In this document: piece after piece, positions 1-53,129 of the stretch | Layout of the letters: every line of letters begins with the position of its first letter | Position numbering within the stretch: position 1 is the stretch's first letter | Source of the DNA: Streptomyces turgidiscabies Car8 | Lineage (GTDB): Bacteria > Actinomycetota > Actinomycetes > Streptomycetales > Streptomycetaceae | Assembly: GCF_000331005.1 (NCBI RefSeq) | Contig: NZ_AEJB01000224.1 | Location: 1 to 53,129, forward strand | Direction: 5' to 3' | DNA: 53,129 nt | Notes under the pieces: model-generated | Databases searched by the model: none | What the model was told of the DNA's origin: nothing | Seen by the model: only the letters and a program-made list of their open reading frames with translations | Made by a program: the position numbers and the translations under genes

Positions 1-175
1 GAGCAGGGTTCGCAGAAGTCGCAGGCGCATGGCCGTCACCTTGAAGTGCTCTCCCGGTCGAAGCCAGGAGATTCCTGCTTACCTCGCGGTAGCGGGCTTG
101 ACGCGCTTCGCGCGCCTGACGACTGCCCTCCCGGCAGCCGGGACGAGCACGACGCCCATCCGGTAGAGGTGCAGA
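1..175. other. window edge, no gene recognised
   Basis: No convincing reading frame is visible before the stop codon of the serine hydrolase gene at 176. A short GC-rich inverted repeat lies at 129-143 (6-bp arms, 3-nt loop) and could be part of a terminator for the minus-strand gene ending at 176. The stretch may be the edge of a feature outside the window. Confidence 0.4.
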
Positions 176-1036
176 TCAGCTCGCGGCGATATCCCGGTGG
201 ACGACCTTGGCGACGCCCTCGATGGTCGCGATGCCGTAGTTCCAGGTGCTGTTGCCCTGGCTGAGCACCGTGATCATGTAGTCGTGGCCGCCACCCTTGA
301 ACGTGCCGACGCTGTGCACCCGCCAGCCGTTCGTGGCGCGTTCCAGCCAGCCGTTCTTGACGTGCACGGAGACACCCGCGGGCGCGCCCTTGGGGGTGCC
401 CCAGCGCTGGGAGGAGATGACCGCACCCATCAACTGCTGTATGTAGGCACGGGAGTTGTCGGTCAGTACCGTGTTGGTGATGGTGGTGAGCGCCAGGAGC
501 TTCTGCTCGTCACGGGCGGTGATCTGGGTGAGACCCCAGTAGCCGTTCGTGCCGGGCCTGGTCTGGGTCATACCGGCCGCCGCGACGAAGTTCCTGATCT
601 TCGTCAGGCCCAGCTGGTTCCACAGCTTCGTGGTCGAGGCGTTGTCCGACTTGGTGATCATGGCCTTGGCGAGACTCTTCTCGGTGGCCGTCAGGGCACG
701 GTTGGTCTTCTGGGCGTCCCAGAGCAGGGTCGCCAGGACGGTCACCTTGACGACGCTGGCGGAGTCGTAGGCCGTCTGCGCCCGGTACACACAGGTCGTC
801 TTGGTGGACCGGTCGAAGACGCCGACGCTGATGGAACCCCGGCGCCCGGAGAGCGCGGTGGTGATGTCCCGCTTCAGCTTGGTGGCGAGGGCGGGCTTGG
901 CGGACGTACAACTGACGGCCGCCGCAGCCGCGTTGGCCGGTGTGGCGGTGGCCACGAGCGACAGCACGGTGGCGGCGCAGACGGCGGCGCCCCCAAGTAT
1001 GCGGGCGCGCGCGGATCTGGATATGTGGTGAGTCAT
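176..1036 (-). CDS. secreted class A beta-lactamase-like serine hydrolase
   Basis: A 286-residue protein with an N-terminal signal peptide (basic start, hydrophobic stretch about residues 13-30, Ala-rich cleavage region near 36-40). It carries the serine beta-lactamase/DD-peptidase triad: SVVK at 94-97 (catalytic Ser and Lys), SDN at 130-132, and KNG at 227-229 in the KTG position. The fold is beta-lactamase family 2, expected outside the membrane. Many Streptomyces relatives are annotated only as serine hydrolases, so antibiotic hydrolysis is not implied. The ATG at 1034-1036 is preceded by a GGGGAA ribosome site. It is divergent from the glycosyltransferase gene across a 307-bp gap. Confidence 0.85.
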   Translation of the reverse strand: MTHHISRSARARILGGAAVCAATVLSLVATATPANAAAAAVSCTSAKPALATKLKRDITTALSGRRGSISVGVFDRSTKTTCVYRAQTAYDSASVVKVTVLATLLWDAQKTNRALTATEKSLAKAMITKSDNASTTKLWNQLGLTKIRNFVAAAGMTQTRPGTNGYWGLTQITARDEQKLLALTTITNTVLTDNSRAYIQQLMGAVISSQRWGTPKGAPAGVSVHVKNGWLERATNGWRVHSVGTFKGGGHDYMITVLSQGNSTWNYGIATIEGVAKVVHRDIAAS

Positions 1037-1343
1037 GGAGGTTCCCCATCCCCGTGAACGGCGTCAACGCGCCCCCGGCACGCTGGTCTCTCTCTGACCA
1101 CGCGTGGATACGAATGGTTGTACGTCAAGTCGCACTGTTTTTCGGACTTTTCTTGCGGACTTTTCGTGGGGACTTCTCCGGGAGGCTTCGCTCGGGGCTG
1201 CTGGGGGCTGCACTCGGGGGCTTCTCCTGGGGGCTTCTCCTGGGGAAAGCCCGCACCGCGCGTAACGCGCTGTTGCCCTGATTCACAGCTGGCCCCCAGC
1301 CACGCCACAGCGCGCACCCACCCCGCGTCCGGACGATTCGACG
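1037..1343. repeat. intergenic region with tandem 13-bp repeat
   Basis: This divergent intergenic region of 307 bp contains two perfect head-to-tail copies of GGGGGCTTCTCCT at 1216-1241. They are preceded from about 1165 by more degenerate copies of the same G-tract/CTTCTCC theme. Promoters of both flanking genes must lie here, but I cannot assign -35/-10 elements with confidence. Confidence 0.6.
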
Positions 1344-3587
1344 GTGACCTCTGCCACCGACCCACACCCCCACGCCCCGGAGACCCCCGTCGCCGCCGAT
1401 CCCGCGGCACCCGTGGCTCCACCGGCCCCCAGCGCGTCGGACTCGCCCGAGAAGGCGCCGCGCTGGTCGCTCCCCGCGCTGCTCGCGATCATGCTGCTGG
1501 CCGGGGTCCTGTACTCCTGGAACCTCTCCTCCTCCGGCCTCAACAGCTTCTACAGCGCGGCCGTACTGAGCGGCACGCAGAGCTGGAAGGCGTGGTTCTT
1601 CGGCTCGCTCGACGCGGGGAACTTCCTCACCGTCGACAAGCCGCCCTTCGTCCTCATGGTGATGGGCCTGTCCTGCCGCGTGTTCGGCTACGGCACCTGG
1701 CAGATGATGGCGCCGCTCATCGCGTCCGCGCTCGGCACCATCTGGATCCTGCACTCCTCCGTGAAGCGGGTGTTCGGGCACGCGGCGGCCACCGTGGCCG
1801 CGCTGGTGCTGGCGCTCACCCCGATCACCGTGGCCATCAACCGCGACAACAACCCCGACACGCTGCTGGTCTGCCTGATGGTGGCGGGCGCGGCTCTCGC
1901 CCTGCGCGCCACCCGCGACGGCAGGCTGCTGCCGCTGCTCGGCTCGGCGGTGTGCTTCGGGCTCGCGTTCAACACGAAGATGCTCCAGGGCTACATCGCC
2001 CTGCCCGCCGTCTTCGCGGTCTACCTGTACGCGGCCGACCTGGGCCTGGTGAAGCGGCTCGTGAACCTGCTGCTCGCCGGCGTCGCGCTCGCGGTCTCCA
2101 GCTTCTGGTGGGCGACGGCCGTGTCCCTCGTACCGGCCGACGAACGCCCGTACATCGGCGGCTCGACCGACGGCAGCGCCTGGAACCTGATCATGGGCTA
2201 CAACGGCCTCGGCCGTGTCCTCGGCGGCGAGGGCAACGGCGGGGGCGGCGGAGGCGGAGGCGGCGGCTTCTCCGGGACCGCCGGTATCGGCCGAATGTTC
2301 AACGAGATCCTCGGCGGCCAGATCTCCTGGCTCATCCCCTTCGCGAGCATCGCGCTGGTCGGCGGCCTGGTGCTGGTCGGCCGAGCCCCGCGTACGGACG
2401 CGACCCGGGCCGCGCTGCTGATGTGGGGCGGCTGGACGCTGCTCCACTACCTCACCTTCGCCATGGCCGAGGGCACGATGCACCCGTACTACACGACCGC
2501 CCTCGCGCCCGGCGTCGCGGCGCTCTGCGGTGGCGGCGGAGTGCTCCTGCTGCGCGCGTTCCGCACCGACAAGCGGTGGGTGTGGGTGCTCCCGCTGGCC
2601 CTCGGTGTCACCGGCGTCTGGTCGGTCGTGCTGCTGCGCCGTACGTCCGACTGGAACGCGTGGCTGTGGCCGACGATCGCCGTGGTCATGGCACTGGCGA
2701 TCACCGGTCTGCTGGTCTTCCGCACCGGGCGCCGTATGCGGTTGCTGGCCGCCTCGGTGGTGGCGGCGATCGTCGCGTCGATGGCGGGACCGGCCGCGTA
2801 CGCGCTGGCGGAGACCTCCGCGACGGGCGGTGGCATGGGCGGCACGAACCCGACGGCCGGCCCTTCGACGGGCGGCGGAATGGGCGGCCCCGGCGGCGGC
2901 GGTCGCGCGGGCGGCGGCTTCCCCGGCGGCAGCGGCGGCCCGGGCCGGCAACAGGGCGGTCAGCAGCAGGGTGGTCAGATGGGTACGCCGCCCAGTGGCG
3001 GTATGCCCAGCGGAGCACCTGGCGGCACCGGCCAGGCGGACGGCGGCACGGGTACGCCCCCGAGCGGCACCGGCGGCACGAACGCCGAGGCCGGCGGTCA
3101 GCAGCTGGGCGGGCAGCCCGGCGGCACGGGCGGCGGGGGTATGGGCGGTGGCGGCGGCATGGGTGGCGGCGCCGACAGCCAGCTGATCACGTACCTGAAG
3201 AAGCACAAGGACGGCGCCAAGTGGCTGCTGGCGGTGTCCAATTCACAGGGTGCGGCGCAGCTGATCGTGAGCAGCGGCGAGCCGGTGATCTCCATGTGGG
3301 GCTGGACCGGCACCGACAAGGCGATGACCCTGGCCAAGCTCAAGGAGCTGGTGAAGAAGGGCGAGTTGCACTACATCCAGCTCGGCGGCGGCATGGGCGG
3401 CGGAGGCGGCATGGGCGGCGCCGACCTCAGCTCGGAGGTCACGGCCTGGGTGCAGAAGAACGGTACGGCGGTCAAGGAGAGCGAGTACAGCAGTAGCAGC
3501 GGCAGCGCTACGACGGGGGCCGGCAGCACGCAGTCCACGTCGTCCACGTCGTCGATCTACCGGCTGGACGCGTCGGACGTGAGCTGA
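1344..3587 (+). CDS. GT39-family membrane glycosyltransferase
   Basis: A 747-residue polytopic protein. A Pro/Ala-rich cytoplasmic tail of about 40 residues precedes the first membrane segment, followed by the DKPPFVLMVMGL motif typical of the ArnT/PMT-like glycosyltransferase 39 family (lipid-linked sugar donor, acceptor outside the membrane). Around ten more hydrophobic segments run to about residue 495. Then comes a long Gly/Gln/Ser/Met-rich low-complexity linker (about 500-620) and a C-terminal extracytoplasmic domain (about 620-747) interrupted by another Gly-Met tract. The start is a GTG with a weak ribosome site, so it may vary slightly. The acceptor is unknown. Confidence 0.85.
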   Translation: MTSATDPHPHAPETPVAADPAAPVAPPAPSASDSPEKAPRWSLPALLAIMLLAGVLYSWNLSSSGLNSFYSAAVLSGTQSWKAWFFGSLDAGNFLTVDKPPFVLMVMGLSCRVFGYGTWQMMAPLIASALGTIWILHSSVKRVFGHAAATVAALVLALTPITVAINRDNNPDTLLVCLMVAGAALALRATRDGRLLPLLGSAVCFGLAFNTKMLQGYIALPAVFAVYLYAADLGLVKRLVNLLLAGVALAVSSFWWATAVSLVPADERPYIGGSTDGSAWNLIMGYNGLGRVLGGEGNGGGGGGGGGGFSGTAGIGRMFNEILGGQISWLIPFASIALVGGLVLVGRAPRTDATRAALLMWGGWTLLHYLTFAMAEGTMHPYYTTALAPGVAALCGGGGVLLLRAFRTDKRWVWVLPLALGVTGVWSVVLLRRTSDWNAWLWPTIAVVMALAITGLLVFRTGRRMRLLAASVVAAIVASMAGPAAYALAETSATGGGMGGTNPTAGPSTGGGMGGPGGGGRAGGGFPGGSGGPGRQQGGQQQGGQMGTPPSGGMPSGAPGGTGQADGGTGTPPSGTGGTNAEAGGQQLGGQPGGTGGGGMGGGGGMGGGADSQLITYLKKHKDGAKWLLAVSNSQGAAQLIVSSGEPVISMWGWTGTDKAMTLAKLKELVKKGELHYIQLGGGMGGGGGMGGADLSSEVTAWVQKNGTAVKESEYSSSSGSATTGAGSTQSTSSTSSIYRLDASDVS

Positions 3588-3622
3588 ACCCGACCGACAC
3601 AGACCGAACCCGGCTGAACCCC

Positions 3623-3660
3623 GAGTGGCCCCTTACCGCGACGCCGGTAAGGGGCCACTC
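3623..3660. terminator. strong hairpin terminator
   Basis: A perfect 16-bp inverted repeat (3623-3638 with 3645-3660) with a 6-nt loop lies 35 nt after the glycosyltransferase stop. It has no U-tract, which is common for Streptomyces terminators. Confidence 0.85.
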
Positions 3661-3823
3661 CCGTGTCCACGGGGGCTCTACGCGCGTCAAATCACGGCGA
3701 AATCACCCGAGTTGCCGGTTCAAGTCACCCAACGGACACACGCAGTTCATTGCCTGAAACGCATGTCCATGTCACGCTCCCGGATGTCTCCCCCATTCGA
3801 CACGCGTAGAACGGACACCCCCG

Positions 3824-4633
3824 ATGCCCGCGACGCAGATACGCACCCTCCGCTGGAAGACGGTGGCACTCGCCACGTCGACCGTCCTGGCCGCCCTCGC
3901 CATCCCCACGATGACCGCCACCCCGGCGGGCGCGACGACGACGGCGTACGACTCCACGTACTACAAGAACGCGATCGGCAAGACCGGCACGAGCCTCAAG
4001 TCCTCGCTGCACACGATCATCAGCAGCCAGACGAAGATCTCGTACTCCGCCGTCTGGAACGCGCTGATGGCCACCGACCAGGACCCGAACAACAGCAACA
4101 ACGTGATCCTGCTGTACAGCGGTGTCTCACGCGCCAAGTCCCTCAACGGCGGCGACGTCGGCGACTGGAACCGCGAGCACGTGTGGGCCAAGTCCCACGG
4201 CGACTTCGGCGAGGCGACCGGCCCCGGCACGGACCTGCACCACCTGCGTCCGGCGGATGTCCAGGTCAACAGCATCCGTGGCAACCTGGACTTCGACAAC
4301 GGCGGCAGCGCCGTCACCAACGGCGGCGGCAGCACCGTCGACTCGGACTCCTTCGCGCCGCGCGCCGCGGACCGGGGCGACGTGGCCCGCATGATCCTCT
4401 ACATGGCCGTGCGCTACGAGGGCGACGACGGTTGGGCCGACCTGGAGCCCAACGAGAAGGTCGGCAACGGCTCCAACCCCTACATGGGCAAGCTCTCCGT
4501 ACTCAAGGCCTGGAGCGAGGCGGACCCGCCCAGCGCCTTCGAGGAGAAGCGCAACCAGGTCATCTACGACACCTACCAGCACAACCGCAACCCGTTCATC
4601 GACCACCCCGAGTGGGTCGAGGCGATCTGGTAG
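3824..4633 (+). CDS. secreted endonuclease I family nuclease
   Basis: A 269-residue extracellular nuclease. A signal peptide occupies residues 1-37 (basic start, Leu/Ala-rich core, cleavage near TPAGA). The endonuclease I/NucM-type beta-beta-alpha-metal core is recognisable from NREHVWAKSHG at 116-126 (catalytic His) and DLHHLRP at 137-143, with the conserved RGNLDFDNGG segment following. Family members degrade DNA and sometimes RNA without sequence preference, so a nutrient-scavenging or self-DNA degradation role is likely. It is monocistronic, bounded by hairpins at 3623-3660 and 4662-4688. Confidence 0.92.
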   Translation: MPATQIRTLRWKTVALATSTVLAALAIPTMTATPAGATTTAYDSTYYKNAIGKTGTSLKSSLHTIISSQTKISYSAVWNALMATDQDPNNSNNVILLYSGVSRAKSLNGGDVGDWNREHVWAKSHGDFGEATGPGTDLHHLRPADVQVNSIRGNLDFDNGGSAVTNGGGSTVDSDSFAPRAADRGDVARMILYMAVRYEGDDGWADLEPNEKVGNGSNPYMGKLSVLKAWSEADPPSAFEEKRNQVIYDTYQHNRNPFIDHPEWVEAIW

Positions 4634-4661
4634 CAGTTCCTTCTCACTCCGAGTTCATGCT

Positions 4662-4688
4662 GAACGCCCCGTGATCCACGGGGCGTTC
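4662..4688. terminator. bidirectional hairpin terminator
   Basis: A perfect 12-bp stem (4662-4673 with 4677-4688) and 3-nt loop sits between two convergent genes, the nuclease ending at 4633 and the minus-strand gene ending at 4712. Confidence 0.85.
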
Positions 4689-4711
4689 AGTGCGTCACCG
4701 GCCGGTACCGG

Positions 4712-5446
4712 CTATTCGCGGTAGAGGTTCTCGGCGATGGCCAGGAAGAGGTGGAGATTCGTGACGCCGCCGGCCGGGACGGTGAACCAGGGGCTGGACG
4801 TGCCGTACTTCATGACGTGGACCGCGCCTCCCTTCACCTGGATCCCATGGACCTCGGACCACGGAAGAGGTTTCTTCCCACGGATGACCACGCCCGTGCG
4901 CGAGACCGTGAAAGAACCGAAGTCGGCCGTCCCGCCCTCAAGCACCGAGTCCAGGACCGCCTGCCCCTGGGCCCGGAGTATCGCTTCCTGCAGCAACGGC
5001 CCCCACGTCTCGGGTCTCTCGTAGAACTCCGTGATCTCCGTGCCGCCGAAGCTCGGGGCGGATATGGAGTAGACGTACTTGGTGGGGGTGGGGATGCCGT
5101 TGACGATCAGTTGGGTGATGTCCTGGTACAGCTTCGCGGAATCCCAGCGGATGGCGGTCATACCGTCCCCCAACTGCGGTTGCACGATCATGCCGTGCTC
5201 GAACAGGTGGAGACGCTTGGAGGCCTGCTTCCGGCTGAAGTTCGGGAAGCGGCGCAGCCACCAGAAGCACACCAGCCCGGGAACCAGGAAGAACGCCGAA
5301 GCCACGAAAAGCATGTTGAGGTAGACGAGGAACATCAGTGTGCCGAGCCGCTTGGGCGCGAAAGAGCCCTCAAGCGCGCCGAGTTGGTGACGGGCGGCGA
5401 GTGCCGCGACCTCGGGTGAGGGCGGCTGGAGCGTCTGTGTGGTCAT
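4712..5446 (-). CDS. membrane protein of unknown function (DUF6585-like)
   Basis: A 244-residue protein. One long or two short hydrophobic segments lie at about residues 33-65, followed by an RRFPNFSRKQASKRLHLFEHG stretch and a soluble domain containing two PH-like beta-rich modules (about 85-160 and 175-235). The overall layout resembles the DUF6585 family of membrane-anchored proteins; I assign this from memory of the pattern and with moderate certainty. No catalytic motif is visible. It converges on the nuclease gene and starts 86 bp from the 3' end of the M20 peptidase gene, so it could follow it in one transcript. Confidence 0.7.
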   Translation of the reverse strand: MTTQTLQPPSPEVAALAARHQLGALEGSFAPKRLGTLMFLVYLNMLFVASAFFLVPGLVCFWWLRRFPNFSRKQASKRLHLFEHGMIVQPQLGDGMTAIRWDSAKLYQDITQLIVNGIPTPTKYVYSISAPSFGGTEITEFYERPETWGPLLQEAILRAQGQAVLDSVLEGGTADFGSFTVSRTGVVIRGKKPLPWSEVHGIQVKGGAVHVMKYGTSSPWFTVPAGGVTNLHLFLAIAENLYRE

Positions 5447-5532
5447 GAGCCTCTGCTTCGCGTAGGGGTACTGCGGGTAGGTTCCGGGATGGCTTCGGGT
5501 GGCGTCGGCGCGGGCAGGTGCCGGCGATCGGG

Positions 5533-6693
5533 CTACCCCCGTGTCCGGGCGATGAGTTCGGCGAGCAGTCGTGTACGGGGGACCATCGCCGCGATGCGCA
5601 CATGCTCGGTGTCCGCGTGGGCGCCGCTGCCGACGCCGCCGATACCGTCCAGCGTCGGGCAGCCGACGGCCGCCGTGTAGTTGCCGTCCGAGGCACCGCC
5701 GACGGCGACCCCGCGCAGCGGTTCCTGGCCCAGCTCCGACGCGATACGGGAGGCCAGGGCGAACAGTCCGGCGGAGGAACCGGGTTCCATGGGCGGCCGT
5801 TGCCTGCCGCCCAGCACGGTCAGCCGGGCGCCGGGTGTCCGGGCGGTGAGCCCCCGCATGAGTTCGTCCGTGCGATCCTGCGCCGCCACGGTCGGCGCAC
5901 GTACGTCCACCGAGATCCTCGCCTGCGCGGGCACGGTGTTGAGCGTGCTGCCGGCCGACATCAGGGTGGGCGTGATGGTGAGGCCCCCGAGGGCGGGCGA
6001 AGTCCCGCTGGAATCAACGGGGTTGCCGGTGACACCAGGGCTGCCGGTGTCACCGGCCGACGACGCACCGAGTCCGGCGATGGCCAGTACCTGGTGAGCG
6101 GCCTCGACCGCCGCGTTGACGCCCCGGTGCGGTTCCAGCCCGGCATGGGCGGCCTTGCCGTGCACGACGACCTCGTAGCGGGAGGTGCCCTTGCGGGCGG
6201 TCTTGAGCGCGCCCGTCCCGTCTGCGGACGCCTCCAGCACAAAGGCCGCGGCGAGACCCCGCGCGGACTCCTCGATCAACTCCCGAGAGGTCGGGGAGCC
6301 GACCTCCTCGTCCCCGGTGACCAGCACGCATACACCCTCCGGCGACGGCAGGGAGGCCAGCGCGTGGAACATCTGCACCAGCCCCGCCTTCATGTCCAGG
6401 ACCCCCGGCCCCCGGGCGATCCCGTCGGCCACCGACCAGGGATGGCTTTCCAGCGAACCCCCGGGCCACACCGTGTCGTGATGCCCCACCAGCAGCACAC
6501 GCGGGGTACCGAAGTTCCACCGCAGATGGGTCACCCCGCCGACCACGATCGTCTCCGGCACCACACCCAGCAGCCTCGCGCCGAGCGCCCCGACCACCTC
6601 GGCACTCCGGGCCACGGCGGCGTGGTCGGCGGAGAAGGACTCGCAGAGCACGAGTTCCTCAAGATCGGCAAGCATCGCGGACAGAGCGATCAC
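5533..6693 (-). CDS. M20 family metallopeptidase
   Basis: From the GTG at 6691-6693 the protein is 386 residues. A longer frame to 6783 exists but would run through the regulator's putative operator. Zinc ligands and catalytic residues of the M20/CPG2 family are visible: HHDTVWP at about 71-77, GPGVLDMKAG around Asp100, and GDEEVGSP with the Glu pair at about 129-130. A dimerisation domain follows at about 165-280. Relatives are glutamate carboxypeptidase-like hydrolases of small peptides or acylated amino acids. A GGGGGAAG ribosome site precedes the GTG at close spacing. The divergent LysR gene suggests substrate-responsive control. Confidence 0.88.
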   Translation of the reverse strand: MIALSAMLADLEELVLCESFSADHAAVARSAEVVGALGARLLGVVPETIVVGGVTHLRWNFGTPRVLLVGHHDTVWPGGSLESHPWSVADGIARGPGVLDMKAGLVQMFHALASLPSPEGVCVLVTGDEEVGSPTSRELIEESARGLAAAFVLEASADGTGALKTARKGTSRYEVVVHGKAAHAGLEPHRGVNAAVEAAHQVLAIAGLGASSAGDTGSPGVTGNPVDSSGTSPALGGLTITPTLMSAGSTLNTVPAQARISVDVRAPTVAAQDRTDELMRGLTARTPGARLTVLGGRQRPPMEPGSSAGLFALASRIASELGQEPLRGVAVGGASDGNYTAAVGCPTLDGIGGVGSGAHADTEHVRIAAMVPRTRLLAELIARTRG

Positions 6694-6769
6694 ACTTCCC
6701 CCTCGGATGGCGAATCGGCGACGTGATGAGACGTTATGAGGGGGCATGACATTCCACCAGCGACTAGAT

Positions 6770-6786
6770 TGCATGGAAGCCATGCA
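6770..6786. promoter_or_regulatory. candidate LysR operator
   Basis: A perfect inverted repeat, TGCATGG-AAG-CCATGCA, lies in the 126-bp gap between the divergent peptidase and LysR genes, 34 nt upstream of the LysR start. Position and symmetry fit a LysR-type regulator binding site, but no data support it directly. Confidence 0.5.
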
Positions 6787-6819
6787 CCCAAGGAATGTGT
6801 ACGAGGAGGGGAAGGGAAC

Positions 6820-7704
6820 GTGTTCGAGACCGACGCGCTACGTCTGCTGGTGACCGTCGCCGACACCGGGTCGTTCACCGGCGCCGCGGTCCGGCTCAAC
6901 TACACGCAGTCCGCGGTGTCCCGGCGGATCGCCACCCTCGAACAACAGGCAGGCGGCCCCCTCTTCGAACGGCTCCCCCGGGGCGTACGCCTGAACCCCG
7001 CCGGCCGCGCGCTGCACCGGCACGCCGTGGACGTACTGGAACGTCTGTCGCGGGCGGAGCAGGAGCTGACCGTGATCCACGCGGGCCACGGCGGGATGCT
7101 CCGCGTGGGCGCCTTCGCGACGGCCAACATCTCGCTGGTTCCGGCAGCCCTGCGGGAGTTCAGGCGGGCGAGGCCGGACGTCGAGATCGTCGCGGTCGAA
7201 GGCCGGAGCGCCGCGCTGATGGAGCAGCTCGCGCAGGGCTCACTCGACCTGGCCGTGGTCAGCGACTACCCCTCCGGCCTCCCCACGGCCGACGGCATCA
7301 CCACAGCCGCACTACGGGAGGACGAACTGCTCGTCGCCCTGCACCGCGAACACCCGCTGGCAGCAGCGGAGTCGATCGACCTGCGCGACCTGCGCGACGA
7401 GGCCTGGCTCCAGGACACGTACGGCGACCGCCCCACCATGCTCGCCGACGCCTGCGCCCGGGCCGGCTTCAGCCCACGCAAAATCATCAGGATCGCGGAG
7501 TGGACAGGCAAGTTCGGCTACGTCGCCGCAGGCCTGGGAGTTGCCCTCGTCCCGTCACTGGCCATCTGGGCGCTCCCGGCCGAACTCGCCCTGTGCCGCG
7601 TCGCCGACCCGGCGCTGCGCCGCACGGTGCACATGGCGTTGCCTGCCACACCGCTGCCGGCGGCCCTGAAACTCGGGGAGTTGCTGCGGGGCGCCACGGC
7701 CTGA
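6820..7704 (+). CDS. LysR family transcriptional regulator
   Basis: A 294-residue protein starting at GTG 6820 behind a clear GGAGGGGAAGG ribosome site. The upstream ATG at 6736 has no such site and would include the palindrome. The N-terminal winged helix-turn-helix (about residues 1-60, TGSFTGAAVRLNYTQSAVSRRIATLE) is typical LysR. A periplasmic-binding-like effector domain follows at about 85-290. It probably controls the divergent M20 peptidase gene and itself through the inverted repeat at 6770-6786. Confidence 0.92.
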   Translation: MFETDALRLLVTVADTGSFTGAAVRLNYTQSAVSRRIATLEQQAGGPLFERLPRGVRLNPAGRALHRHAVDVLERLSRAEQELTVIHAGHGGMLRVGAFATANISLVPAALREFRRARPDVEIVAVEGRSAALMEQLAQGSLDLAVVSDYPSGLPTADGITTAALREDELLVALHREHPLAAAESIDLRDLRDEAWLQDTYGDRPTMLADACARAGFSPRKIIRIAEWTGKFGYVAAGLGVALVPSLAIWALPAELALCRVADPALRRTVHMALPATPLPAALKLGELLRGATA

Positions 7705-7808
7705 ACCGTCTCCCAGGGCAGGAACGACAGGGCGACCCTCTCGGCCGGAAGGGACGGGCAGGCGTTTAATCGGATGTGCGTGCGCCGCGGAGTTGTTAGG
7801 TTCGCCGT

Positions 7809-8540
7809 GTGCCGAAGCTGAATCAGATCATCGCAGTCGAAAAGGGCGTCAAGTCCAAGGCTCTCCAGGAGCTCACCCAGGCCCACCAGGACGTGCAGAA
7901 GCCCGCCCTGCTGGCCGGCATCTCCCGGACCTACCAGCCCAAGGACGAGGAGGGCGAGCAACTGCCGCCCGAGTCCACGCGAGTGCAGATCAAGGCCGAG
8001 GACGCTCTGCGGGCGACCGCCGGGACGCTGACGCGGCTCTTCGACGTGACCGCGACGAAGGACTGGGCGAACCGGTCCGCGGTCGCGGACGTGGTGGTCG
8101 ACGGTACAGTGCTGTTGCCCCAGGTGCCCGTCCCGTACCTGCTGTTCCTGGAGAAGCAACTCACCGACCTGCACACCTTCGTGCGCAAGCTGCCGGTGCT
8201 CGACGCTTCCGAGTCGTGGAACCTGGACCCCTCGACTGACTCGTGGAAGACGGACCCGGTGCGGACCATCCGCACGAAGAAGGTTCCGCGCAACCACGTG
8301 AAGGCCGAGGCCACGGAGAAGCACCCGGCGCAGGTCGAGGTGTACTACGAGGACGTCCCGGTCGGTTACTGGACCACGGTGAAGTTCTCCGGCGCGCTGC
8401 CCGCCCGGCGGGTCAACGAGCTTCTCGACCGCGTCGAGAAGCTCCAGCAGTCCGTCAAGTTCGCCCGCGAGGAGGCGAACAACACCGAGGTCACCGACCA
8501 GCGGGTCGGCGACGCGGTATTCGGCTACCTCTTCCGGTAG
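7809..8540 (+). CDS. conserved protein of unknown function (DUF7873-like)
   Basis: A 243-residue soluble protein starting at GTG 7809, with no signal peptide, membrane segment or catalytic motif that I recognise. It is rich in charged residues. Notable blocks are GISRTYQPKDEEGEQLPPE (about 38-56), the segment LFDVTATKDWANRSAVADVVVDG (about 78-100), LPVLDASESWNLD (about 130-142), and a predicted coiled or helical end (about 205-232). I associate the pattern with DUF7873 of actinobacteria, from memory. Its stop is only 76 nt upstream of the first tRNA-like element, on the same strand, with just short hairpins between. It may be cotranscribed with the permuted tRNAs and could handle them; that link is inference from position only. 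Confidence 0.75.
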   Translation: MPKLNQIIAVEKGVKSKALQELTQAHQDVQKPALLAGISRTYQPKDEEGEQLPPESTRVQIKAEDALRATAGTLTRLFDVTATKDWANRSAVADVVVDGTVLLPQVPVPYLLFLEKQLTDLHTFVRKLPVLDASESWNLDPSTDSWKTDPVRTIRTKKVPRNHVKAEATEKHPAQVEVYYEDVPVGYWTTVKFSGALPARRVNELLDRVEKLQQSVKFAREEANNTEVTDQRVGDAVFGYLFR

Positions 8541-8552
8541 CCCCCACATACG

Positions 8553-8588
8553 CCCTCCGTCGCGAGCGGAGGGTGCGCGATGAGCGCA
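8553..8588 (+). other. two adjacent hairpins in the 5' leader of the tRNA locus
   Basis: CCCTCCG/CGGAGGG (8553-8559 with 8567-8573, 7-nt loop) is followed directly by TGCGC/GCGCA (8574-8578 with 8584-8588, loop GATGA). The first could be the terminator of the preceding gene. Together they could equally be structured leader RNA of the permuted tRNA transcript. Confidence 0.55.
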
Positions 8589-8616
8589 AGCTGAAACTGA
8601 TGTTGAAGCTGATCAA

Positions 8617-8700
8617 GGGGTGTCAGTTGGGGGTTCGAATCCCTCTCCCCGCACCACGTGCGGGGGTGGCCCAAGCCTGGCAGAGGCGGCCCCATGAAAC
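8617..8700 (+). tRNA. candidate circularly permuted tRNA 1 (3' half precedes 5' half)
   Basis: Read in order, this segment has the 3' half first. It runs: anticodon-stem 3' strand GGGGT (8617-8621), variable region (8622-8628), T-arm (8629-8645, loop TTCGAAT), acceptor 3' strand TCCCCGC (8646-8652), and encoded ACCA (8653-8656). A 3-nt linker CGT follows. Then the 5' half: acceptor GCGGGGG (8660-8666), T8 (8667), D-arm with G18G19 at 8679-8680 (8669-8687), base 26, and anticodon stem GCCCC (8689-8693). Acceptor strands pair 7/7 (one G.U) and anticodon strands pair 5/5 (one G.U), both only in permuted order. If the whole loop is ATGAAAC (8694-8700), the anticodon would be GAA (Phe). A break elsewhere in the loop would give another identity. 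No linear tRNA fits. Confidence 0.75.
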
Positions 8701-8766
8701 TCAGATTCTCGCTCCAGTCTCAGTATTCGCCGCCGAACACCGGATCGACCGAGCGTGGGCGAACAT

Positions 8767-8843
8767 CGACGGATGGGGGTTCAAGTCCCCTCGGCGCCTC
8801 TCTCGTGGCGCTGTAGTTCAAAGGCAGAACACGTCGATCTCAA
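8767..8843 (+). tRNA. candidate circularly permuted tRNA 2 (3' half precedes 5' half)
   Basis: Same layout as tRNA 1, 66 nt further on. 3' half: anticodon-stem 3' strand CGACG (8767-8771), 3-nt variable region, T-arm (8775-8791, loop TTCAAGT), acceptor 3' strand CGGCGCC (8792-8798), discriminator T (8799). CCA is not encoded. After the linker CTCTCGT comes the 5' half: acceptor GGCGCTG (8807-8813), T8 A9, D-arm GTTC/GAAC with G18G19 (8816-8830), A26, and anticodon stem CGTCG (8832-8836). Acceptor strands pair 7/7 (one G.U) and anticodon strands pair 5/5. The following ATCTCAA would be a full loop with anticodon CTC (Glu), matching the loop of ordinary bacterial tRNA-Glu except at position 32. 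The variable region is short. Confidence 0.75.
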
Positions 8844-8895
8844 TATGACCCGCGGCTCTTAAACGCCGTCGGTGTGCGCAAATGGGTGGCAAGCT

Positions 8896-8928
8896 GGAGC
8901 CCGGGAGCTGGACATGCTCCCGGGCTCC
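8896..8928. terminator. hairpin terminator after the tRNA locus
   Basis: A perfect 13-bp stem (8896-8908 with 8916-8928) with a 7-nt loop lies about 50 nt after the second permuted tRNA and before the end of the minus-strand secreted protein gene at 9012. It probably ends transcription from both sides. Confidence 0.85.
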
Positions 8929-9011
8929 GTCACGTTGTGGTCCGAAGTGGGCCTCAACGGGGTCGACCCAGGACGCGTAGGCGGGACCTGACTGTCAGAC
9001 CTGCTGGCCTG

Positions 9012-9656
9012 CTAGACCTTCTGCAGCCGCAGTTGCATCTGGCAGCCGCCGGAGCGCCCGTCCGTGTCGATGCCGATGGTCACCGGGCTGCCCTTGAACG
9101 CCGTGTGATTCTGGTCCGAGGGCAGGGAGTTCACGCACTGGCTGCCGTCGCCGTCCGCGAAGTACCTCACCTCAAGGATGACGTCGGAGCGACCCGAGAC
9201 GCTGAAGGTGAGGTTGCAGAAGCCCGGCCTGCCGTCGGTGTCGACCCGGACCTGGGGCCCGAAGGTCCTGAACCGCTGGATCGGCATCTGATACGTGCCC
9301 GGGTTTCCGCACTGTCCCGCGTCGCCACCGGCACTGGCCTGGAAGCTGTAGGCGACGGACACGCCCGAGAGCGTGTTGTCCGGGTCGAAGATGCCGAAGG
9401 CCAACTGACAGCCGCCCGAGCGGTTGTCGGTGTCGAACCGGATCGCCTTGGTGAAGTCAGGATCGCGGCCCCACTGCTGCCCCGCCAGCCCGCCGCACTG
9501 CCCGGCATCGCCGTCCGGGTTGAACCGGATACCGATCTCCGCCGGGACAGCGGCCGCGGTGCTCTCCGCTGCCTGCGCCGTCGAACCGGCCAGACCGGCG
9601 ATGAGCGCGCCGGCGGCAAGGACACCGGAGAGCGCTCTCAGGCGTGAATTCCTCAT
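9012..9656 (-). CDS. secreted three-repeat Cys/Asp-rich protein of unknown function
   Basis: A 214-residue protein from ATG 9654-9656 (ribosome site GGGAGGGGA). A signal peptide with cleavage near STAQA/AES precedes three tandem copies of about 60 residues. Each copy pairs a GDAGQC or GDGSQC element with a DTDNRSGGCQ-like element (DTDNRSGGCQ, DTDGRPGFCN, DTDGRSGGCQ), so there are two Cys per repeat, six in all. The regular Asp and Cys spacing suggests disulfide-stabilised modules, perhaps binding metal ions. I do not recognise the family, and neither neighbour hints at function. The frame extends upstream to 9800, but that part lacks a ribosome site and looks non-coding. Confidence 0.85.
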   Translation of the reverse strand: MRNSRLRALSGVLAAGALIAGLAGSTAQAAESTAAAVPAEIGIRFNPDGDAGQCGGLAGQQWGRDPDFTKAIRFDTDNRSGGCQLAFGIFDPDNTLSGVSVAYSFQASAGGDAGQCGNPGTYQMPIQRFRTFGPQVRVDTDGRPGFCNLTFSVSGRSDVILEVRYFADGDGSQCVNSLPSDQNHTAFKGSPVTIGIDTDGRSGGCQMQLRLQKV

Positions 9657-10205
9657 ACTGTTTCCCCTCCCAGGGCATCGTGGGCACACGTCGGCCACGA
9701 AGTGGCGTGAGTGAACGCGATGACCGCGTGAACCTCGGCGGCGCCTGGTCAGTGGCGCCGCGTTTCCCGCGTTGCGTTGCGTGGCATCGCGGTCCAGCAC
9801 GCGGCAAGAGCCCCCTGTTGCTGCGCGGACTCAGTATGAGCGACCCGAGGCCAAGGCCACACTGTCAGTAATGGGCCAACCTGCGGAGCGTGAGCATCGA
9901 ACGGGCCAAACCGGTCGCCCGGTACGACCATCGCTCGACGTATGGGCAGCTCAGGACCCACAGGTGATGCACGGGTGATGCACAGTCAACTTCCGCCCAC
10001 CGGAGCCATATTCATCCGGCACAGTCCATCGACCGCCCCGAACGGGCAGGGGAAAGGGCTTGCATTGATCTTGACGATCCAACCCGGCCACCCCATCGCC
10101 CAGTTGACCGCGATCGAGTCCAACTCCCTTCAAAGGAGCGGGTGTTACTCCCCCATGGGCTGCACGCGCTCGAGCCGACGGGCTCGCCCACTCCCGTCCC
10201 GCTTG
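9657..10205. other. 549-bp intergenic region, no gene
   Basis: Separates two minus-strand genes. It contains a GC-rich inverted repeat (GCGGCGCC at 9738-9745 with GGCGCCGC at 9754-9761, 8-nt loop) in what would be the 5' leader of the three-repeat protein. A weak hairpin of the CGAGCC/GGCTCG type near 10170-10190 follows the acetyltransferase gene. Open frames here lack codon bias and are judged spurious. Confidence 0.6.
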
Positions 10206-11510
10206 TCAGAAGCCGAAGGAGTTGTGCGGTTCGGGATCGCTCCGGAACATCCGGGCCAGCCGCCCGATCGCACCGTCGGCGTGCGGGGTGATGCGGCCGG
10301 CGTACGCCAGGTCGTGTGCCGACATGCCGCCGAAGTAGAGCGAACTGAGCGCCGGGACCGTGATGGTCAGGTCTGGCGGCTGCTCGGTCGGAACACATGT
10401 CGCTGAGTCGCCGTCCGCCCGTAGGCACCATGTCCGGTTGTTCGCCGGGCACATCCGGTCGCCGTCGACGGTGAACCGCAGCTCGCCGGCGGTCTCGTAC
10501 GAGCGTTGCGTCAGGGCGCGAGGGACGTCGAGCAGGCGTGCCCACAGGTTGTCCGACTGGCGGGTCACGCGCATCGCCCGTGGGTTCGTGAGCATCCACC
10601 GCAGGGGTTCGTCGCGCGGACGGCCGGGCGCCACGATGGTCTTGGTGAGGTCGAAGTCGATCAGCAGACCCCACAAGGCGCGGTAGGCAACAGGATCGGC
10701 CGCCTCAAGGGCCTCCACGACAAGGGTTCCCGCGTGGCCCGCTGTCGAGGACCAGGGCAGTCGGAAGTTGGCGACGCCGTCCACAGCGCCGCGCTGGTCA
10801 CGGTGGACGAGATACCGCAACGGTCCGTTGGTGCCGACCGCGTCGTCGGAAAGCCCGTCCCAACGCCCGGGGAGGGCGGTGAGCTCACCGACGCGGGACG
10901 CACGCACGGCCGCGTGCACTACAGGCCAGGCCTGCTTCGCCTGCGCGGCCCCGACCAGCTCCAGCGACCCGGGATCCGTCTCCGCCGGAAGAAGGGCGGC
11001 TTCGTGACGAGCCAGCTCCCACCGGACGCGATAGGTCGCCGGTGAGAACCCGTACCGCCCGTAGATGCTGCCTTCACTCGCGCTGAGCATCGCCAACGGC
11101 TCGCCCCGGGCCAAGGCTGATTCGAACATGGCCTGCATCATCTGCCGCAGGTATCCGCGTCGGCGGTGGGTCGCGATCACCCCGGTGGCAGTGACGCCGG
11201 CCATCCTGACCGTGCCGCCGCCGGGGACCGTCACCCCGAACGAGATGGTGGCCGATGCGCCGACGCACGTGCCGTCGACGAACGTCGCGATGGGGTGAAA
11301 AGACTCGTCCTTGACGTCAGCCTCCGCCCACCGATCGAGCTGCTCCGCGGTCGCGGGGGTGCGCGGCGGCGGCCACGGCTCGGCACCCCCGTGCCACGCG
11401 GCATCCGCCGGCTCCCAGTGCGGCAGCCCGTTCGCGAACGGCAATGCCCGGTAGTACGCAGTCATCTCGTCCGGTCGCGGTGCACGAACCTGGGTCACCA
11501 TGCCGGACAT
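10206..11510 (-). CDS. Eis-like GNAT N-acetyltransferase
   Basis: A 434-residue protein of the Eis family. The N-terminal GNAT domain has the acetyl-CoA loop around VTATGVIATHRRRGYLRQMM (about residues 101-120). A second degenerate GNAT module follows (about 160-290), then a C-terminal SCP2-like domain ending in a short Phe-rich tail as in Eis enzymes. Family members acetylate amines, including aminoglycosides in mycobacteria; the Streptomyces substrate is unknown. The ATG at 11510 has a GGGGAGG ribosome site. The IS element lies 84 bp beyond this start, so its insertion may have displaced upstream promoter sequence. Confidence 0.88.
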   Translation of the reverse strand: MSGMVTQVRAPRPDEMTAYYRALPFANGLPHWEPADAAWHGGAEPWPPPRTPATAEQLDRWAEADVKDESFHPIATFVDGTCVGASATISFGVTVPGGGTVRMAGVTATGVIATHRRRGYLRQMMQAMFESALARGEPLAMLSASEGSIYGRYGFSPATYRVRWELARHEAALLPAETDPGSLELVGAAQAKQAWPVVHAAVRASRVGELTALPGRWDGLSDDAVGTNGPLRYLVHRDQRGAVDGVANFRLPWSSTAGHAGTLVVEALEAADPVAYRALWGLLIDFDLTKTIVAPGRPRDEPLRWMLTNPRAMRVTRQSDNLWARLLDVPRALTQRSYETAGELRFTVDGDRMCPANNRTWCLRADGDSATCVPTEQPPDLTITVPALSSLYFGGMSAHDLAYAGRITPHADGAIGRLARMFRSDPEPHNSFGF

Positions 11511-11623
11511 TGCATCCGCCGGCCTCCCCGACCGGCAAGCGAATATCGGCCCACGAGGAACGGGAACTCATCAGCGGGCATGGAGGAGCAGTCTGTCAAT
11601 CCCCTCGATTTGTGGAGACCTTC

Positions 11624-12544
11624 CTATGCAGCCAGTTCCTCGGTGAGGCTGGCCTGATAGCTATGTTCGTAGTCGATCGGGCTCTCGAAGCCACACACGC
11701 TGTGTAGCCGACGGCTGTTGTAGAAGTCGGTGATCCAGGTCGCGATCCGGATCCGGGCCTCGGTGCGTGTGGCGAAGGTGTGTCGGTGGACGTACTCGAC
11801 CTTCAGCACGCTGTTGAATGCCTCGCTGACGGCGTTGTCGAAGCACGAGCCGACCCGGCCCATGGACTGGAAGACGCCCAGCCGGCGGCAGGCTCGGCGG
11901 AACCTCCGAGAGCCGTACTCGCTGCCGCGGTCCGTGTGGAAAATGACGCCGCGCACGTCCCCGCCGCGGGTCGCCACGGCCATGTGCAGGGCGGCCACCA
12001 CCAGTTCGGCATCGTGACGGGCACCCATCGCATACCCGAGCAGGCGGCGGGAGAACAGGTCGATGACCGTGGCCAGGTAGAGCTTGCCCTCGCCGGTCCC
12101 GATCTCCGTCATGTCCCCGCACCAGACCAGGTCGGGTGCCTCGGCGGTGAAGTCCCGCCGTACGAAGTCCGGGGCGGCCGGCCGCTTGCCCGGCCGGGTC
12201 AGCCCCCGCCGTCTGCACACCTTCCGTGCGACCAGGCCGAGCTCGGCCATGATCTTCGCGATGGTGTTCACCGAGACCCGCCAGCCCTGCCTCACCAGCC
12301 TGATCCAGATCTTCGGCGAGCCGTAGGTGCCGCCGGAAGTGTCGAACTCCTCCTCCACCGCTTCGATCAGGTGCTGTCTGCGCAGCTCACGCCGGGTAGG
12401 TCGGCGGATGCGGTGCTTGTAGAACCCCGACTCGCTCACGCCCAGGGCGCGGCAGGAGACGCGGTGCGAAATGCCGTGCTCGGTCCTGAAGTCGCTGATC
12501 ACCCCGACGACGGACGCCGGGTCCGCCACGGCTACTTCACCCAC
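11624..12544 (-). CDS. IS3-family transposase OrfB (DDE integrase)
   Basis: A 306-residue transposase catalytic subunit. A HTH_21-like N-terminal region (about 15-75) and IS3 linker precede the rve integrase core with the DDE triad: Asp144 (CGDMTE), Asp205 (FHTDRGSEY) and Glu241 (SEAFNS), 35 residues between the last two, the canonical IS3 spacing. It begins at GTG 12544 and overlaps the orfA end by 13 bp in another frame. This is the usual IS3 layout in which a -1 frameshift makes the fused OrfAB transposase. No obvious A-rich slippery site is visible in this GC-rich overlap. Confidence 0.93.
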   Translation of the reverse strand: MGEVAVADPASVVGVISDFRTEHGISHRVSCRALGVSESGFYKHRIRRPTRRELRRQHLIEAVEEEFDTSGGTYGSPKIWIRLVRQGWRVSVNTIAKIMAELGLVARKVCRRRGLTRPGKRPAAPDFVRRDFTAEAPDLVWCGDMTEIGTGEGKLYLATVIDLFSRRLLGYAMGARHDAELVVAALHMAVATRGGDVRGVIFHTDRGSEYGSRRFRRACRRLGVFQSMGRVGSCFDNAVSEAFNSVLKVEYVHRHTFATRTEARIRIATWITDFYNSRRLHSVCGFESPIDYEHSYQASLTEELAA

Positions 12545-12819
12545 AGGACCATGCAGCGTTTGAGGACATCACGCTCCATGCCCAGCTCCTTGTTGTCCCG
12601 CCTGAGCTGGGCATTCTCCCGTCGCAACCGCTCCAACTCGTCGCTCCCGCCAGCCGGTACGGTCCCTGCCCGACGGGCGCGGGAGACCCAGCTCGCCAGG
12701 GTGGCCTCGTTGATCCCCAGATCCTCGGCGACCTCCGCGATCGTTTTGCCGGTCTCCGTGACGATCCGTACGGCCCCCTCACGGAACTCCGGATCGAACT
12801 TCCGTCGCTTCTCCGCCAT
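12532..12819 (-). CDS. IS3-family transposase OrfA (HTH)
   Basis: About 95 residues from ATG 12819 (a TTG three codons earlier is possible). It contains the Tnp_1/HTH domain (KFDPEFREGAVRIV, TIAEVAEDLGINEATLASWV), then a leucine-zipper-like coiled coil (ELERLRRENAQLRRDNKELGMERDVLKRC) for multimerisation. It recognises the IS ends and supplies the N-terminal part of the OrfAB fusion. Confidence 0.92.
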   Translation of the reverse strand: MAEKRRKFDPEFREGAVRIVTETGKTIAEVAEDLGINEATLASWVSRARRAGTVPAGGSDELERLRRENAQLRRDNKELGMERDVLKRCMVLWVK

Positions 12820-12872
12820 GACTCCCAACTTCCCCTGCAGTCAGGGTCTTCACGCTACGAGGGGAGGGACAG

Positions 12873-13508
12873 TCAGCGGTGCAACATCCCCTGCCCTGTC
12901 TGCCCTCGGCGGACATCCCTGATGAGAACGTGACCCGGCCCGGGCGGCTCCGGGCAGTTGGGGCCATGCAGGTCGAGATCCTCAAGATCCGTGGGGAGCA
13001 CGAAGTGCGGCCCGACGTATGCCGGGTCGAAGGTATAGCTCACCCGCGTGCCGCTGCCTTCCGGCGGACGAAACTCTTGAGGTACCGCAAGGGGCCGGAT
13101 ACCGCCGAGATCCTGGCACCACCCGCGCCCCGCGCACCACATCTCGACAGTCACCCGACGGCAAAGTACGGCAGCAGCCGCCAACTGCCACCACTCAGGT
13201 CCCAGGAGCGAGTCGAAGTAACCCGAGGCGGGAACACCGGAGACTCCCCACGCGTGTGGCTGATCCATGGACACCGTGAAGCTGCTGTCGCTGGTGATCT
13301 CGATGAGACAACGCAACGTGTGGTCCTTGGCGACGCTCGCCGCTGGATGGAGCGCGTGCCGCGCCACCGCGCAAAGCACCTTGGCCGGCAGCTTCGGATT
13401 CCCGAGCCCCACCCCGAAGTACATGCCCGGCCTCTTACGCACGGCAACATCGAACTCCAGCACCTCGATGTCAGCCGCGTCATACGAATACTCCGCCACG
13501 ACCCACAC
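12873..13508 (-). CDS. degenerate GyrB-like GHKL ATPase-domain protein
   Basis: A 211-residue protein aligning by eye to the N-terminal ATPase region of DNA gyrase B. VRKRPGMYFGVGLGN (about 23-37) matches the GyrB VRKRPGMYIG block, and the later GTRVSYTFDP resembles its GTTVxFxPD strand. The segment where GyrB has its Mg-binding Asn (VDNAIDE) reads AVARHALHP, and the DDGRGIP glycine motif is not visible (SMDQPHAWG instead). ATP hydrolysis is therefore doubtful. There is no transducer, Toprim or tail domain. The start is GTG 13508 or GTG 13499. The stop codon abuts the IS target duplication but is intact. Confidence 0.75.
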   Translation of the reverse strand: MWVVAEYSYDAADIEVLEFDVAVRKRPGMYFGVGLGNPKLPAKVLCAVARHALHPAASVAKDHTLRCLIEITSDSSFTVSMDQPHAWGVSGVPASGYFDSLLGPEWWQLAAAAVLCRRVTVEMWCAGRGWCQDLGGIRPLAVPQEFRPPEGSGTRVSYTFDPAYVGPHFVLPTDLEDLDLHGPNCPEPPGPGHVLIRDVRRGQTGQGMLHR

Positions 13509-13704
13509 GCTAACGACCTGGCAGGCTCATCTGAAGGTGTAGGGGGAAGGCGGAATCTCCTCGGAGCAACGGTTGAACTCGACCTGCGCGCCGTCGAGTT
13601 CACCCCAGCACGAGCCACACACCGCACCTGTCAGCTACTCAGCGGTACGAACCCGGAATCCACCCCGCCAACAAACAGGACCCACGCCGCTGCACCAACC
13701 CCGA

Positions 13705-13850
13705 CGACAGCCCGTACCCGGAACGATTCCGCCAGCGACACGAAGTCCGGGCGGGCGAGGTCCGTGCCTGTCGGCTCCCCGTACGCGTCGGTCATGTACT
13801 CGCGCAGGAATTGCCGCAGCCGCCGTTGTCCACGCTCAGCCAAGTGACGG
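13705..13850 (-). pseudogene. fragment of a ThDP-dependent enzyme gene
   Basis: About 145 bp align to 20847-20990 inside the intact ThDP enzyme gene, on the same strand and, by eye, at roughly 80% identity. The translated part includes [19 protein letters not shown] against [20 protein letters not shown] 2-bp insertion just before the REYM codons (GGCAATTCCTG against GGCATCCTG) shifts the frame, and neither end of the gene is present. It is a dead remnant of a duplicated or horizontally acquired paralogue. Confidence 0.85.
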
Positions 13851-14025
13851 AATCGACCAATCTGCGCGACATGCGCGACATGCGCGTTCCGTCTCGACCA
13901 GCTACGTTCACGGTGGTTCAGGCAGGACCGCGGCTTGCTTCCCGTCCACGCGTCAACTGTCGATGAAGGCAGGTGAACGCCCCCCGAACGTGCGAACCGA
14001 CGGGAGGGGGACAGACCGTGGGTGA

Positions 14026-14184
14026 GTGGAAGCAGGAAGAGTGCGGGTGGCCGACGGCGGCTGGCGGTCGTTGTCAGACAAGACACAGAAGGACACGGCG
14101 CGTTGCTACCTCCACCCGGTGGACTGGACGAAGCGCGGCCAGTCCGAGCCGAAGAAGCGTGCGAGCAAGCACCGTAAGAAATGA
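14026..14184 (+). CDS. doubtful small basic protein
   Basis: A 52-residue frame from GTG 14026 (GTG 14041 also possible, with AGGAAGA in front). It ends in a Lys/Arg-rich tail (SEPKKRASKHRKK). Codon bias is moderate. It may be the C-terminal remnant of a larger gene rather than an independent one. Function is unknown. Confidence 0.25.
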   Translation: MEAGRVRVADGGWRSLSDKTQKDTARCYLHPVDWTKRGQSEPKKRASKHRKK

Positions 14185-14715
14185 TCCGAGCGCGGTCCAG
14201 GACCTCTGGGCAGTTTTGGGAGGGGGGTGGTGTCGAAGCTTCACGAACTCCCGGACCAACGCGGCTCGGGGACCTCTTCTGAGCCACCCCCCTTGGTCGC
14301 GCGCTCTCCTTGCCGAGACAGCAGACCGACCCAATGCTCCGCAGCCTACGGGCAGCCGCTGACAACGCCGTGCACCACAAGCGCACCAGAAAGAGCGGGG
14401 AGTCCCGGAGAAAGCGAGCCAACCGTTTTCCCAGCTCAGCGCCCTAACTGTCTCCAAAATGGCTCAGCTTCCCAGGTTGAGGGCGCGAGGCGCTCGCCAT
14501 CCATGTCGGGACGGCATCCATGTGCGACACACGCGTACCGCCTGGGTCCCCGCTGCTGGCTGCATGCCGCGCAGTGGCGACAAGTTGGTCACAGATATGC
14601 AAACCTTCAGCTCGGCAGCTTCAGCCGCTATGAGATGTCACTTCCGGCTGTCACACGATGTCCGAGTTGTCGAGCCGCGCCCCTGAAACTGCTACTCCGC
14701 GAAGGAACTGCCAAC

Positions 14716-15390
14716 ATGACCCAGCTCGGAGCAGTGGTCCTGACCAAGACCTCGCCTACGGTCTCGCTGGACAAGCATGGTGTGACTTCGGGGCTGATCC
14801 GGGTAAACCTGAACTGGACCTCACCCCGGGCGGCGGCAGAGCGGGAAGCCCAGGAGGTAGGCGGTGGCTGGTTCCGAAGGATGCGCGCTTCCTTGCGGGC
14901 GAGCGCAGCCAAGGACGTGGATCTCGATCTCGGCTGCATGATCAGATGCAGCGATGGCAGCAAGACCGTGGTGCAGGCTCTCGGCAACGCATTCGGCGCA
15001 TTGGATCGTTTCCCCTACGTCGCATTGGACGCGGACGATCGGACCGGCGCCCGAGCCGCAGGCGAGAACCTTGCGATCAATCTCGACCACCAAGCTGAGT
15101 TCTCAAAGCTCCTGCTCTTTGTCTACATCTACGGCGGCTCCGGGGACTTCCGCGGGCTCGACGCCGTAGTGACCCTGACATCTGATCGCGGCGACCGCTT
15201 TGAGGTGCGCCTCGACGAGTGCCCGCCACATGGCCACGCGTGCGCGATCGCCTTGATCAAGCGCCACAAAGGGGATCTCGTCGTAGGACGCGAGGTGAAG
15301 TGGTTTACTCCGCAGGACGGGCCTGCCATCCAGGACGTGATCTCGCGAGCCTATCGACTCGGCATGAAATGGACACCCGGACGGAAGTAA
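14716..15390 (+). CDS. TerD-family protein
   Basis: A 224-residue protein starting at ATG 14716 behind GAAGGA. It has the TerD/TerA beta-sandwich pattern: a T-SPTVSLDK-G start, IRVNLNW, KDVDLDLGCMIRCSDG (acidic Ca-binding strand, about 66-81), LDADDRTGA, GENLAINLD, and a terminal strand that includes LVVGREVKW. In the family these acidic residues bind calcium; members belong to tellurite-resistance/stress modules (TerD, CABP). The central insertion (EAQEVGGGWFRRMRAS) is typical of single Streptomyces TerD paralogues. The frame extends far upstream, but that part is non-coding in character. Confidence 0.85.
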   Translation: MTQLGAVVLTKTSPTVSLDKHGVTSGLIRVNLNWTSPRAAAEREAQEVGGGWFRRMRASLRASAAKDVDLDLGCMIRCSDGSKTVVQALGNAFGALDRFPYVALDADDRTGARAAGENLAINLDHQAEFSKLLLFVYIYGGSGDFRGLDAVVTLTSDRGDRFEVRLDECPPHGHACAIALIKRHKGDLVVGREVKWFTPQDGPAIQDVISRAYRLGMKWTPGRK

Positions 15391-15650
15391 CCCAGCGACA
15401 GTACGGCCATCTGCGACGACTTGCGCCCGTCTCATTTTCCGTCTGATTCGGCCGCGTCCACGGCCGTTCACGCGAGTCCCGGAGCCGTTCGGACACCGGC
15501 GGCCGGCCATGGACCAAGGTGAACGTCCCCGAACCATGCCCAACGCTCCAGCATCACAGTCGGAAAGCGTGTTGGTGATGCCGGGTCGCGAGCGCGGCGC
15601 ACAGCAGCATGCCGAGAACACAGTCTGACGCGCGTGACGGACTTGGCTCG
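15391..15650. other. 260-bp intergenic region
   Basis: Lies between the convergent TerD gene and the minus-strand anchored protein gene. No convincing gene or strong terminator hairpin is visible. Confidence 0.5.
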
Positions 15651-16163
15651 TCAGATGTAGGCCCAGCGCCATGCGTTCGAGCTGTTCGTGCACTTGATCT
15701 TCGCGCCTCCCGCAGTGGTAGTGATGGCGCCGTGGTCGCTGTTCCGGCAGAACTGTCCCGCCGAGTAGCAGTTTCCTGCGTTGGAGACGATTGAGCATGT
15801 ACCGGTGCTGTCCTGGCCGCTGCTACTCCCCCTGTCACTGTCAGCAGCCTTGGCGGTGGCGGTCTTGGTGACTGTGACCGTGGGGCCGGGCTTCGCCTCG
15901 GCTTTGACGGACTCGGTGACGGTCTCTGTGACAGTCGGGCCGGGCTCAGCCGCAGTTGTGGCCGTGACGGTCGCGGTGATGGTCGTCGCCGGTTTGACCT
16001 TGGCCTCGACAGGCGGCTGCCCGCCGTCCCCGATTGAGCCGATGAGCGTGCCCGCGATCAACAGGGTCGTGCCGCCGATCCACACGAGCACGCGCTTGTG
16101 GAGCGGACGGGCGTCGGGTGGGCGAGGCGTCGGCGGGACAGGGGTGGCGTACGGGTTGGCCAT
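15651..16163 (-). CDS. single-pass membrane protein with Thr/Val-rich stalk
   Basis: A 170-residue protein from ATG 16163 (ribosome site GGGGGT). It has a short Pro-rich cytoplasmic tail (NPYATPVPPTPRPP), one membrane helix (about 26-46, VLVWIGGTTLLIAGTLIGSIG), a low-complexity Thr/Val/Glu-Pro stalk with TVTVT-type repeats (about 55-115), and a small C-terminal Cys-containing domain (about 120-170; CSIVSNAGNCYSAGQFC, KCTNSSNAWRW). The topology suggests an anchored extracellular domain. The domain recurs in Streptomyces and phage-related proteins, but I cannot assign a function. Confidence 0.75.
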   Translation of the reverse strand: MANPYATPVPPTPRPPDARPLHKRVLVWIGGTTLLIAGTLIGSIGDGGQPPVEAKVKPATTITATVTATTAAEPGPTVTETVTESVKAEAKPGPTVTVTKTATAKAADSDRGSSSGQDSTGTCSIVSNAGNCYSAGQFCRNSDHGAITTTAGGAKIKCTNSSNAWRWAYI

Positions 16164-16476
16164 CTCGACCCCCAGGGGATTTCGCGTGGAGTGACCGTAG
16201 TGCCGTTCAGAGCTACGTGCGCAAAGCGTCCAGAAGGGGGGGGTCATTCTATGGCCTGCACCTGATCAGCGCTCCATCACAGGATGGTGACCGCCGGGTC
16301 GCACCAATCTTGGTGAGTGCTTGAGGCCCCTCGGCCGGAGATCGGCGAGGGAGTTCTTCGGAGCAGTGCTGTAGAGCAACGAACCAGATCGGTACGGAAG
16401 AACGGCGCCGCGGAATGCGGGGTGCCGTCGGCTTCGGCGACCGACTGTTCACCTCCCCCGGGTCATCTCGTCAGGG
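16164..16476. other. 313-bp intergenic region
   Basis: Upstream of the anchored protein and downstream of the DUF397 gene, both on the minus strand. It contains a run of nine G near 16237 and no convincing frame or operator. Confidence 0.5.
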
Positions 16477-16677
16477 CTACGAACCCCTGTGCGCGACCCG
16501 CTCCACCCCGGCGAGGAACGTCGGCCAGGCCGCAGCCCCGACAGTGACGACACAACCAGACATATTCTTCGAGTCACGGATGTCGATACCAGTCGCACTG
16601 CGACGTGCTTCCACGCATTCGCCGTTCTGCTGGCTGTAGCTGCTCTTGAACCACTCGGATGCAAGCGACGACGGCAT
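16477..16677 (-). CDS. DUF397 protein (small WhiJ-partner type)
   Basis: A 66-residue protein with the DUF397 signature: WFKSSYSQQNGECVEAR (about 9-25), then IDIRDSKN. DUF397 proteins are encoded beside XRE/DUF5753 regulators throughout Streptomyces and are thought to act as partners or antagonists of that regulator in development-related circuits. The start lies 12 bp beyond the regulator's stop, so both share a transcript. Confidence 0.9.
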   Translation of the reverse strand: MPSSLASEWFKSSYSQQNGECVEARRSATGIDIRDSKNMSGCVVTVGAAAWPTFLAGVERVAHRGS

Positions 16678-16689
16678 CTGCTCTCTTCC

Positions 16690-17562
16690 TTAGACGCGGA
16701 CCAACCCCCTAGCCGCCCGCATGATGGCCGACTCTGACTCCAACGGACTCAACGCTGTGGCCCGGACATGGTCGAAGACACTGTTGTAGTGCGTCGTGTC
16801 CTCGGCCGATTCCAGGTACGCGTGACTCGTGAAGTTCTCCAGGAGAACCACTTCCAACTCCGCTGGAGCCGGAAAGCTGTAGAGCAAGAAGGGAAGCATC
16901 CCGCCCTTACAGGCTCCTGCTTCGAAGGGTAGTACCTGCACAGTTACGTTCGGAAGCTGTGCCAACTCGGCCAGGTGCAGCAGTTGATCGCGCAGCACGT
17001 CAACGCCGCCGATGCACTGCCGCAGCGCTGCCTCCCCCAGGACCATCCACACGTCCAGAGGACCCGGGTCCTGACGGGTCAACGCCTTCTGCCGCTCAAG
17101 CCGAATCTTGACCTTGGCCTTCTGTCCATCGGTCAGCGGGCCGGCCAGTCCTCCCCGAATGACTGAGATCGCATACGCCTCGGTCTGGAACAGGCCGGGG
17201 ACGATGCTGGGCTGAAATCCACGACACCGGGAGACGTCCTCCTCAAGACCGATCAAGTCCAGGAAATCACGCGGAAGTTGATCCTCCAACGCCCGCCACC
17301 ACCGCTGCCGACGCGCCTCCCTCGCCAACGAGAGCCATCCCTCGCGTTCAGCGGGGTCACCGATCCCATAGAGATCGAGGAGCACTCTCAAGTCGAGTTG
17401 CCGGATGCCGCTGCGCCCCGACTCGATCCGGCTGACCTTCGCGGCGTGACAGCTCAAATGTTCCGCAGCATCTTCGAGCAGCAACCCTTGCTTTTCCCGC
17501 AGCCGCCGCAGGTTTGCACCCAACACACGGCGCCGCACCGTCGGATGCTGTTCAACCGCCAT
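16690..17562 (-). CDS. XRE-family regulator with DUF5753 (WhiJ/Scr1 type)
   Basis: A 290-residue protein from ATG 17562 (an earlier start at 17598 exists). The N-terminal Cro/C1-type HTH (about 10-65: RRVLGANLRRLREKQGLLLEDAAEHL, AAKVSRIESGRSGI) is followed by the DUF5753 sensor-like domain (about 95-275), recognisable from QPSIVPGLFQTEAYAISVIRG and VTVQVLPFEAGA. Streptomyces carry many such WhiJ-like paralogues, each with DUF397 and often an HATPase, controlling differentiation or antibiotic synthesis. It is divergent from the HATPase gene and co-directional with the DUF397 gene, the standard trio. Confidence 0.92.
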   Translation of the reverse strand: MAVEQHPTVRRRVLGANLRRLREKQGLLLEDAAEHLSCHAAKVSRIESGRSGIRQLDLRVLLDLYGIGDPAEREGWLSLAREARRQRWWRALEDQLPRDFLDLIGLEEDVSRCRGFQPSIVPGLFQTEAYAISVIRGGLAGPLTDGQKAKVKIRLERQKALTRQDPGPLDVWMVLGEAALRQCIGGVDVLRDQLLHLAELAQLPNVTVQVLPFEAGACKGGMLPFLLYSFPAPAELEVVLLENFTSHAYLESAEDTTHYNSVFDHVRATALSPLESESAIMRAARGLVRV

Positions 17563-17727
17563 TCCTGACCCCTTGGTCGCGAGCTGTGAGGCACCCACAG
17601 TAGCCAGTCATGACACACGGTGCACTGAACCCTGAGTGTTTCACTTGCACTACTGCAGAAATGCACCTCAAGCTACGGAGAGCGAGGCGACGAACACGCA
17701 TCGCACTTGAGGAAGTAAGGGACCCCC
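17563..17727. promoter_or_regulatory. divergent regulatory region of the WhiJ-type trio
   Basis: This 165-bp divergent gap contains several TGCA elements between 17620 and 17670 (GGTGCACTG, CTTGCACTACTGCA, AATGCACC) at roughly 15-25-bp spacing. These are candidates for regulator binding; no precise operator can be fixed by eye. Confidence 0.35.
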
Positions 17728-18369
17728 ATGCCCAAAACCACCCCCAACTCCCCCGCCACCGAAGCCGCCTGGCAGCTCCCCCACACCCCGCGCAGCACCC
17801 CCCGCGCCCGCGAACTGCTCCGCACCCAGCTCGCCGACTGGAAGATCGACGCCGAAGTGGCCGAAACGGCCGAGCTGTTGCTGTCGGAGCTGTTCACCAA
17901 CTCGCTCCGGCACGCCTCGACCCCGCGAGGCCGCGAGATCGGCGTCCGGTTCGCCACGTACGACGGACGCCTGCGCGTGGAGGTCTCAGACGCGAACAAC
18001 CATCGACCCGTGCCCCGACAAGCGAGCCCCGAGGACGAAGGAGGCCGCGGCCTCACCCTCGTGCAGGCCCTCGCGGAACGCTGGGGCTGCTGCCCCCGTC
18101 TGCACGGCATCGGAAAGGCGACGTGGGCGGAGCCGGCACTGCCGGACCCGATGGCCGAAACACCATCGGCACCATACGCATCGTCGGCACCCTCGCCATT
18201 GCAGCCGCACTCCGCGCCAACTCCCGCGACCCAAAACACCCGCTCACACATTCGACCTCAAGTGTCCACGGACCGAGCATCACGCGACCTTGCCGAAGTT
18301 CCGCCTGCGCCAGGACCCGCTTGCGCACAGCGATATCTGGAGGCCGACTGTCAGTCCCCTGTGCTTTGA
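17728..18369 (+). CDS. HATPase_c-domain protein (anti-sigma-kinase-like), WhiJ-trio member
   Basis: A 213-residue protein. The RsbW-like ATPase domain spans about 15-140, with the N-box ELFTNSLRHA (about 54-63), G1 box VEVSDANNHRP and G2 box EGGRGLTLV. Typical relatives end near residue 140 after a GKTTW-like strand; here GKATWAEP is followed by about 75 Pro/Ser/Ala-rich residues. That tail may reflect loss of the original stop by frameshift, or a natural disordered tail. Likely partner of the divergent XRE regulator. Confidence 0.85.
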   Translation: MPKTTPNSPATEAAWQLPHTPRSTPRARELLRTQLADWKIDAEVAETAELLLSELFTNSLRHASTPRGREIGVRFATYDGRLRVEVSDANNHRPVPRQASPEDEGGRGLTLVQALAERWGCCPRLHGIGKATWAEPALPDPMAETPSAPYASSAPSPLQPHSAPTPATQNTRSHIRPQVSTDRASRDLAEVPPAPGPACAQRYLEADCQSPVL

Positions 18370-18446
18370 TCCATTCGACCCGGCGTGGACACGTCACACA
18401 TATGGGATAGGTCTGCGCTGTTCCGACCGATCGCAGGGGGTACAAC

Positions 18447-19973
18447 TTGATACCGATACCAAGCTTGAGACCTAGAACGCTGCTGGCCGTGGGAGCGGTC
18501 ACGCTGGGGCTGCTGGGCAGCTGTCTGAGCGGCGTGCAGGCGGCGGACGATCCCGGAACGACTCCGGGCACCTCGCTGACCACGGATGTGGCTGCCGCCG
18601 ATCCGGCCGCTGATGAACCGTCATCGGTATCGGAGGCCCCCGACGATGACCCGGAGGCCGCGCCTTCAGCAGAGGACATGGCCCTGGGCGTCGCAGGCAC
18701 GGTCAACGAGCCGACGGCTGCGGCAACCACCGCGGACGGCCAGCCCGACACGCGGGAGGCCAGTCCGGAGGCCGTGTGCGAAGACCGGGTGAGGGCTGCG
18801 GCCGAGACACCCGGTGCGCAGTACACGGCATGTGTGTCGCCTCTGAAACCAGCGGGCGAGATCAGTGCCGAGGAACTGGCCGCGCTGTCGCGAAGCGACG
18901 CGTCTGCCGACACGTCTGCCAGTGAGTCAGCCGCCCTGGCCTCCGTGCCGGACGCCGGAGAAGCTGCTCAGAAAGCCTCGCCTCAGGAGACCTCGGAAGA
19001 CTCCGCGTCGGAGTCTGCACCGGCGGTCGAGTCGGACGCGTCCGCCGCGGCAGCCGGGCGCTCACCGTGGAAGGAACCGAAGTGGTGCCGCGCCAAGGGC
19101 GTGGACTCTACGTGGTACATCGAACGCCTCCGCGGCTGCGGCATCTGGCGCAGTGAGGTCAACGCGATCGACGTGCGCACGGGCCGAAATATCGGCGGCA
19201 TCAGGTACATGATCATCGGGTACTCCTTCACGGCCCGCGACTCGAAGACGTGGGCATACCAGGTTCAACTGCTGGAGGTGTCCCGCTGGGGGCGGGCGGT
19301 GAGCGGTACCAGGGTGTCCGGGAGTGCCTCCTGCACGGGCAAGTGCAAGGTCACTGACGGCGACTTCCCCTCGCAGGCGATCACCTCGCGGGCCGACCCC
19401 TACGGACAGTTCTTCATGACCACCACCATCAACACGGCTGCCGCCAAGCAGCGGGGAACCGGCAGGAGCATCGCGTCCTGGCGGTTCAGCAACCCCGAAT
19501 GGATCGCACCATCGGAGACCACGAAACTGCACACCGTGGAAGTGCGCTGTGACAACGCCCTGCCCGGTGCTCCCCGACAGGTGGGCTGCGTGAAACTTCG
19601 TGCTGTGCCGGTGATCAGCTACAGCCTGACAGGGCCGTGGCCGGAGATCGCCGACCACATCAGGGACGCCCAGGCCACCGGACTTCCGGGCAAGTACGGT
19701 ACGGGGGAATACCTGACGCGGCTCACGGACCGTTCGAAGAGCACTCAGAACCGGGACAAGGCGTGCCCGACGAGCCTGCCTCGCCCGCAGGGCAAGTCCT
19801 GCGACGAGTACCCCTTCGCGAGCACATGGCAGGGTGCCAAGTACAGCGGCGGCCCGTTCAGCCGCCGTATGGTCAACGCCCGTCAGAACACCGATGCGGG
19901 CCGCGCACTCAAAGGCTTCTACACCTACAGCCGCGTCCTCGAAGGGGACCGGTTCCTGGTATGGATCAGGTAG
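18447..19973 (+). CDS. secreted NucA/NucB-domain deoxyribonuclease
   Basis: A 508-residue protein starting at TTG 18447 with GCAGGGGG in front. The signal peptide is at about 1-33 (cleavage SGVQA/ADD). A long disordered Ala/Ser/Asp/Glu-rich region (about 34-210) follows, then a beta-rich central domain (about 215-400) with paired Cys (SCTGKC, CDNALPGAPRQVGC). The C-terminal nuclease domain carries CDEYPFAST at 452-460, the catalytic signature of NucA/NucB endodeoxyribonucleases. The large N-terminal extension is unlike the Bacillus enzymes. A 31-nt gap leads to the next gene, probably the same operon. Confidence 0.85.
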   Translation: MIPIPSLRPRTLLAVGAVTLGLLGSCLSGVQAADDPGTTPGTSLTTDVAAADPAADEPSSVSEAPDDDPEAAPSAEDMALGVAGTVNEPTAAATTADGQPDTREASPEAVCEDRVRAAAETPGAQYTACVSPLKPAGEISAEELAALSRSDASADTSASESAALASVPDAGEAAQKASPQETSEDSASESAPAVESDASAAAAGRSPWKEPKWCRAKGVDSTWYIERLRGCGIWRSEVNAIDVRTGRNIGGIRYMIIGYSFTARDSKTWAYQVQLLEVSRWGRAVSGTRVSGSASCTGKCKVTDGDFPSQAITSRADPYGQFFMTTTINTAAAKQRGTGRSIASWRFSNPEWIAPSETTKLHTVEVRCDNALPGAPRQVGCVKLRAVPVISYSLTGPWPEIADHIRDAQATGLPGKYGTGEYLTRLTDRSKSTQNRDKACPTSLPRPQGKSCDEYPFASTWQGAKYSGGPFSRRMVNARQNTDAGRALKGFYTYSRVLEGDRFLVWIR

Positions 19974-20004
19974 CCCAGGCGGATGAGACCGGAAGACAAG
20001 ACCC

Positions 20005-20607
20005 GTGAATGAGTCAGCACGTACAACCACAGCCCTGGTACACGCCGAGTACCACCTCTTCCAGATCGCGGACCAGCAAGGGCCCTTGGCCGACGATCTC
20101 GACGCCACCCACAACGGACTCGTGTCCGCAGCCGGCGGCGCCATCGAGGTGACCACTGGGATCCACACCGGCAACGTCCGAGTCACGGTCGAACCCCACT
20201 CCCAGCGGCCCGACCCTGCTCCGGGCTGGGAAGAGATCGCAGAGATCTCATGTCACTCCCCCTCCGGGGAAGTCCTGGTGACACCCCTCATGGACGACCC
20301 CGCGGATCTGCCCTCTCTGGCATCACAGGGCCCGGGCCGATACCGACTGCGCGTCCATGCGCGAGGCAGGGACAGCGCCGTCGACCAGACAACGGTGGAC
20401 GACGTCCTGGAGTCCTACCTGATCCAAAGCTGGCCCGCCCCACACCAGGACGCGCTCCTGGTGCAGGCGACCGACGCCTACGGAGCCCAGGTACGGGCCC
20501 AGCCGGCCGACGACACCATCGTCATCGACCACGAGGACTCACTCGACACCCAGACCGGACGGGAACGCGACATCCTGCGCCGAGCCGAACGCCGCGACCA
20601 CTCCTGA
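20005..20607 (+). CDS. hypothetical protein, candidate partner of the nuclease
   Basis: A 200-residue cytosolic-looking protein from GTG 20005 (ribosome site GGAAGA). It is acidic, with alternating beta strands (EYHLFQIAD, AIEVTTGIHTGNVRVTVE, YRLRVHARG, SYLIQSWP) and no signal peptide. I do not recognise a named family with certainty; similar stand-alone proteins occur widely in Streptomyces. Its position 31 bp after a secreted DNase gene and before a shared terminator makes an immunity or regulatory role conceivable. Confidence 0.7.
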   Translation: MNESARTTTALVHAEYHLFQIADQQGPLADDLDATHNGLVSAAGGAIEVTTGIHTGNVRVTVEPHSQRPDPAPGWEEIAEISCHSPSGEVLVTPLMDDPADLPSLASQGPGRYRLRVHARGRDSAVDQTTVDDVLESYLIQSWPAPHQDALLVQATDAYGAQVRAQPADDTIVIDHEDSLDTQTGRERDILRRAERRDHS

Positions 20608-20621
20608 GCCACGACCGCACG

Positions 20622-20667
20622 CCCTCGGTTGGGGCGGCCCCTCGCACGGCTGCCCCAACCGAAGGGC
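20622..20667. terminator. bidirectional terminator
   Basis: A long imperfect hairpin: CCCTCGGTTGGGGCGGCC on the left pairs with the complementary run ending GAAGGG, with one bulge and one G.U. It sits between the convergent hypothetical gene (ends 20607) and ThDP enzyme gene (ends 20728). Confidence 0.85.
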
Positions 20668-20727
20668 TCCGCACTACGCGTGCCGAGACTCTGTGCGCGT
20701 TTCCGGACTCGGAGCAGTGCCCGCCCG

Positions 20728-22416
20728 TCACCCCAAATGCGTAGCCGCGAACATCCGCAGCACCGCCGGAAGTACCACCACCGACGGCCCCGCCTCCCCC
20801 AGCGCCTTCGCGAGGTCCGTCTCCAGTGTCTCCGGCGACGTCAGCACCCCCGGTACCCCGAACGACTCGGCCAGCGCCACGAAGTCCGGCCGCGCCAACT
20901 CCGTGCCCGTCGGCTCCCCGTACGCGTCCGTCATGTACTCGCGCAGGATGCCGTAGCCGCCGTCGTCCACGATCAGCCAGGTGACGTTCAGGTCGTACTG
21001 CCTGGCTGTCGCCAGCTCCGCGATCCCGTACAGGGCGCCGCCGTCGCCCGAGACCGCGAGCACCGGGTACGTCGGGTCGGCCACCGCCGCTCCCAGGGCC
21101 GCCGGGAAGGCGTAGCCGAGGCCGCCCGCTCCTTGGGCCGAGTGCATGGTGTTGGTACCGCGTGGGTCGAAGGCCGACCAGGCCCAGTAGGACAGGATCG
21201 TCATGTCCCAGAAGGATGGGGAGCGGGGTGGCAACGCCGCTCTGACCGACTTCAACAGGCCCTGTTCCAGGGTGAGTTCCTGGGCGGCGAGGCGTTCGCC
21301 CACCTGGGCCAGTACCTCTCGTACCCGCTCCCCCGCCGACTCGTCCTCCCGTGCCGCCGGTACCGTCTCCAGCAGGGCCTGCAGCGCGAGTCGGGCGTCC
21401 GCGTGGATGCCCAGGGCCGGGTGGTTGGACTCCAACTTGCCGGCGTCCGCCTCGACTTGGATGACCCGGCCGCGCGGCTTGAACGTGTGGTAGTTCGAGG
21501 AGAGTTCGCCCAGGCCCGAGCCGACGACCAGCAGGACGTCCGCGTCCTCCAGGAAGTCGGTCATGTGCCGGTCCTCCAGCCAGGACTGGAGGGAGAGGGG
21601 GTGCGTCCAGGGGAAGGCGCCCTTGCCGCCGTACGTCGTGACCACCGGCGCCTGGAGCAGCTCCGCCAGCGCCCTCAGTTTGCCGGACGCGTCCGCCCGT
21701 ACGACCCCGCCGCCCGCGATGATCGCCGGGCGCTCGGCGTTCGACAGCAAGTGGGCTGCCAGTGCCGTCAGTTCGGGGCGTGGGGGGAGTTCCTCGGGGA
21801 AGGCGTCGCCGCCCGTCACCACGGGAATCGGGGTTTGCGCCGTCAGTACGTCCTGCGGGATCTCCACCCATACCGGGCCGTGCGGGGCCGTGAGCGCCGA
21901 CTTCCAGGCGTCGGCGATCGCCGAGGGGATCTGGGACTGCGTACGGACCGTGTGGACCGACTTCACCACAGACCTGAACGACGCCTGCTGGTCCGGGAGT
22001 TCGTGGAGGTAGCCGTGTCGGCCGCCGCCCAGCCCCGCCGTCGGGATCTGGCTGCTGATCGCCAGGACAGGGGCGGAGGCGGCTGCGGCCTCCTGGAGCG
22101 CCGCCAATGACGTCAGCGCGCCCGGGCCCGTCGACAGGAGCAGCGGCGCCGCCTCGCCCGTCATCCGGCCGTACGCGTCCGCCGCGAACCCCGCGTTGTT
22201 CTCCACCCGTAGGCCGATGTACCGGAGGTCCGAGCGGCGCAGTGCGTCGAACAGGCCTAGGGCGTGCTGGCCGGGCAGTCCGAAGACCGTCGTCGTGCCG
22301 AGGCCGGCCAGCGTCTCCACGACCAGGTCCCCGCCGGTGCGGCCGGCGGGAGGGTTCAGCGCGGCCTCCGTCTGTGCGGCGGTCGGCTTCAGCACCAGGT
22401 CGTGGTCGTGGGTCAC
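20728..22416 (-). CDS. thiamine pyrophosphate-dependent enzyme (acetolactate synthase-like)
   Basis: A 562-residue protein with three ThDP-enzyme domains. The N-terminal PYR domain carries the catalytic Glu in [17 protein letters not shown]; a central domain and a C-terminal PP domain with [12 protein letters not shown]...[12 protein letters not shown], the GDG-N metal/ThDP motif in modified form, complete it. Its GTG start overlaps the agmatinase stop by 4 bp (GTGA), so both are translated together. Pairing with an agmatinase/guanidinobutyrase suggests arginine-derived guanidino compound metabolism, though the exact reaction is unknown. A broken copy of its 3' region lies at 13705-13850. Confidence 0.9.
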
Positions 22417-23426
22417 TTCGCAGCCTTCTCCTGAGCTTCCTTCTGCGCCTTCTTCTGAGCCCTCGCCTCGGCGATCTGACGGGACATGATCGTCGTCAGT
22501 TCGTACGCCGTGTGCGACGCCGCGACCGACGTGATCTCGGCGTGATCGTACGCGGGGGCGACTTCGACGACATCCGCGGAGACCAGGTTGCAGGACGCCA
22601 GCCCGCGCAGGATCTCCAGCAGCTCCCTCGACGTCATGCCGCCCGCCTCGGGGGTGCCCGTGCCGGGGGCGAACGCCGGGTCGAGGCAGTCGATGTCGAT
22701 CGAGATGTAGAGGGGGCGGTCCCCGATGCGCTGGCGGAGCTGGTCGGCGACCTCGTCGACACCGCGCCGCATGACGTCCGCCGACGTCACGATGCCGAAG
22801 CCCATCTTCGCGTCATCGTCCAGGTCCTGCTTGCCGTAGAGGGGCCCGCGCGTGCCGACGTGCGAGAGGGCGGAGGTGTCGAGGATGCCTTCCTCCACCG
22901 CCCGGCGGAACGGCGTCCCGTGGGTGTACTCGGCGCCGAAGTAGGTGTCCCAGGTGTCGAGGTGCGCGTCGAAGTGGAGCAGCGCCACCGGGCCGTGTTT
23001 CTTGGCCACCGAGCGCAGGAGGGGGAGAGCGATCGTGTGGTCGCCGCCGAGGGTCATCAGCCGCGCCCCCGTCCCCAGCAACTCGTCGGCCGCCGCCTCG
23101 ACCGTCTCGACGGCCTCGTGGATGTCGAACGGGTTGACGGCGATGTCGCCGGCGTCCACGACCTGGGCGAGGGCGAACGGGGACGCGTCCTGCGCCGGGT
23201 TGTACGGCCGCAGCAGCCGGGACGCCTCACGGATCGCGTTGCCGCCGAAGCGGGCGCCCGGCCGGTACGAGACGCCCGAGTCGAACGGCACCCCGACCAC
23301 GGCGACATCCGTCCGTCCGCCGACCTCGTCGAGGCGCGGCAGCCGCGCGAAGGTCGCGGGGCCGGCGTACCTCGGGATGCGGGACGAGTCCACGGGGCCG
23401 CGGGGTGTCTCGGGGCTGCTGGTCAT
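22413..23426 (-). CDS. speB: agmatinase / guanidinobutyrase family ureohydrolase
   Basis: A 337-residue ureohydrolase from ATG 23426 (AGGAAGAAGG ribosome site). Manganese ligands typical of arginase/agmatinase are present: [19 protein letters not shown], and [22 protein letters not shown]. It hydrolyses a guanidino substrate, agmatine or 4-guanidinobutyrate, to urea and an amine; the substrate cannot be told from sequence alone. A Lys/Ala/Gln-rich tail follows the fold. First gene of a two-gene operon with the ThDP enzyme. Confidence 0.92.
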
Positions 23427-23620
23427 ACCGTCTGCCTTCTTCCTGCGCCTCAGGACCGGTTCGGTTCGGACACAAGTTCTCGGATACAAGTTCGATGGTG
23501 TGGTCCACTCGGCGCTCGCGCCAGCGTAGGTGGCCCAGGTGAGCCCAGGAAATTCATGGGGCGTGACCTGCGTCCCAGCGGCCGGGACGTCCGGGTGTTC
23601 GCGGTGTCGTCTGCCTCACA

Positions 23621-24424
23621 ATGGGAGGCATGCCGATACCCGGGATTCCCAGCCGCGCCGAGCTTGTCGATCACCTCGTCAGAACCCGCATCGCGGGCGA
23701 TGTCGCCACGCCCCGCGAGAACAACCTCTCCCACTACCGCAAGCTGGCGAACGGCGAACGGCACTACTGGCTCGGGCTGGAGTTGGGTGACCGCTGGAGC
23801 GACGAGCAGGACGTGCTCGCGGTGATGGCCGAGCGGGTCGGCGTGAACGACGATCCCGAACACCGGTACGGCCAGGACACCATCGACCCCGAACTGACCG
23901 TCGCCGGGCTGGAGCGGCTGGCGGCCCGGCTGCGCAAGGCGGCCGACGGGCAGCAGCGGGTGCTGTTCGCGACCGGCCACCCGGGCGGTCTGCTGGACGT
24001 GCACCGCGCCACGGCCGAGGCGCTGCGGGCCGCCGGCTGCGAGATCGTCGTCATCCCGGACGGTCTGACGACGGACGAGGGGTACGTGTTCCAGTTCGCG
24101 GACGTGGCGGTGCTGGAGCACGGGGCCTCGCTGTGGCACACGCACTCCGGCGAGCCGATGCGCGCGATCCTGACGGGCCTGGAGCGTGAGGGCCGCCCGC
24201 TGCCCGACCTGGTCGTCGCCGACCACGGCTGGGCGGGGTACGCGGGACAGCACGGCGTCGACTCCGTGGGGTACGCCGACTGCAACGACCCGGCACTGTT
24301 CCTGGCCGAGGCGGAGGGCACCCTCCAGGTGGCCGTTCCGCTCGACGACCATGTGACGAGCCCGCGCTTCTACGACCCGCTGACGGCGTTCCTGCTGAAC
24401 GAGGCCGAGCTGATCAGCGAGTAG
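23621..24424 (+). CDS. conserved phosphatase-annotated protein
   Basis: A 267-residue (or 264 from ATG 23630) cytosolic protein, highly conserved in Streptomyces, where it is usually annotated phosphatase. Features are TPRENNLSHYRKLANGERHYWLGLELGDRW near the N-terminus, FATGHPGGLLDVHRA (about 125-139) and VVADHGWAGYAG (about 204-215), with conserved His and Asp residues that could bind metal. The substrate is unknown. GGGAGG lies between the two ATGs, too close to the second to serve it; the transcript may be leaderless. It converges on tesB with 31 bp between. Confidence 0.75.
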   Translation: MGGMPIPGIPSRAELVDHLVRTRIAGDVATPRENNLSHYRKLANGERHYWLGLELGDRWSDEQDVLAVMAERVGVNDDPEHRYGQDTIDPELTVAGLERLAARLRKAADGQQRVLFATGHPGGLLDVHRATAEALRAAGCEIVVIPDGLTTDEGYVFQFADVAVLEHGASLWHTHSGEPMRAILTGLEREGRPLPDLVVADHGWAGYAGQHGVDSVGYADCNDPALFLAEAEGTLQVAVPLDDHVTSPRFYDPLTAFLLNEAELISE

Positions 24425-24455
24425 GACTCAACTGGAAAACGCGTAAAACTGCTGG

Positions 24456-25337
24456 TCAGGGCTTGCGGGGGATCCTGATCACGCCCTCCTGGATGACCGT
24501 GATGGCCAGCTGTCCGTCCTGCGTGTAGATGCGGCCCTGGCCGAGGCCCCGGCCGCCGGACGCGGACGGTGACTCCTGGTCGTACAGCAGCCATTCGTCG
24601 GCGCGGAACGGGCGGTGGAACCACATCGCGTGGTCCAGGGAGGCGCCGACCACGTCGTTGACCGCCCAGCCGCCCCGTCCGTGCGCGAGCAGGATGGAGT
24701 CGAGCAGCGTGTAGTCGGAGACGTACGTGGCGAGGCAGACGTGGAGCAGCGGTTCGTCGACGGCGCCGCCGAGCTTGCCGTTCGTACGGAACCAGACCTG
24801 GGAGCGCGGTTCGCGGGGTTCGCCGAACCTGCCGTAGGGCGGGTCGTCGACGTAACGGATGTCGACGGCCTCGCGGGACTGCAGGAACTTCTCGACGACC
24901 GCCCGGTCCAGGTGCGCGTACCGGGGAAGCTGCTCGTCGGCCGTCGGGAGGGTCGCCGGGTCGGGGGCAGCGGGCATGGGGGCCTGGTGGTCGAGGCCCT
25001 CCTCGTGCGCCTGGAAGGACGCCGAGAGGTGGAAGATCGGCTGCCCGTGCTGGATCGCGACGACCCGGCGGGTGGTGAAGGAGCGGCCGTCGCGGATGCG
25101 GTCGACGGTGTAGACGATCGGCACGCCGGGGTCGCCGGGGCGCAGGAAGTACGAGTGGAGCGAGTGCGCGGGGCGGTCCGGGGGGACCGTGCGCCCGGCG
25201 GCGACGAGCGCCTGGGCGGCCACCTGCCCGCCGAAGACGCGCGGGACGATGGCGGGCCGGGACCGGCCGCGGAAGATGTTCTCCTCGATCTGCTCGAGAT
25301 CGAGCAGATCGAGGAGAGACTGAAGTGCCTGGCTCAT
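24456..25337 (-). CDS. tesB: acyl-CoA thioesterase II
   Basis: A 293-residue double-hotdog thioesterase with the TesB landmarks: FGGQVAAQALVAAGRTV (about 35-51), HSLHSYFLRPGDP (about 58-70), VVAIQHGQPIF with the catalytic-region Gln, and in the second hotdog YVSDYTLLDS and SLDHAMWFHRPFRADEWLLY. It releases free fatty acids and CoA from acyl-CoAs. It sits downstream of the acyl-CoA dehydrogenase gene on the same strand with a 73-bp gap, fitting a shared acyl-CoA metabolism role. Confidence 0.95.
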   Translation of the reverse strand: MSQALQSLLDLLDLEQIEENIFRGRSRPAIVPRVFGGQVAAQALVAAGRTVPPDRPAHSLHSYFLRPGDPGVPIVYTVDRIRDGRSFTTRRVVAIQHGQPIFHLSASFQAHEEGLDHQAPMPAAPDPATLPTADEQLPRYAHLDRAVVEKFLQSREAVDIRYVDDPPYGRFGEPREPRSQVWFRTNGKLGGAVDEPLLHVCLATYVSDYTLLDSILLAHGRGGWAVNDVVGASLDHAMWFHRPFRADEWLLYDQESPSASGGRGLGQGRIYTQDGQLAITVIQEGVIRIPRKP

Positions 25338-25410
25338 GCGGTCATTTCTACTGGTCAGCGGTTTCCGGAACCTTACGGGTCCGTGTCGTGGCCAGAGACC
25401 CGCCTTGTGG

Positions 25411-26577
25411 TCAGAGACCCATGTCCTTCGCGATGATCGACTTCATGATCTCGCTGGTGCCGCCGTAGATCCGGTTGACGCGGTTGTCGGCGTACAGACG
25501 GGCGATCGGGTACTCGTTCATGAAGCCGTAGCCGCCGTGCAGCTGGAGGCAGCGGTCGATCACGCGGTGCGCGACCTCGGTGCAGAACAGCTTGGCGCTG
25601 GCGGCCTCGGCCGGGGTCAGCTCGCCCGCGTCCAGCGCCTCGGTGGCGCGGTCGGCGACGGCCTCGGCGGCGTCCACCTCGGCCTTGCAGGCGGCCAGCT
25701 CGAACTTGGTGTTCTGGAAGTGCGCGACCGGCTTGCCGAAGACGACACGCTCCTGGACGTACTGCTGGGCGAACCGGACGGCGGCCTTGGCCTGCGCGTA
25801 GGCGCCGTAGGCGATGCCCCAGCGCTCGGAGGCGAGGTTGTGGCCGAGGTAGGAGAAGCCCTTGTTCTCCTCGCCGAGGAGGTTCTCCACGGGGACCTTG
25901 ACGTCGACGAACGCCAGCTCGGCGGTGTCGGAGGTCTTCAGGCCGAGCTTGTCCAGCTTGCGGCCGATCGAGTAGCCCTCGGACTTGGTGTCCACCACGA
26001 GGAGGGATATGCCGTGGCGGCGGTCCTCGGCGCTGGGCGCGTCGGTGCGGGCGCAGACGATCATCTGGTCGGCGTGGACACCGCCGGTGATGAAGGTCTT
26101 GGAGCCGTTGAGGACGTAGTGCGTGCCGTCCTCGCTCAGCTTGGCGGTGGTCTTCATGCCCGCGAGGTCGGAGCCGGTGCCCGGCTCGGTCATCGCGATC
26201 GCCCACATCTCCTCACCGGAGACGAACTTCGGCAGGTAGCGCTTCTTCTGCTCGTCGTTGGCGAGCAGTTTCACGTACGGCAGGCCGAGCAGCACGTGCA
26301 CACCGGAGCCGCCGAAGGACACACCCGCGCGCGCGGTCTCCTCGTACAGGATGGCCTCGAACTTGTACGAGTCGATGCCGGCGCCGCCGTACTCCTCGTC
26401 GACGCGGATGCCGAAGACGCCCAGCTCGGCGAGCTTGTAGTAGAACTCACGCGGCGCCTGGCCGGCGGCGAACCACTCGTCGTAGACGGGAACGACCTCG
26501 GCCTCGATGAAGGCGCGAAGGGTCTCCCGGAACGCCTCGTGGTCCTCGTTGAACACAGTACGGCGCACGGCCCGCAC
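25411..26577 (-). CDS. acyl-CoA dehydrogenase
   Basis: A 388-residue FAD flavoenzyme with the full ACAD fold: N-terminal helical domain, the signature AMTEPGTGSDLAGMKTTA (about 133-150), middle beta domain, and a C-terminal helical domain ending LHGGYGFMNEYPIARLYADNRVNRIYGGTSEIMKSIIAKDMGL. The catalytic base is Glu in the RIYGGTSEIM segment, as in medium/long-chain enzymes. Matches by synteny the second dehydrogenase next to the TetR gene in S. coelicolor. A TetR-type box upstream of it suggests shared control with the carboxylase operon. Confidence 0.93.
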   Translation of the reverse strand: MRAVRRTVFNEDHEAFRETLRAFIEAEVVPVYDEWFAAGQAPREFYYKLAELGVFGIRVDEEYGGAGIDSYKFEAILYEETARAGVSFGGSGVHVLLGLPYVKLLANDEQKKRYLPKFVSGEEMWAIAMTEPGTGSDLAGMKTTAKLSEDGTHYVLNGSKTFITGGVHADQMIVCARTDAPSAEDRRHGISLLVVDTKSEGYSIGRKLDKLGLKTSDTAELAFVDVKVPVENLLGEENKGFSYLGHNLASERWGIAYGAYAQAKAAVRFAQQYVQERVVFGKPVAHFQNTKFELAACKAEVDAAEAVADRATEALDAGELTPAEAASAKLFCTEVAHRVIDRCLQLHGGYGFMNEYPIARLYADNRVNRIYGGTSEIMKSIIAKDMGL

Positions 26578-26668
26578 CTCTCTCTTCCAGATCTCTTCCC
26601 CGACGGCTAAGCGCTTGCTCAGATCAACCGTACCCGCGAGTACGAATCGCCGTCCAGAGGAGTTGCGC

Positions 26669-26692
26669 CGTTACGCCGTAACGCTCATCACT
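26669..26692. promoter_or_regulatory. candidate TetR box upstream of the acyl-CoA dehydrogenase
   Basis: CGTTACGCCGTAACG (26669-26683) is a palindrome overlapping GTAACGCTCATCAC (26678-26691), which closely matches the box GTTAACGCTCATTAAC at 27330-27345. It lies about 90 bp upstream of the dehydrogenase start and just beyond the TetR stop codon. Confidence 0.5.
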
Positions 26693-27278
26693 CCCCCGCC
26701 GCGGCGAAGGCACCCCGCGCCATCCGGTGCAGCAGGCCGGCCGTGACGGCGCGGCCCGGGAGGGCGCCCGGGCGGCCCAGGTGGGGGGTGGAGTTCAGCA
26801 GGCCGAAGACCGAGTGGACGGCCGAGCGGGCCGCCGGTTCGGCCAGCTCCGGGTACACCTCGCGCACCACCTCCACCCACAGCTCCACGTACTGCCGCTG
26901 GAGCTGGCGCACCAGCTTGCGGTCGCTGTCGCGCAGGCGGTCCAGTTCGCGGTCGTGGAGGGTGATCAGGGGGCGGTCGTCGAGGGCGAAGTCGATGTGC
27001 CCCTCGATGAGCGAGTCGAGGAGCGCCTCGGGGTCCCCGCCGGCCTCCGCCACCCGCCGTTTGCCGCCGGTCAGGAGCTGGCCGCTGATGCCCACCAGCA
27101 GCTCGGCGAGCATCGCGTCCTTGCCCGGGAAGTGGCGGTAGAGGCCGGGGCCGCTGATGCCCACGGCCGCCCCTATCTCGTCCACGCCCACACCGTGGAA
27201 ACCGCGCTCGGCGAAGAGCCGCGCGGCCTCCTTGAGGATCTGTTCGCGGCGGGTCGGGGCGTCGGTTCTCGTGGCCAT
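26688..27278 (-). CDS. TetR-family regulator of acyl-CoA/leucine catabolism
   Basis: A 196-residue protein from ATG 27278. The N-terminal HTH (about 10-55: RREQILKEAARLFAERGFHGVGVDEIGAAVGISGPGLYRHFPGKDAML) is canonical TetR. The C-terminal ligand domain is helical and ends with hydrophobic pockets suitable for acyl-CoA. It is divergent from the carboxylase operon across a 117-bp gap holding two similar boxes, and upstream of the acyl-CoA dehydrogenase, so it likely represses both in response to acyl-CoA intermediates. Confidence 0.92.
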   Translation of the reverse strand: MATRTDAPTRREQILKEAARLFAERGFHGVGVDEIGAAVGISGPGLYRHFPGKDAMLAELLVGISGQLLTGGKRRVAEAGGDPEALLDSLIEGHIDFALDDRPLITLHDRELDRLRDSDRKLVRQLQRQYVELWVEVVREVYPELAEPAARSAVHSVFGLLNSTPHLGRPGALPGRAVTAGLLHRMARGAFAAAGE

Positions 27279-27300
27279 GCAAATGATTCTAGACACGGAG

Positions 27301-27345
27301 GTTAGCGGTCGTTAACCTGAAGGAGTTGGGTTAACGCTCATTAAC
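27301..27345. promoter_or_regulatory. two candidate TetR operators
   Basis: GTTAGCGGTCGTTAAC (27301-27316) and GTTAACGCTCATTAAC (27330-27345) are imperfect palindromes 29 bp apart, sharing a GTTARCGNTCRTTAAC pattern. They lie in the divergent gap between the TetR gene and the carboxylase operon. Confidence 0.6.
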
Positions 27346-27395
27346 TTGTCGACCATCGGTCAACCACTGGGTGACCTGGGTAAGGGGACCGCAGG

Positions 27396-29012
27396 ATGCA
27401 GGAGGCACCGGAGCTCCACAGCGCGGCGGACCCCGCCTCGGAGGCCTGGCGGGCCAACGAGACGGCTCACCGCGCCCTGGTCGAGGAACTGCGCGGAAAA
27501 CTGGCCGCGGCCCGGCTGGGCGGAGGCGAGAAGGCCCGGGACCGGCACACCGCGCGCGGGAAGCTGCTTCCCCGGGAGCGCGTCGACCGGCTCCTCGACC
27601 CCGGATCGCCCTTCCTGGAGCTCGCTCCCCTCGCCGCCGACGGGATGTACGAGGGACAGGCGCCCGCCGCCGGGGTCATCGCCGGGATCGGCCGGGTCAG
27701 CGGGCGTGAGTGCGTGATCGTCGCCAATGACGCCACCGTCAAGGGCGGCACGTACTACCCGATGACCGTCAAGAAGCATCTGCGCGCGCAGGAGGTCGCC
27801 CTCGACAACCGGCTTCCCTGTATCTACCTCGTGGACTCGGGGGGCGCCTTCCTGCCCATGCAGGACGAGGTCTTCCCCGACCGCGACCACTTCGGGCGGA
27901 TCTTCTTCAACCAGGCGCGGATGTCCGGCGCCGGCATCCCGCAGATCGCCGCCGTACTGGGATCCTGCACGGCCGGTGGTGCCTACGTTCCCGCCATGAG
28001 CGACGAAGCCGTCATCGTCCGCAACCAGGGGACCATCTTCCTGGGCGGGCCCCCGCTGGTGAAGGCCGCCACGGGTGAGGTCGTCACCGCCGAGGAACTG
28101 GGCGGAGGGGACGTCCACGCGCGCGTGTCGGGCGTCACCGACCATCTCGCCGAGGACGACGCGCACGCCCTGCGCATCGTCCGCGACATCGCCGCCACCC
28201 TCCCCGCGCGCGGGCCACTGCCCTGGGACGTCCGGTCCGCCGTCGAGCCCAAGGTCGACCCCCACGGGCTCTACGGCGCCGTGCCCGTCGACTCCCGCAC
28301 CCCCTATGACGTACGGGAGATCATCGCGCGCGTGGTCGACGGTTCCGGTTTCTCGGAGTTCAAGGCCGAGTTCGGGCAGACCCTCGTCACCGGCTTCGCC
28401 CGTGTCCACGGGCACCCGGTCGGGATCGTCGCCAACAACGGCATCCTGTTCTCCGAGTCCGCCCAGAAGGGCGCCCACTTCATCGAGCTGTGCGACCAGC
28501 GCGGCATCCCCCTGCTGTTCCTCCAGAACATCTCCGGCTTCATGGTGGGCCGGGACTACGAGGCGGGCGGAATCGCCAAGCACGGCGCCAAGATGGTCAC
28601 CGCCGTGGCCTGCACACGTGTGCCCAAGCTGACCGTCGTGGTCGGCGGGTCGTACGGCGCGGGCAACTACTCGATGTGCGGCCGGGCGTACTCGCCGCGC
28701 TTCCTGTGGATGTGGCCCGGCGCCAAGATCTCGGTCATGGGCGGCGAGCAGGCCGCGTCCGTCCTCGCGACCGTCAAACGGGACCAGCTGGAGGCCCGGG
28801 GGGAGACCTGGCCGGCGGCCGACGAGGACGCCTTCAAGGACCCGATCCGCGCCCAGTACGAGCGCCAGGGCAACGCCTACTACGCGACGGCCCGGCTCTG
28901 GGACGACGGGGTCATCGACCCGCTGGAGACCCGCCAGGTACTGGGTCTCGCGCTCACCGCCTGCGCCAACGCGCCACTGGGCGAACCCCAGTTCGGCGTC
29001 TTCCGGATGTGA
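27396..29012 (+). CDS. accD1: acyl-CoA carboxylase beta subunit (methylcrotonyl-CoA carboxylase-like)
   Basis: A 538-residue carboxyltransferase subunit. The N-terminal half includes [23 protein letters not shown], and the crotonase-like oxyanion segments are [15 protein letters not shown] and, in the C-terminal half, [27 protein letters not shown] and [29 protein letters not shown]. The latter block is typical of 3-methylcrotonyl-CoA carboxylase. Together with the alpha subunit 14 bp downstream it carboxylates 3-methylcrotonyl-CoA in leucine breakdown. First gene of a four-gene operon. Confidence 0.93.
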
Positions 29013-29026
29013 GGGGCTCCACGACG

Positions 29027-31030
29027 ATGAAGGGCACGATGAAGGGCTTCAGCACGATGTTCGACACAGTCCTCGTGGCCAACCGGGGCGAGATCGCCGT
29101 ACGCGTCATCCGTACGCTGCGCTCCCTCGGGGTGCGCTCGGTCGCCGTGTACTCCGACGCCGACGCGGACGCCCGGCACGTCCGTGAGGCCGACACAGCG
29201 GTACGGATCGGACCGGCGGCAGCGGCGGAGAGCTATCTGTCCGTCCCCCGCCTCCTCGAAGCCGCCGCCCGCACCGGCGCGCAGGCCGTCCACCCCGGGT
29301 ACGGCTTCCTCGCCGAGAACGCCGCCTTCGCGCGCGCGTGCACCGACGCGGGGCTCGTGTTCATCGGTCCCCCGGCGGACGCGATCGCCCTCATGGGCGA
29401 CAAGATCCGCGCCAAGGAGACGGTCCGGGCGGCCGGGGTCCCGGTCGTCCCCGGGTCGAGCGGCAGCGGCCTCACGGACGCCGAACTGGCCGACGCGGCA
29501 CGGGAGATCGGCATGCCCGTGCTGCTCAAGCCGAGCGCGGGCGGCGGCGGCAAGGGCATGCGGCTGGTCCGGGACGCGGCCGATCTGGGCGAGGAGATCG
29601 CCGCCGCGCGGCGCGAGGCCCGCGCCTCCTTCGGCGACGACACGCTCCTCGTCGAACGGTGGGTGGACCGGCCCCGGCACATCGAGATCCAGGTCCTGGC
29701 CGACGCCCACGGGGACGTGGTGCACCTGGGCGAGCGCGAGTGTTCGCTCCAGCGGCGCCACCAGAAGCTCATCGAGGAGGCGCCCAGTGTGCTCCTCGAC
29801 GACCGGACCCGGGCCGCGATGGGCGAGGCGGCGGTCCAGGCGGCGCGCTCGTGCGGGTACGAGGGCGCGGGCACGGTCGAGTTCATCGTCCCGGGCAGCG
29901 ACCCCTCCTCGTACTACTTCATGGAGATGAACACCCGCCTCCAGGTCGAGCACCCGGTGACGGAGCTGGTCACCGGCCTCGACCTGGTCGAGTGGCAGCT
30001 GCGGGTGGCGGCGGGCGAGCCCCTGTCCTTCGGACAGAAGGAGGTCCGCCTCACCGGGCACGCCGTGGAGGCCCGTATCTGCGCGGAGACGGTCTCCGTA
30101 CGGGCGGGCGCACGCGGGTTCCTGCCGTCCGGCGGCACGGTGCTCGCCCTGCGCGAACCCTCAGGTGACGGCGTTCGCACCGACTCCGGGCTCAGCGAGG
30201 GCACGGAGGTCGGTTCGCTGTACGACCCGATGCTGTCCAAGGTCATCGCGTACGGCCCCGACCGCGCGACGGCGCTCCGGAAACTCCGGGCGGCCCTCGC
30301 GGACACGGTCACGCTGGGCGTGCCGACGAACGCCGGTTTCCTGCGCCGCCTTCTCGCCCATCCGGCGGTCGTGGCGGGCGAGTTGGACACGGGCCTGGTG
30401 GAGCGCGAGGTCGACTCCCTCGTCCCGGACGGCGTACCGGAGGAGGTCTACGAGGCGGCGGCGGCCGTACGGCAGGAGGCGCTGCGGCCGAAGGCGACGG
30501 AGAGCGGCTGGACGGACCCCTTCTCCGTGCCGAGCGGTTGGCGGCTGGGGGGCACGCCCAGGCCGCCGGCCTTCTGGCTGCGGGTGCAGGACCCCGTGGA
30601 GTACGTCCCCCGTGGCACCCACACGGTCACCGACACCCAGGTGTCCGTGGTCCTGGACGGCGTCCGGCACACCTTCCACCGTGCCGCCGACTGGCTCGGC
30701 CGCGACGGCGACGCGTGGCAGGTGCGCGACCACGACCCGGTGGCGGCCTCGCTCACCGGCGCCGCCCACGCGGGAGCCGACTCGCTGACCGCCCCGATGC
30801 CCGGCACGGTGACGGTGGTGAAGGTGGCGGTCGGGGACGAAGTGGCCGCCGGTCAGAGCCTGTTGGTGGTCGAGGCGATGAAGATGGAGCACGTCATCGC
30901 CGCCCCGCACGCGGGCACGGTCGCCGAGCTGGACGTCACCCCGGGGACAACCGTCGCCATGGACCAGGTACTCGCCGTGATCACGCCCGCGGAGTCCTCG
31001 GCAGAGTCCCTGGCGGAGGAGGAGAAATGA
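29027..31030 (+). CDS. acyl-CoA carboxylase biotin-carboxylase/biotin-carrier alpha subunit
   Basis: A 667-residue protein from ATG 29027; ATGs at 29039 and 29057 are alternatives, the last directly before the conserved [16 protein letters not shown] start. The biotin carboxylase domain (about 1-460) has the ATP-grasp loop [14 protein letters not shown] and [15 protein letters not shown]. The middle linker domain and the C-terminal biotinyl domain follow, with EAMKMEH, biotinylated Lys near 619. The alpha/beta pair forms methylcrotonyl-CoA carboxylase. Its stop overlaps the HMG-CoA lyase start by 4 bp. Confidence 0.94.
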
Positions 31031-31986
31031 CGCTTCCCATGGTCGTACCGGCCCCGAATCTGCCCGCGCGGGTCAGGATCCACGAGGTCGGCGCGCGTGA
31101 CGGGCTGCAGAACGAGAAGACGACCGTCCCGACGGAGGTGAAGGCTGAGTTCATCCGCCGCCTGGCAGCCGCGGGCCTGACGACGATCGAGGCGACCAGC
31201 TTCGTCCACCCCAGGTGGGTGCCCCAACTCGCGGACGCGGAGGACCTGTACCCGCAGGTCAGCGATCTGCCCGTACGCCTGCCGGTGCTCGTTCCGAACG
31301 AACGCGGGCTGGACCGGGCCCTGGCGCTCGGCGCACGCCAGGTCGCCGTCTTCGCCAGCGCCACGGAGTCCTTCGCGAAGGCCAACCTCAACCGGACGGT
31401 CGACGAGGCGCTGGCGATGTTCGAGCCGGTGGTGGCGCGGGCCAGGGCGGAGAACGCGTCGGTGCGTGGCTATCTCTCCATGTGCTTCGGCGACCCGTGG
31501 GAGGGCCCGGTTCCGGTCGCGCAGGTCGTCCGGGTGTGCCGGGCGCTGCTGGACATGGGCTGCGACGAACTGAGCCTGGGCGACACGATCGGCGTCGCGA
31601 CGGCGGGTCATGTGCGGCGCCTGCTGGTCGAGTTGAACGAGGCCTCCGTACCGACGTCGGCCCTGGCCGTGCACTTCCACGACACCTACGGCCAGGCGCT
31701 GGCCAACACGTACGCGGCGCTGGAGCACGGCGTCACGACGGTCGACGCGTCGGCGGGCGGTCTCGGCGGCTGCCCGTTCGCCAAGTCGGCGACCGGCAAC
31801 CTGGCCACCGAGGACCTGGTGTGGATGCTCCAGGGCCTCGGCATCGAGACCGGAGTCGACCTCGCCGGCCTCGTCACCACGAGCACATGGATGGCCGACC
31901 GACTGGGCCGACCGAGCCCGTCCCGCACCGTACGAGCCCTTTCCCACCAGGATTCCGAGGAATCCGCGGAATCCCAGGAGCCGTGA
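31027..31986 (+). CDS. hmgL: hydroxymethylglutaryl-CoA lyase
   Basis: A 319-residue TIM-barrel enzyme. Hallmarks are [20 protein letters not shown] near the N-terminus (substrate and metal site), [19 protein letters not shown] (metal-binding His residues), and the catalytic loop [27 protein letters not shown] with the active Cys. It splits HMG-CoA to acetyl-CoA and acetoacetate, the last step of leucine catabolism. The ATGA overlap with the carboxylase gene implies translational coupling. Ser/Glu-rich tail at the C-terminus. Confidence 0.96.
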
Positions 31987-31991
31987 GGACC

Positions 31992-33164
31992 ATGGACCAC
32001 AAGCTCTCCCCCGAACTGGAAGAACTCCGCCGTACGGTCGAGCAGTTCGCGCACGACGTCGTGGCCCCGAAGATCGGCGACTTCTACGAGCGGCACGAGT
32101 TCCCGTACGAGATCGTCCGCGAGATGGGCAGGATGGGCCTGTTCGGACTGCCGTTCCCCGAGGAGTACGGCGGGATGGGCGGCGACTACCTGGCGCTGGG
32201 CATCGCGCTGGAGGAACTGGCGCGGGTCGACTCGTCGGTGGCGATCACCCTGGAGGCCGGAGTATCGCTGGGCGCGATGCCCATCCACCTGTTCGGTACG
32301 GAGGAGCAGAAGCGCGAGTGGCTTCCGCGCCTGTGCGCCGGGGAGATCCTGGGCGCGTTCGGCCTGACGGAACCGGACGGCGGCTCGGACGCGGGTGCGA
32401 CGCGGACGACGGCACGGCTGGACCCGGACACCGATGAATGGGTGATCAACGGCACGAAGTGCTTCATCACCAACTCGGGCACGGACATCACGGGCTTCGT
32501 GACGGTGACGGCCGTGACGGGCCGCAAGCCGGACGGCAGGCCGCTCATCTCCGCGATCCTCGTCCCCTCCGGCACGCCGGGCTTCACGGTCGCGGCGCCG
32601 TACTCGAAGGTCGGCTGGAACGCCTCGGACACCCGCGAGCTGTCCTTCGCGGACGTACGGGTCCCGGCCGCGAACCTGGTCGGCGAGGAGGGGCGCGGCT
32701 ACGCCCAGTTCCTGCGCATCCTCGACGAGGGGCGCGTCGCGATCGCGGCGCTGGCGACCGGACTCGCCCAGGGCTGCGTGGACGAGTCGGTGAAGTACGC
32801 CAAGGAACGGCAGGCGTTCGGACGCCCGATCGGCGCCAACCAGGCGATCCAGTTCAAGATCGCGGACATGGAGATGAAAGCCCACACGTCCCGCCTGGCC
32901 TGGCGGGACGCGGCCTCCCGTCTGGTCACGGGCGAACCCTTCAAGAAGGAAGCCGCCCTGGCCAAGCTGTACTCGTCCACGATCGCCGTCGACAACGCCC
33001 GCGACGCGACCCAGATCCACGGCGGCTACGGCTTCATGAACGAGTACCCGGTGGCCCGGATGTGGCGCGACTCCAAGATCCTGGAGATCGGGGAGGGCAC
33101 CAGCGAGGTCCAACGGATGCTTATCGCGCGGGAGTTGGGCTTGGGGCTGGAGATGGCGGGCTGA
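31992..33164 (+). CDS. acdH: acyl-CoA dehydrogenase (isovaleryl/branched-chain type)
   Basis: A 390-residue flavoenzyme 5 bp after the lyase gene. ACAD signatures are FGLTEPDGGSDAGATRTTA, CFITNSGTDI, GYGFMNEYPVARMWRDSKILEIGEGTSEVQRMLIARELGL. Its operon position fits isovaleryl-CoA or branched-chain acyl-CoA oxidation; the S. coelicolor AcdH in this syntenic place is the branched-chain enzyme. The last 44 bp overlap the convergent heme oxygenase gene. Confidence 0.94.
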   Translation: MDHKLSPELEELRRTVEQFAHDVVAPKIGDFYERHEFPYEIVREMGRMGLFGLPFPEEYGGMGGDYLALGIALEELARVDSSVAITLEAGVSLGAMPIHLFGTEEQKREWLPRLCAGEILGAFGLTEPDGGSDAGATRTTARLDPDTDEWVINGTKCFITNSGTDITGFVTVTAVTGRKPDGRPLISAILVPSGTPGFTVAAPYSKVGWNASDTRELSFADVRVPAANLVGEEGRGYAQFLRILDEGRVAIAALATGLAQGCVDESVKYAKERQAFGRPIGANQAIQFKIADMEMKAHTSRLAWRDAASRLVTGEPFKKEAALAKLYSSTIAVDNARDATQIHGGYGFMNEYPVARMWRDSKILEIGEGTSEVQRMLIARELGLGLEMAG

Positions 33165-33804
33165 GGCCGACGGACAGTGCCCCGGTGATCGCGGCGGTGT
33201 GCCGATAGGCGACCCTGGCCGCCGCGACGACCTGGTCCTGTGCGTCGGGGTCGGTGAAAGCCTGGTTCATACGGGCGGTGAAGCGGGCCCAGCGTTCGCG
33301 GTCGCCGCTGCTGTAGTAGGCGACGCCGTCCGTACCGCCGTCCCTTGCTGGGAGTCGGTAGGCGGCGGTGACGTACGGGTACAGGTAGAGGGCGCCGAGC
33401 GTCGAGCCCTCCATGACGTAGAGGAACCCGAGGAGGGCACGGAGGTCGGACTCTGCGGCCCGCTGCCGGATCTCCGCAGTGAACGCTTCCGCCTCCTCGG
33501 CCGCCCAGGAACCGGGCGCGGTGCCGAGGTTCGCGAAGTAGGCCAGGTCGCGATCGACGAGGGGGAGTTTGACGAGGTCGGCTGACCACACGGGTTCGGC
33601 GGCAGCTACTCCCGTGAGCCGGGACAGCTCCCCTTCCAGGGATCCCAACACCAGCCGATATGCGGCGAGTTGGCCGACGTAACACTCGACGGGCAGGGTC
33701 CCGGCGAGCATCGCGCTCGCGAACGGGGTGGCCTCCAGGGCGTCGTGGCGGTCGCGGGTACTCGTACGCAGCCGCTCAACCATCGTGACCGGGGCCGCCG
33801 TCAT
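33121..33804 (-). CDS. biliverdin-producing heme oxygenase
   Basis: A 227-residue all-helical protein. It has the proximal histidine at residue 20 (STRDRHDALE), the helix AYRLVLGSLEGEL, and the distal-helix segment GFLYVMEGSTLGALYLYP, close to the YVLEGSTLGG motif of phytochrome-linked heme oxygenases. It would open heme to biliverdin with release of iron and CO. The ATGA overlap with the upstream polyprenyl synthase gene indicates one operon. It runs 44 bp into acdH on the opposite strand; the Pro/Ser/Ala-rich tail lies in this overlap. Confidence 0.85.
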   Translation of the reverse strand: MTAAPVTMVERLRTSTRDRHDALEATPFASAMLAGTLPVECYVGQLAAYRLVLGSLEGELSRLTGVAAAEPVWSADLVKLPLVDRDLAYFANLGTAPGSWAAEEAEAFTAEIRQRAAESDLRALLGFLYVMEGSTLGALYLYPYVTAAYRLPARDGGTDGVAYYSSGDRERWARFTARMNQAFTDPDAQDQVVAAARVAYRHTAAITGALSVGLSPPSPAPSPTPAR

Positions 33805-34988
33805 GCGCCGCTCCGCTGCAGGAGGGTCTCATGGAGGCGGTCGATGAGATGCCCCTTGCGTTCGATGGTGAGGTCGAAGTAGGCCGCGCTGCGGTCGGAC
33901 CGGCACACCCGGTACACGCTCTCCTTGGCCTCACGCTTCAGCCGGACGGCTTCGGCGGCCAGGGAGAGAAGCGTCGGCTCCAGTTCGGGATGCCCGAGGA
34001 CGTACGACTTCAACTGCTCGCCCGAGAGCGCGGGTTGGGACGACTCCGGGTCGAGCAGTTCGAGGAAGACCCGGTTGCTGAGCCCGTCGTAGTCCTCGTG
34101 GATCCGGCCCCCGCCGAACTCGGGTACGAAGTCGGTGAGGTCGTTGAACAACTGGCTCGCCAGGCCGAGTTGGCGCATGGCGGCGTCCAGGGTGTACTGC
34201 TCGTCGTCGACGACACGCAGGGCCGCGAGGGCGGAGTCGAGCGGCATCCGGAAGAGGGTGCCGGTCTTGAGGGCGGCCAGGGACTCCCAGTAGGCCACGC
34301 GCTCTTCGAGGGGCGCTGCCAGCAACTCGGCGCGGGTCTCGGGCGTATGCGTGGACAGGTCGACGGCCTGCCCGGTGAAGCCGCTCTCGACGGCCCGCGC
34401 GAGGCTGTCGACGACACCGGGATCGGCGGCGTGCCGCAGGACGGCCGCGATCAGCCAGGACCCGGTGTTGAGCGCGAGGGGCACGCCGTGGGTGACGTGG
34501 AGCGCGGGTTCGCCGTAACGGACGTCGCTGCCGTCCTGGATGTCGTCGATGGCGACGAAGGCCTTCAGCATGACCCGCACGGCGACGGCGGCCCGCCGGA
34601 CAACGGCCAGGTCGGCCGAGGAAACGTCACTCCCGTCCCCGACCTCGCCACCACTCCCGGTCTCGTCGGGGAAGCCCCGGTAGTTGCGGTAGGCCCAGTA
34701 CACCATCGACGGCCGCAGCGGGGCCCTGTTGCCGCCGGGCGCACCGGCGGTCGGGGGCAGCGCCTCCTGGCCCACCTTGGACCCGACGGCGTCGGCGACG
34801 GGCTCGTAGAGGGAGCGCCGCAGGGCGGCCTCGAAAACGGACTGCGCGGGGACCGACGCGGGGGAGGTCAACGACGCGAGAAACTCGGCCAGATCGTCCT
34901 CCAGCAGAGCAGCGTCGCTCCGCACCACCTCCGCTACCGCGTCCACCGCTCCCCCAGCCGCCTCAGCGACCTTCTCTGTGGCACCCAT
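33801..34988 (-). CDS. polyprenyl diphosphate synthase family protein
   Basis: A 395-residue protein from ATG 34988. The first aspartate-rich motif is DDIQD at 148-152 (classic DDxxD). The second reads NDLTD at 282-286, so the first Asp is Asn. A family-typical R/K pair occurs at SDVRYGEPALH. The N-terminal region (about 1-90) is longer than in ordinary FPP/GGPP synthases. Chain elongation or a prenyl transfer role is likely, but with the altered second motif the activity is uncertain. No terpene cyclase gene is nearby. Translated in tandem with heme oxygenase. Confidence 0.85.
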   Translation of the reverse strand: MGATEKVAEAAGGAVDAVAEVVRSDAALLEDDLAEFLASLTSPASVPAQSVFEAALRRSLYEPVADAVGSKVGQEALPPTAGAPGGNRAPLRPSMVYWAYRNYRGFPDETGSGGEVGDGSDVSSADLAVVRRAAVAVRVMLKAFVAIDDIQDGSDVRYGEPALHVTHGVPLALNTGSWLIAAVLRHAADPGVVDSLARAVESGFTGQAVDLSTHTPETRAELLAAPLEERVAYWESLAALKTGTLFRMPLDSALAALRVVDDEQYTLDAAMRQLGLASQLFNDLTDFVPEFGGGRIHEDYDGLSNRVFLELLDPESSQPALSGEQLKSYVLGHPELEPTLLSLAAEAVRLKREAKESVYRVCRSDRSAAYFDLTIERKGHLIDRLHETLLQRSGA

Positions 34989-35191
34989 ACCCGCCCCAGC
35001 CTCCACTTCCGGCTCCCGCCCCCGACCCCCGTCGACTGCAGAAGCGTGATCGCAACCGGCATATTTCGCAAGGGAGTTCGAGGACACGAGGGTGGCCGAT
35101 GTGACGGAATCCGGCCACTGAGCCCAGTACGCGGCCCTGCGGCCGGGGAGGCCAACGGAGCGGATAGGACCGGAGGCGGCGCGCTGGTTTC

Positions 35192-35551
35192 CTAAACGCC
35201 ACGCGGCCGAAGCCGCAGCCAGCCGCCGTCCTCGTACTCCACGGGCACGTCGTCCTCCCACGGATCGATGCCCAGAGCCTCCAGCTCGTCGAACCACCGG
35301 TCTCGCTGCGACTCGGGCAACCGCCGGCCGCACCACGGGCAGAAGAGGATGCCGACCGTCGCGGTACCGCCGTCATGGATGATCAGGCCGTACTCCTGGA
35401 ACTTCGCGACGAAGCCGACGAGCGCGTCCGGGCAGGCGTAGGGATCGGCATGGAGGTCGCAGTCCCGGCCCACCTGGCGGGCCATCTCCGTACAGCAGTG
35501 ATCGGTCACCAGGTCATCCTCCCCCACCGGGGCAGACCAGGGATTACCCAT
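35192..35551 (-). CDS. DUF6980-like putative zinc-binding protein
   Basis: A 119-residue protein with paired Cys/His sites: HCC (about 18-20), C-DLHADPYACPD, and a CPWCGRRLP knuckle near residue 72. Later blocks EYGLIIHDGG and WFDELEALGIDPW are typical of the small DUF6980 family, which I assign by pattern memory. Zinc binding is likely; the role is unknown. It lies upstream of and co-directional with the prenyl synthase but 203 bp away. Confidence 0.7.
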   Translation of the reverse strand: MGNPWSAPVGEDDLVTDHCCTEMARQVGRDCDLHADPYACPDALVGFVAKFQEYGLIIHDGGTATVGILFCPWCGRRLPESQRDRWFDELEALGIDPWEDDVPVEYEDGGWLRLRPRGV

Positions 35552-35581
35552 AGGTCCCCGTGCCGGCCCCCAGCGGCGGAA

Positions 35582-35985
35582 CTACCCGCGCCGGGACGGC
35601 CGCCGCACCTGTTGGGCGGTGCCGGTGCCGGCCCCCTGCGGTGTGGGCGCGGCCCTGTCCCAGTCGTCGCCGTTGATCATCATGTCGGGGTCGAACATGA
35701 CGATGACGGCGGAGATCAGAAGGACGGTGAGCGGGCCGGCGAGCATGGCCAGGAGGAACGACAGCAGGTCGGTCGACGACTGCGTGGTCTCGGCGACGCC
35801 GGTGAGATGGACGGAGACGGCGGCCATGCCGGTGTAGTGCATGCCGGTCACGGCCACCCCCATGACCAGGCTCGCACCGAGGCTGGCCCACAGGGTGTGG
35901 ATGGAGACCGCCGCCCACAGCGCCGCCGTGGCGGCCGCGACGGCGATGACGACGGACAGGATCACCGCCGGAAGACGTGGACCAC
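35582..35985 (-). pseudogene. 3' remnant of an MHYT-domain membrane sensor gene
   Basis: The minus-strand frame ending at 35582 encodes about 135 residues that match the last third of an MHYT-domain protein: LPAVILSVVIAVAAATAALWA, VAVTGMHYTGMAA, then a membrane helix ending VIVMFDPDM. Full proteins have several MHYT repeats; only one is left. Upstream of about 35985 the frame continues only antisense to desE, so the 5' two-thirds are gone. The breakpoint is close to the desE iron box. Confidence 0.75.
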
Positions 35986-36001
35986 CCCCCTGGACATCAG
36001 G

Positions 36002-36020
36002 TGAGGTTAGGCTAACCTTC
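36002..36020 (+). promoter_or_regulatory. iron box upstream of desE
   Basis: TGAGGTTAGGCTAACCTTC matches the DmdR/IdeR consensus TTAGGTTAGGCTAACCTAA at 16 of 19 positions and lies 51 bp upstream of the desE start. It implies repression by the iron-loaded regulator. Confidence 0.92.
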
Positions 36021-36071
36021 CTAGCGAATTGTCCGGCGGACCGAACCGCCCCGTTCGAAAGCAGCCATCCC

Positions 36072-37133
36072 ATGCCCAACGCCCGTGCCACCCACCTCTC
36101 CCGCCGCGGCATCCTCACCGCAGGCGGCGCCCTCGGCCTCGGTGCCGTCCTCGCCGCCTGCGGGGACGAGGACGCGAAAAGCGGTGGCACGGGCGCGGAC
36201 GCGTCGAAGGCCGCCGCGACTCCCCCCGCCGGGCCCTGGACGTTCAAGGACGACCGCGGCCAGACCGCCAAGGCCGACAAGGTGCCGTCCAGCATCGTCG
36301 CCTTCACCGGTGTCGCCGCCGCGCTCTACGACTACGGCGTCGAGGTCAAGGGCGTCTTCGGCCCGACCACGACCAAGGACGGCAAGGCCGACGTCCAGGC
36401 CGGCGACATGGACGTCACCAAGGTGACCGTCCTCGGCAACGAGTGGGGCCAGTTCAACATCGAGAAGTACGCGGCCCTCGCCCCGGATCTCCTCGTCACC
36501 ACGATGTTCGACAGCGCGGGCACCCTCTGGTACGTCCCGGAGGAGTCCAAGGAGAAGATCCTCGCCGTCGGCGCCCCGACCGTCGGCATCTCCGTGTTCG
36601 ACATCCAGCTCGACCAGCCACTGCAGCGCATGCTGGAGCTGGCCAAGACCCTCGGCGCGGACACCACCTCCGCCAAGGTGACCGCAGCCAAGAAGGCCTT
36701 CGAGGATGCCGCCGCCCGACTGCGCGCCGCCACCAAGGCCAAGCCGGACGTCAAGGTGCTGGTTGGTTCCGCGAGCCAGGACATCTTCTACGTGTCCGGC
36801 TCCAACCTCTCCATCGACCTGGAGTACTTCAAGGCCCTCGGCGTGAACTTCGTCGAGCCCGCCGCCGATGTCCTGAAGGCGAGCGGTGGCTGGTACGAGA
36901 GCCTGAGCTGGGAGAACGTCGACAAGTACGAGGCCGACGTGATCATGATGGACAACCGTACGTCGGCGATACAGCCCGCCGACATCACCGAGGCGACCTG
37001 GAAGCAGCTGCCTGCCGTGAAGGCGGGTCAGGTGATCGCGCGTAATCCCGAGCCGATCCTGTCGTACGACAAGTGCACGCCGCTTCTCACTAGCCTCGCC
37101 GAGGCGATCGAGGGCGCGAAGAAGGTCGGCTAG
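36072..37133 (+). CDS. desE: ferrioxamine-binding lipoprotein DesE
   Basis: A 353-residue siderophore-binding protein. The N-terminus is a lipoprotein signal with twin Arg (LSRRGILTAGGALG) and lipobox LAAC (Cys at about residue 30). The mature part is a cluster-A/FhuD-like class III binding fold: FKDDRGQTAKADKVPSSIVAF, then IEKYAALAPDLLVTT, and the C-terminal lobe. It captures ferrioxamines outside the membrane and delivers them to an ABC permease not encoded here. Iron-box control and neighbouring desF/desABCD support the assignment. Confidence 0.94.
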   Translation: MPNARATHLSRRGILTAGGALGLGAVLAACGDEDAKSGGTGADASKAAATPPAGPWTFKDDRGQTAKADKVPSSIVAFTGVAAALYDYGVEVKGVFGPTTTKDGKADVQAGDMDVTKVTVLGNEWGQFNIEKYAALAPDLLVTTMFDSAGTLWYVPEESKEKILAVGAPTVGISVFDIQLDQPLQRMLELAKTLGADTTSAKVTAAKKAFEDAAARLRAATKAKPDVKVLVGSASQDIFYVSGSNLSIDLEYFKALGVNFVEPAADVLKASGGWYESLSWENVDKYEADVIMMDNRTSAIQPADITEATWKQLPAVKAGQVIARNPEPILSYDKCTPLLTSLAEAIEGAKKVG

Positions 37134-37156
37134 AAGTTCGGCGCTTCACCGGTAGT

Positions 37157-37215
37157 GGGGAAACTGCGGGTCCGTTGCGGCTGGTCACGCAGTTCCCCGC
37201 GCCCCTTTGGGGGCG
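37157..37215. repeat. dispersed Streptomyces intergenic repeat, copy 1
   Basis: This segment contains GGCTGGTCACGCAGTTCCCC followed by GCGCCCC, the reverse complement of the element at 49941-49970. Such copies are found in intergenic regions of many Streptomyces. Here it lies between desE and desF and could form a hairpin with the CTGCGGG upstream. Confidence 0.7.
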
Positions 37216-37251
37216 CGTCATCGCGTCCTCCGACACACATCAGGAGTCCGC

Positions 37252-38136
37252 ATGGCCACCACGACCACCCCCACCACCGCCCCCTTTCGTTTCTTCGCCC
37301 TCCAAGTAGTTCGCACCGCCCGCCTCGGGCCCTCCCTCCTCCGGATCACCTTCGCCGGGGACGACCTGTCGGCCTTCTTCTCAGACGGGCGCGACCAGAG
37401 TCTCTCCCTCTTCCTTCCGCACCCGGGGCAGGACGCCCCCGCCGTGCCCGTCGAGCTGGGCGACGGATGGTGGCAGGGCTGGCGTGAACTCCCGGACGAC
37501 GTACGGGCGGTGATGCGCTCGTACACCCTCCGCGCTCTGCGCGTCGACGCTCACGGCCGTACGACGGAGATCGACATCGACTTCGTCCTGCACGGCGTCG
37601 AACCCGGCGCCGTCGCTCCCGCCGGGCCCGCCTCCCTCTGGGCCTCACGGGCCGGCGTCGGGGACCGTGTCCTGCTGCTCGGGCCGGCGGTCGCCGACAA
37701 CCGCGCGATCCGCTTCCGCCCGCCGACCGGCACCGATCTCGTCGTCATCTGGGCGGACGAGACCGCCGTACCGGCCGCCTCCGCGATCCTCGAATCACTG
37801 CCCGCGGGCACCCGGGCCCAGGTCTGGCTTGAGGCCGGGCACGCAGGGGACATCCAGGATCCGGTGACCGACGCCGACGCCGAGATCACCTGGCTCGTAC
37901 GCGGCGCGGCCACCGGTTCGGGAACAGGCGCCCCCACAGCGCTGCAAGCGATCCGGGCCGCGCAACTCCCCGCCGCCGAGCGGCCGTACGTCTGGATCGC
38001 CGGCGAGTCGTCCGCCCTGAAGGAGCTGCGCCGGCATCTCGTACGGGAGCGCGGTATCGACCGTCGGGCCGTCACCTTCGTCGGTTACTGGCGGCGCGGG
38101 CTGAGCGAGGAGCAGCTGCGCGAGCAGTCCGAATGA
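37252..38136 (+). CDS. desF: siderophore-interacting protein / ferric-siderophore reductase DesF
   Basis: A 294-residue flavin-binding reductase of the ViuB/SIP family. The FAD-binding barrel includes VMRSYTLRALR (RxYTxR motif, about 86-96), and the NAD(P)H-like C-terminal domain has VWIAGESSALKELRRHLVRERG and FVGYWRRG. It would reduce ferrioxamine iron after uptake. The start at ATG 37252 has a CAGGAG site; earlier starts lack support. Lies 118 bp after desE. Confidence 0.93.
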   Translation: MATTTTPTTAPFRFFALQVVRTARLGPSLLRITFAGDDLSAFFSDGRDQSLSLFLPHPGQDAPAVPVELGDGWWQGWRELPDDVRAVMRSYTLRALRVDAHGRTTEIDIDFVLHGVEPGAVAPAGPASLWASRAGVGDRVLLLGPAVADNRAIRFRPPTGTDLVVIWADETAVPAASAILESLPAGTRAQVWLEAGHAGDIQDPVTDADAEITWLVRGAATGSGTGAPTALQAIRAAQLPAAERPYVWIAGESSALKELRRHLVRERGIDRRAVTFVGYWRRGLSEEQLREQSE

Positions 38137-38189
38137 CGGGAGAGGCCCAGATCACAGCCGTGACGGTGGGACGCCTGATTCACAGAAAC

Positions 38190-38208
38190 TTAGGTTAGGC
38201 TAACCTAA
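38190..38208 (+). promoter_or_regulatory. iron box upstream of desABCD
   Basis: A perfect copy of the DmdR/IdeR consensus TTAGGTTAGGCTAACCTAA; two further flanking bases on each side keep the palindrome (11-bp arms). It is 70 bp before the desA start and imposes iron repression on the biosynthetic operon. Confidence 0.96.
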
Positions 38209-38278
38209 GTTGATCGTTCAGTCGTTCGGCGTGCCGAACCAGCACCTGCCCTCTCTGTCCCCCCCGGAGGCTCCCCCG

Positions 38279-39733
38279 ATGCGCTCGCACCTGCTCAATG
38301 ACACGACCGCGGAGCGGTACCGCCGTTCCGTGACCGAAGGAGTCGAGCGGGTGGCGGCGAAACTCGCCACCACGGACCGTCCGTTCACCGGCGTCACGGT
38401 CGACGCCCTCGCCCCCCGCATCGACCGGATCGACCTGGACCGGCCCCTCCTCGACGAGGCCGCCGCCCTCGACGAGCTCGAAGAGGTCTATCTGCGCGAC
38501 GCGATCTACTTCCACCACCCGCGCTACCTCGCCCACCTCAACTGCCCGGTCGTCATACCGGCGGTGCTCGGCGAGGCGATCCTCTCCGCCGTCAACTCCT
38601 CCCTCGACACCTGGGACCAGTCGGCCGGCGGCACCCTCATCGAGCGCAAACTGATCGACTGGACCAACGAGCGCACCGGCCTCGGTCCCGGCGCCGACGG
38701 CATCTTCACCAGTGGCGGCAGCCAGTCCAACCTCCAGGCGCTGCTGCTGGCCCGGGAGGAGGCGAAGAGCGAGTCCCTCGCCGACCTGCGTATCTTCGCC
38801 TCCGAGGTCAGCCACTTCAGCGTGAAGAAGTCCGCGAAGCTCCTCGGCCTGAGCCCGGACGCGGTCGTCTCCATCCCCGTCGGCCACGACAAGCGGATGC
38901 AGACGGTCGCCCTCGCCCACGAGTTGGAGCGCTGCCGGCGCGACGGGCTGGTTCCCATGGCCGTCGTCGCCACCGCCGGCACCACCGACTTCGGCTCCAT
39001 CGACCCGCTGCCCGAGATCGCCGAACTCTGTGCCCAGTACGGCACTTGGCTGCACGTCGACGCCGCCTACGGCTGCGGACTGCTCGCCTCGGTCAAGCGC
39101 AGGGACCTCCTCACCGGCATCGAGCGCGCCGACTCGGTCACCGTCGACTACCACAAGTCCTTCTTCCAGCCCGTGAGTTCAAGCGCCGTACTGGTCCGGG
39201 ACGCGGCCACGCTCCGGCACGCCACCTATCACGCGGAGTACCTCAACCCGCGCCGCATGGTGCAGGAGCGCATCCCCAACCAGGTCGACAAGTCCCTGCA
39301 GACGACCCGGCGTTTCGACGCGCTCAAGCTGTGGATGACCCTGCGCGTGATGGGCGCCGACGGTATCGGCGAACTCTTCGACGAGGTGTGCGACCTGGCC
39401 CAGGAGGGCTGGGAGATCCTTGCCGCCGACCCGCGCTACGACGTCGTCGTCGAACCCTCCCTCTCCACCCTCGTCTTCCGCTACATCCCCGCCACCGTCA
39501 CCGACCCCGCGGACATCGACCGCGCCAACCTGTACGCCCGCAAGGCCCTGTTCGCCTCCGGCGCGGCCGTGGTCGCGGGGACGAAGGTCGGCGCACGCCA
39601 CTACCTCAAGTTCACCCTGCTCAACCCCGAGACCACGGTGGACGACATCACCGCCGTACTCGACCTGATCGCCGGCCATGCCGAGCAGTACCTGGGAGAT
39701 TCCGTTGACCGCGTCACTTCCGTCGCTTCCTGA
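38279..39733 (+). CDS. desA: lysine decarboxylase DesA
   Basis: A 484-residue PLP enzyme of the group II decarboxylase family. The PLP-binding region includes [30 protein letters not shown] (Asp for the pyridine nitrogen) and the Schiff-base lysine in [17 protein letters not shown]. It converts lysine to cadaverine, the first step to desferrioxamine. GGAGG precedes the ATG at 38279. First gene of desABCD. Confidence 0.96.
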
Positions 39734-41030
39734 AGCCGAAGCCATGAAAAGGACCGAAGCAGTGCGGAAGACCTACGACTTCATCGGGATCGGGCTCGGC
39801 CCCTTCAACCTCGGACTCGCCTGTCTCACCGAGCCGATCGACGAACTCGACGGCCTCTTCCTCGAGTCGAAGCCCGACTTCGAATGGCACTCGGGAATGT
39901 TCCTCGACGGCGCCCATCTCCAGACGCCGTTCATGTCGGACCTCGTCACCCTCGCCGATCCGACCTCCCCGTACTCCTTCCTCAACTACCTGAAGGAATC
40001 GGGCCGTCTCTACTCGTTCTACATCCGCGAGAACTTCTACCCCCTGCGCGTCGAGTACGACGACTACTGCCGCTGGGCCGCCGGCAGACTCCGCAGCGTC
40101 CGCTTCAACACCACGGTCTCGGAGGTGACTTACGAGGACGATGACGAGCTGTACGTCGTCCGCACGGTCACCGGTGACGTGTACCGGGCGCGGAAGCTCG
40201 TCCTCGGCACCGGTACTCCCCCGTACATCCCGGAGGCGTGCGCGGACCTGGCCGGCGACTTCATCCACAACTCGCAGTACATGCGGCACAAGCGGGAGTT
40301 GCAGGCCAAGGAGTCGATCACGCTCGTCGGCAGCGGTCAGTCCGCCGCCGAGATCTACCACGACCTCCTCAGCGAGATCGACGTCCACGGCTACCGGCTG
40401 AACTGGGTGACGCGCTCACCGCGCTTCTTCCCGCTCGAATACACCAAGCTGACACTGGAGATGACCTCCCCGGAGTACGTCGACTACTTCCGCGCGCTGC
40501 CCGAGCGGACCCGTTACCGCCTCACGCAGGAGCAGAAGGGCCTGTTCAAGGGGATCGACGGGGAGCTGATCAACGAGATCTTCGACCTGCTCTACCGGAA
40601 GAACCTCGGCGGCCCGGTCCCCACCCGTCTGCTCACCAACTCCGCGCTGAACACGGTGACTTACGAGAGCGGCAGCCGGACGTACACGCTCGGGCTGCGC
40701 CAGGAGGAGCAGGAGAAGGACTACACGCTGGACACCCAGGGGCTGATCCTCGCCACCGGTTACAGGTACGCCGAGCCCGAGTTCCTGGGGCCCGTCCGCG
40801 ACCGGCTGCGCTACGACACCCAGGGCAACTTCGACATCGCCCGCAACTACGCGATCGACACGACCGGACGCGGGATCTTCCTCCAGAACTCCGGTGTCCA
40901 CACCCACTCGATCACCTCGCCCGACCTGGGCATGGGCGCGTACCGCAACAGCTTCATCATCGGCGAGCTGCTCGGCAGCGAGTACTACCCGGTCGAGAAG
41001 ACCATCGCCTTCCAGGAGTTCGCCGTATGA
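39705..41030 (+). CDS. desB: cadaverine N-monooxygenase DesB
   Basis: A 441-residue flavin N-hydroxylase from TTG 39705, which has a GGGAG site and gives the MTASLP-like start seen in homologues; ATG 39744 is an alternative. FAD motif [17 protein letters not shown] motif [15 protein letters not shown], and a C-terminal [12 protein letters not shown] block mark lysine/ornithine monooxygenases. It hydroxylates cadaverine. The start lies 29 bp inside the desA end, and the stop overlaps desC by 4 bp. Confidence 0.93.
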
Positions 41031-41572
41031 GCACCTCGACCGCCGTGGGCAGCCTGACCGTTCGCGCCCTCGACCCGCTCCAGGACGCCGAGCTGCTGCA
41101 CAGCTGGCTCACACACCCCAAGGCCGCCTACTGGATGATGCAGGAGGCCCGGCTCGAAGACGTCGAGCGGGCCTACATGGAGGTCGCCGCCGACGAGCAC
41201 CAGGAAGCCTTTCTCGGTCTCCGGGACGGCGAACCCGCCTTCCTGATGGAGCGGTACGACCCGGTCCACCGTGAGCTGGTCGGCCTGTACGAGCCCGAGC
41301 CCGGCGACGTCGGCATGCACTTCCTGGTGCCGGCGACCGACACACCTGTGCCGGGGTTCACCCGGGCCGTCATCACCGCCGTGATGACACACCTCTTCGA
41401 GGACCCGCGCACCGCCCGCGTCGTCGTCGAGCCGGACGTCGGCAACAAGGCCGTCCACGCCCTGAACGAAGCCGTCGGGTTCGTGCCCGAGCGAGAGATA
41501 CAGAAGCCGGAGAAGAAGGCGTTGCTGAGTTTCTGCACCCGCGAGCAGTTCGAGAGGGCGATGTCCGTATGA
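41027..41572 (+). CDS. desC: N-hydroxycadaverine acyltransferase DesC
   Basis: A 181-residue GNAT-like acyltransferase of the IucB/RhbD family ([45 protein letters not shown]). It attaches succinyl or acetyl groups from CoA to N-hydroxycadaverine, so its specificity decides desferrioxamine E versus B-type products. Overlaps both neighbours by 4 bp. Confidence 0.94.
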
Positions 41573-43356
41573 GCCTCGCCGACGCCACGGCCCACCTCTC
41601 CCCCGAACGCTGGGAGCAGGCCAACCGCCTCCTCATCCGCAAGGCACTCGCCGAGTTCGCGCACGAACGCCTGATCACCCCCGAGCCCGAGCAGCACAAA
41701 AACGGAGACGGGGACGGGTACGTCGTACTCGGGGACGACGGCCTGACCCGCTACCGCTTCACCGCCACCCGCCACGCCCTCGACCACTGGCAGGTCGACG
41801 CCGACTCGATCACCCGGCACCGCGACGGAGCCGAACTCCCGCTCGCCGCCCTCGACTTCTTCATCGAACTGCGGAAATCACTCGGCCTGAGCGACGAGGT
41901 CCTGCCCGTGTACCTGGAGGAGATCTCCTCCACCCTCTCCGGCACCTGCTACAAGCTCACCAAGCCGCAGATCCCCGTCGCCGAGCTCGTGAGCAGCGGC
42001 TTCCAGGAGATCGAGACCGGGATGACCGAGGGGCACCCCTGTTTCGTCGCCAACAACGGGCGGCTCGGCTTCGGCGTGCACGAGTACCTCGCGTACGCAC
42101 CCGAGACCGCGAGCCCGGTCCGGCTGGTGTGGCTGGCCGCACACCGCTCGCGCGCCGCGTTCACGGCGGGCGTCGGCATCGAGTACGAGGCCTTCCTGCG
42201 CGCGGAGTTGGGGCAGGAGACGGTCGTCCGCTTCCGTACGAAACTGTCCGACCAGGGCCTCGACCCCACCGAGTACCTCTTCATCCCGGTGCACCCCTGG
42301 CAGTGGTGGAACAAGCTCAGCGTCACCTTCGCCGCCGAGATCGCCCAGCGGAACCTGGTCTGCCTGGGCGAGGGCGACGACGAGTACCTCGCCCAGCAGT
42401 CCATCCGGACCTTCTTCAACCGGTCCGCCCCCGGGAAGCACTACGTCAAGACGGCTCTGTCGGTCCTCAACATGGGCTTCATGCGCGGGCTTTCGGCCGC
42501 GTACATGGAGGCGACCCCGGCCATCAACGACTGGCTTGCCCAACTCATCGAAAACGACCCGGTGTTGAAGTCGACAGGCCTGTCGATCATCCGGGAGCGC
42601 GCGGCCGTCGGCTACCGCCACCTGGAGTACGAGGCCGCCACCGACCGCTACTCGCCGTACCGCAAGATGCTGGCCGCGCTCTGGCGCGAGAGCCCGGTGC
42701 CGTCCCTCGCGGAGGGCGAGTCGCTCGCGACGATGGCCTCCCTGCTCCACGTCGACCACGAGGGCCGTTCCTTCGCCGGGGCGCTCGTCGAGCAGTCGGG
42801 CCTGACTCCGAAGGAGTGGCTGCGCGGCTACCTCCGCGCCTACTTCACCCCGCTCCTGCACAGCTTCTACGCCTACGACCTCGTCTACATGCCGCACGGC
42901 GAGAACGTCATCCTCGTCCTGCGGGACGGCACGGTCCAGCGCGCGATCTACAAGGACATCGCCGAGGAGATCGCCGTCATGGATCCGGACGCGGTACTGC
43001 CGCCGACGGTCGAGCGGCTGCGGGTGGACGTCCCGGAGGAGAAGAAGCTCCTGTCCGTTTTCACGGACGTCTTCGACTGCTTCTTCCGCTTCCTGGCCGC
43101 GAACCTCGCCACCGAAGGCGTCCTGGCGGAGGACGACTTCTGGCGGACGGTCGCCGAGGTCACCCGCGCCTACCAGGAGGCGAACCCCGAACTCGCCGAC
43201 AGGTTCCGCCAGTTCGACATGTTCGCCCCCGAGTTCGCCCTGTCCTGCCTCAATCGGCTGCAACTGCGTAACAACGAGCAGATGGTGGACCTGGCCGACC
43301 CGGCAGGCGCCCTCCAGCTGATCGGCACCCTGGAGAATCCCGTCTCAGGGTTCTGA
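41569..43356 (+). CDS. desD: desferrioxamine synthetase DesD (NIS synthetase)
   Basis: A 595-residue IucA/IucC-family ATP-dependent synthetase. Typical blocks are EGHPCFVANNGRLGFGVHEY, FIPVHPWQWWNKL, the ATP-site SIRTFFNRSAPGKHYVKTAL and MPHGENVILVLRDGTVQRAIYKD. It condenses N-hydroxy-N-succinylcadaverine units and macrocyclises them to desferrioxamine. Last gene of desABCD, ending before a strong terminator. Confidence 0.96.
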   Translation: MSLADATAHLSPERWEQANRLLIRKALAEFAHERLITPEPEQHKNGDGDGYVVLGDDGLTRYRFTATRHALDHWQVDADSITRHRDGAELPLAALDFFIELRKSLGLSDEVLPVYLEEISSTLSGTCYKLTKPQIPVAELVSSGFQEIETGMTEGHPCFVANNGRLGFGVHEYLAYAPETASPVRLVWLAAHRSRAAFTAGVGIEYEAFLRAELGQETVVRFRTKLSDQGLDPTEYLFIPVHPWQWWNKLSVTFAAEIAQRNLVCLGEGDDEYLAQQSIRTFFNRSAPGKHYVKTALSVLNMGFMRGLSAAYMEATPAINDWLAQLIENDPVLKSTGLSIIRERAAVGYRHLEYEAATDRYSPYRKMLAALWRESPVPSLAEGESLATMASLLHVDHEGRSFAGALVEQSGLTPKEWLRGYLRAYFTPLLHSFYAYDLVYMPHGENVILVLRDGTVQRAIYKDIAEEIAVMDPDAVLPPTVERLRVDVPEEKKLLSVFTDVFDCFFRFLAANLATEGVLAEDDFWRTVAEVTRAYQEANPELADRFRQFDMFAPEFALSCLNRLQLRNNEQMVDLADPAGALQLIGTLENPVSGF

Positions 43357-43364
43357 TCAAGGCA

Positions 43365-43401
43365 GACGGGCTCCCCGGGTACGGTCCCCGGGGAGCCCGT
43401 C
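43365..43401 (+). terminator. terminator of desABCD
   Basis: A perfect 15-bp GC-rich stem (43365-43379 with 43387-43401) with a 7-nt loop, 9 bp after the desD stop. Confidence 0.9.
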
Positions 43402-43537
43402 GCCGTCCCTGGCCTCGTCTCCGCCGCCCCCACCGATTCCGTGTACGCGACACCGGCGGGTGAACGCACAGGCCCCTCACAGAATGCGGCACTACGGTCC
43501 TGGCCTTGCCGTGCCCGCTCCGTGGGGAGTCAAGTTC

Positions 43538-45040
43538 ATGACCGAGCACCTCGCACAGCAAGTCCCGTACCACCAGACGTCGTTGCCCGGCCTCCCGCCG
43601 GAACACGCCCCGGCCGTCCACGCGTACGCCGACGCCTTCTGCACGAAGTCGCGCGACGCCACCGACCTGGCCGCCCAGGTGCTCGCCCGCGGATCACGGC
43701 AGCACGGGCCCGCCCTGCGCACCGCGCTCCTCGCCGACGTACGGCGCACCGCCGACAGTTGGCTGCGCGACGGACGGCACGGGCTGCTGCGCCCGGAGTT
43801 CCGCGACTGGTCGAAACGGGCGGCCGACACCTTCGGCCCCGTCGACACACTGCGCCGGGTGGAGCACAGCTCGGTTCTGCTGGCCGCCTTCGAGCAACTG
43901 CCCGACCAGCAGCGGGCCGCACTGTGGCTGTGCCTGGCCGAGCCGGAGGAGACGGCGTCGGCGGCCAGGACCCTGAACACGACCGAGGAGTTCGCCCTCT
44001 CCCTGGCGCAGACGGCCCGCGGTCGCCTGGTCGACACCTTCCTGCGCGTCCGGGCCGACCGCACCGCCGACCCGCAGTGCCTCCGCTACGGCGGCATGCT
44101 CGGCGCCATCGCCCGCGGCACCCATCGCGAGGCCCCCGCGGATCTCCGGCACCACCTGGACACCTGCCGCTTCTGCGCCCGCGACCTGCGCTTGCTGCGC
44201 ACGCTCGCGGTGGGCGGCGCGGAGGACGTACGGCGGCTGGTGGTGGACCAGGTGCTGGTGTGGGGCGGCGCCGCCTACCGCAAGGCCCGGTCGGGCGACC
44301 GGGGGCCGACCGGTGAGCCCGGCACACCGACCGCGCCGCCCGGCGCCCCGTCCGCCCCGTCCGAGGACGGAGGTCTCAAGCCCGACGGCCGCAGACGCAG
44401 ACACCCGGTGCTGACGGTCGCGGTCACGGTGGCCGTCACCGCCGCCCTGACCACCGGAGCGCTGCGGCTGTTGGCGGGGTCCGACTCCGCGGAGGGGGCC
44501 GAGCGTCCCCGGTCCACGGCGAGCGCCTCCATCGCCCCGTCTTCCGTGGCCGCCGCCACCAGCGACACGATCACCCTGAAGAGCGTGTCCACCGGACGCT
44601 GTGTCACCGGCCCGGCGGGCGACGCCTCGCCGGGTTCCGGCCCCTCCGCCGCCGATCCCGTCCTGGCGGCCTGCGACAGCGGGGAGACGCAGAAGTGGCG
44701 GGTCGTCCCCCTCACCGGGGGCGCGGTCGCCCTGGTGAACGTCGCGTCGGAGTTCTGCCTGGACATCGCGGGCTACCGGGTCGCGGGCGACGGGATGCAG
44801 CAGCGGCCGTGCGCCTACGTACAGGGATCGGCCGCGCCCTTCCCGGAGGACCAGGCGTTCCTGCCGAAGGCCGTGGCCGGCGACTCGTTCGTCCTGGTCT
44901 GTCAGGACAACCCGGAGATCGCCCTCGGGGTGCGCGCCGGAAAGCTCTCGATGCGCACAACCACCTTGACCGGTAAGCCCGTTCGCTTCGCCCTGGACGA
45001 CGGGGCCGCGAACGCGCTGGGGCTGGGACCGGGGCTGTGA
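43538..45040 (+). CDS. sigma-like / zinc-finger / membrane / ricin-lectin fusion protein
   Basis: A 500-residue protein from ATG 43538 (GGGGAG site). The N-terminal part resembles degenerate ECF sigma regions 2 and 4 (about 10-185; LLAAFEQLPDQQRAALWL, SLAQTARGRLVDTFLRV). Then comes a ZAS-type anti-sigma zinc motif HLDTCRFC with H-x3-C-x2-C (about 205-212), a Pro/Ser linker, one membrane helix (about 290-310; VLTVAVTVAVTAALTTGALRLL), and an extracellular ricin-B-like lectin domain (about 340-490) with QKW and Cys pairs. One protein thus joins sigma-like, anti-sigma-like and carbohydrate-binding parts, suggesting a cell-envelope sensor. DNA binding by the sigma part is unproven. Confidence 0.8.
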   Translation: MTEHLAQQVPYHQTSLPGLPPEHAPAVHAYADAFCTKSRDATDLAAQVLARGSRQHGPALRTALLADVRRTADSWLRDGRHGLLRPEFRDWSKRAADTFGPVDTLRRVEHSSVLLAAFEQLPDQQRAALWLCLAEPEETASAARTLNTTEEFALSLAQTARGRLVDTFLRVRADRTADPQCLRYGGMLGAIARGTHREAPADLRHHLDTCRFCARDLRLLRTLAVGGAEDVRRLVVDQVLVWGGAAYRKARSGDRGPTGEPGTPTAPPGAPSAPSEDGGLKPDGRRRRHPVLTVAVTVAVTAALTTGALRLLAGSDSAEGAERPRSTASASIAPSSVAAATSDTITLKSVSTGRCVTGPAGDASPGSGPSAADPVLAACDSGETQKWRVVPLTGGAVALVNVASEFCLDIAGYRVAGDGMQQRPCAYVQGSAAPFPEDQAFLPKAVAGDSFVLVCQDNPEIALGVRAGKLSMRTTTLTGKPVRFALDDGAANALGLGPGL

Positions 45041-45077
45041 CGGCCGGTGCCGGAGTCTCCGGTGCCAGAATCTCCCC

Positions 45078-45971
45078 ATGGCGGAAATCATCCAGAAGGA
45101 CGGCACCTGGGTCTTCGACGGTGACGCCCTCCGGCTCACCCCGGGGCGCGACAGGAACATCAGCCTGCTCCGCAAGGATTTGGGCGAACTCGCTGTCCCC
45201 CTGGGCGCGTTGGCCGGTGTCTCCTTCGAGCAGGGCAGAAAGACGGGACGCCTCAGGCTCCGGCTGCGCGACGGCGCCGACCCGCTGCTCCAGGCGACCG
45301 GCGGCAAACTGACGGACACCGACGACCCGTACCAGCTGAACGTGGAGTCCGACCGCTACGGCGTCGCCGAGTACTTCGTGGACGAGGTGCGTAACGCGCT
45401 GCTGCTCGACGAGGTGCCGTCCGGCGCCGTGGACCGGTATCTGCTGCCCGGGCCCGCCGTACCGCTGTCCGTGTCGGCCGGGGACGGCACCGCCACCTTC
45501 GACGGTGAGCACGTCCGGCTGGAGTGGAACTGGAAGACGGAGGACGCGAAGGCCGCCGCCGGCCCCCGATCCCTGGCCGTCGCCGACATCGTGGCCGTCG
45601 AGTGGCATCCGGCGGTGGGCCTGGAGAACGGCCACCTGCGCTTCGGTGTGCGCCGCGCGCCGACCAAGGCCCCGCCGAAGTACGACCCCAACTCCGTCGA
45701 GCTGTGGGGATTCAAGAAGGACCCGCTGATGGCGTTGGTCGCGGCGGCCGTCCAGGCCCGGCTGCCGCATCCGGGGGCGCCCGTGACGGACGTACCGGCG
45801 CAGCGGCGGAAGGAGATCGCCGGGCCCACGGCCGACAGCGCGCCGTCGGCCGAACACGACCACGACGCCCACCTCCGCCGCCTGCGCGAACTCGGCGAAC
45901 TGCACCGGACCGGCGTCCTCACGGACGACGAGTTCGCGCACGCCAAACAGGCGGTCCTCAAGCGCATGTAG
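45078..45971 (+). CDS. DUF4429 and SHOCT domain protein
   Basis: A 297-residue cytosolic protein. Two DUF4429 modules (about 5-110 and 125-235; IIQKDGTWVFDGDALRLTP, then ATFDGEHVRLEWNW...IVAVEWHP) resemble PH-like beta folds that may bind lipids or proteins. A SHOCT tail (about 263-297; LRRLRELGELHRTGVLTDDEFAHAKQAVLKRM) is a short oligomerisation element. The architecture is common in Streptomyces. 37 bp after the fusion-protein gene; a shared transcript is possible. Confidence 0.9.
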   Translation: MAEIIQKDGTWVFDGDALRLTPGRDRNISLLRKDLGELAVPLGALAGVSFEQGRKTGRLRLRLRDGADPLLQATGGKLTDTDDPYQLNVESDRYGVAEYFVDEVRNALLLDEVPSGAVDRYLLPGPAVPLSVSAGDGTATFDGEHVRLEWNWKTEDAKAAAGPRSLAVADIVAVEWHPAVGLENGHLRFGVRRAPTKAPPKYDPNSVELWGFKKDPLMALVAAAVQARLPHPGAPVTDVPAQRRKEIAGPTADSAPSAEHDHDAHLRRLRELGELHRTGVLTDDEFAHAKQAVLKRM

Positions 45972-46059
45972 AGGCACATGTGAAAAGCATGCAACTCGCG
46001 CCGGAGAACCGCCCGTTGGTGTCACCCGTACGCCCTGCCTTCTGGGCATACGCGCGTGC

Positions 46060-47649
46060 TCAGCGTACGCGGCGCGCGACCGTGAAGCGGTCGACCTCCT
46101 CGCCCGTCTCCGCGATACCGCGCACCGTCAGCGTGGCGAGGCGGCCCTTGGACGCGGGGGTGACGTCGACGCGGAGGAACGAGTAGTCGAGGTAGCGCAC
46201 GCGCGACCAGGTGACCGTCTCGTTGACCTTGCCGTCCTTGGTGTTGATGAAGGAGGCGACCGAGTCGACCTCGTTCTCGTGGCCCTCGTAGGAGAGCGGG
46301 GCGGTGAACGCGTACAGGCTGCGGCCGGCGGCGCCCGCCGTCACGTAGACGACACCCTCGGTCTCGGGGTACGAAGTGCCGCCGATCGGGAGCTTCTTGG
46401 TGACCGCGCCGTTCTTGATGACGTCGGTGCGCTCGTACTGGTGGTTGTGGCCGTTGATGACCAGGTCGACCGTGTACTTCTCGAACAGCGGCACCCACTC
46501 CTGGCGCACGCCCCCCTCCGAGGCGTGCGCGGTGGAGGTGCAGTAGGCGCAGTGGTGGAAGAAGACCACGACGAAGTCGACGTCCTCGGAGGCGCGGAAC
46601 TTCTTGAGCTGCGCCTCCAGCCACTTGGTCTGCGTGCCGCCGGAGATGCCGAGGTTGGCCGGGATCTCGAAGGAGATGTCGTTGGCGTCGAGCGAGATGA
46701 CCGCCGTGTTGCCGTAGACGAAGGAGTAGACGCCGGGGAGGTTCTTCTTGTCCGGGCCGTTGTCGGGGAGGTTCCAGCGGGCGTCCTCGCCGCCGTAGCC
46801 GTTGGGCGAGTACCAGGCCTCCATGTCGTGGTTGCCGTAGGCCGGCATCCACGGCACGGACTTGGCGACCGACTCGGTCTGGGCGAGGAACTGGTCCCAC
46901 ACGCGCGAGTCGAAGCCGGTGTCGGAGGTCTTGCCCTGCCCGGTCGGGTCGCCGTACGCGATGTCGCCGGCGTGCAGGTGGAAGGCCGGGTTCTGGCCGA
47001 GGAGCAGGCTGTTGTTGGCGAGGGCGTGGTAGCTGACGCCCTCGTCGCCGAAGGCCGTGAAGGTGAACGGCTTCTTGTGGTTAGGGGCGGTGGTGAAGGT
47101 GCCGAGGGTGCCCAGCAGGTGTGCCTCGGCCGGGTCGAAGCCGGCGTGGCCGACACCGTAGTAGTAGGTCCTGCCGGGGCGCAGGTGGGTGAGCTCGGCA
47201 TGCAGGTAGTACTGGGTGTGGTCGCCGCTGGCGCCGATTCCGGCCGGGGTGTAGAGGGTGCGGACCTCGGCCTCGATCTTGCGGGAGAGGTCCCACGGGT
47301 GGGCGCCGATCCGGATGAAGGGCTTCTTCACCGCGACCGGGACCTGCCAGGAGACGGTGATCTCCGTGCGGGGGTCGTTGCCCCAGGCGAGGTGCCGGCC
47401 GAAGGGGGCGACGAGCGCGCCGTCGACCTTCTCGGCCTGCCCGTACGTCTGTGTCGGTACGGAGGTCCGCGTCGCGGCCTGGGCGACCGCGCCCGGCACG
47501 AACGCTCCGCCCGCTACGGCGCCGACGGTGACGGCGCCGCTTCTGATCATCGTGCGCCGTGAGAACTTGGCGCGAAGGTACTCGTGCTGCTCGGCCATGC
47601 TCATGCGGTCGGCGAGCTGCTCGGGTACGCCCATGCGAGGAGTGTCCAT
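46060..47649 (-). CDS. Tat-exported purple acid phosphatase family metallophosphoesterase
   Basis: A 529-residue protein from ATG 47649. A cytosolic N-terminal stretch leads to a twin-arginine signal (FSRRTMIRSGAVTVGAVAGGAF) and a cleavage region AVAQA. A fibronectin-like N-terminal domain precedes the calcineurin fold with metal motifs AFGDEG, HAGDIAYGD, AYGNHDME, VVFFHHCAY and VINGHNHQYERT. A C-terminal small domain follows. It likely releases phosphate from extracellular organophosphates. A two-unit PHO-box-like repeat lies upstream, consistent with phosphate control. Confidence 0.92.
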   Translation of the reverse strand: MDTPRMGVPEQLADRMSMAEQHEYLRAKFSRRTMIRSGAVTVGAVAGGAFVPGAVAQAATRTSVPTQTYGQAEKVDGALVAPFGRHLAWGNDPRTEITVSWQVPVAVKKPFIRIGAHPWDLSRKIEAEVRTLYTPAGIGASGDHTQYYLHAELTHLRPGRTYYYGVGHAGFDPAEAHLLGTLGTFTTAPNHKKPFTFTAFGDEGVSYHALANNSLLLGQNPAFHLHAGDIAYGDPTGQGKTSDTGFDSRVWDQFLAQTESVAKSVPWMPAYGNHDMEAWYSPNGYGGEDARWNLPDNGPDKKNLPGVYSFVYGNTAVISLDANDISFEIPANLGISGGTQTKWLEAQLKKFRASEDVDFVVVFFHHCAYCTSTAHASEGGVRQEWVPLFEKYTVDLVINGHNHQYERTDVIKNGAVTKKLPIGGTSYPETEGVVYVTAGAAGRSLYAFTAPLSYEGHENEVDSVASFINTKDGKVNETVTWSRVRYLDYSFLRVDVTPASKGRLATLTVRGIAETGEEVDRFTVARRVR

Positions 47650-47694
47650 GGCTGAAAACGGTGCTCTGGGTACCCATCGCGCCGCAGGACACAG

Positions 47695-47712
47695 GGTGAA
47701 CAGGCCCCGAAC
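47695..47712 (-). promoter_or_regulatory. candidate PHO box upstream of the purple acid phosphatase
   Basis: On the minus strand GTTCGGG-GCCT-GTTCACC gives two direct-repeat units at the 11-bp spacing used by Streptomyces PhoP. The second unit matches the GTTCACC consensus exactly, the first partly. It lies 46-63 bp upstream of the start codon. Confidence 0.5.
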
Positions 47713-47798
47713 AGGGTCCCATAAGAGTTTCAACAGACCGTTGCCCGATATCGGGCAGGATTCTTGCGATTGCCGTCGCTTTACCTCAGGATCGTCAG

Positions 47799-48056
47799 GT
47801 GCACGACGACCTCATTGATCATCTGCTGCGTACCACGCCCCTGGCCCGGGGCGAGGCGCTACGAGTCATTCAGGACGTTCTCGCCTACTTCGACGAGACA
47901 ACCGAGGATTATGTCCGTCGCCGCCACCGCGAACTCCAGAGTCAGGGACTGGTGAACGCGGAGATCTTCGACCGGATCGAGGCGGACCTGCGATACCGCG
48001 CGGTCGCACCGCCGGAACTCACCCTCCGGCAGCTGCGCCGCATCGTCTACGGCTAG
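47799..48056 (+). CDS. small conserved protein upstream of glmS
   Basis: An 85-residue acidic/basic helical protein from GTG 47799 (DDLIDHLLRTTPLARGEALRVIQDVLAYFDETTEDYVRRRHRELQ). It is well biased in codon use and recurs upstream of glmS in Streptomyces. No named function. It is 54 bp before glmS and could share its transcript. Confidence 0.8.
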   Translation: MHDDLIDHLLRTTPLARGEALRVIQDVLAYFDETTEDYVRRRHRELQSQGLVNAEIFDRIEADLRYRAVAPPELTLRQLRRIVYG

Positions 48057-48058
48057 CT

Positions 48059-48082
48059 CATCCACGTACGCATCCACGTACG
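48059..48082 (+). repeat. tandem 12-bp repeat in the glmS leader
   Basis: Two perfect copies of CATCCACGTACG (48059-48070, 48071-48082) lie in the 54-bp gap before glmS, followed by AGGGACAGGGAC. No glmS ribozyme structure is visible. Confidence 0.8.
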
Positions 48083-48110
48083 ACAGAGACAGGGACAGGG
48101 ACACTTATAC

Positions 48111-49928
48111 ATGTGCGGAATTGTCGGATACATCGGCAGGCGTGACGTGGCACCGCTGCTCCTCGAAGGCCTGCAGCGCCTGGAGTACCGCGGCTACGAC
48201 TCGGCGGGCATCGTCGTGACCTCGCCGAAGGCCACGGGCCTGAAGATGGTCAAGGCCAAGGGCCGGGTCCGGGACCTGGAGGCCAAGGTCCCCAAGCGCT
48301 TCGCCGGCACCACCGGCATCGCCCACACCCGCTGGGCCACGCACGGCGCCCCCTCCGACCACAACGCGCACCCGCACATGTCGGCCGACAACAAGGTCGC
48401 CGTCGTCCACAACGGGATCATCGACAACGCCTCCGACCTGCGCAAGAAGCTGGAGGCCGACGGCGTCGAGTTCCTCTCCGAGACGGACACCGAGGTCCTC
48501 ACCCACCTCATCGCCCGCTCCCAGGCGGAGACCCTGGAGGAGAAGGTCCGCCAGGCGCTGCGCGTGATCGAGGGCACGTACGGCATCGCCGTCATGCACG
48601 CCGACTTCCCCGACCGCATCGTGACGGCCCGCAACGGCTCGCCGGTCGTCCTGGGCATCGGCGAGAAGGAGATGTTCGTCGCCTCGGACATCGCCGCGCT
48701 GGTCACCCACACGCGGCAGATAGTGACACTGGACGACGGCGAGATGGCCACCCTCAAGGCCGACGACTTCCGCACGTACACGACCGAGGGCACGCGTACG
48801 ACGGCCGAGCCGACCACCGTGGAGTGGGAGGCCGCCTCCTACGACATGGGCGGCCACGACACCTACATGCACAAGGAGATCCACGAGCAGGCCGAGGCCG
48901 TCGACCGCGTCCTGCGCGGCCGGATCGACGACCGCTTCTCCACGGTCCACCTCGGCGGCCTCAACCTGGACGCCCGCGAGGCGCGTGCCGTGCGGCGCGT
49001 CAAGATCCTGGGCTGCGGCACCTCGTACCACGCGGGCATGATCGGCGCCCAGATGATCGAGGAGCTGGCCCGTATCCCGGCCGACGCCGAGCCGGCCTCC
49101 GAGTTCCGCTACCGCAACGCGGTCGTCGACCCCGACACCCTGTACGTGGCCGTCTCGCAGTCCGGTGAGACGTACGACGTGCTGGCCGCCGTCCAGGAGC
49201 TGAAGCGCAAGGGCGCGCGGGTGCTGGGCATCGTCAACGTGGTCGGTTCGGCGATCGCCCGCGAGGCGGACGGCGGCATGTACGTGCACGCCGGCCCCGA
49301 GGTCTGCGTCGTCTCGACGAAGTGCTTCACCAACACCACGGTCGCCTTCGCGCTCCTCGCCCTGCACCTGGGCCGCACCCGTGACCTGTCGGTCCGTGAC
49401 GGCAAGCGGATCATCGAGGGCCTGCGCAGGCTGCCCGGGCAGATCTCCGAGATCCTCGATCAGGAGGAGGAGATCAAGAAGCTGGCCGAGCAGTACGCCG
49501 AGGCCCGCTCGATGCTCTTCATCGGCCGCGTCCGGGGCTACCCGGTGGCCCGCGAGGCCTCCCTGAAGCTCAAGGAGGTCTCGTACATCCACGCCGAGGC
49601 CTACCCCGCCTCGGAGTTGAAGCACGGCCCGCTGGCCCTCATCGAGCCCGCGCTGCCCACGGTCGCGATCGTCCCGAACGACGACCTCCTGGAGAAGAAC
49701 CGCGCCGCCCTGGAGGAGATCAAGGCCCGCAGCGGCCGCATCCTCGCGGTGGCCCACCAGCACCAGGAGAAGGCCGACGAGACGATCATCGTCCCGAAGA
49801 ACGAGGACGAGCTGGACCCGATCCTGATGGGCATCCCCCTCCAACTCCTCGCCTACCACACGGCATTGGCCCTGGGCCGGGACATCGACAAGCCGCGAAA
49901 CCTCGCGAAGTCGGTAACGGTGGAGTAG
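48111..49928 (+). CDS. glmS: glutamine-fructose-6-phosphate aminotransferase (isomerizing)
   Basis: A 605-residue enzyme. The N-terminal Ntn glutaminase starts with catalytic Cys2 (MCGIVGYIG) and has LEYRGYDSAGI and HTRWATHG. Two SIS isomerase domains follow (GCGTSYHAGMIG, SQSGETYDVL, SLKLKEVSYIHAEAYPASELKHGPLALI) with the terminal KSVTVE. It makes glucosamine-6-phosphate for cell wall synthesis. In S. coelicolor the syntenic copy is the second glmS. Confidence 0.97.
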   Translation: MCGIVGYIGRRDVAPLLLEGLQRLEYRGYDSAGIVVTSPKATGLKMVKAKGRVRDLEAKVPKRFAGTTGIAHTRWATHGAPSDHNAHPHMSADNKVAVVHNGIIDNASDLRKKLEADGVEFLSETDTEVLTHLIARSQAETLEEKVRQALRVIEGTYGIAVMHADFPDRIVTARNGSPVVLGIGEKEMFVASDIAALVTHTRQIVTLDDGEMATLKADDFRTYTTEGTRTTAEPTTVEWEAASYDMGGHDTYMHKEIHEQAEAVDRVLRGRIDDRFSTVHLGGLNLDAREARAVRRVKILGCGTSYHAGMIGAQMIEELARIPADAEPASEFRYRNAVVDPDTLYVAVSQSGETYDVLAAVQELKRKGARVLGIVNVVGSAIAREADGGMYVHAGPEVCVVSTKCFTNTTVAFALLALHLGRTRDLSVRDGKRIIEGLRRLPGQISEILDQEEEIKKLAEQYAEARSMLFIGRVRGYPVAREASLKLKEVSYIHAEAYPASELKHGPLALIEPALPTVAIVPNDDLLEKNRAALEEIKARSGRILAVAHQHQEKADETIIVPKNEDELDPILMGIPLQLLAYHTALALGRDIDKPRNLAKSVTVE

Positions 49929-49940
49929 GAGACCTGCTTT

Positions 49941-49985
49941 CAGGGGCGCGGGGAACTGCGCGACCAGCCCCCACGCACCCGCGGA
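49941..49985. repeat. dispersed Streptomyces intergenic repeat, copy 2
   Basis: CAGGGGCGCGGGGAACTGCG followed by CGACCAGCC is the reverse complement of most of the element at 37157-37215. It lies directly after glmS. Confidence 0.7.
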
Positions 49986-50001
49986 GGCCGACGAACAGAG
50001 A

Positions 50002-50038
50002 CGGACCCCTCGTACTGCCACCAGGCACGAGGGGTCCG
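50002..50038. terminator. glmS terminator
   Basis: A perfect 12-bp stem CGGACCCCTCGT (50002-50013 with 50027-50038) with a 13-nt loop, 74 bp after the glmS stop. The remaining sequence to the Usp gene at 50224 shows no feature. Confidence 0.85.
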
Positions 50039-50223
50039 CTCACATCGCCGGGAGTCGCCCAACCCCCGGCCTGCGCAGCACCCCGAGGCCGTCACACCCC
50101 GGGTGCGGTGACCGGTATATGCCCTTCACAAGCGCACGAACACCTCTACGCGCAAGTAGGTTTGCCCAGCGCAACAAAGGCACCCTGCAAGGGAGTTCGG
50201 AGACCCCGGGAACCCCAGGGAAC

Positions 50224-50751
50224 CTAGGGAATGACCACGACCGGCCGCTGCGCCCGCTTCGCGAGCCGCCCGGCCACCGACCCGAAGATGCGCCCGACGA
50301 TGCCGTGGGTCGAGCCGACCACGATCGCGTCGGCCTCGTACTCGCGCCCCACCTCTTCGAGTTCGTGGCAGATGTCGCCACCACGCTCCACGAGGATCCA
50401 GGGCACCTCGGCCAGATAGTCCGCGCACGCGAGTTCGAGCCCGAGGACCTCGGTCCGGTGGTCAGGCACGTCGACGAAGACGGGCGGCTCGCAGCCGGCC
50501 CACACCGTGGTGGGGAGTCGGTTGGCGACGTGCACGATGATCAGACCCGAACCTGAACGGTGGGCCATGCCGATGGCGTACGCGAGGGCGCGCTCGCTCG
50601 ACGTCGAGCCGTCGAAACCGACGACGACACCGTGCTTGAACGCGGGGTCGCAGGACTGACGTGGTTCTTCCGCCGCCAAGGGCTCGGCCGCCGTGTGATC
50701 GGCGACGGGGCGCTTGCGGTCCGCGGGTTCCAGAAATTCGTGACCGGCCAT
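50224..50751 (-). CDS. universal stress protein (UspA family)
   Basis: A 175-residue single-Usp-domain protein after a polar N-terminal extension of about 38 residues. It has GVVVGFDGSTSSERALAYAIGMA (start of the fold) and the ATP-binding end pattern IVVGSTHGIVGRIFGSVAGRLAKRAQRPVVVIP, i.e. G-2x-G-9x-G-like. ATP-binding Usp proteins respond to energy or oxygen stress. Confidence 0.93.
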   Translation of the reverse strand: MAGHEFLEPADRKRPVADHTAAEPLAAEEPRQSCDPAFKHGVVVGFDGSTSSERALAYAIGMAHRSGSGLIIVHVANRLPTTVWAGCEPPVFVDVPDHRTEVLGLELACADYLAEVPWILVERGGDICHELEEVGREYEADAIVVGSTHGIVGRIFGSVAGRLAKRAQRPVVVIP

Positions 50752-51097
50752 GGGATTCTCGGCGTTTTGATCCTCGTGGTGGGACGACGTAATGGGGACG
50801 ACAGTGTGCGGCGGAGCTGTGTCCGGGAATCATCTTCCCAACCCCATACCCCCAAGGGTACGGCGGCACGCCTCCGTAGCCCACAGCCCGCACATGCTCC
50901 GGACGGGTTCCAGGGAGCATGCACGAGGGTGTGCCCGTAACGCAATGGTTGCTGCCACGTACAGGCTGTTTCCACAGGGTTCGCCTACATCTCGCCTACG
51001 GCGATCGCGATCGCGCACATCTTCCGGACATCATGACCAGTGACCGACCGCTCGAACACGCGTTGAACCCCGTGACCCGTCGTCACAGGGAGCAGCC
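50752..51097. other. 346-bp divergent intergenic region
   Basis: Upstream of the Usp gene and of the small membrane protein. It includes the palindromic run GCGATCGCGATCGCGC near 51001-51016, a possible protein site. A 60-codon frame (50919-51101) overlaps the next start by ATGA but has poor codon bias, so it is not called. Confidence 0.5.
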
Positions 51098-51427
51098 ATG
51101 ACCTCACCGACCCAGGACTCCGCGACCGACCTCGTCCGCTGGGCGGCATTCAGCTGCGTTCTGGTCCCCGTGGTGCTCGTCCTCTACGGCACCTCGCTCG
51201 GCGGTGCGGCCGGTACGGCGCTGGGCCTGGCGGCCGTGACAGGGGTGTGCCGGATGCTGCTGAGGCAGTCGGAGCGGGGCGCGACCCGCGTGCCGGCCGA
51301 GGAGGGCGTCCCGCTCCCGGGGCGGCCCGCCGAGGAGGGTGCCCCTTCCCGGGGACGGCACGGGAGGGCCGGCTCCGGCCCTCACAGGGGCGGTCGACAC
51401 TCCGGCGGAAGTACACCGGTCGACTGA
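51098..51427 (+). CDS. small membrane protein upstream of adpA
   Basis: A 109-residue protein. It has two hydrophobic segments (about 13-31 and 33-50; AAFSCVLVPVVLVLYGTSLGGAAGTALGLAAVTGV) followed by a Gly/Arg/Pro-rich disordered tail. ATG 51098 follows AGGGAGCAGCC. It has no known function; by synteny it is a constant neighbour of adpA. Confidence 0.75.
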   Translation: MTSPTQDSATDLVRWAAFSCVLVPVVLVLYGTSLGGAAGTALGLAAVTGVCRMLLRQSERGATRVPAEEGVPLPGRPAEEGAPSRGRHGRAGSGPHRGGRHSGGSTPVD

Positions 51428-51813
51428 CCTGTTTTAGCGCACGCACCCGATGCTTTTCAGCCAACTTCCGGTAACCGCACACCCCTTGGCCGAACAACCC
51501 CCAAACCCCTGTTCCACCTGCACTGAAAGGGTCCAGGCGGGGCCGCGCACCCTACGCGGATTGGCCACTGGGACGAGGCGCACTTCCCTGCACGCCCCAC
51601 GAGTGCAACGCTTCGTGATCGAATGCTTTACGCCAAGTTGCCAAGTCGACAATCTGTCGAGTGACCAACTGGTCACCTCGGCATCATGGGACACAGTAGA
51701 TTCGATCTTGACTGTCTACGGCGGGGGACTCGTGCAGGACCGAGGGGAAACGTGTTGGAGCGACAGACCCGACAAGATAGGGGCGACGCGACCACCGAGG
51801 GGGGCTTAGCGGT
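51428..51813. promoter_or_regulatory. adpA upstream region
   Basis: This 386-bp region separates adpA from the small membrane protein. It is relatively AT-rich near 51600-51720, as expected for a regulated promoter. The adpA ribosome site is the GAGGGGGG run about 51796-51803. The direct repeat GCCAAGTTGCCAAGT lies near 51632-51646. AdpA autoregulates and other regulators act here in studied species, but individual sites cannot be fixed by eye. Confidence 0.5.
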
Positions 51814-53103
51814 ATGAGCCACGACTCCACTGCCGCACCGGAAGCCGCGGCCCGGAAACTCTCCGGGCGACGCCGCAAGGAGATCGTCGCGGTGCTGCTG
51901 TTCAGCGGCGGCCCCATCTTCGAGAGTTCCATTCCACTTTCGGTGTTCGGGATCGACCGCCAGGACGCCGGAGTACCGCGCTACCGACTGTTGGTGTGCG
52001 GCGGAGAAGAGGGCCCGCTGCGGACCACCGGCGGGCTGGAACTGACCGCGCCGAACGGCCTGGAAGCGATCGCACGGGCAGGCACGGTCGTCGTGCCCGC
52101 CTGGCGTTCGATCACCGCGCCGCCGCCGGAGGAGGCGCTCGACGCACTGCGTCGGGCCCATGAAGAAGGTGCGCGGATCGTAGGCCTGTGCACAGGCGCG
52201 TTCGTCCTCGCGGCGGCGGGCCTGCTCGACGGCCGGCCGGCGACGACACACTGGATGTACGCACCGACGCTGGCGAAGCGCTATCCGTCCGTCCATGTCG
52301 ACCCACGTGAACTCTTCGTGGACGACGGCGACGTACTGACCAGCGCCGGTACGGCGGCAGGCATCGACCTGTGCCTGCACATCGTGCGGACGGACCACGG
52401 CAACGAGGCGGCCGGCGCGCTGGCCCGCCGACTGGTGGTCCCACCGCGCCGATCGGGCGGCCAGGAGCGCTACCTCGATCGGTCTTTACCAGAGGAGATC
52501 GGCGCCGACCCGCTCGCCGAGGTCGTCGCCTGGGCGCTGGAGCACCTCCACGAGCAGTTCGACGTGGAGACGCTGGCGGCACGCGCGTACATGTCCCGTC
52601 GTACGTTCGACCGCCGCTTCCGCTCGCTCACGGGAAGCGCGCCGTTGCAGTGGCTGATCACGCAACGCGTCCTGCAGGCCCAGCGTCTCCTGGAGACGTC
52701 GGACTACTCGGTGGACGAGGTCGCGGGCCGCTGCGGCTTCCGTTCCCCGGTGGCCCTGCGCGGCCACTTCCGCCGCCAGTTGGGCTCGTCCCCGGCCGCG
52801 TACCGCGCGGCGTACCGGGCACGCAGGCCGCAGAGCGAACGGGTGCAGGAGCCGGACGGAGCGATGGCCGGGGCACAGGGCGGCCCCGGGGGCATGGGTA
52901 CGCCGACCACTGCGGGCCAGGGTCACGGCCAGCACGGCCCGGGCCACGGCCAGGGCGGTCACGACCGCACCCTTCACCCGGACAGCCCGGTCCCGATCCA
53001 GGCCCGCCGCACGGCGAGCTCGGTCGGCCTGTCGGCGGACCACGGGCGGGATCCGTACGTCGGAAACCGCGCGAGCCTGCCGGGCCAGCGGAGCGGCGCG
53101 TAA
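51814..53103 (+). CDS. adpA: AdpA, AraC-family global developmental regulator
   Basis: A 429-residue protein. The N-terminal ThiJ/PfpI/DJ-1-like dimerisation domain (about 24-195; VLLFSGGPIFESSIPLSVFGIDRQDAGVPRY, GLCTGAFVLAAAGLLDGRPATTHW) and C-terminal AraC double-HTH domain (about 230-335; TLAARAYMSRRTFDRRFRSLTG, VAGRCGFRSPVALRGHFRR) are complete, followed by a Gly/His/Gln-rich tail. The leucine in SLPEEIG is encoded by TTA (52486-52488), the conserved bldA-dependent codon between the two domains. AdpA switches on development, secreted proteases and secondary metabolism. Confidence 0.97.
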   Translation: MSHDSTAAPEAAARKLSGRRRKEIVAVLLFSGGPIFESSIPLSVFGIDRQDAGVPRYRLLVCGGEEGPLRTTGGLELTAPNGLEAIARAGTVVVPAWRSITAPPPEEALDALRRAHEEGARIVGLCTGAFVLAAAGLLDGRPATTHWMYAPTLAKRYPSVHVDPRELFVDDGDVLTSAGTAAGIDLCLHIVRTDHGNEAAGALARRLVVPPRRSGGQERYLDRSLPEEIGADPLAEVVAWALEHLHEQFDVETLAARAYMSRRTFDRRFRSLTGSAPLQWLITQRVLQAQRLLETSDYSVDEVAGRCGFRSPVALRGHFRRQLGSSPAAYRAAYRARRPQSERVQEPDGAMAGAQGGPGGMGTPTTAGQGHGQHGPGHGQGGHDRTLHPDSPVPIQARRTASSVGLSADHGRDPYVGNRASLPGQRSGA

Positions 53104-53129
53104 CGGCAGGTGAGTTGTGAACGGCGGAC

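Follow-up and report, generated by a model that had tools for sequence, protein, structure and literature searches.

A likely pair of tandem Y-RNA-like noncoding RNAs beside a DUF7873 gene in Streptomyces turgidiscabies Car8

Described relatives and the locus

Y RNAs are known as partners of the Ro60 protein, and in two-piece (permuted) tmRNA, whose parts stand in swapped order, a tRNA-like half that lacks an anticodon sits on a long helix. According to PMC8394870, the stem of the bacterial Y RNA YrlA (RF02553) holds Rsr/Ro60, while the tRNA-like domain is bound by PNPase and receives modifications from DusA and TruB; an operon with two Y RNAs, rsr-yrlBA-rtcBA, is described in PMC7790460. In permuted tRNA genes the 3' half precedes the 5' half, the acceptor strands being separated by a short stretch of sequence (PMC3400036 and PMC10085705), and PMC10085705 also mentions permuted tmRNA. 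No report of a module combining DUF7873 with such an RNA was found in the open-licence PMC literature.

The window analysed here is the whole stretch of 53,129 nucleotides at positions 1-53,129 of contig NZ_AEJB01000224.1 in the draft genome of S. turgidiscabies Car8 (GCF_000331005.1). At 8617-8843 it holds a tandem pair of units, each composed of T-arm, acceptor hairpin and D-arm in an order permuted relative to tRNA, and a DUF7873 gene (7809-8540) lies directly 5' of them. Here we present evidence that the units likely represent two Y-RNA-like noncoding RNAs, proposed to bind the adjacent DUF7873 protein, rather than tRNAs. The features of the locus are as follows.

7809..8540, + strand: DUF7873 gene, 243 aa, proposed protein partner (PF25283, 403 bits; single copy in the genome)
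8553..8573, + strand: leader hairpin CCCTCCG/CGGAGGG just past the DUF7873 stop (minimum-energy fold; 4 pairs in the 18-sequence consensus, 3 of them double-changed)
8588..8599, + strand: first ARRYTN hexamer tract (sequence; enriched 3' of DUF7873)
8590..8724, + strand: unit 1 as a whole, predicted Y-RNA-like hairpin (folds)
8629..8645, + strand: unit 1 T-arm (pairing check; 35-sequence alignment)
8646..8666, + strand: unit 1 capped acceptor hairpin, 8646-8652 with 8660-8666, loop ACCACGT (7/7 pairs double-changed in 35 sequences)
8669..8687, + strand: unit 1 D-arm (pairing check; 35-sequence alignment)
8697..8708, + strand: second ARRYTN hexamer tract (sequence; enriched 3' of DUF7873)
8729..8890, + strand: unit 2 as a whole, predicted Y-RNA-like hairpin (folds)
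8751..8759, + strand: 5' strand of the unit 2 outer helix, pairing with 8849-8858, one bulge (6/9 pairs double-changed, 83.3% of cells paired)
8765..8771, + strand: 5' strand of the unit 2 inner stem, pairing with 8832-8838, where a tRNA would have its anticodon stem and loop (7/7 double-changed, 83.1% of cells paired)
8775..8791, + strand: unit 2 T-arm (40-sequence alignment)
8792..8813, + strand: unit 2 capped acceptor hairpin, 8792-8798 with 8807-8813 (7/7 double-changed, 99.6% of cells paired)
8816..8830, + strand: unit 2 D-arm (40-sequence alignment)
8896..8928, + strand: predicted terminator-like hairpin without a T run (folds)

The succession of parts in the units is the one found in a bacterial Y RNA, since in YrlA, as aligned and as described in PMC8394870, T-arm, capped acceptor hairpin and D-arm likewise follow one another on a long stem. 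Like YrlA, the units lack an anticodon arm and have instead a long stem in which the 5' and 3' ends pair, and their tandem arrangement resembles the two Y RNAs of the rsr-yrlBA-rtcBA operon as given in PMC7790460. They differ from YrlA in scoring far under the family cut-off, in lying beside DUF7873 instead of Ro60 (rsr) and in their ARRYTN tracts. With permuted tRNA genes of the Cyanidioschyzon type they share the order of the halves, but they lack an anticodon loop and their stem continues; with permuted tmRNA they share the swapped layout, but they comprise two tandem heads and receive no tmRNA call from ARAGORN. The D-arm of unit 1 may resemble that of tRNA-Leu and the D-arm of unit 2 that of tRNA-Gly. 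Elsewhere in the window two frames at 11624-12828 on the reverse strand look, by eye, like an IS3-type transposase pair.

Structure of the units and the tRNA readings

The pairings drawn in the first-pass annotation are present. In unit 1 the acceptor strands 8646-8652 and 8660-8666 pair 7/7 and the strands 8617-8621 and 8689-8693 pair 5/5, each with one wobble; in unit 2 the corresponding pairings are 8792-8798 with 8807-8813 (7/7, one wobble) and 8767-8771 with 8832-8836 (5/5). Likewise in place are the T-loops, the GG of the D-loops and ACCA after the acceptor 3' strand of unit 1. The lower stem of unit 2 has at least 7 bp, where that reading had 5 bp, and both units sit inside longer predicted hairpins (about 8590-8724 and 8729-8890). 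The minimum-energy fold of 8541-8935 (z-score -3.53) consists of leader hairpins, the two long hairpins and the terminator-like hairpin, and a consensus fold of 18 sequences reproduces the main hairpins, 42 of its 89 pairs being double-changed.

Compensatory changes in homologous loci bear out the permuted stems, which covary strongly in both units. In both alignments one close row was swapped for the window sequence, and the aligned loci are related rather than independent. The units were picked by a detector that requires the T, acceptor and D stems and leaves the lower stem free. For unit 2, 53 thinned rows were reduced to 40 by dropping two wrong picks and 11 rows with acceptor loops longer than 12 nt; with the structure drawn from the window, 90.6% of cells are paired, against 72.4% in shuffled and 40-48% in slid alignments, the percentages of the T, acceptor and D helices being inflated because the detector demanded those stems. 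Both sides have changed in 27 of the 32 pairs, and double-changed cells number 222 against 62 after shuffling. For the head of unit 1 (43 rows reduced to 35 by dropping 8 long-loop rows) the equally inflated paired fraction is 99.6%, against 83.0% shuffled, with 12/15 pairs double-changed and 69 double-changed cells against 10. The three helices reappear, along with four lower pairs, in an unguided consensus fold of unit 1, in which 14 of 19 pairs are double-changed.

Below the head of unit 2 follow a 7-bp helix, an internal loop and a 9-bp outer helix (6 pairs double-changed), and both helices covary. Beyond the five pairs expected of an anticodon stem, columns 19-97 read AU in 14 sequences, GC in 14, GU in 1 and unpaired in 11 (n=40), and columns 20-96 read CG in 13, UA in 10, AU in 3, GC in 2, UG in 2, GU in 1 and unpaired in 9 (n=40). 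At the place of an open anticodon loop, which is absent from unit 2, the stem in these 40 sequences runs on as a covarying helix.

This continuation bears most directly on the first-pass annotation, which took the units for tandem permuted tRNA genes; their transcripts would be circularised at the anticodon loop and their acceptor loop cut by RNase P and a 3' nuclease. The T-acceptor-D order, with the 3' half before the 5' half and the halves pairing, agrees with such genes, as do the invariant tRNA bases and the ACCA of window unit 1; moreover, ARAGORN accepts 193 of 195 units after rotation. This last result, part of what had been expected of rotated sequences, is offset by the 120 joins tried per unit and by the lack of a settled anticodon. 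Neither the unit 2 alignment nor the rotations of both units yield a 5-bp anticodon stem with an open loop, and some acceptor loops are merely TCGT, without CCA. The decisive point is that the lower stem covaries past the five anticodon-stem pairs, so the units are not to be read as permuted tRNA genes, an explanation we now regard as very unlikely; the bacterial pathway for permuted tRNA maturation that the annotation inferred is not needed to explain the locus.

Of 193 units, 54 have a CCA after the acceptor 3' strand and 139 lack it, where chance would give about 1/64. Among viral rows it follows the discriminator position in 5/19 for unit 1 and 7/21 for unit 2; counts by unit are confined to these viral rows and otherwise given as a total, because some genome unit 1 rows were sorted as unit 2 or overwritten. 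Its frequency, above chance but not general, is read as a sign of tRNA ancestry. The CCA retained in 54 of the 193 units also counts against the Y-RNA-like reading, as it suggests a role for the acceptor end that is not required of ordinary Y RNAs. One such role would be a cut at the acceptor loop giving two-piece tmRNA-like RNAs whose CCA acceptor end is charged with an amino acid. The viral frequencies speak for this, but with CCA absent from 139/193 units and no tmRNA found by ARAGORN we consider it improbable. Over the window ARAGORN reports 0 tRNA and 0 tmRNA, Rfam at gathering cut-offs gives no match, and the cyano_tmRNA model reaches 17.8 bits in a partial match (cut-off 70).

That the halves do not pair in ordinary linear order was a further claim of the annotation. 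It holds for the window, where ARAGORN finds no linear tRNA, but is less clear-cut in relatives: in 11 of 106 loci (including the best 80 of 573 relatives) ARAGORN places a linear tRNA over unit 1, called Val, Phe, Leu, Ser or undetermined, and in none over unit 2. These calls are not conserved, are taken to lean on the upstream hairpin, and were rejected as tRNA genes.

Tandem ordinary tRNA genes are a confounder in their own right. The RNA model matches them too, because the 3' half of one gene and the 5' half of the next mimic the permuted order. On another contig (C415, L115:6853-7005) two tandem tRNA-Asn genes score 50 bits with the RNA model and 37.6 bits with Rfam YrlA, a false match, so that an artefact or relic of this kind is real elsewhere. 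For the units described here it is barely conceivable: outer halves are lacking, ARAGORN finds 0 tRNA in the window, what adjoins them on the 5' side is the DUF7873 coding sequence, and the lower-stem covariation contradicts it. A second RNA class in Streptomyces (45-56 bits) was rejected, its one member that was read, C415, being the tandem tRNA-Asn pair, and the rest were treated alike. A match of the viral contig L093 at 5337-5399 overlaps a tRNA-Pro, the third unit of L101 overlaps an ordinary tRNA-Glu, and the second unit of L096 looks spurious; the latter two units were left out of the alignments and kept in the 106-locus tallies and among the 195 rotated units. On yet another contig (L116:6120-6241, reverse strand) a weak YrlA-like match of 26.9 bits lies between tRNA-Met and tRNA-Trp.

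Linkage to DUF7873 and comparison with Ro60-associated RNAs

The 106 loci comprise the best 80 of 573 relatives' genome loci, 18 viral-contig loci and 8 of 73 phage records. In a 760-nt zone 3' of DUF7873 the detector finds at least one unit, lying within 700 nt of the gene, in 105 of these 106 loci, which include the best 80 of 573 relatives, against 10 and 6 matches, some of them maybe tandem tRNAs, in two control zones of equal size at the same loci; the annotation's view that the layout is unlikely to arise by chance is thereby upheld. A stricter detector run on crude two-base-block shuffles gives 0.005 matches per zone. Of the 106 loci (again including the best 80 of 573 relatives), 88 have two units, 16 have a single one, one has three and one has none, and in some loci that retain unit 2 the detector misses unit 1. 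The sole miss is a Microcoleus phage (L105), in which a HEARO RNA and an annotated gene (4184-5461) separate DUF7873 from RNA-model matches at 5568-5673 (23 bits) and 5813-5919 (29.2 bits), the first of which a looser T-loop detector recovers. In that phage the HEARO RNA and the gene (L105:3950-5461) are placed as if a mobile element had inserted.

Further loci agree with this gene order. All 13 additional genome loci drawn by the protein carry the RNA, though some perhaps come from the same species as before, and so do 4/4 further Vibrio and Rhizobium phages, whose DUF7873 is 28-30% identical. Among 61 genomes (own and relatives), the 30 best RNA-model loci, the window included, all have DUF7873 just upstream. 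The RNA model has a match in 59 of the 61, which are not to be counted as carriers because the model also matches tandem tRNAs; the module is counted only where DUF7873 is present. One relative, G056, holds two strong unit 2 matches (C1:3313552 and C1:6402191; 74.1 and 70.5 bits), which may reflect a second copy of the module. When open frames in the flanks of the 106 loci were clustered, one of the 14 largest clusters listed spanned all 106 and was taken as DUF7873; clusters of 94, 58 and 53 loci were judged by their position and composition to be alternative frames that cover DUF7873 and the RNA zone. No other conserved neighbour appeared among these 14, the remaining clusters spanning at most 22 loci and no viral ones.

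The DUF7873 protein has a confidently predicted fold (pLDDT 92.1, pTM 0.75); structure searches returned no convincing match, and no named family beyond Pfam was found for it. Among 7,998 candidates scored, 7,623 match the family. It has a patchy distribution, occurring in 14 of the 197 genomes and 3 of the 90 genera of the class, and extends to 4 plasmid-collection records and 73 phage records, in several of which tRNA clusters surround the gene; this patchiness and the occurrence on plasmids and phages fit horizontal spread.

Among the 80 genome loci (the best 80 of 573 relatives), 63 carry at least two consecutive ARRYTN hexamers in the 450 nt that follow DUF7873, against 1% of dinucleotide shuffles; the same holds for 24 of 30 viral and phage loci, against 4%. 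Overall, 87 of 110 loci (L002-L107, L163-L166; including the best 80 of 573 relatives) carry such tracts. In the window they flank the head of unit 1 and partly pair with each other in the fold. As a matter of speculation, they may be a binding site for DUF7873. They can also be read as alternating Lys/Arg and Leu/Phe codons, and a coded peptide was considered and set aside. A one-base length difference follows the tracts in 4 of 18 rows of the 18-sequence alignment, and CTC at 8712-8714 is at least 90% invariant, its third base included, in the 35-sequence unit 1 alignment.

Relaxed Rfam thresholds over 8500-9000 give YrlA (RF02553) as top match twice, at full length: 8753-8858 with 24.7 bits (E 0.0052) and 8605-8711 with 21.1 bits (E 0.057), the cut-off being 69 and weak YrlA matches (E up to 1) occurring in 13 of 14 control genomes, in none above cut-off. 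YrlA is also the top non-tRNA match at the unit 2 place in 5 of 8 phage loci. The module is taken to act in the manner of two Y RNAs, and is not classed as YrlA because it lacks both a family-level score and a Ro60 neighbourhood. At 33645-33751 on the reverse strand of the window there is a very weak YrlA match (19.3 bits, E 0.9).

The units might instead be ordinary Y RNAs of the Ro60 system acting in trans, with DUF7873 a mere neighbour or accessory. The same genome does have a Ro60 (TROVE) gene, a 544-aa frame, on another contig, directly beside which lies a YrlA-like RNA (44.2 bits; gene and RNA together at L114:5708-7478) that itself has the T-acceptor-D order and on whose stretch ARAGORN finds no tRNA. 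TROVE also lies about 5 kb from DUF7873 in Rhizobium phage RHph_TM21B, and on viral contig L093 (5115-6738) RNA-model matches at 5115-5225 and 5485-5590 stand just before a TROVE frame some 2.7 kb from the DUF7873 module. But TROVE, the known Y-RNA protein, is present in 4 and absent from 22 of the 26 viral and phage DUF7873 records, some of which are fragments, while the RNAs still adjoin DUF7873. Seven of the eight phage records lack it over their full length (the Microcoleus record being a partial genome), with RHph_TM21B as the exception. From this survey of viral and phage records it follows that DUF7873 needs no phage-encoded Ro60 and that the two systems are parallel and sometimes neighbours; action in trans with Ro60 appears unlikely.

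Proposed function and significance

What is new is the partner: Y-like RNAs linked to DUF7873 instead of Ro60. We propose a stand-alone module of the DUF7873 protein and tandem tRNA-mimicking RNAs. DUF7873 and the two RNAs would derive from one transcript ending near 8896-8928, and the protein would hold the RNA stems, perhaps via the hexamer tracts. By analogy with YrlA, DUF7873 could take the place of Ro60 on the units, and the tRNA-like heads may dock or decoy an enzyme that grips tRNA, for which the YrlA counterparts would be PNPase and modifying enzymes. The result would be a particle for handling RNA, a counterpart to the one that Ro60 forms with Y RNAs. In phages the module is often found amid tRNA genes, and there it would likely guard or process tRNAs during infection.

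A wider and tentative picture, possible rather than probable, is a Ro60-independent RNA-protein machine spread by phages over actinobacterial, proteobacterial and cyanobacterial hosts, in which DUF7873 assembles along ARRYUN repeats and the permuted heads either capture tRNA for an enzyme that handles it or present that enzyme with an imitation.

The locus calls for caution, as what looks like a permuted tRNA gene in a bacterium can turn out to be a Y-like RNA or a tandem of tRNA genes. The module offers a first lead for the uncharacterised DUF7873 family, which is unrelated to Ro60. If the proposed reading is true, tRNA mimicry by capped, permuted RNAs would be a more general device, found in Streptomyces and in many phages.
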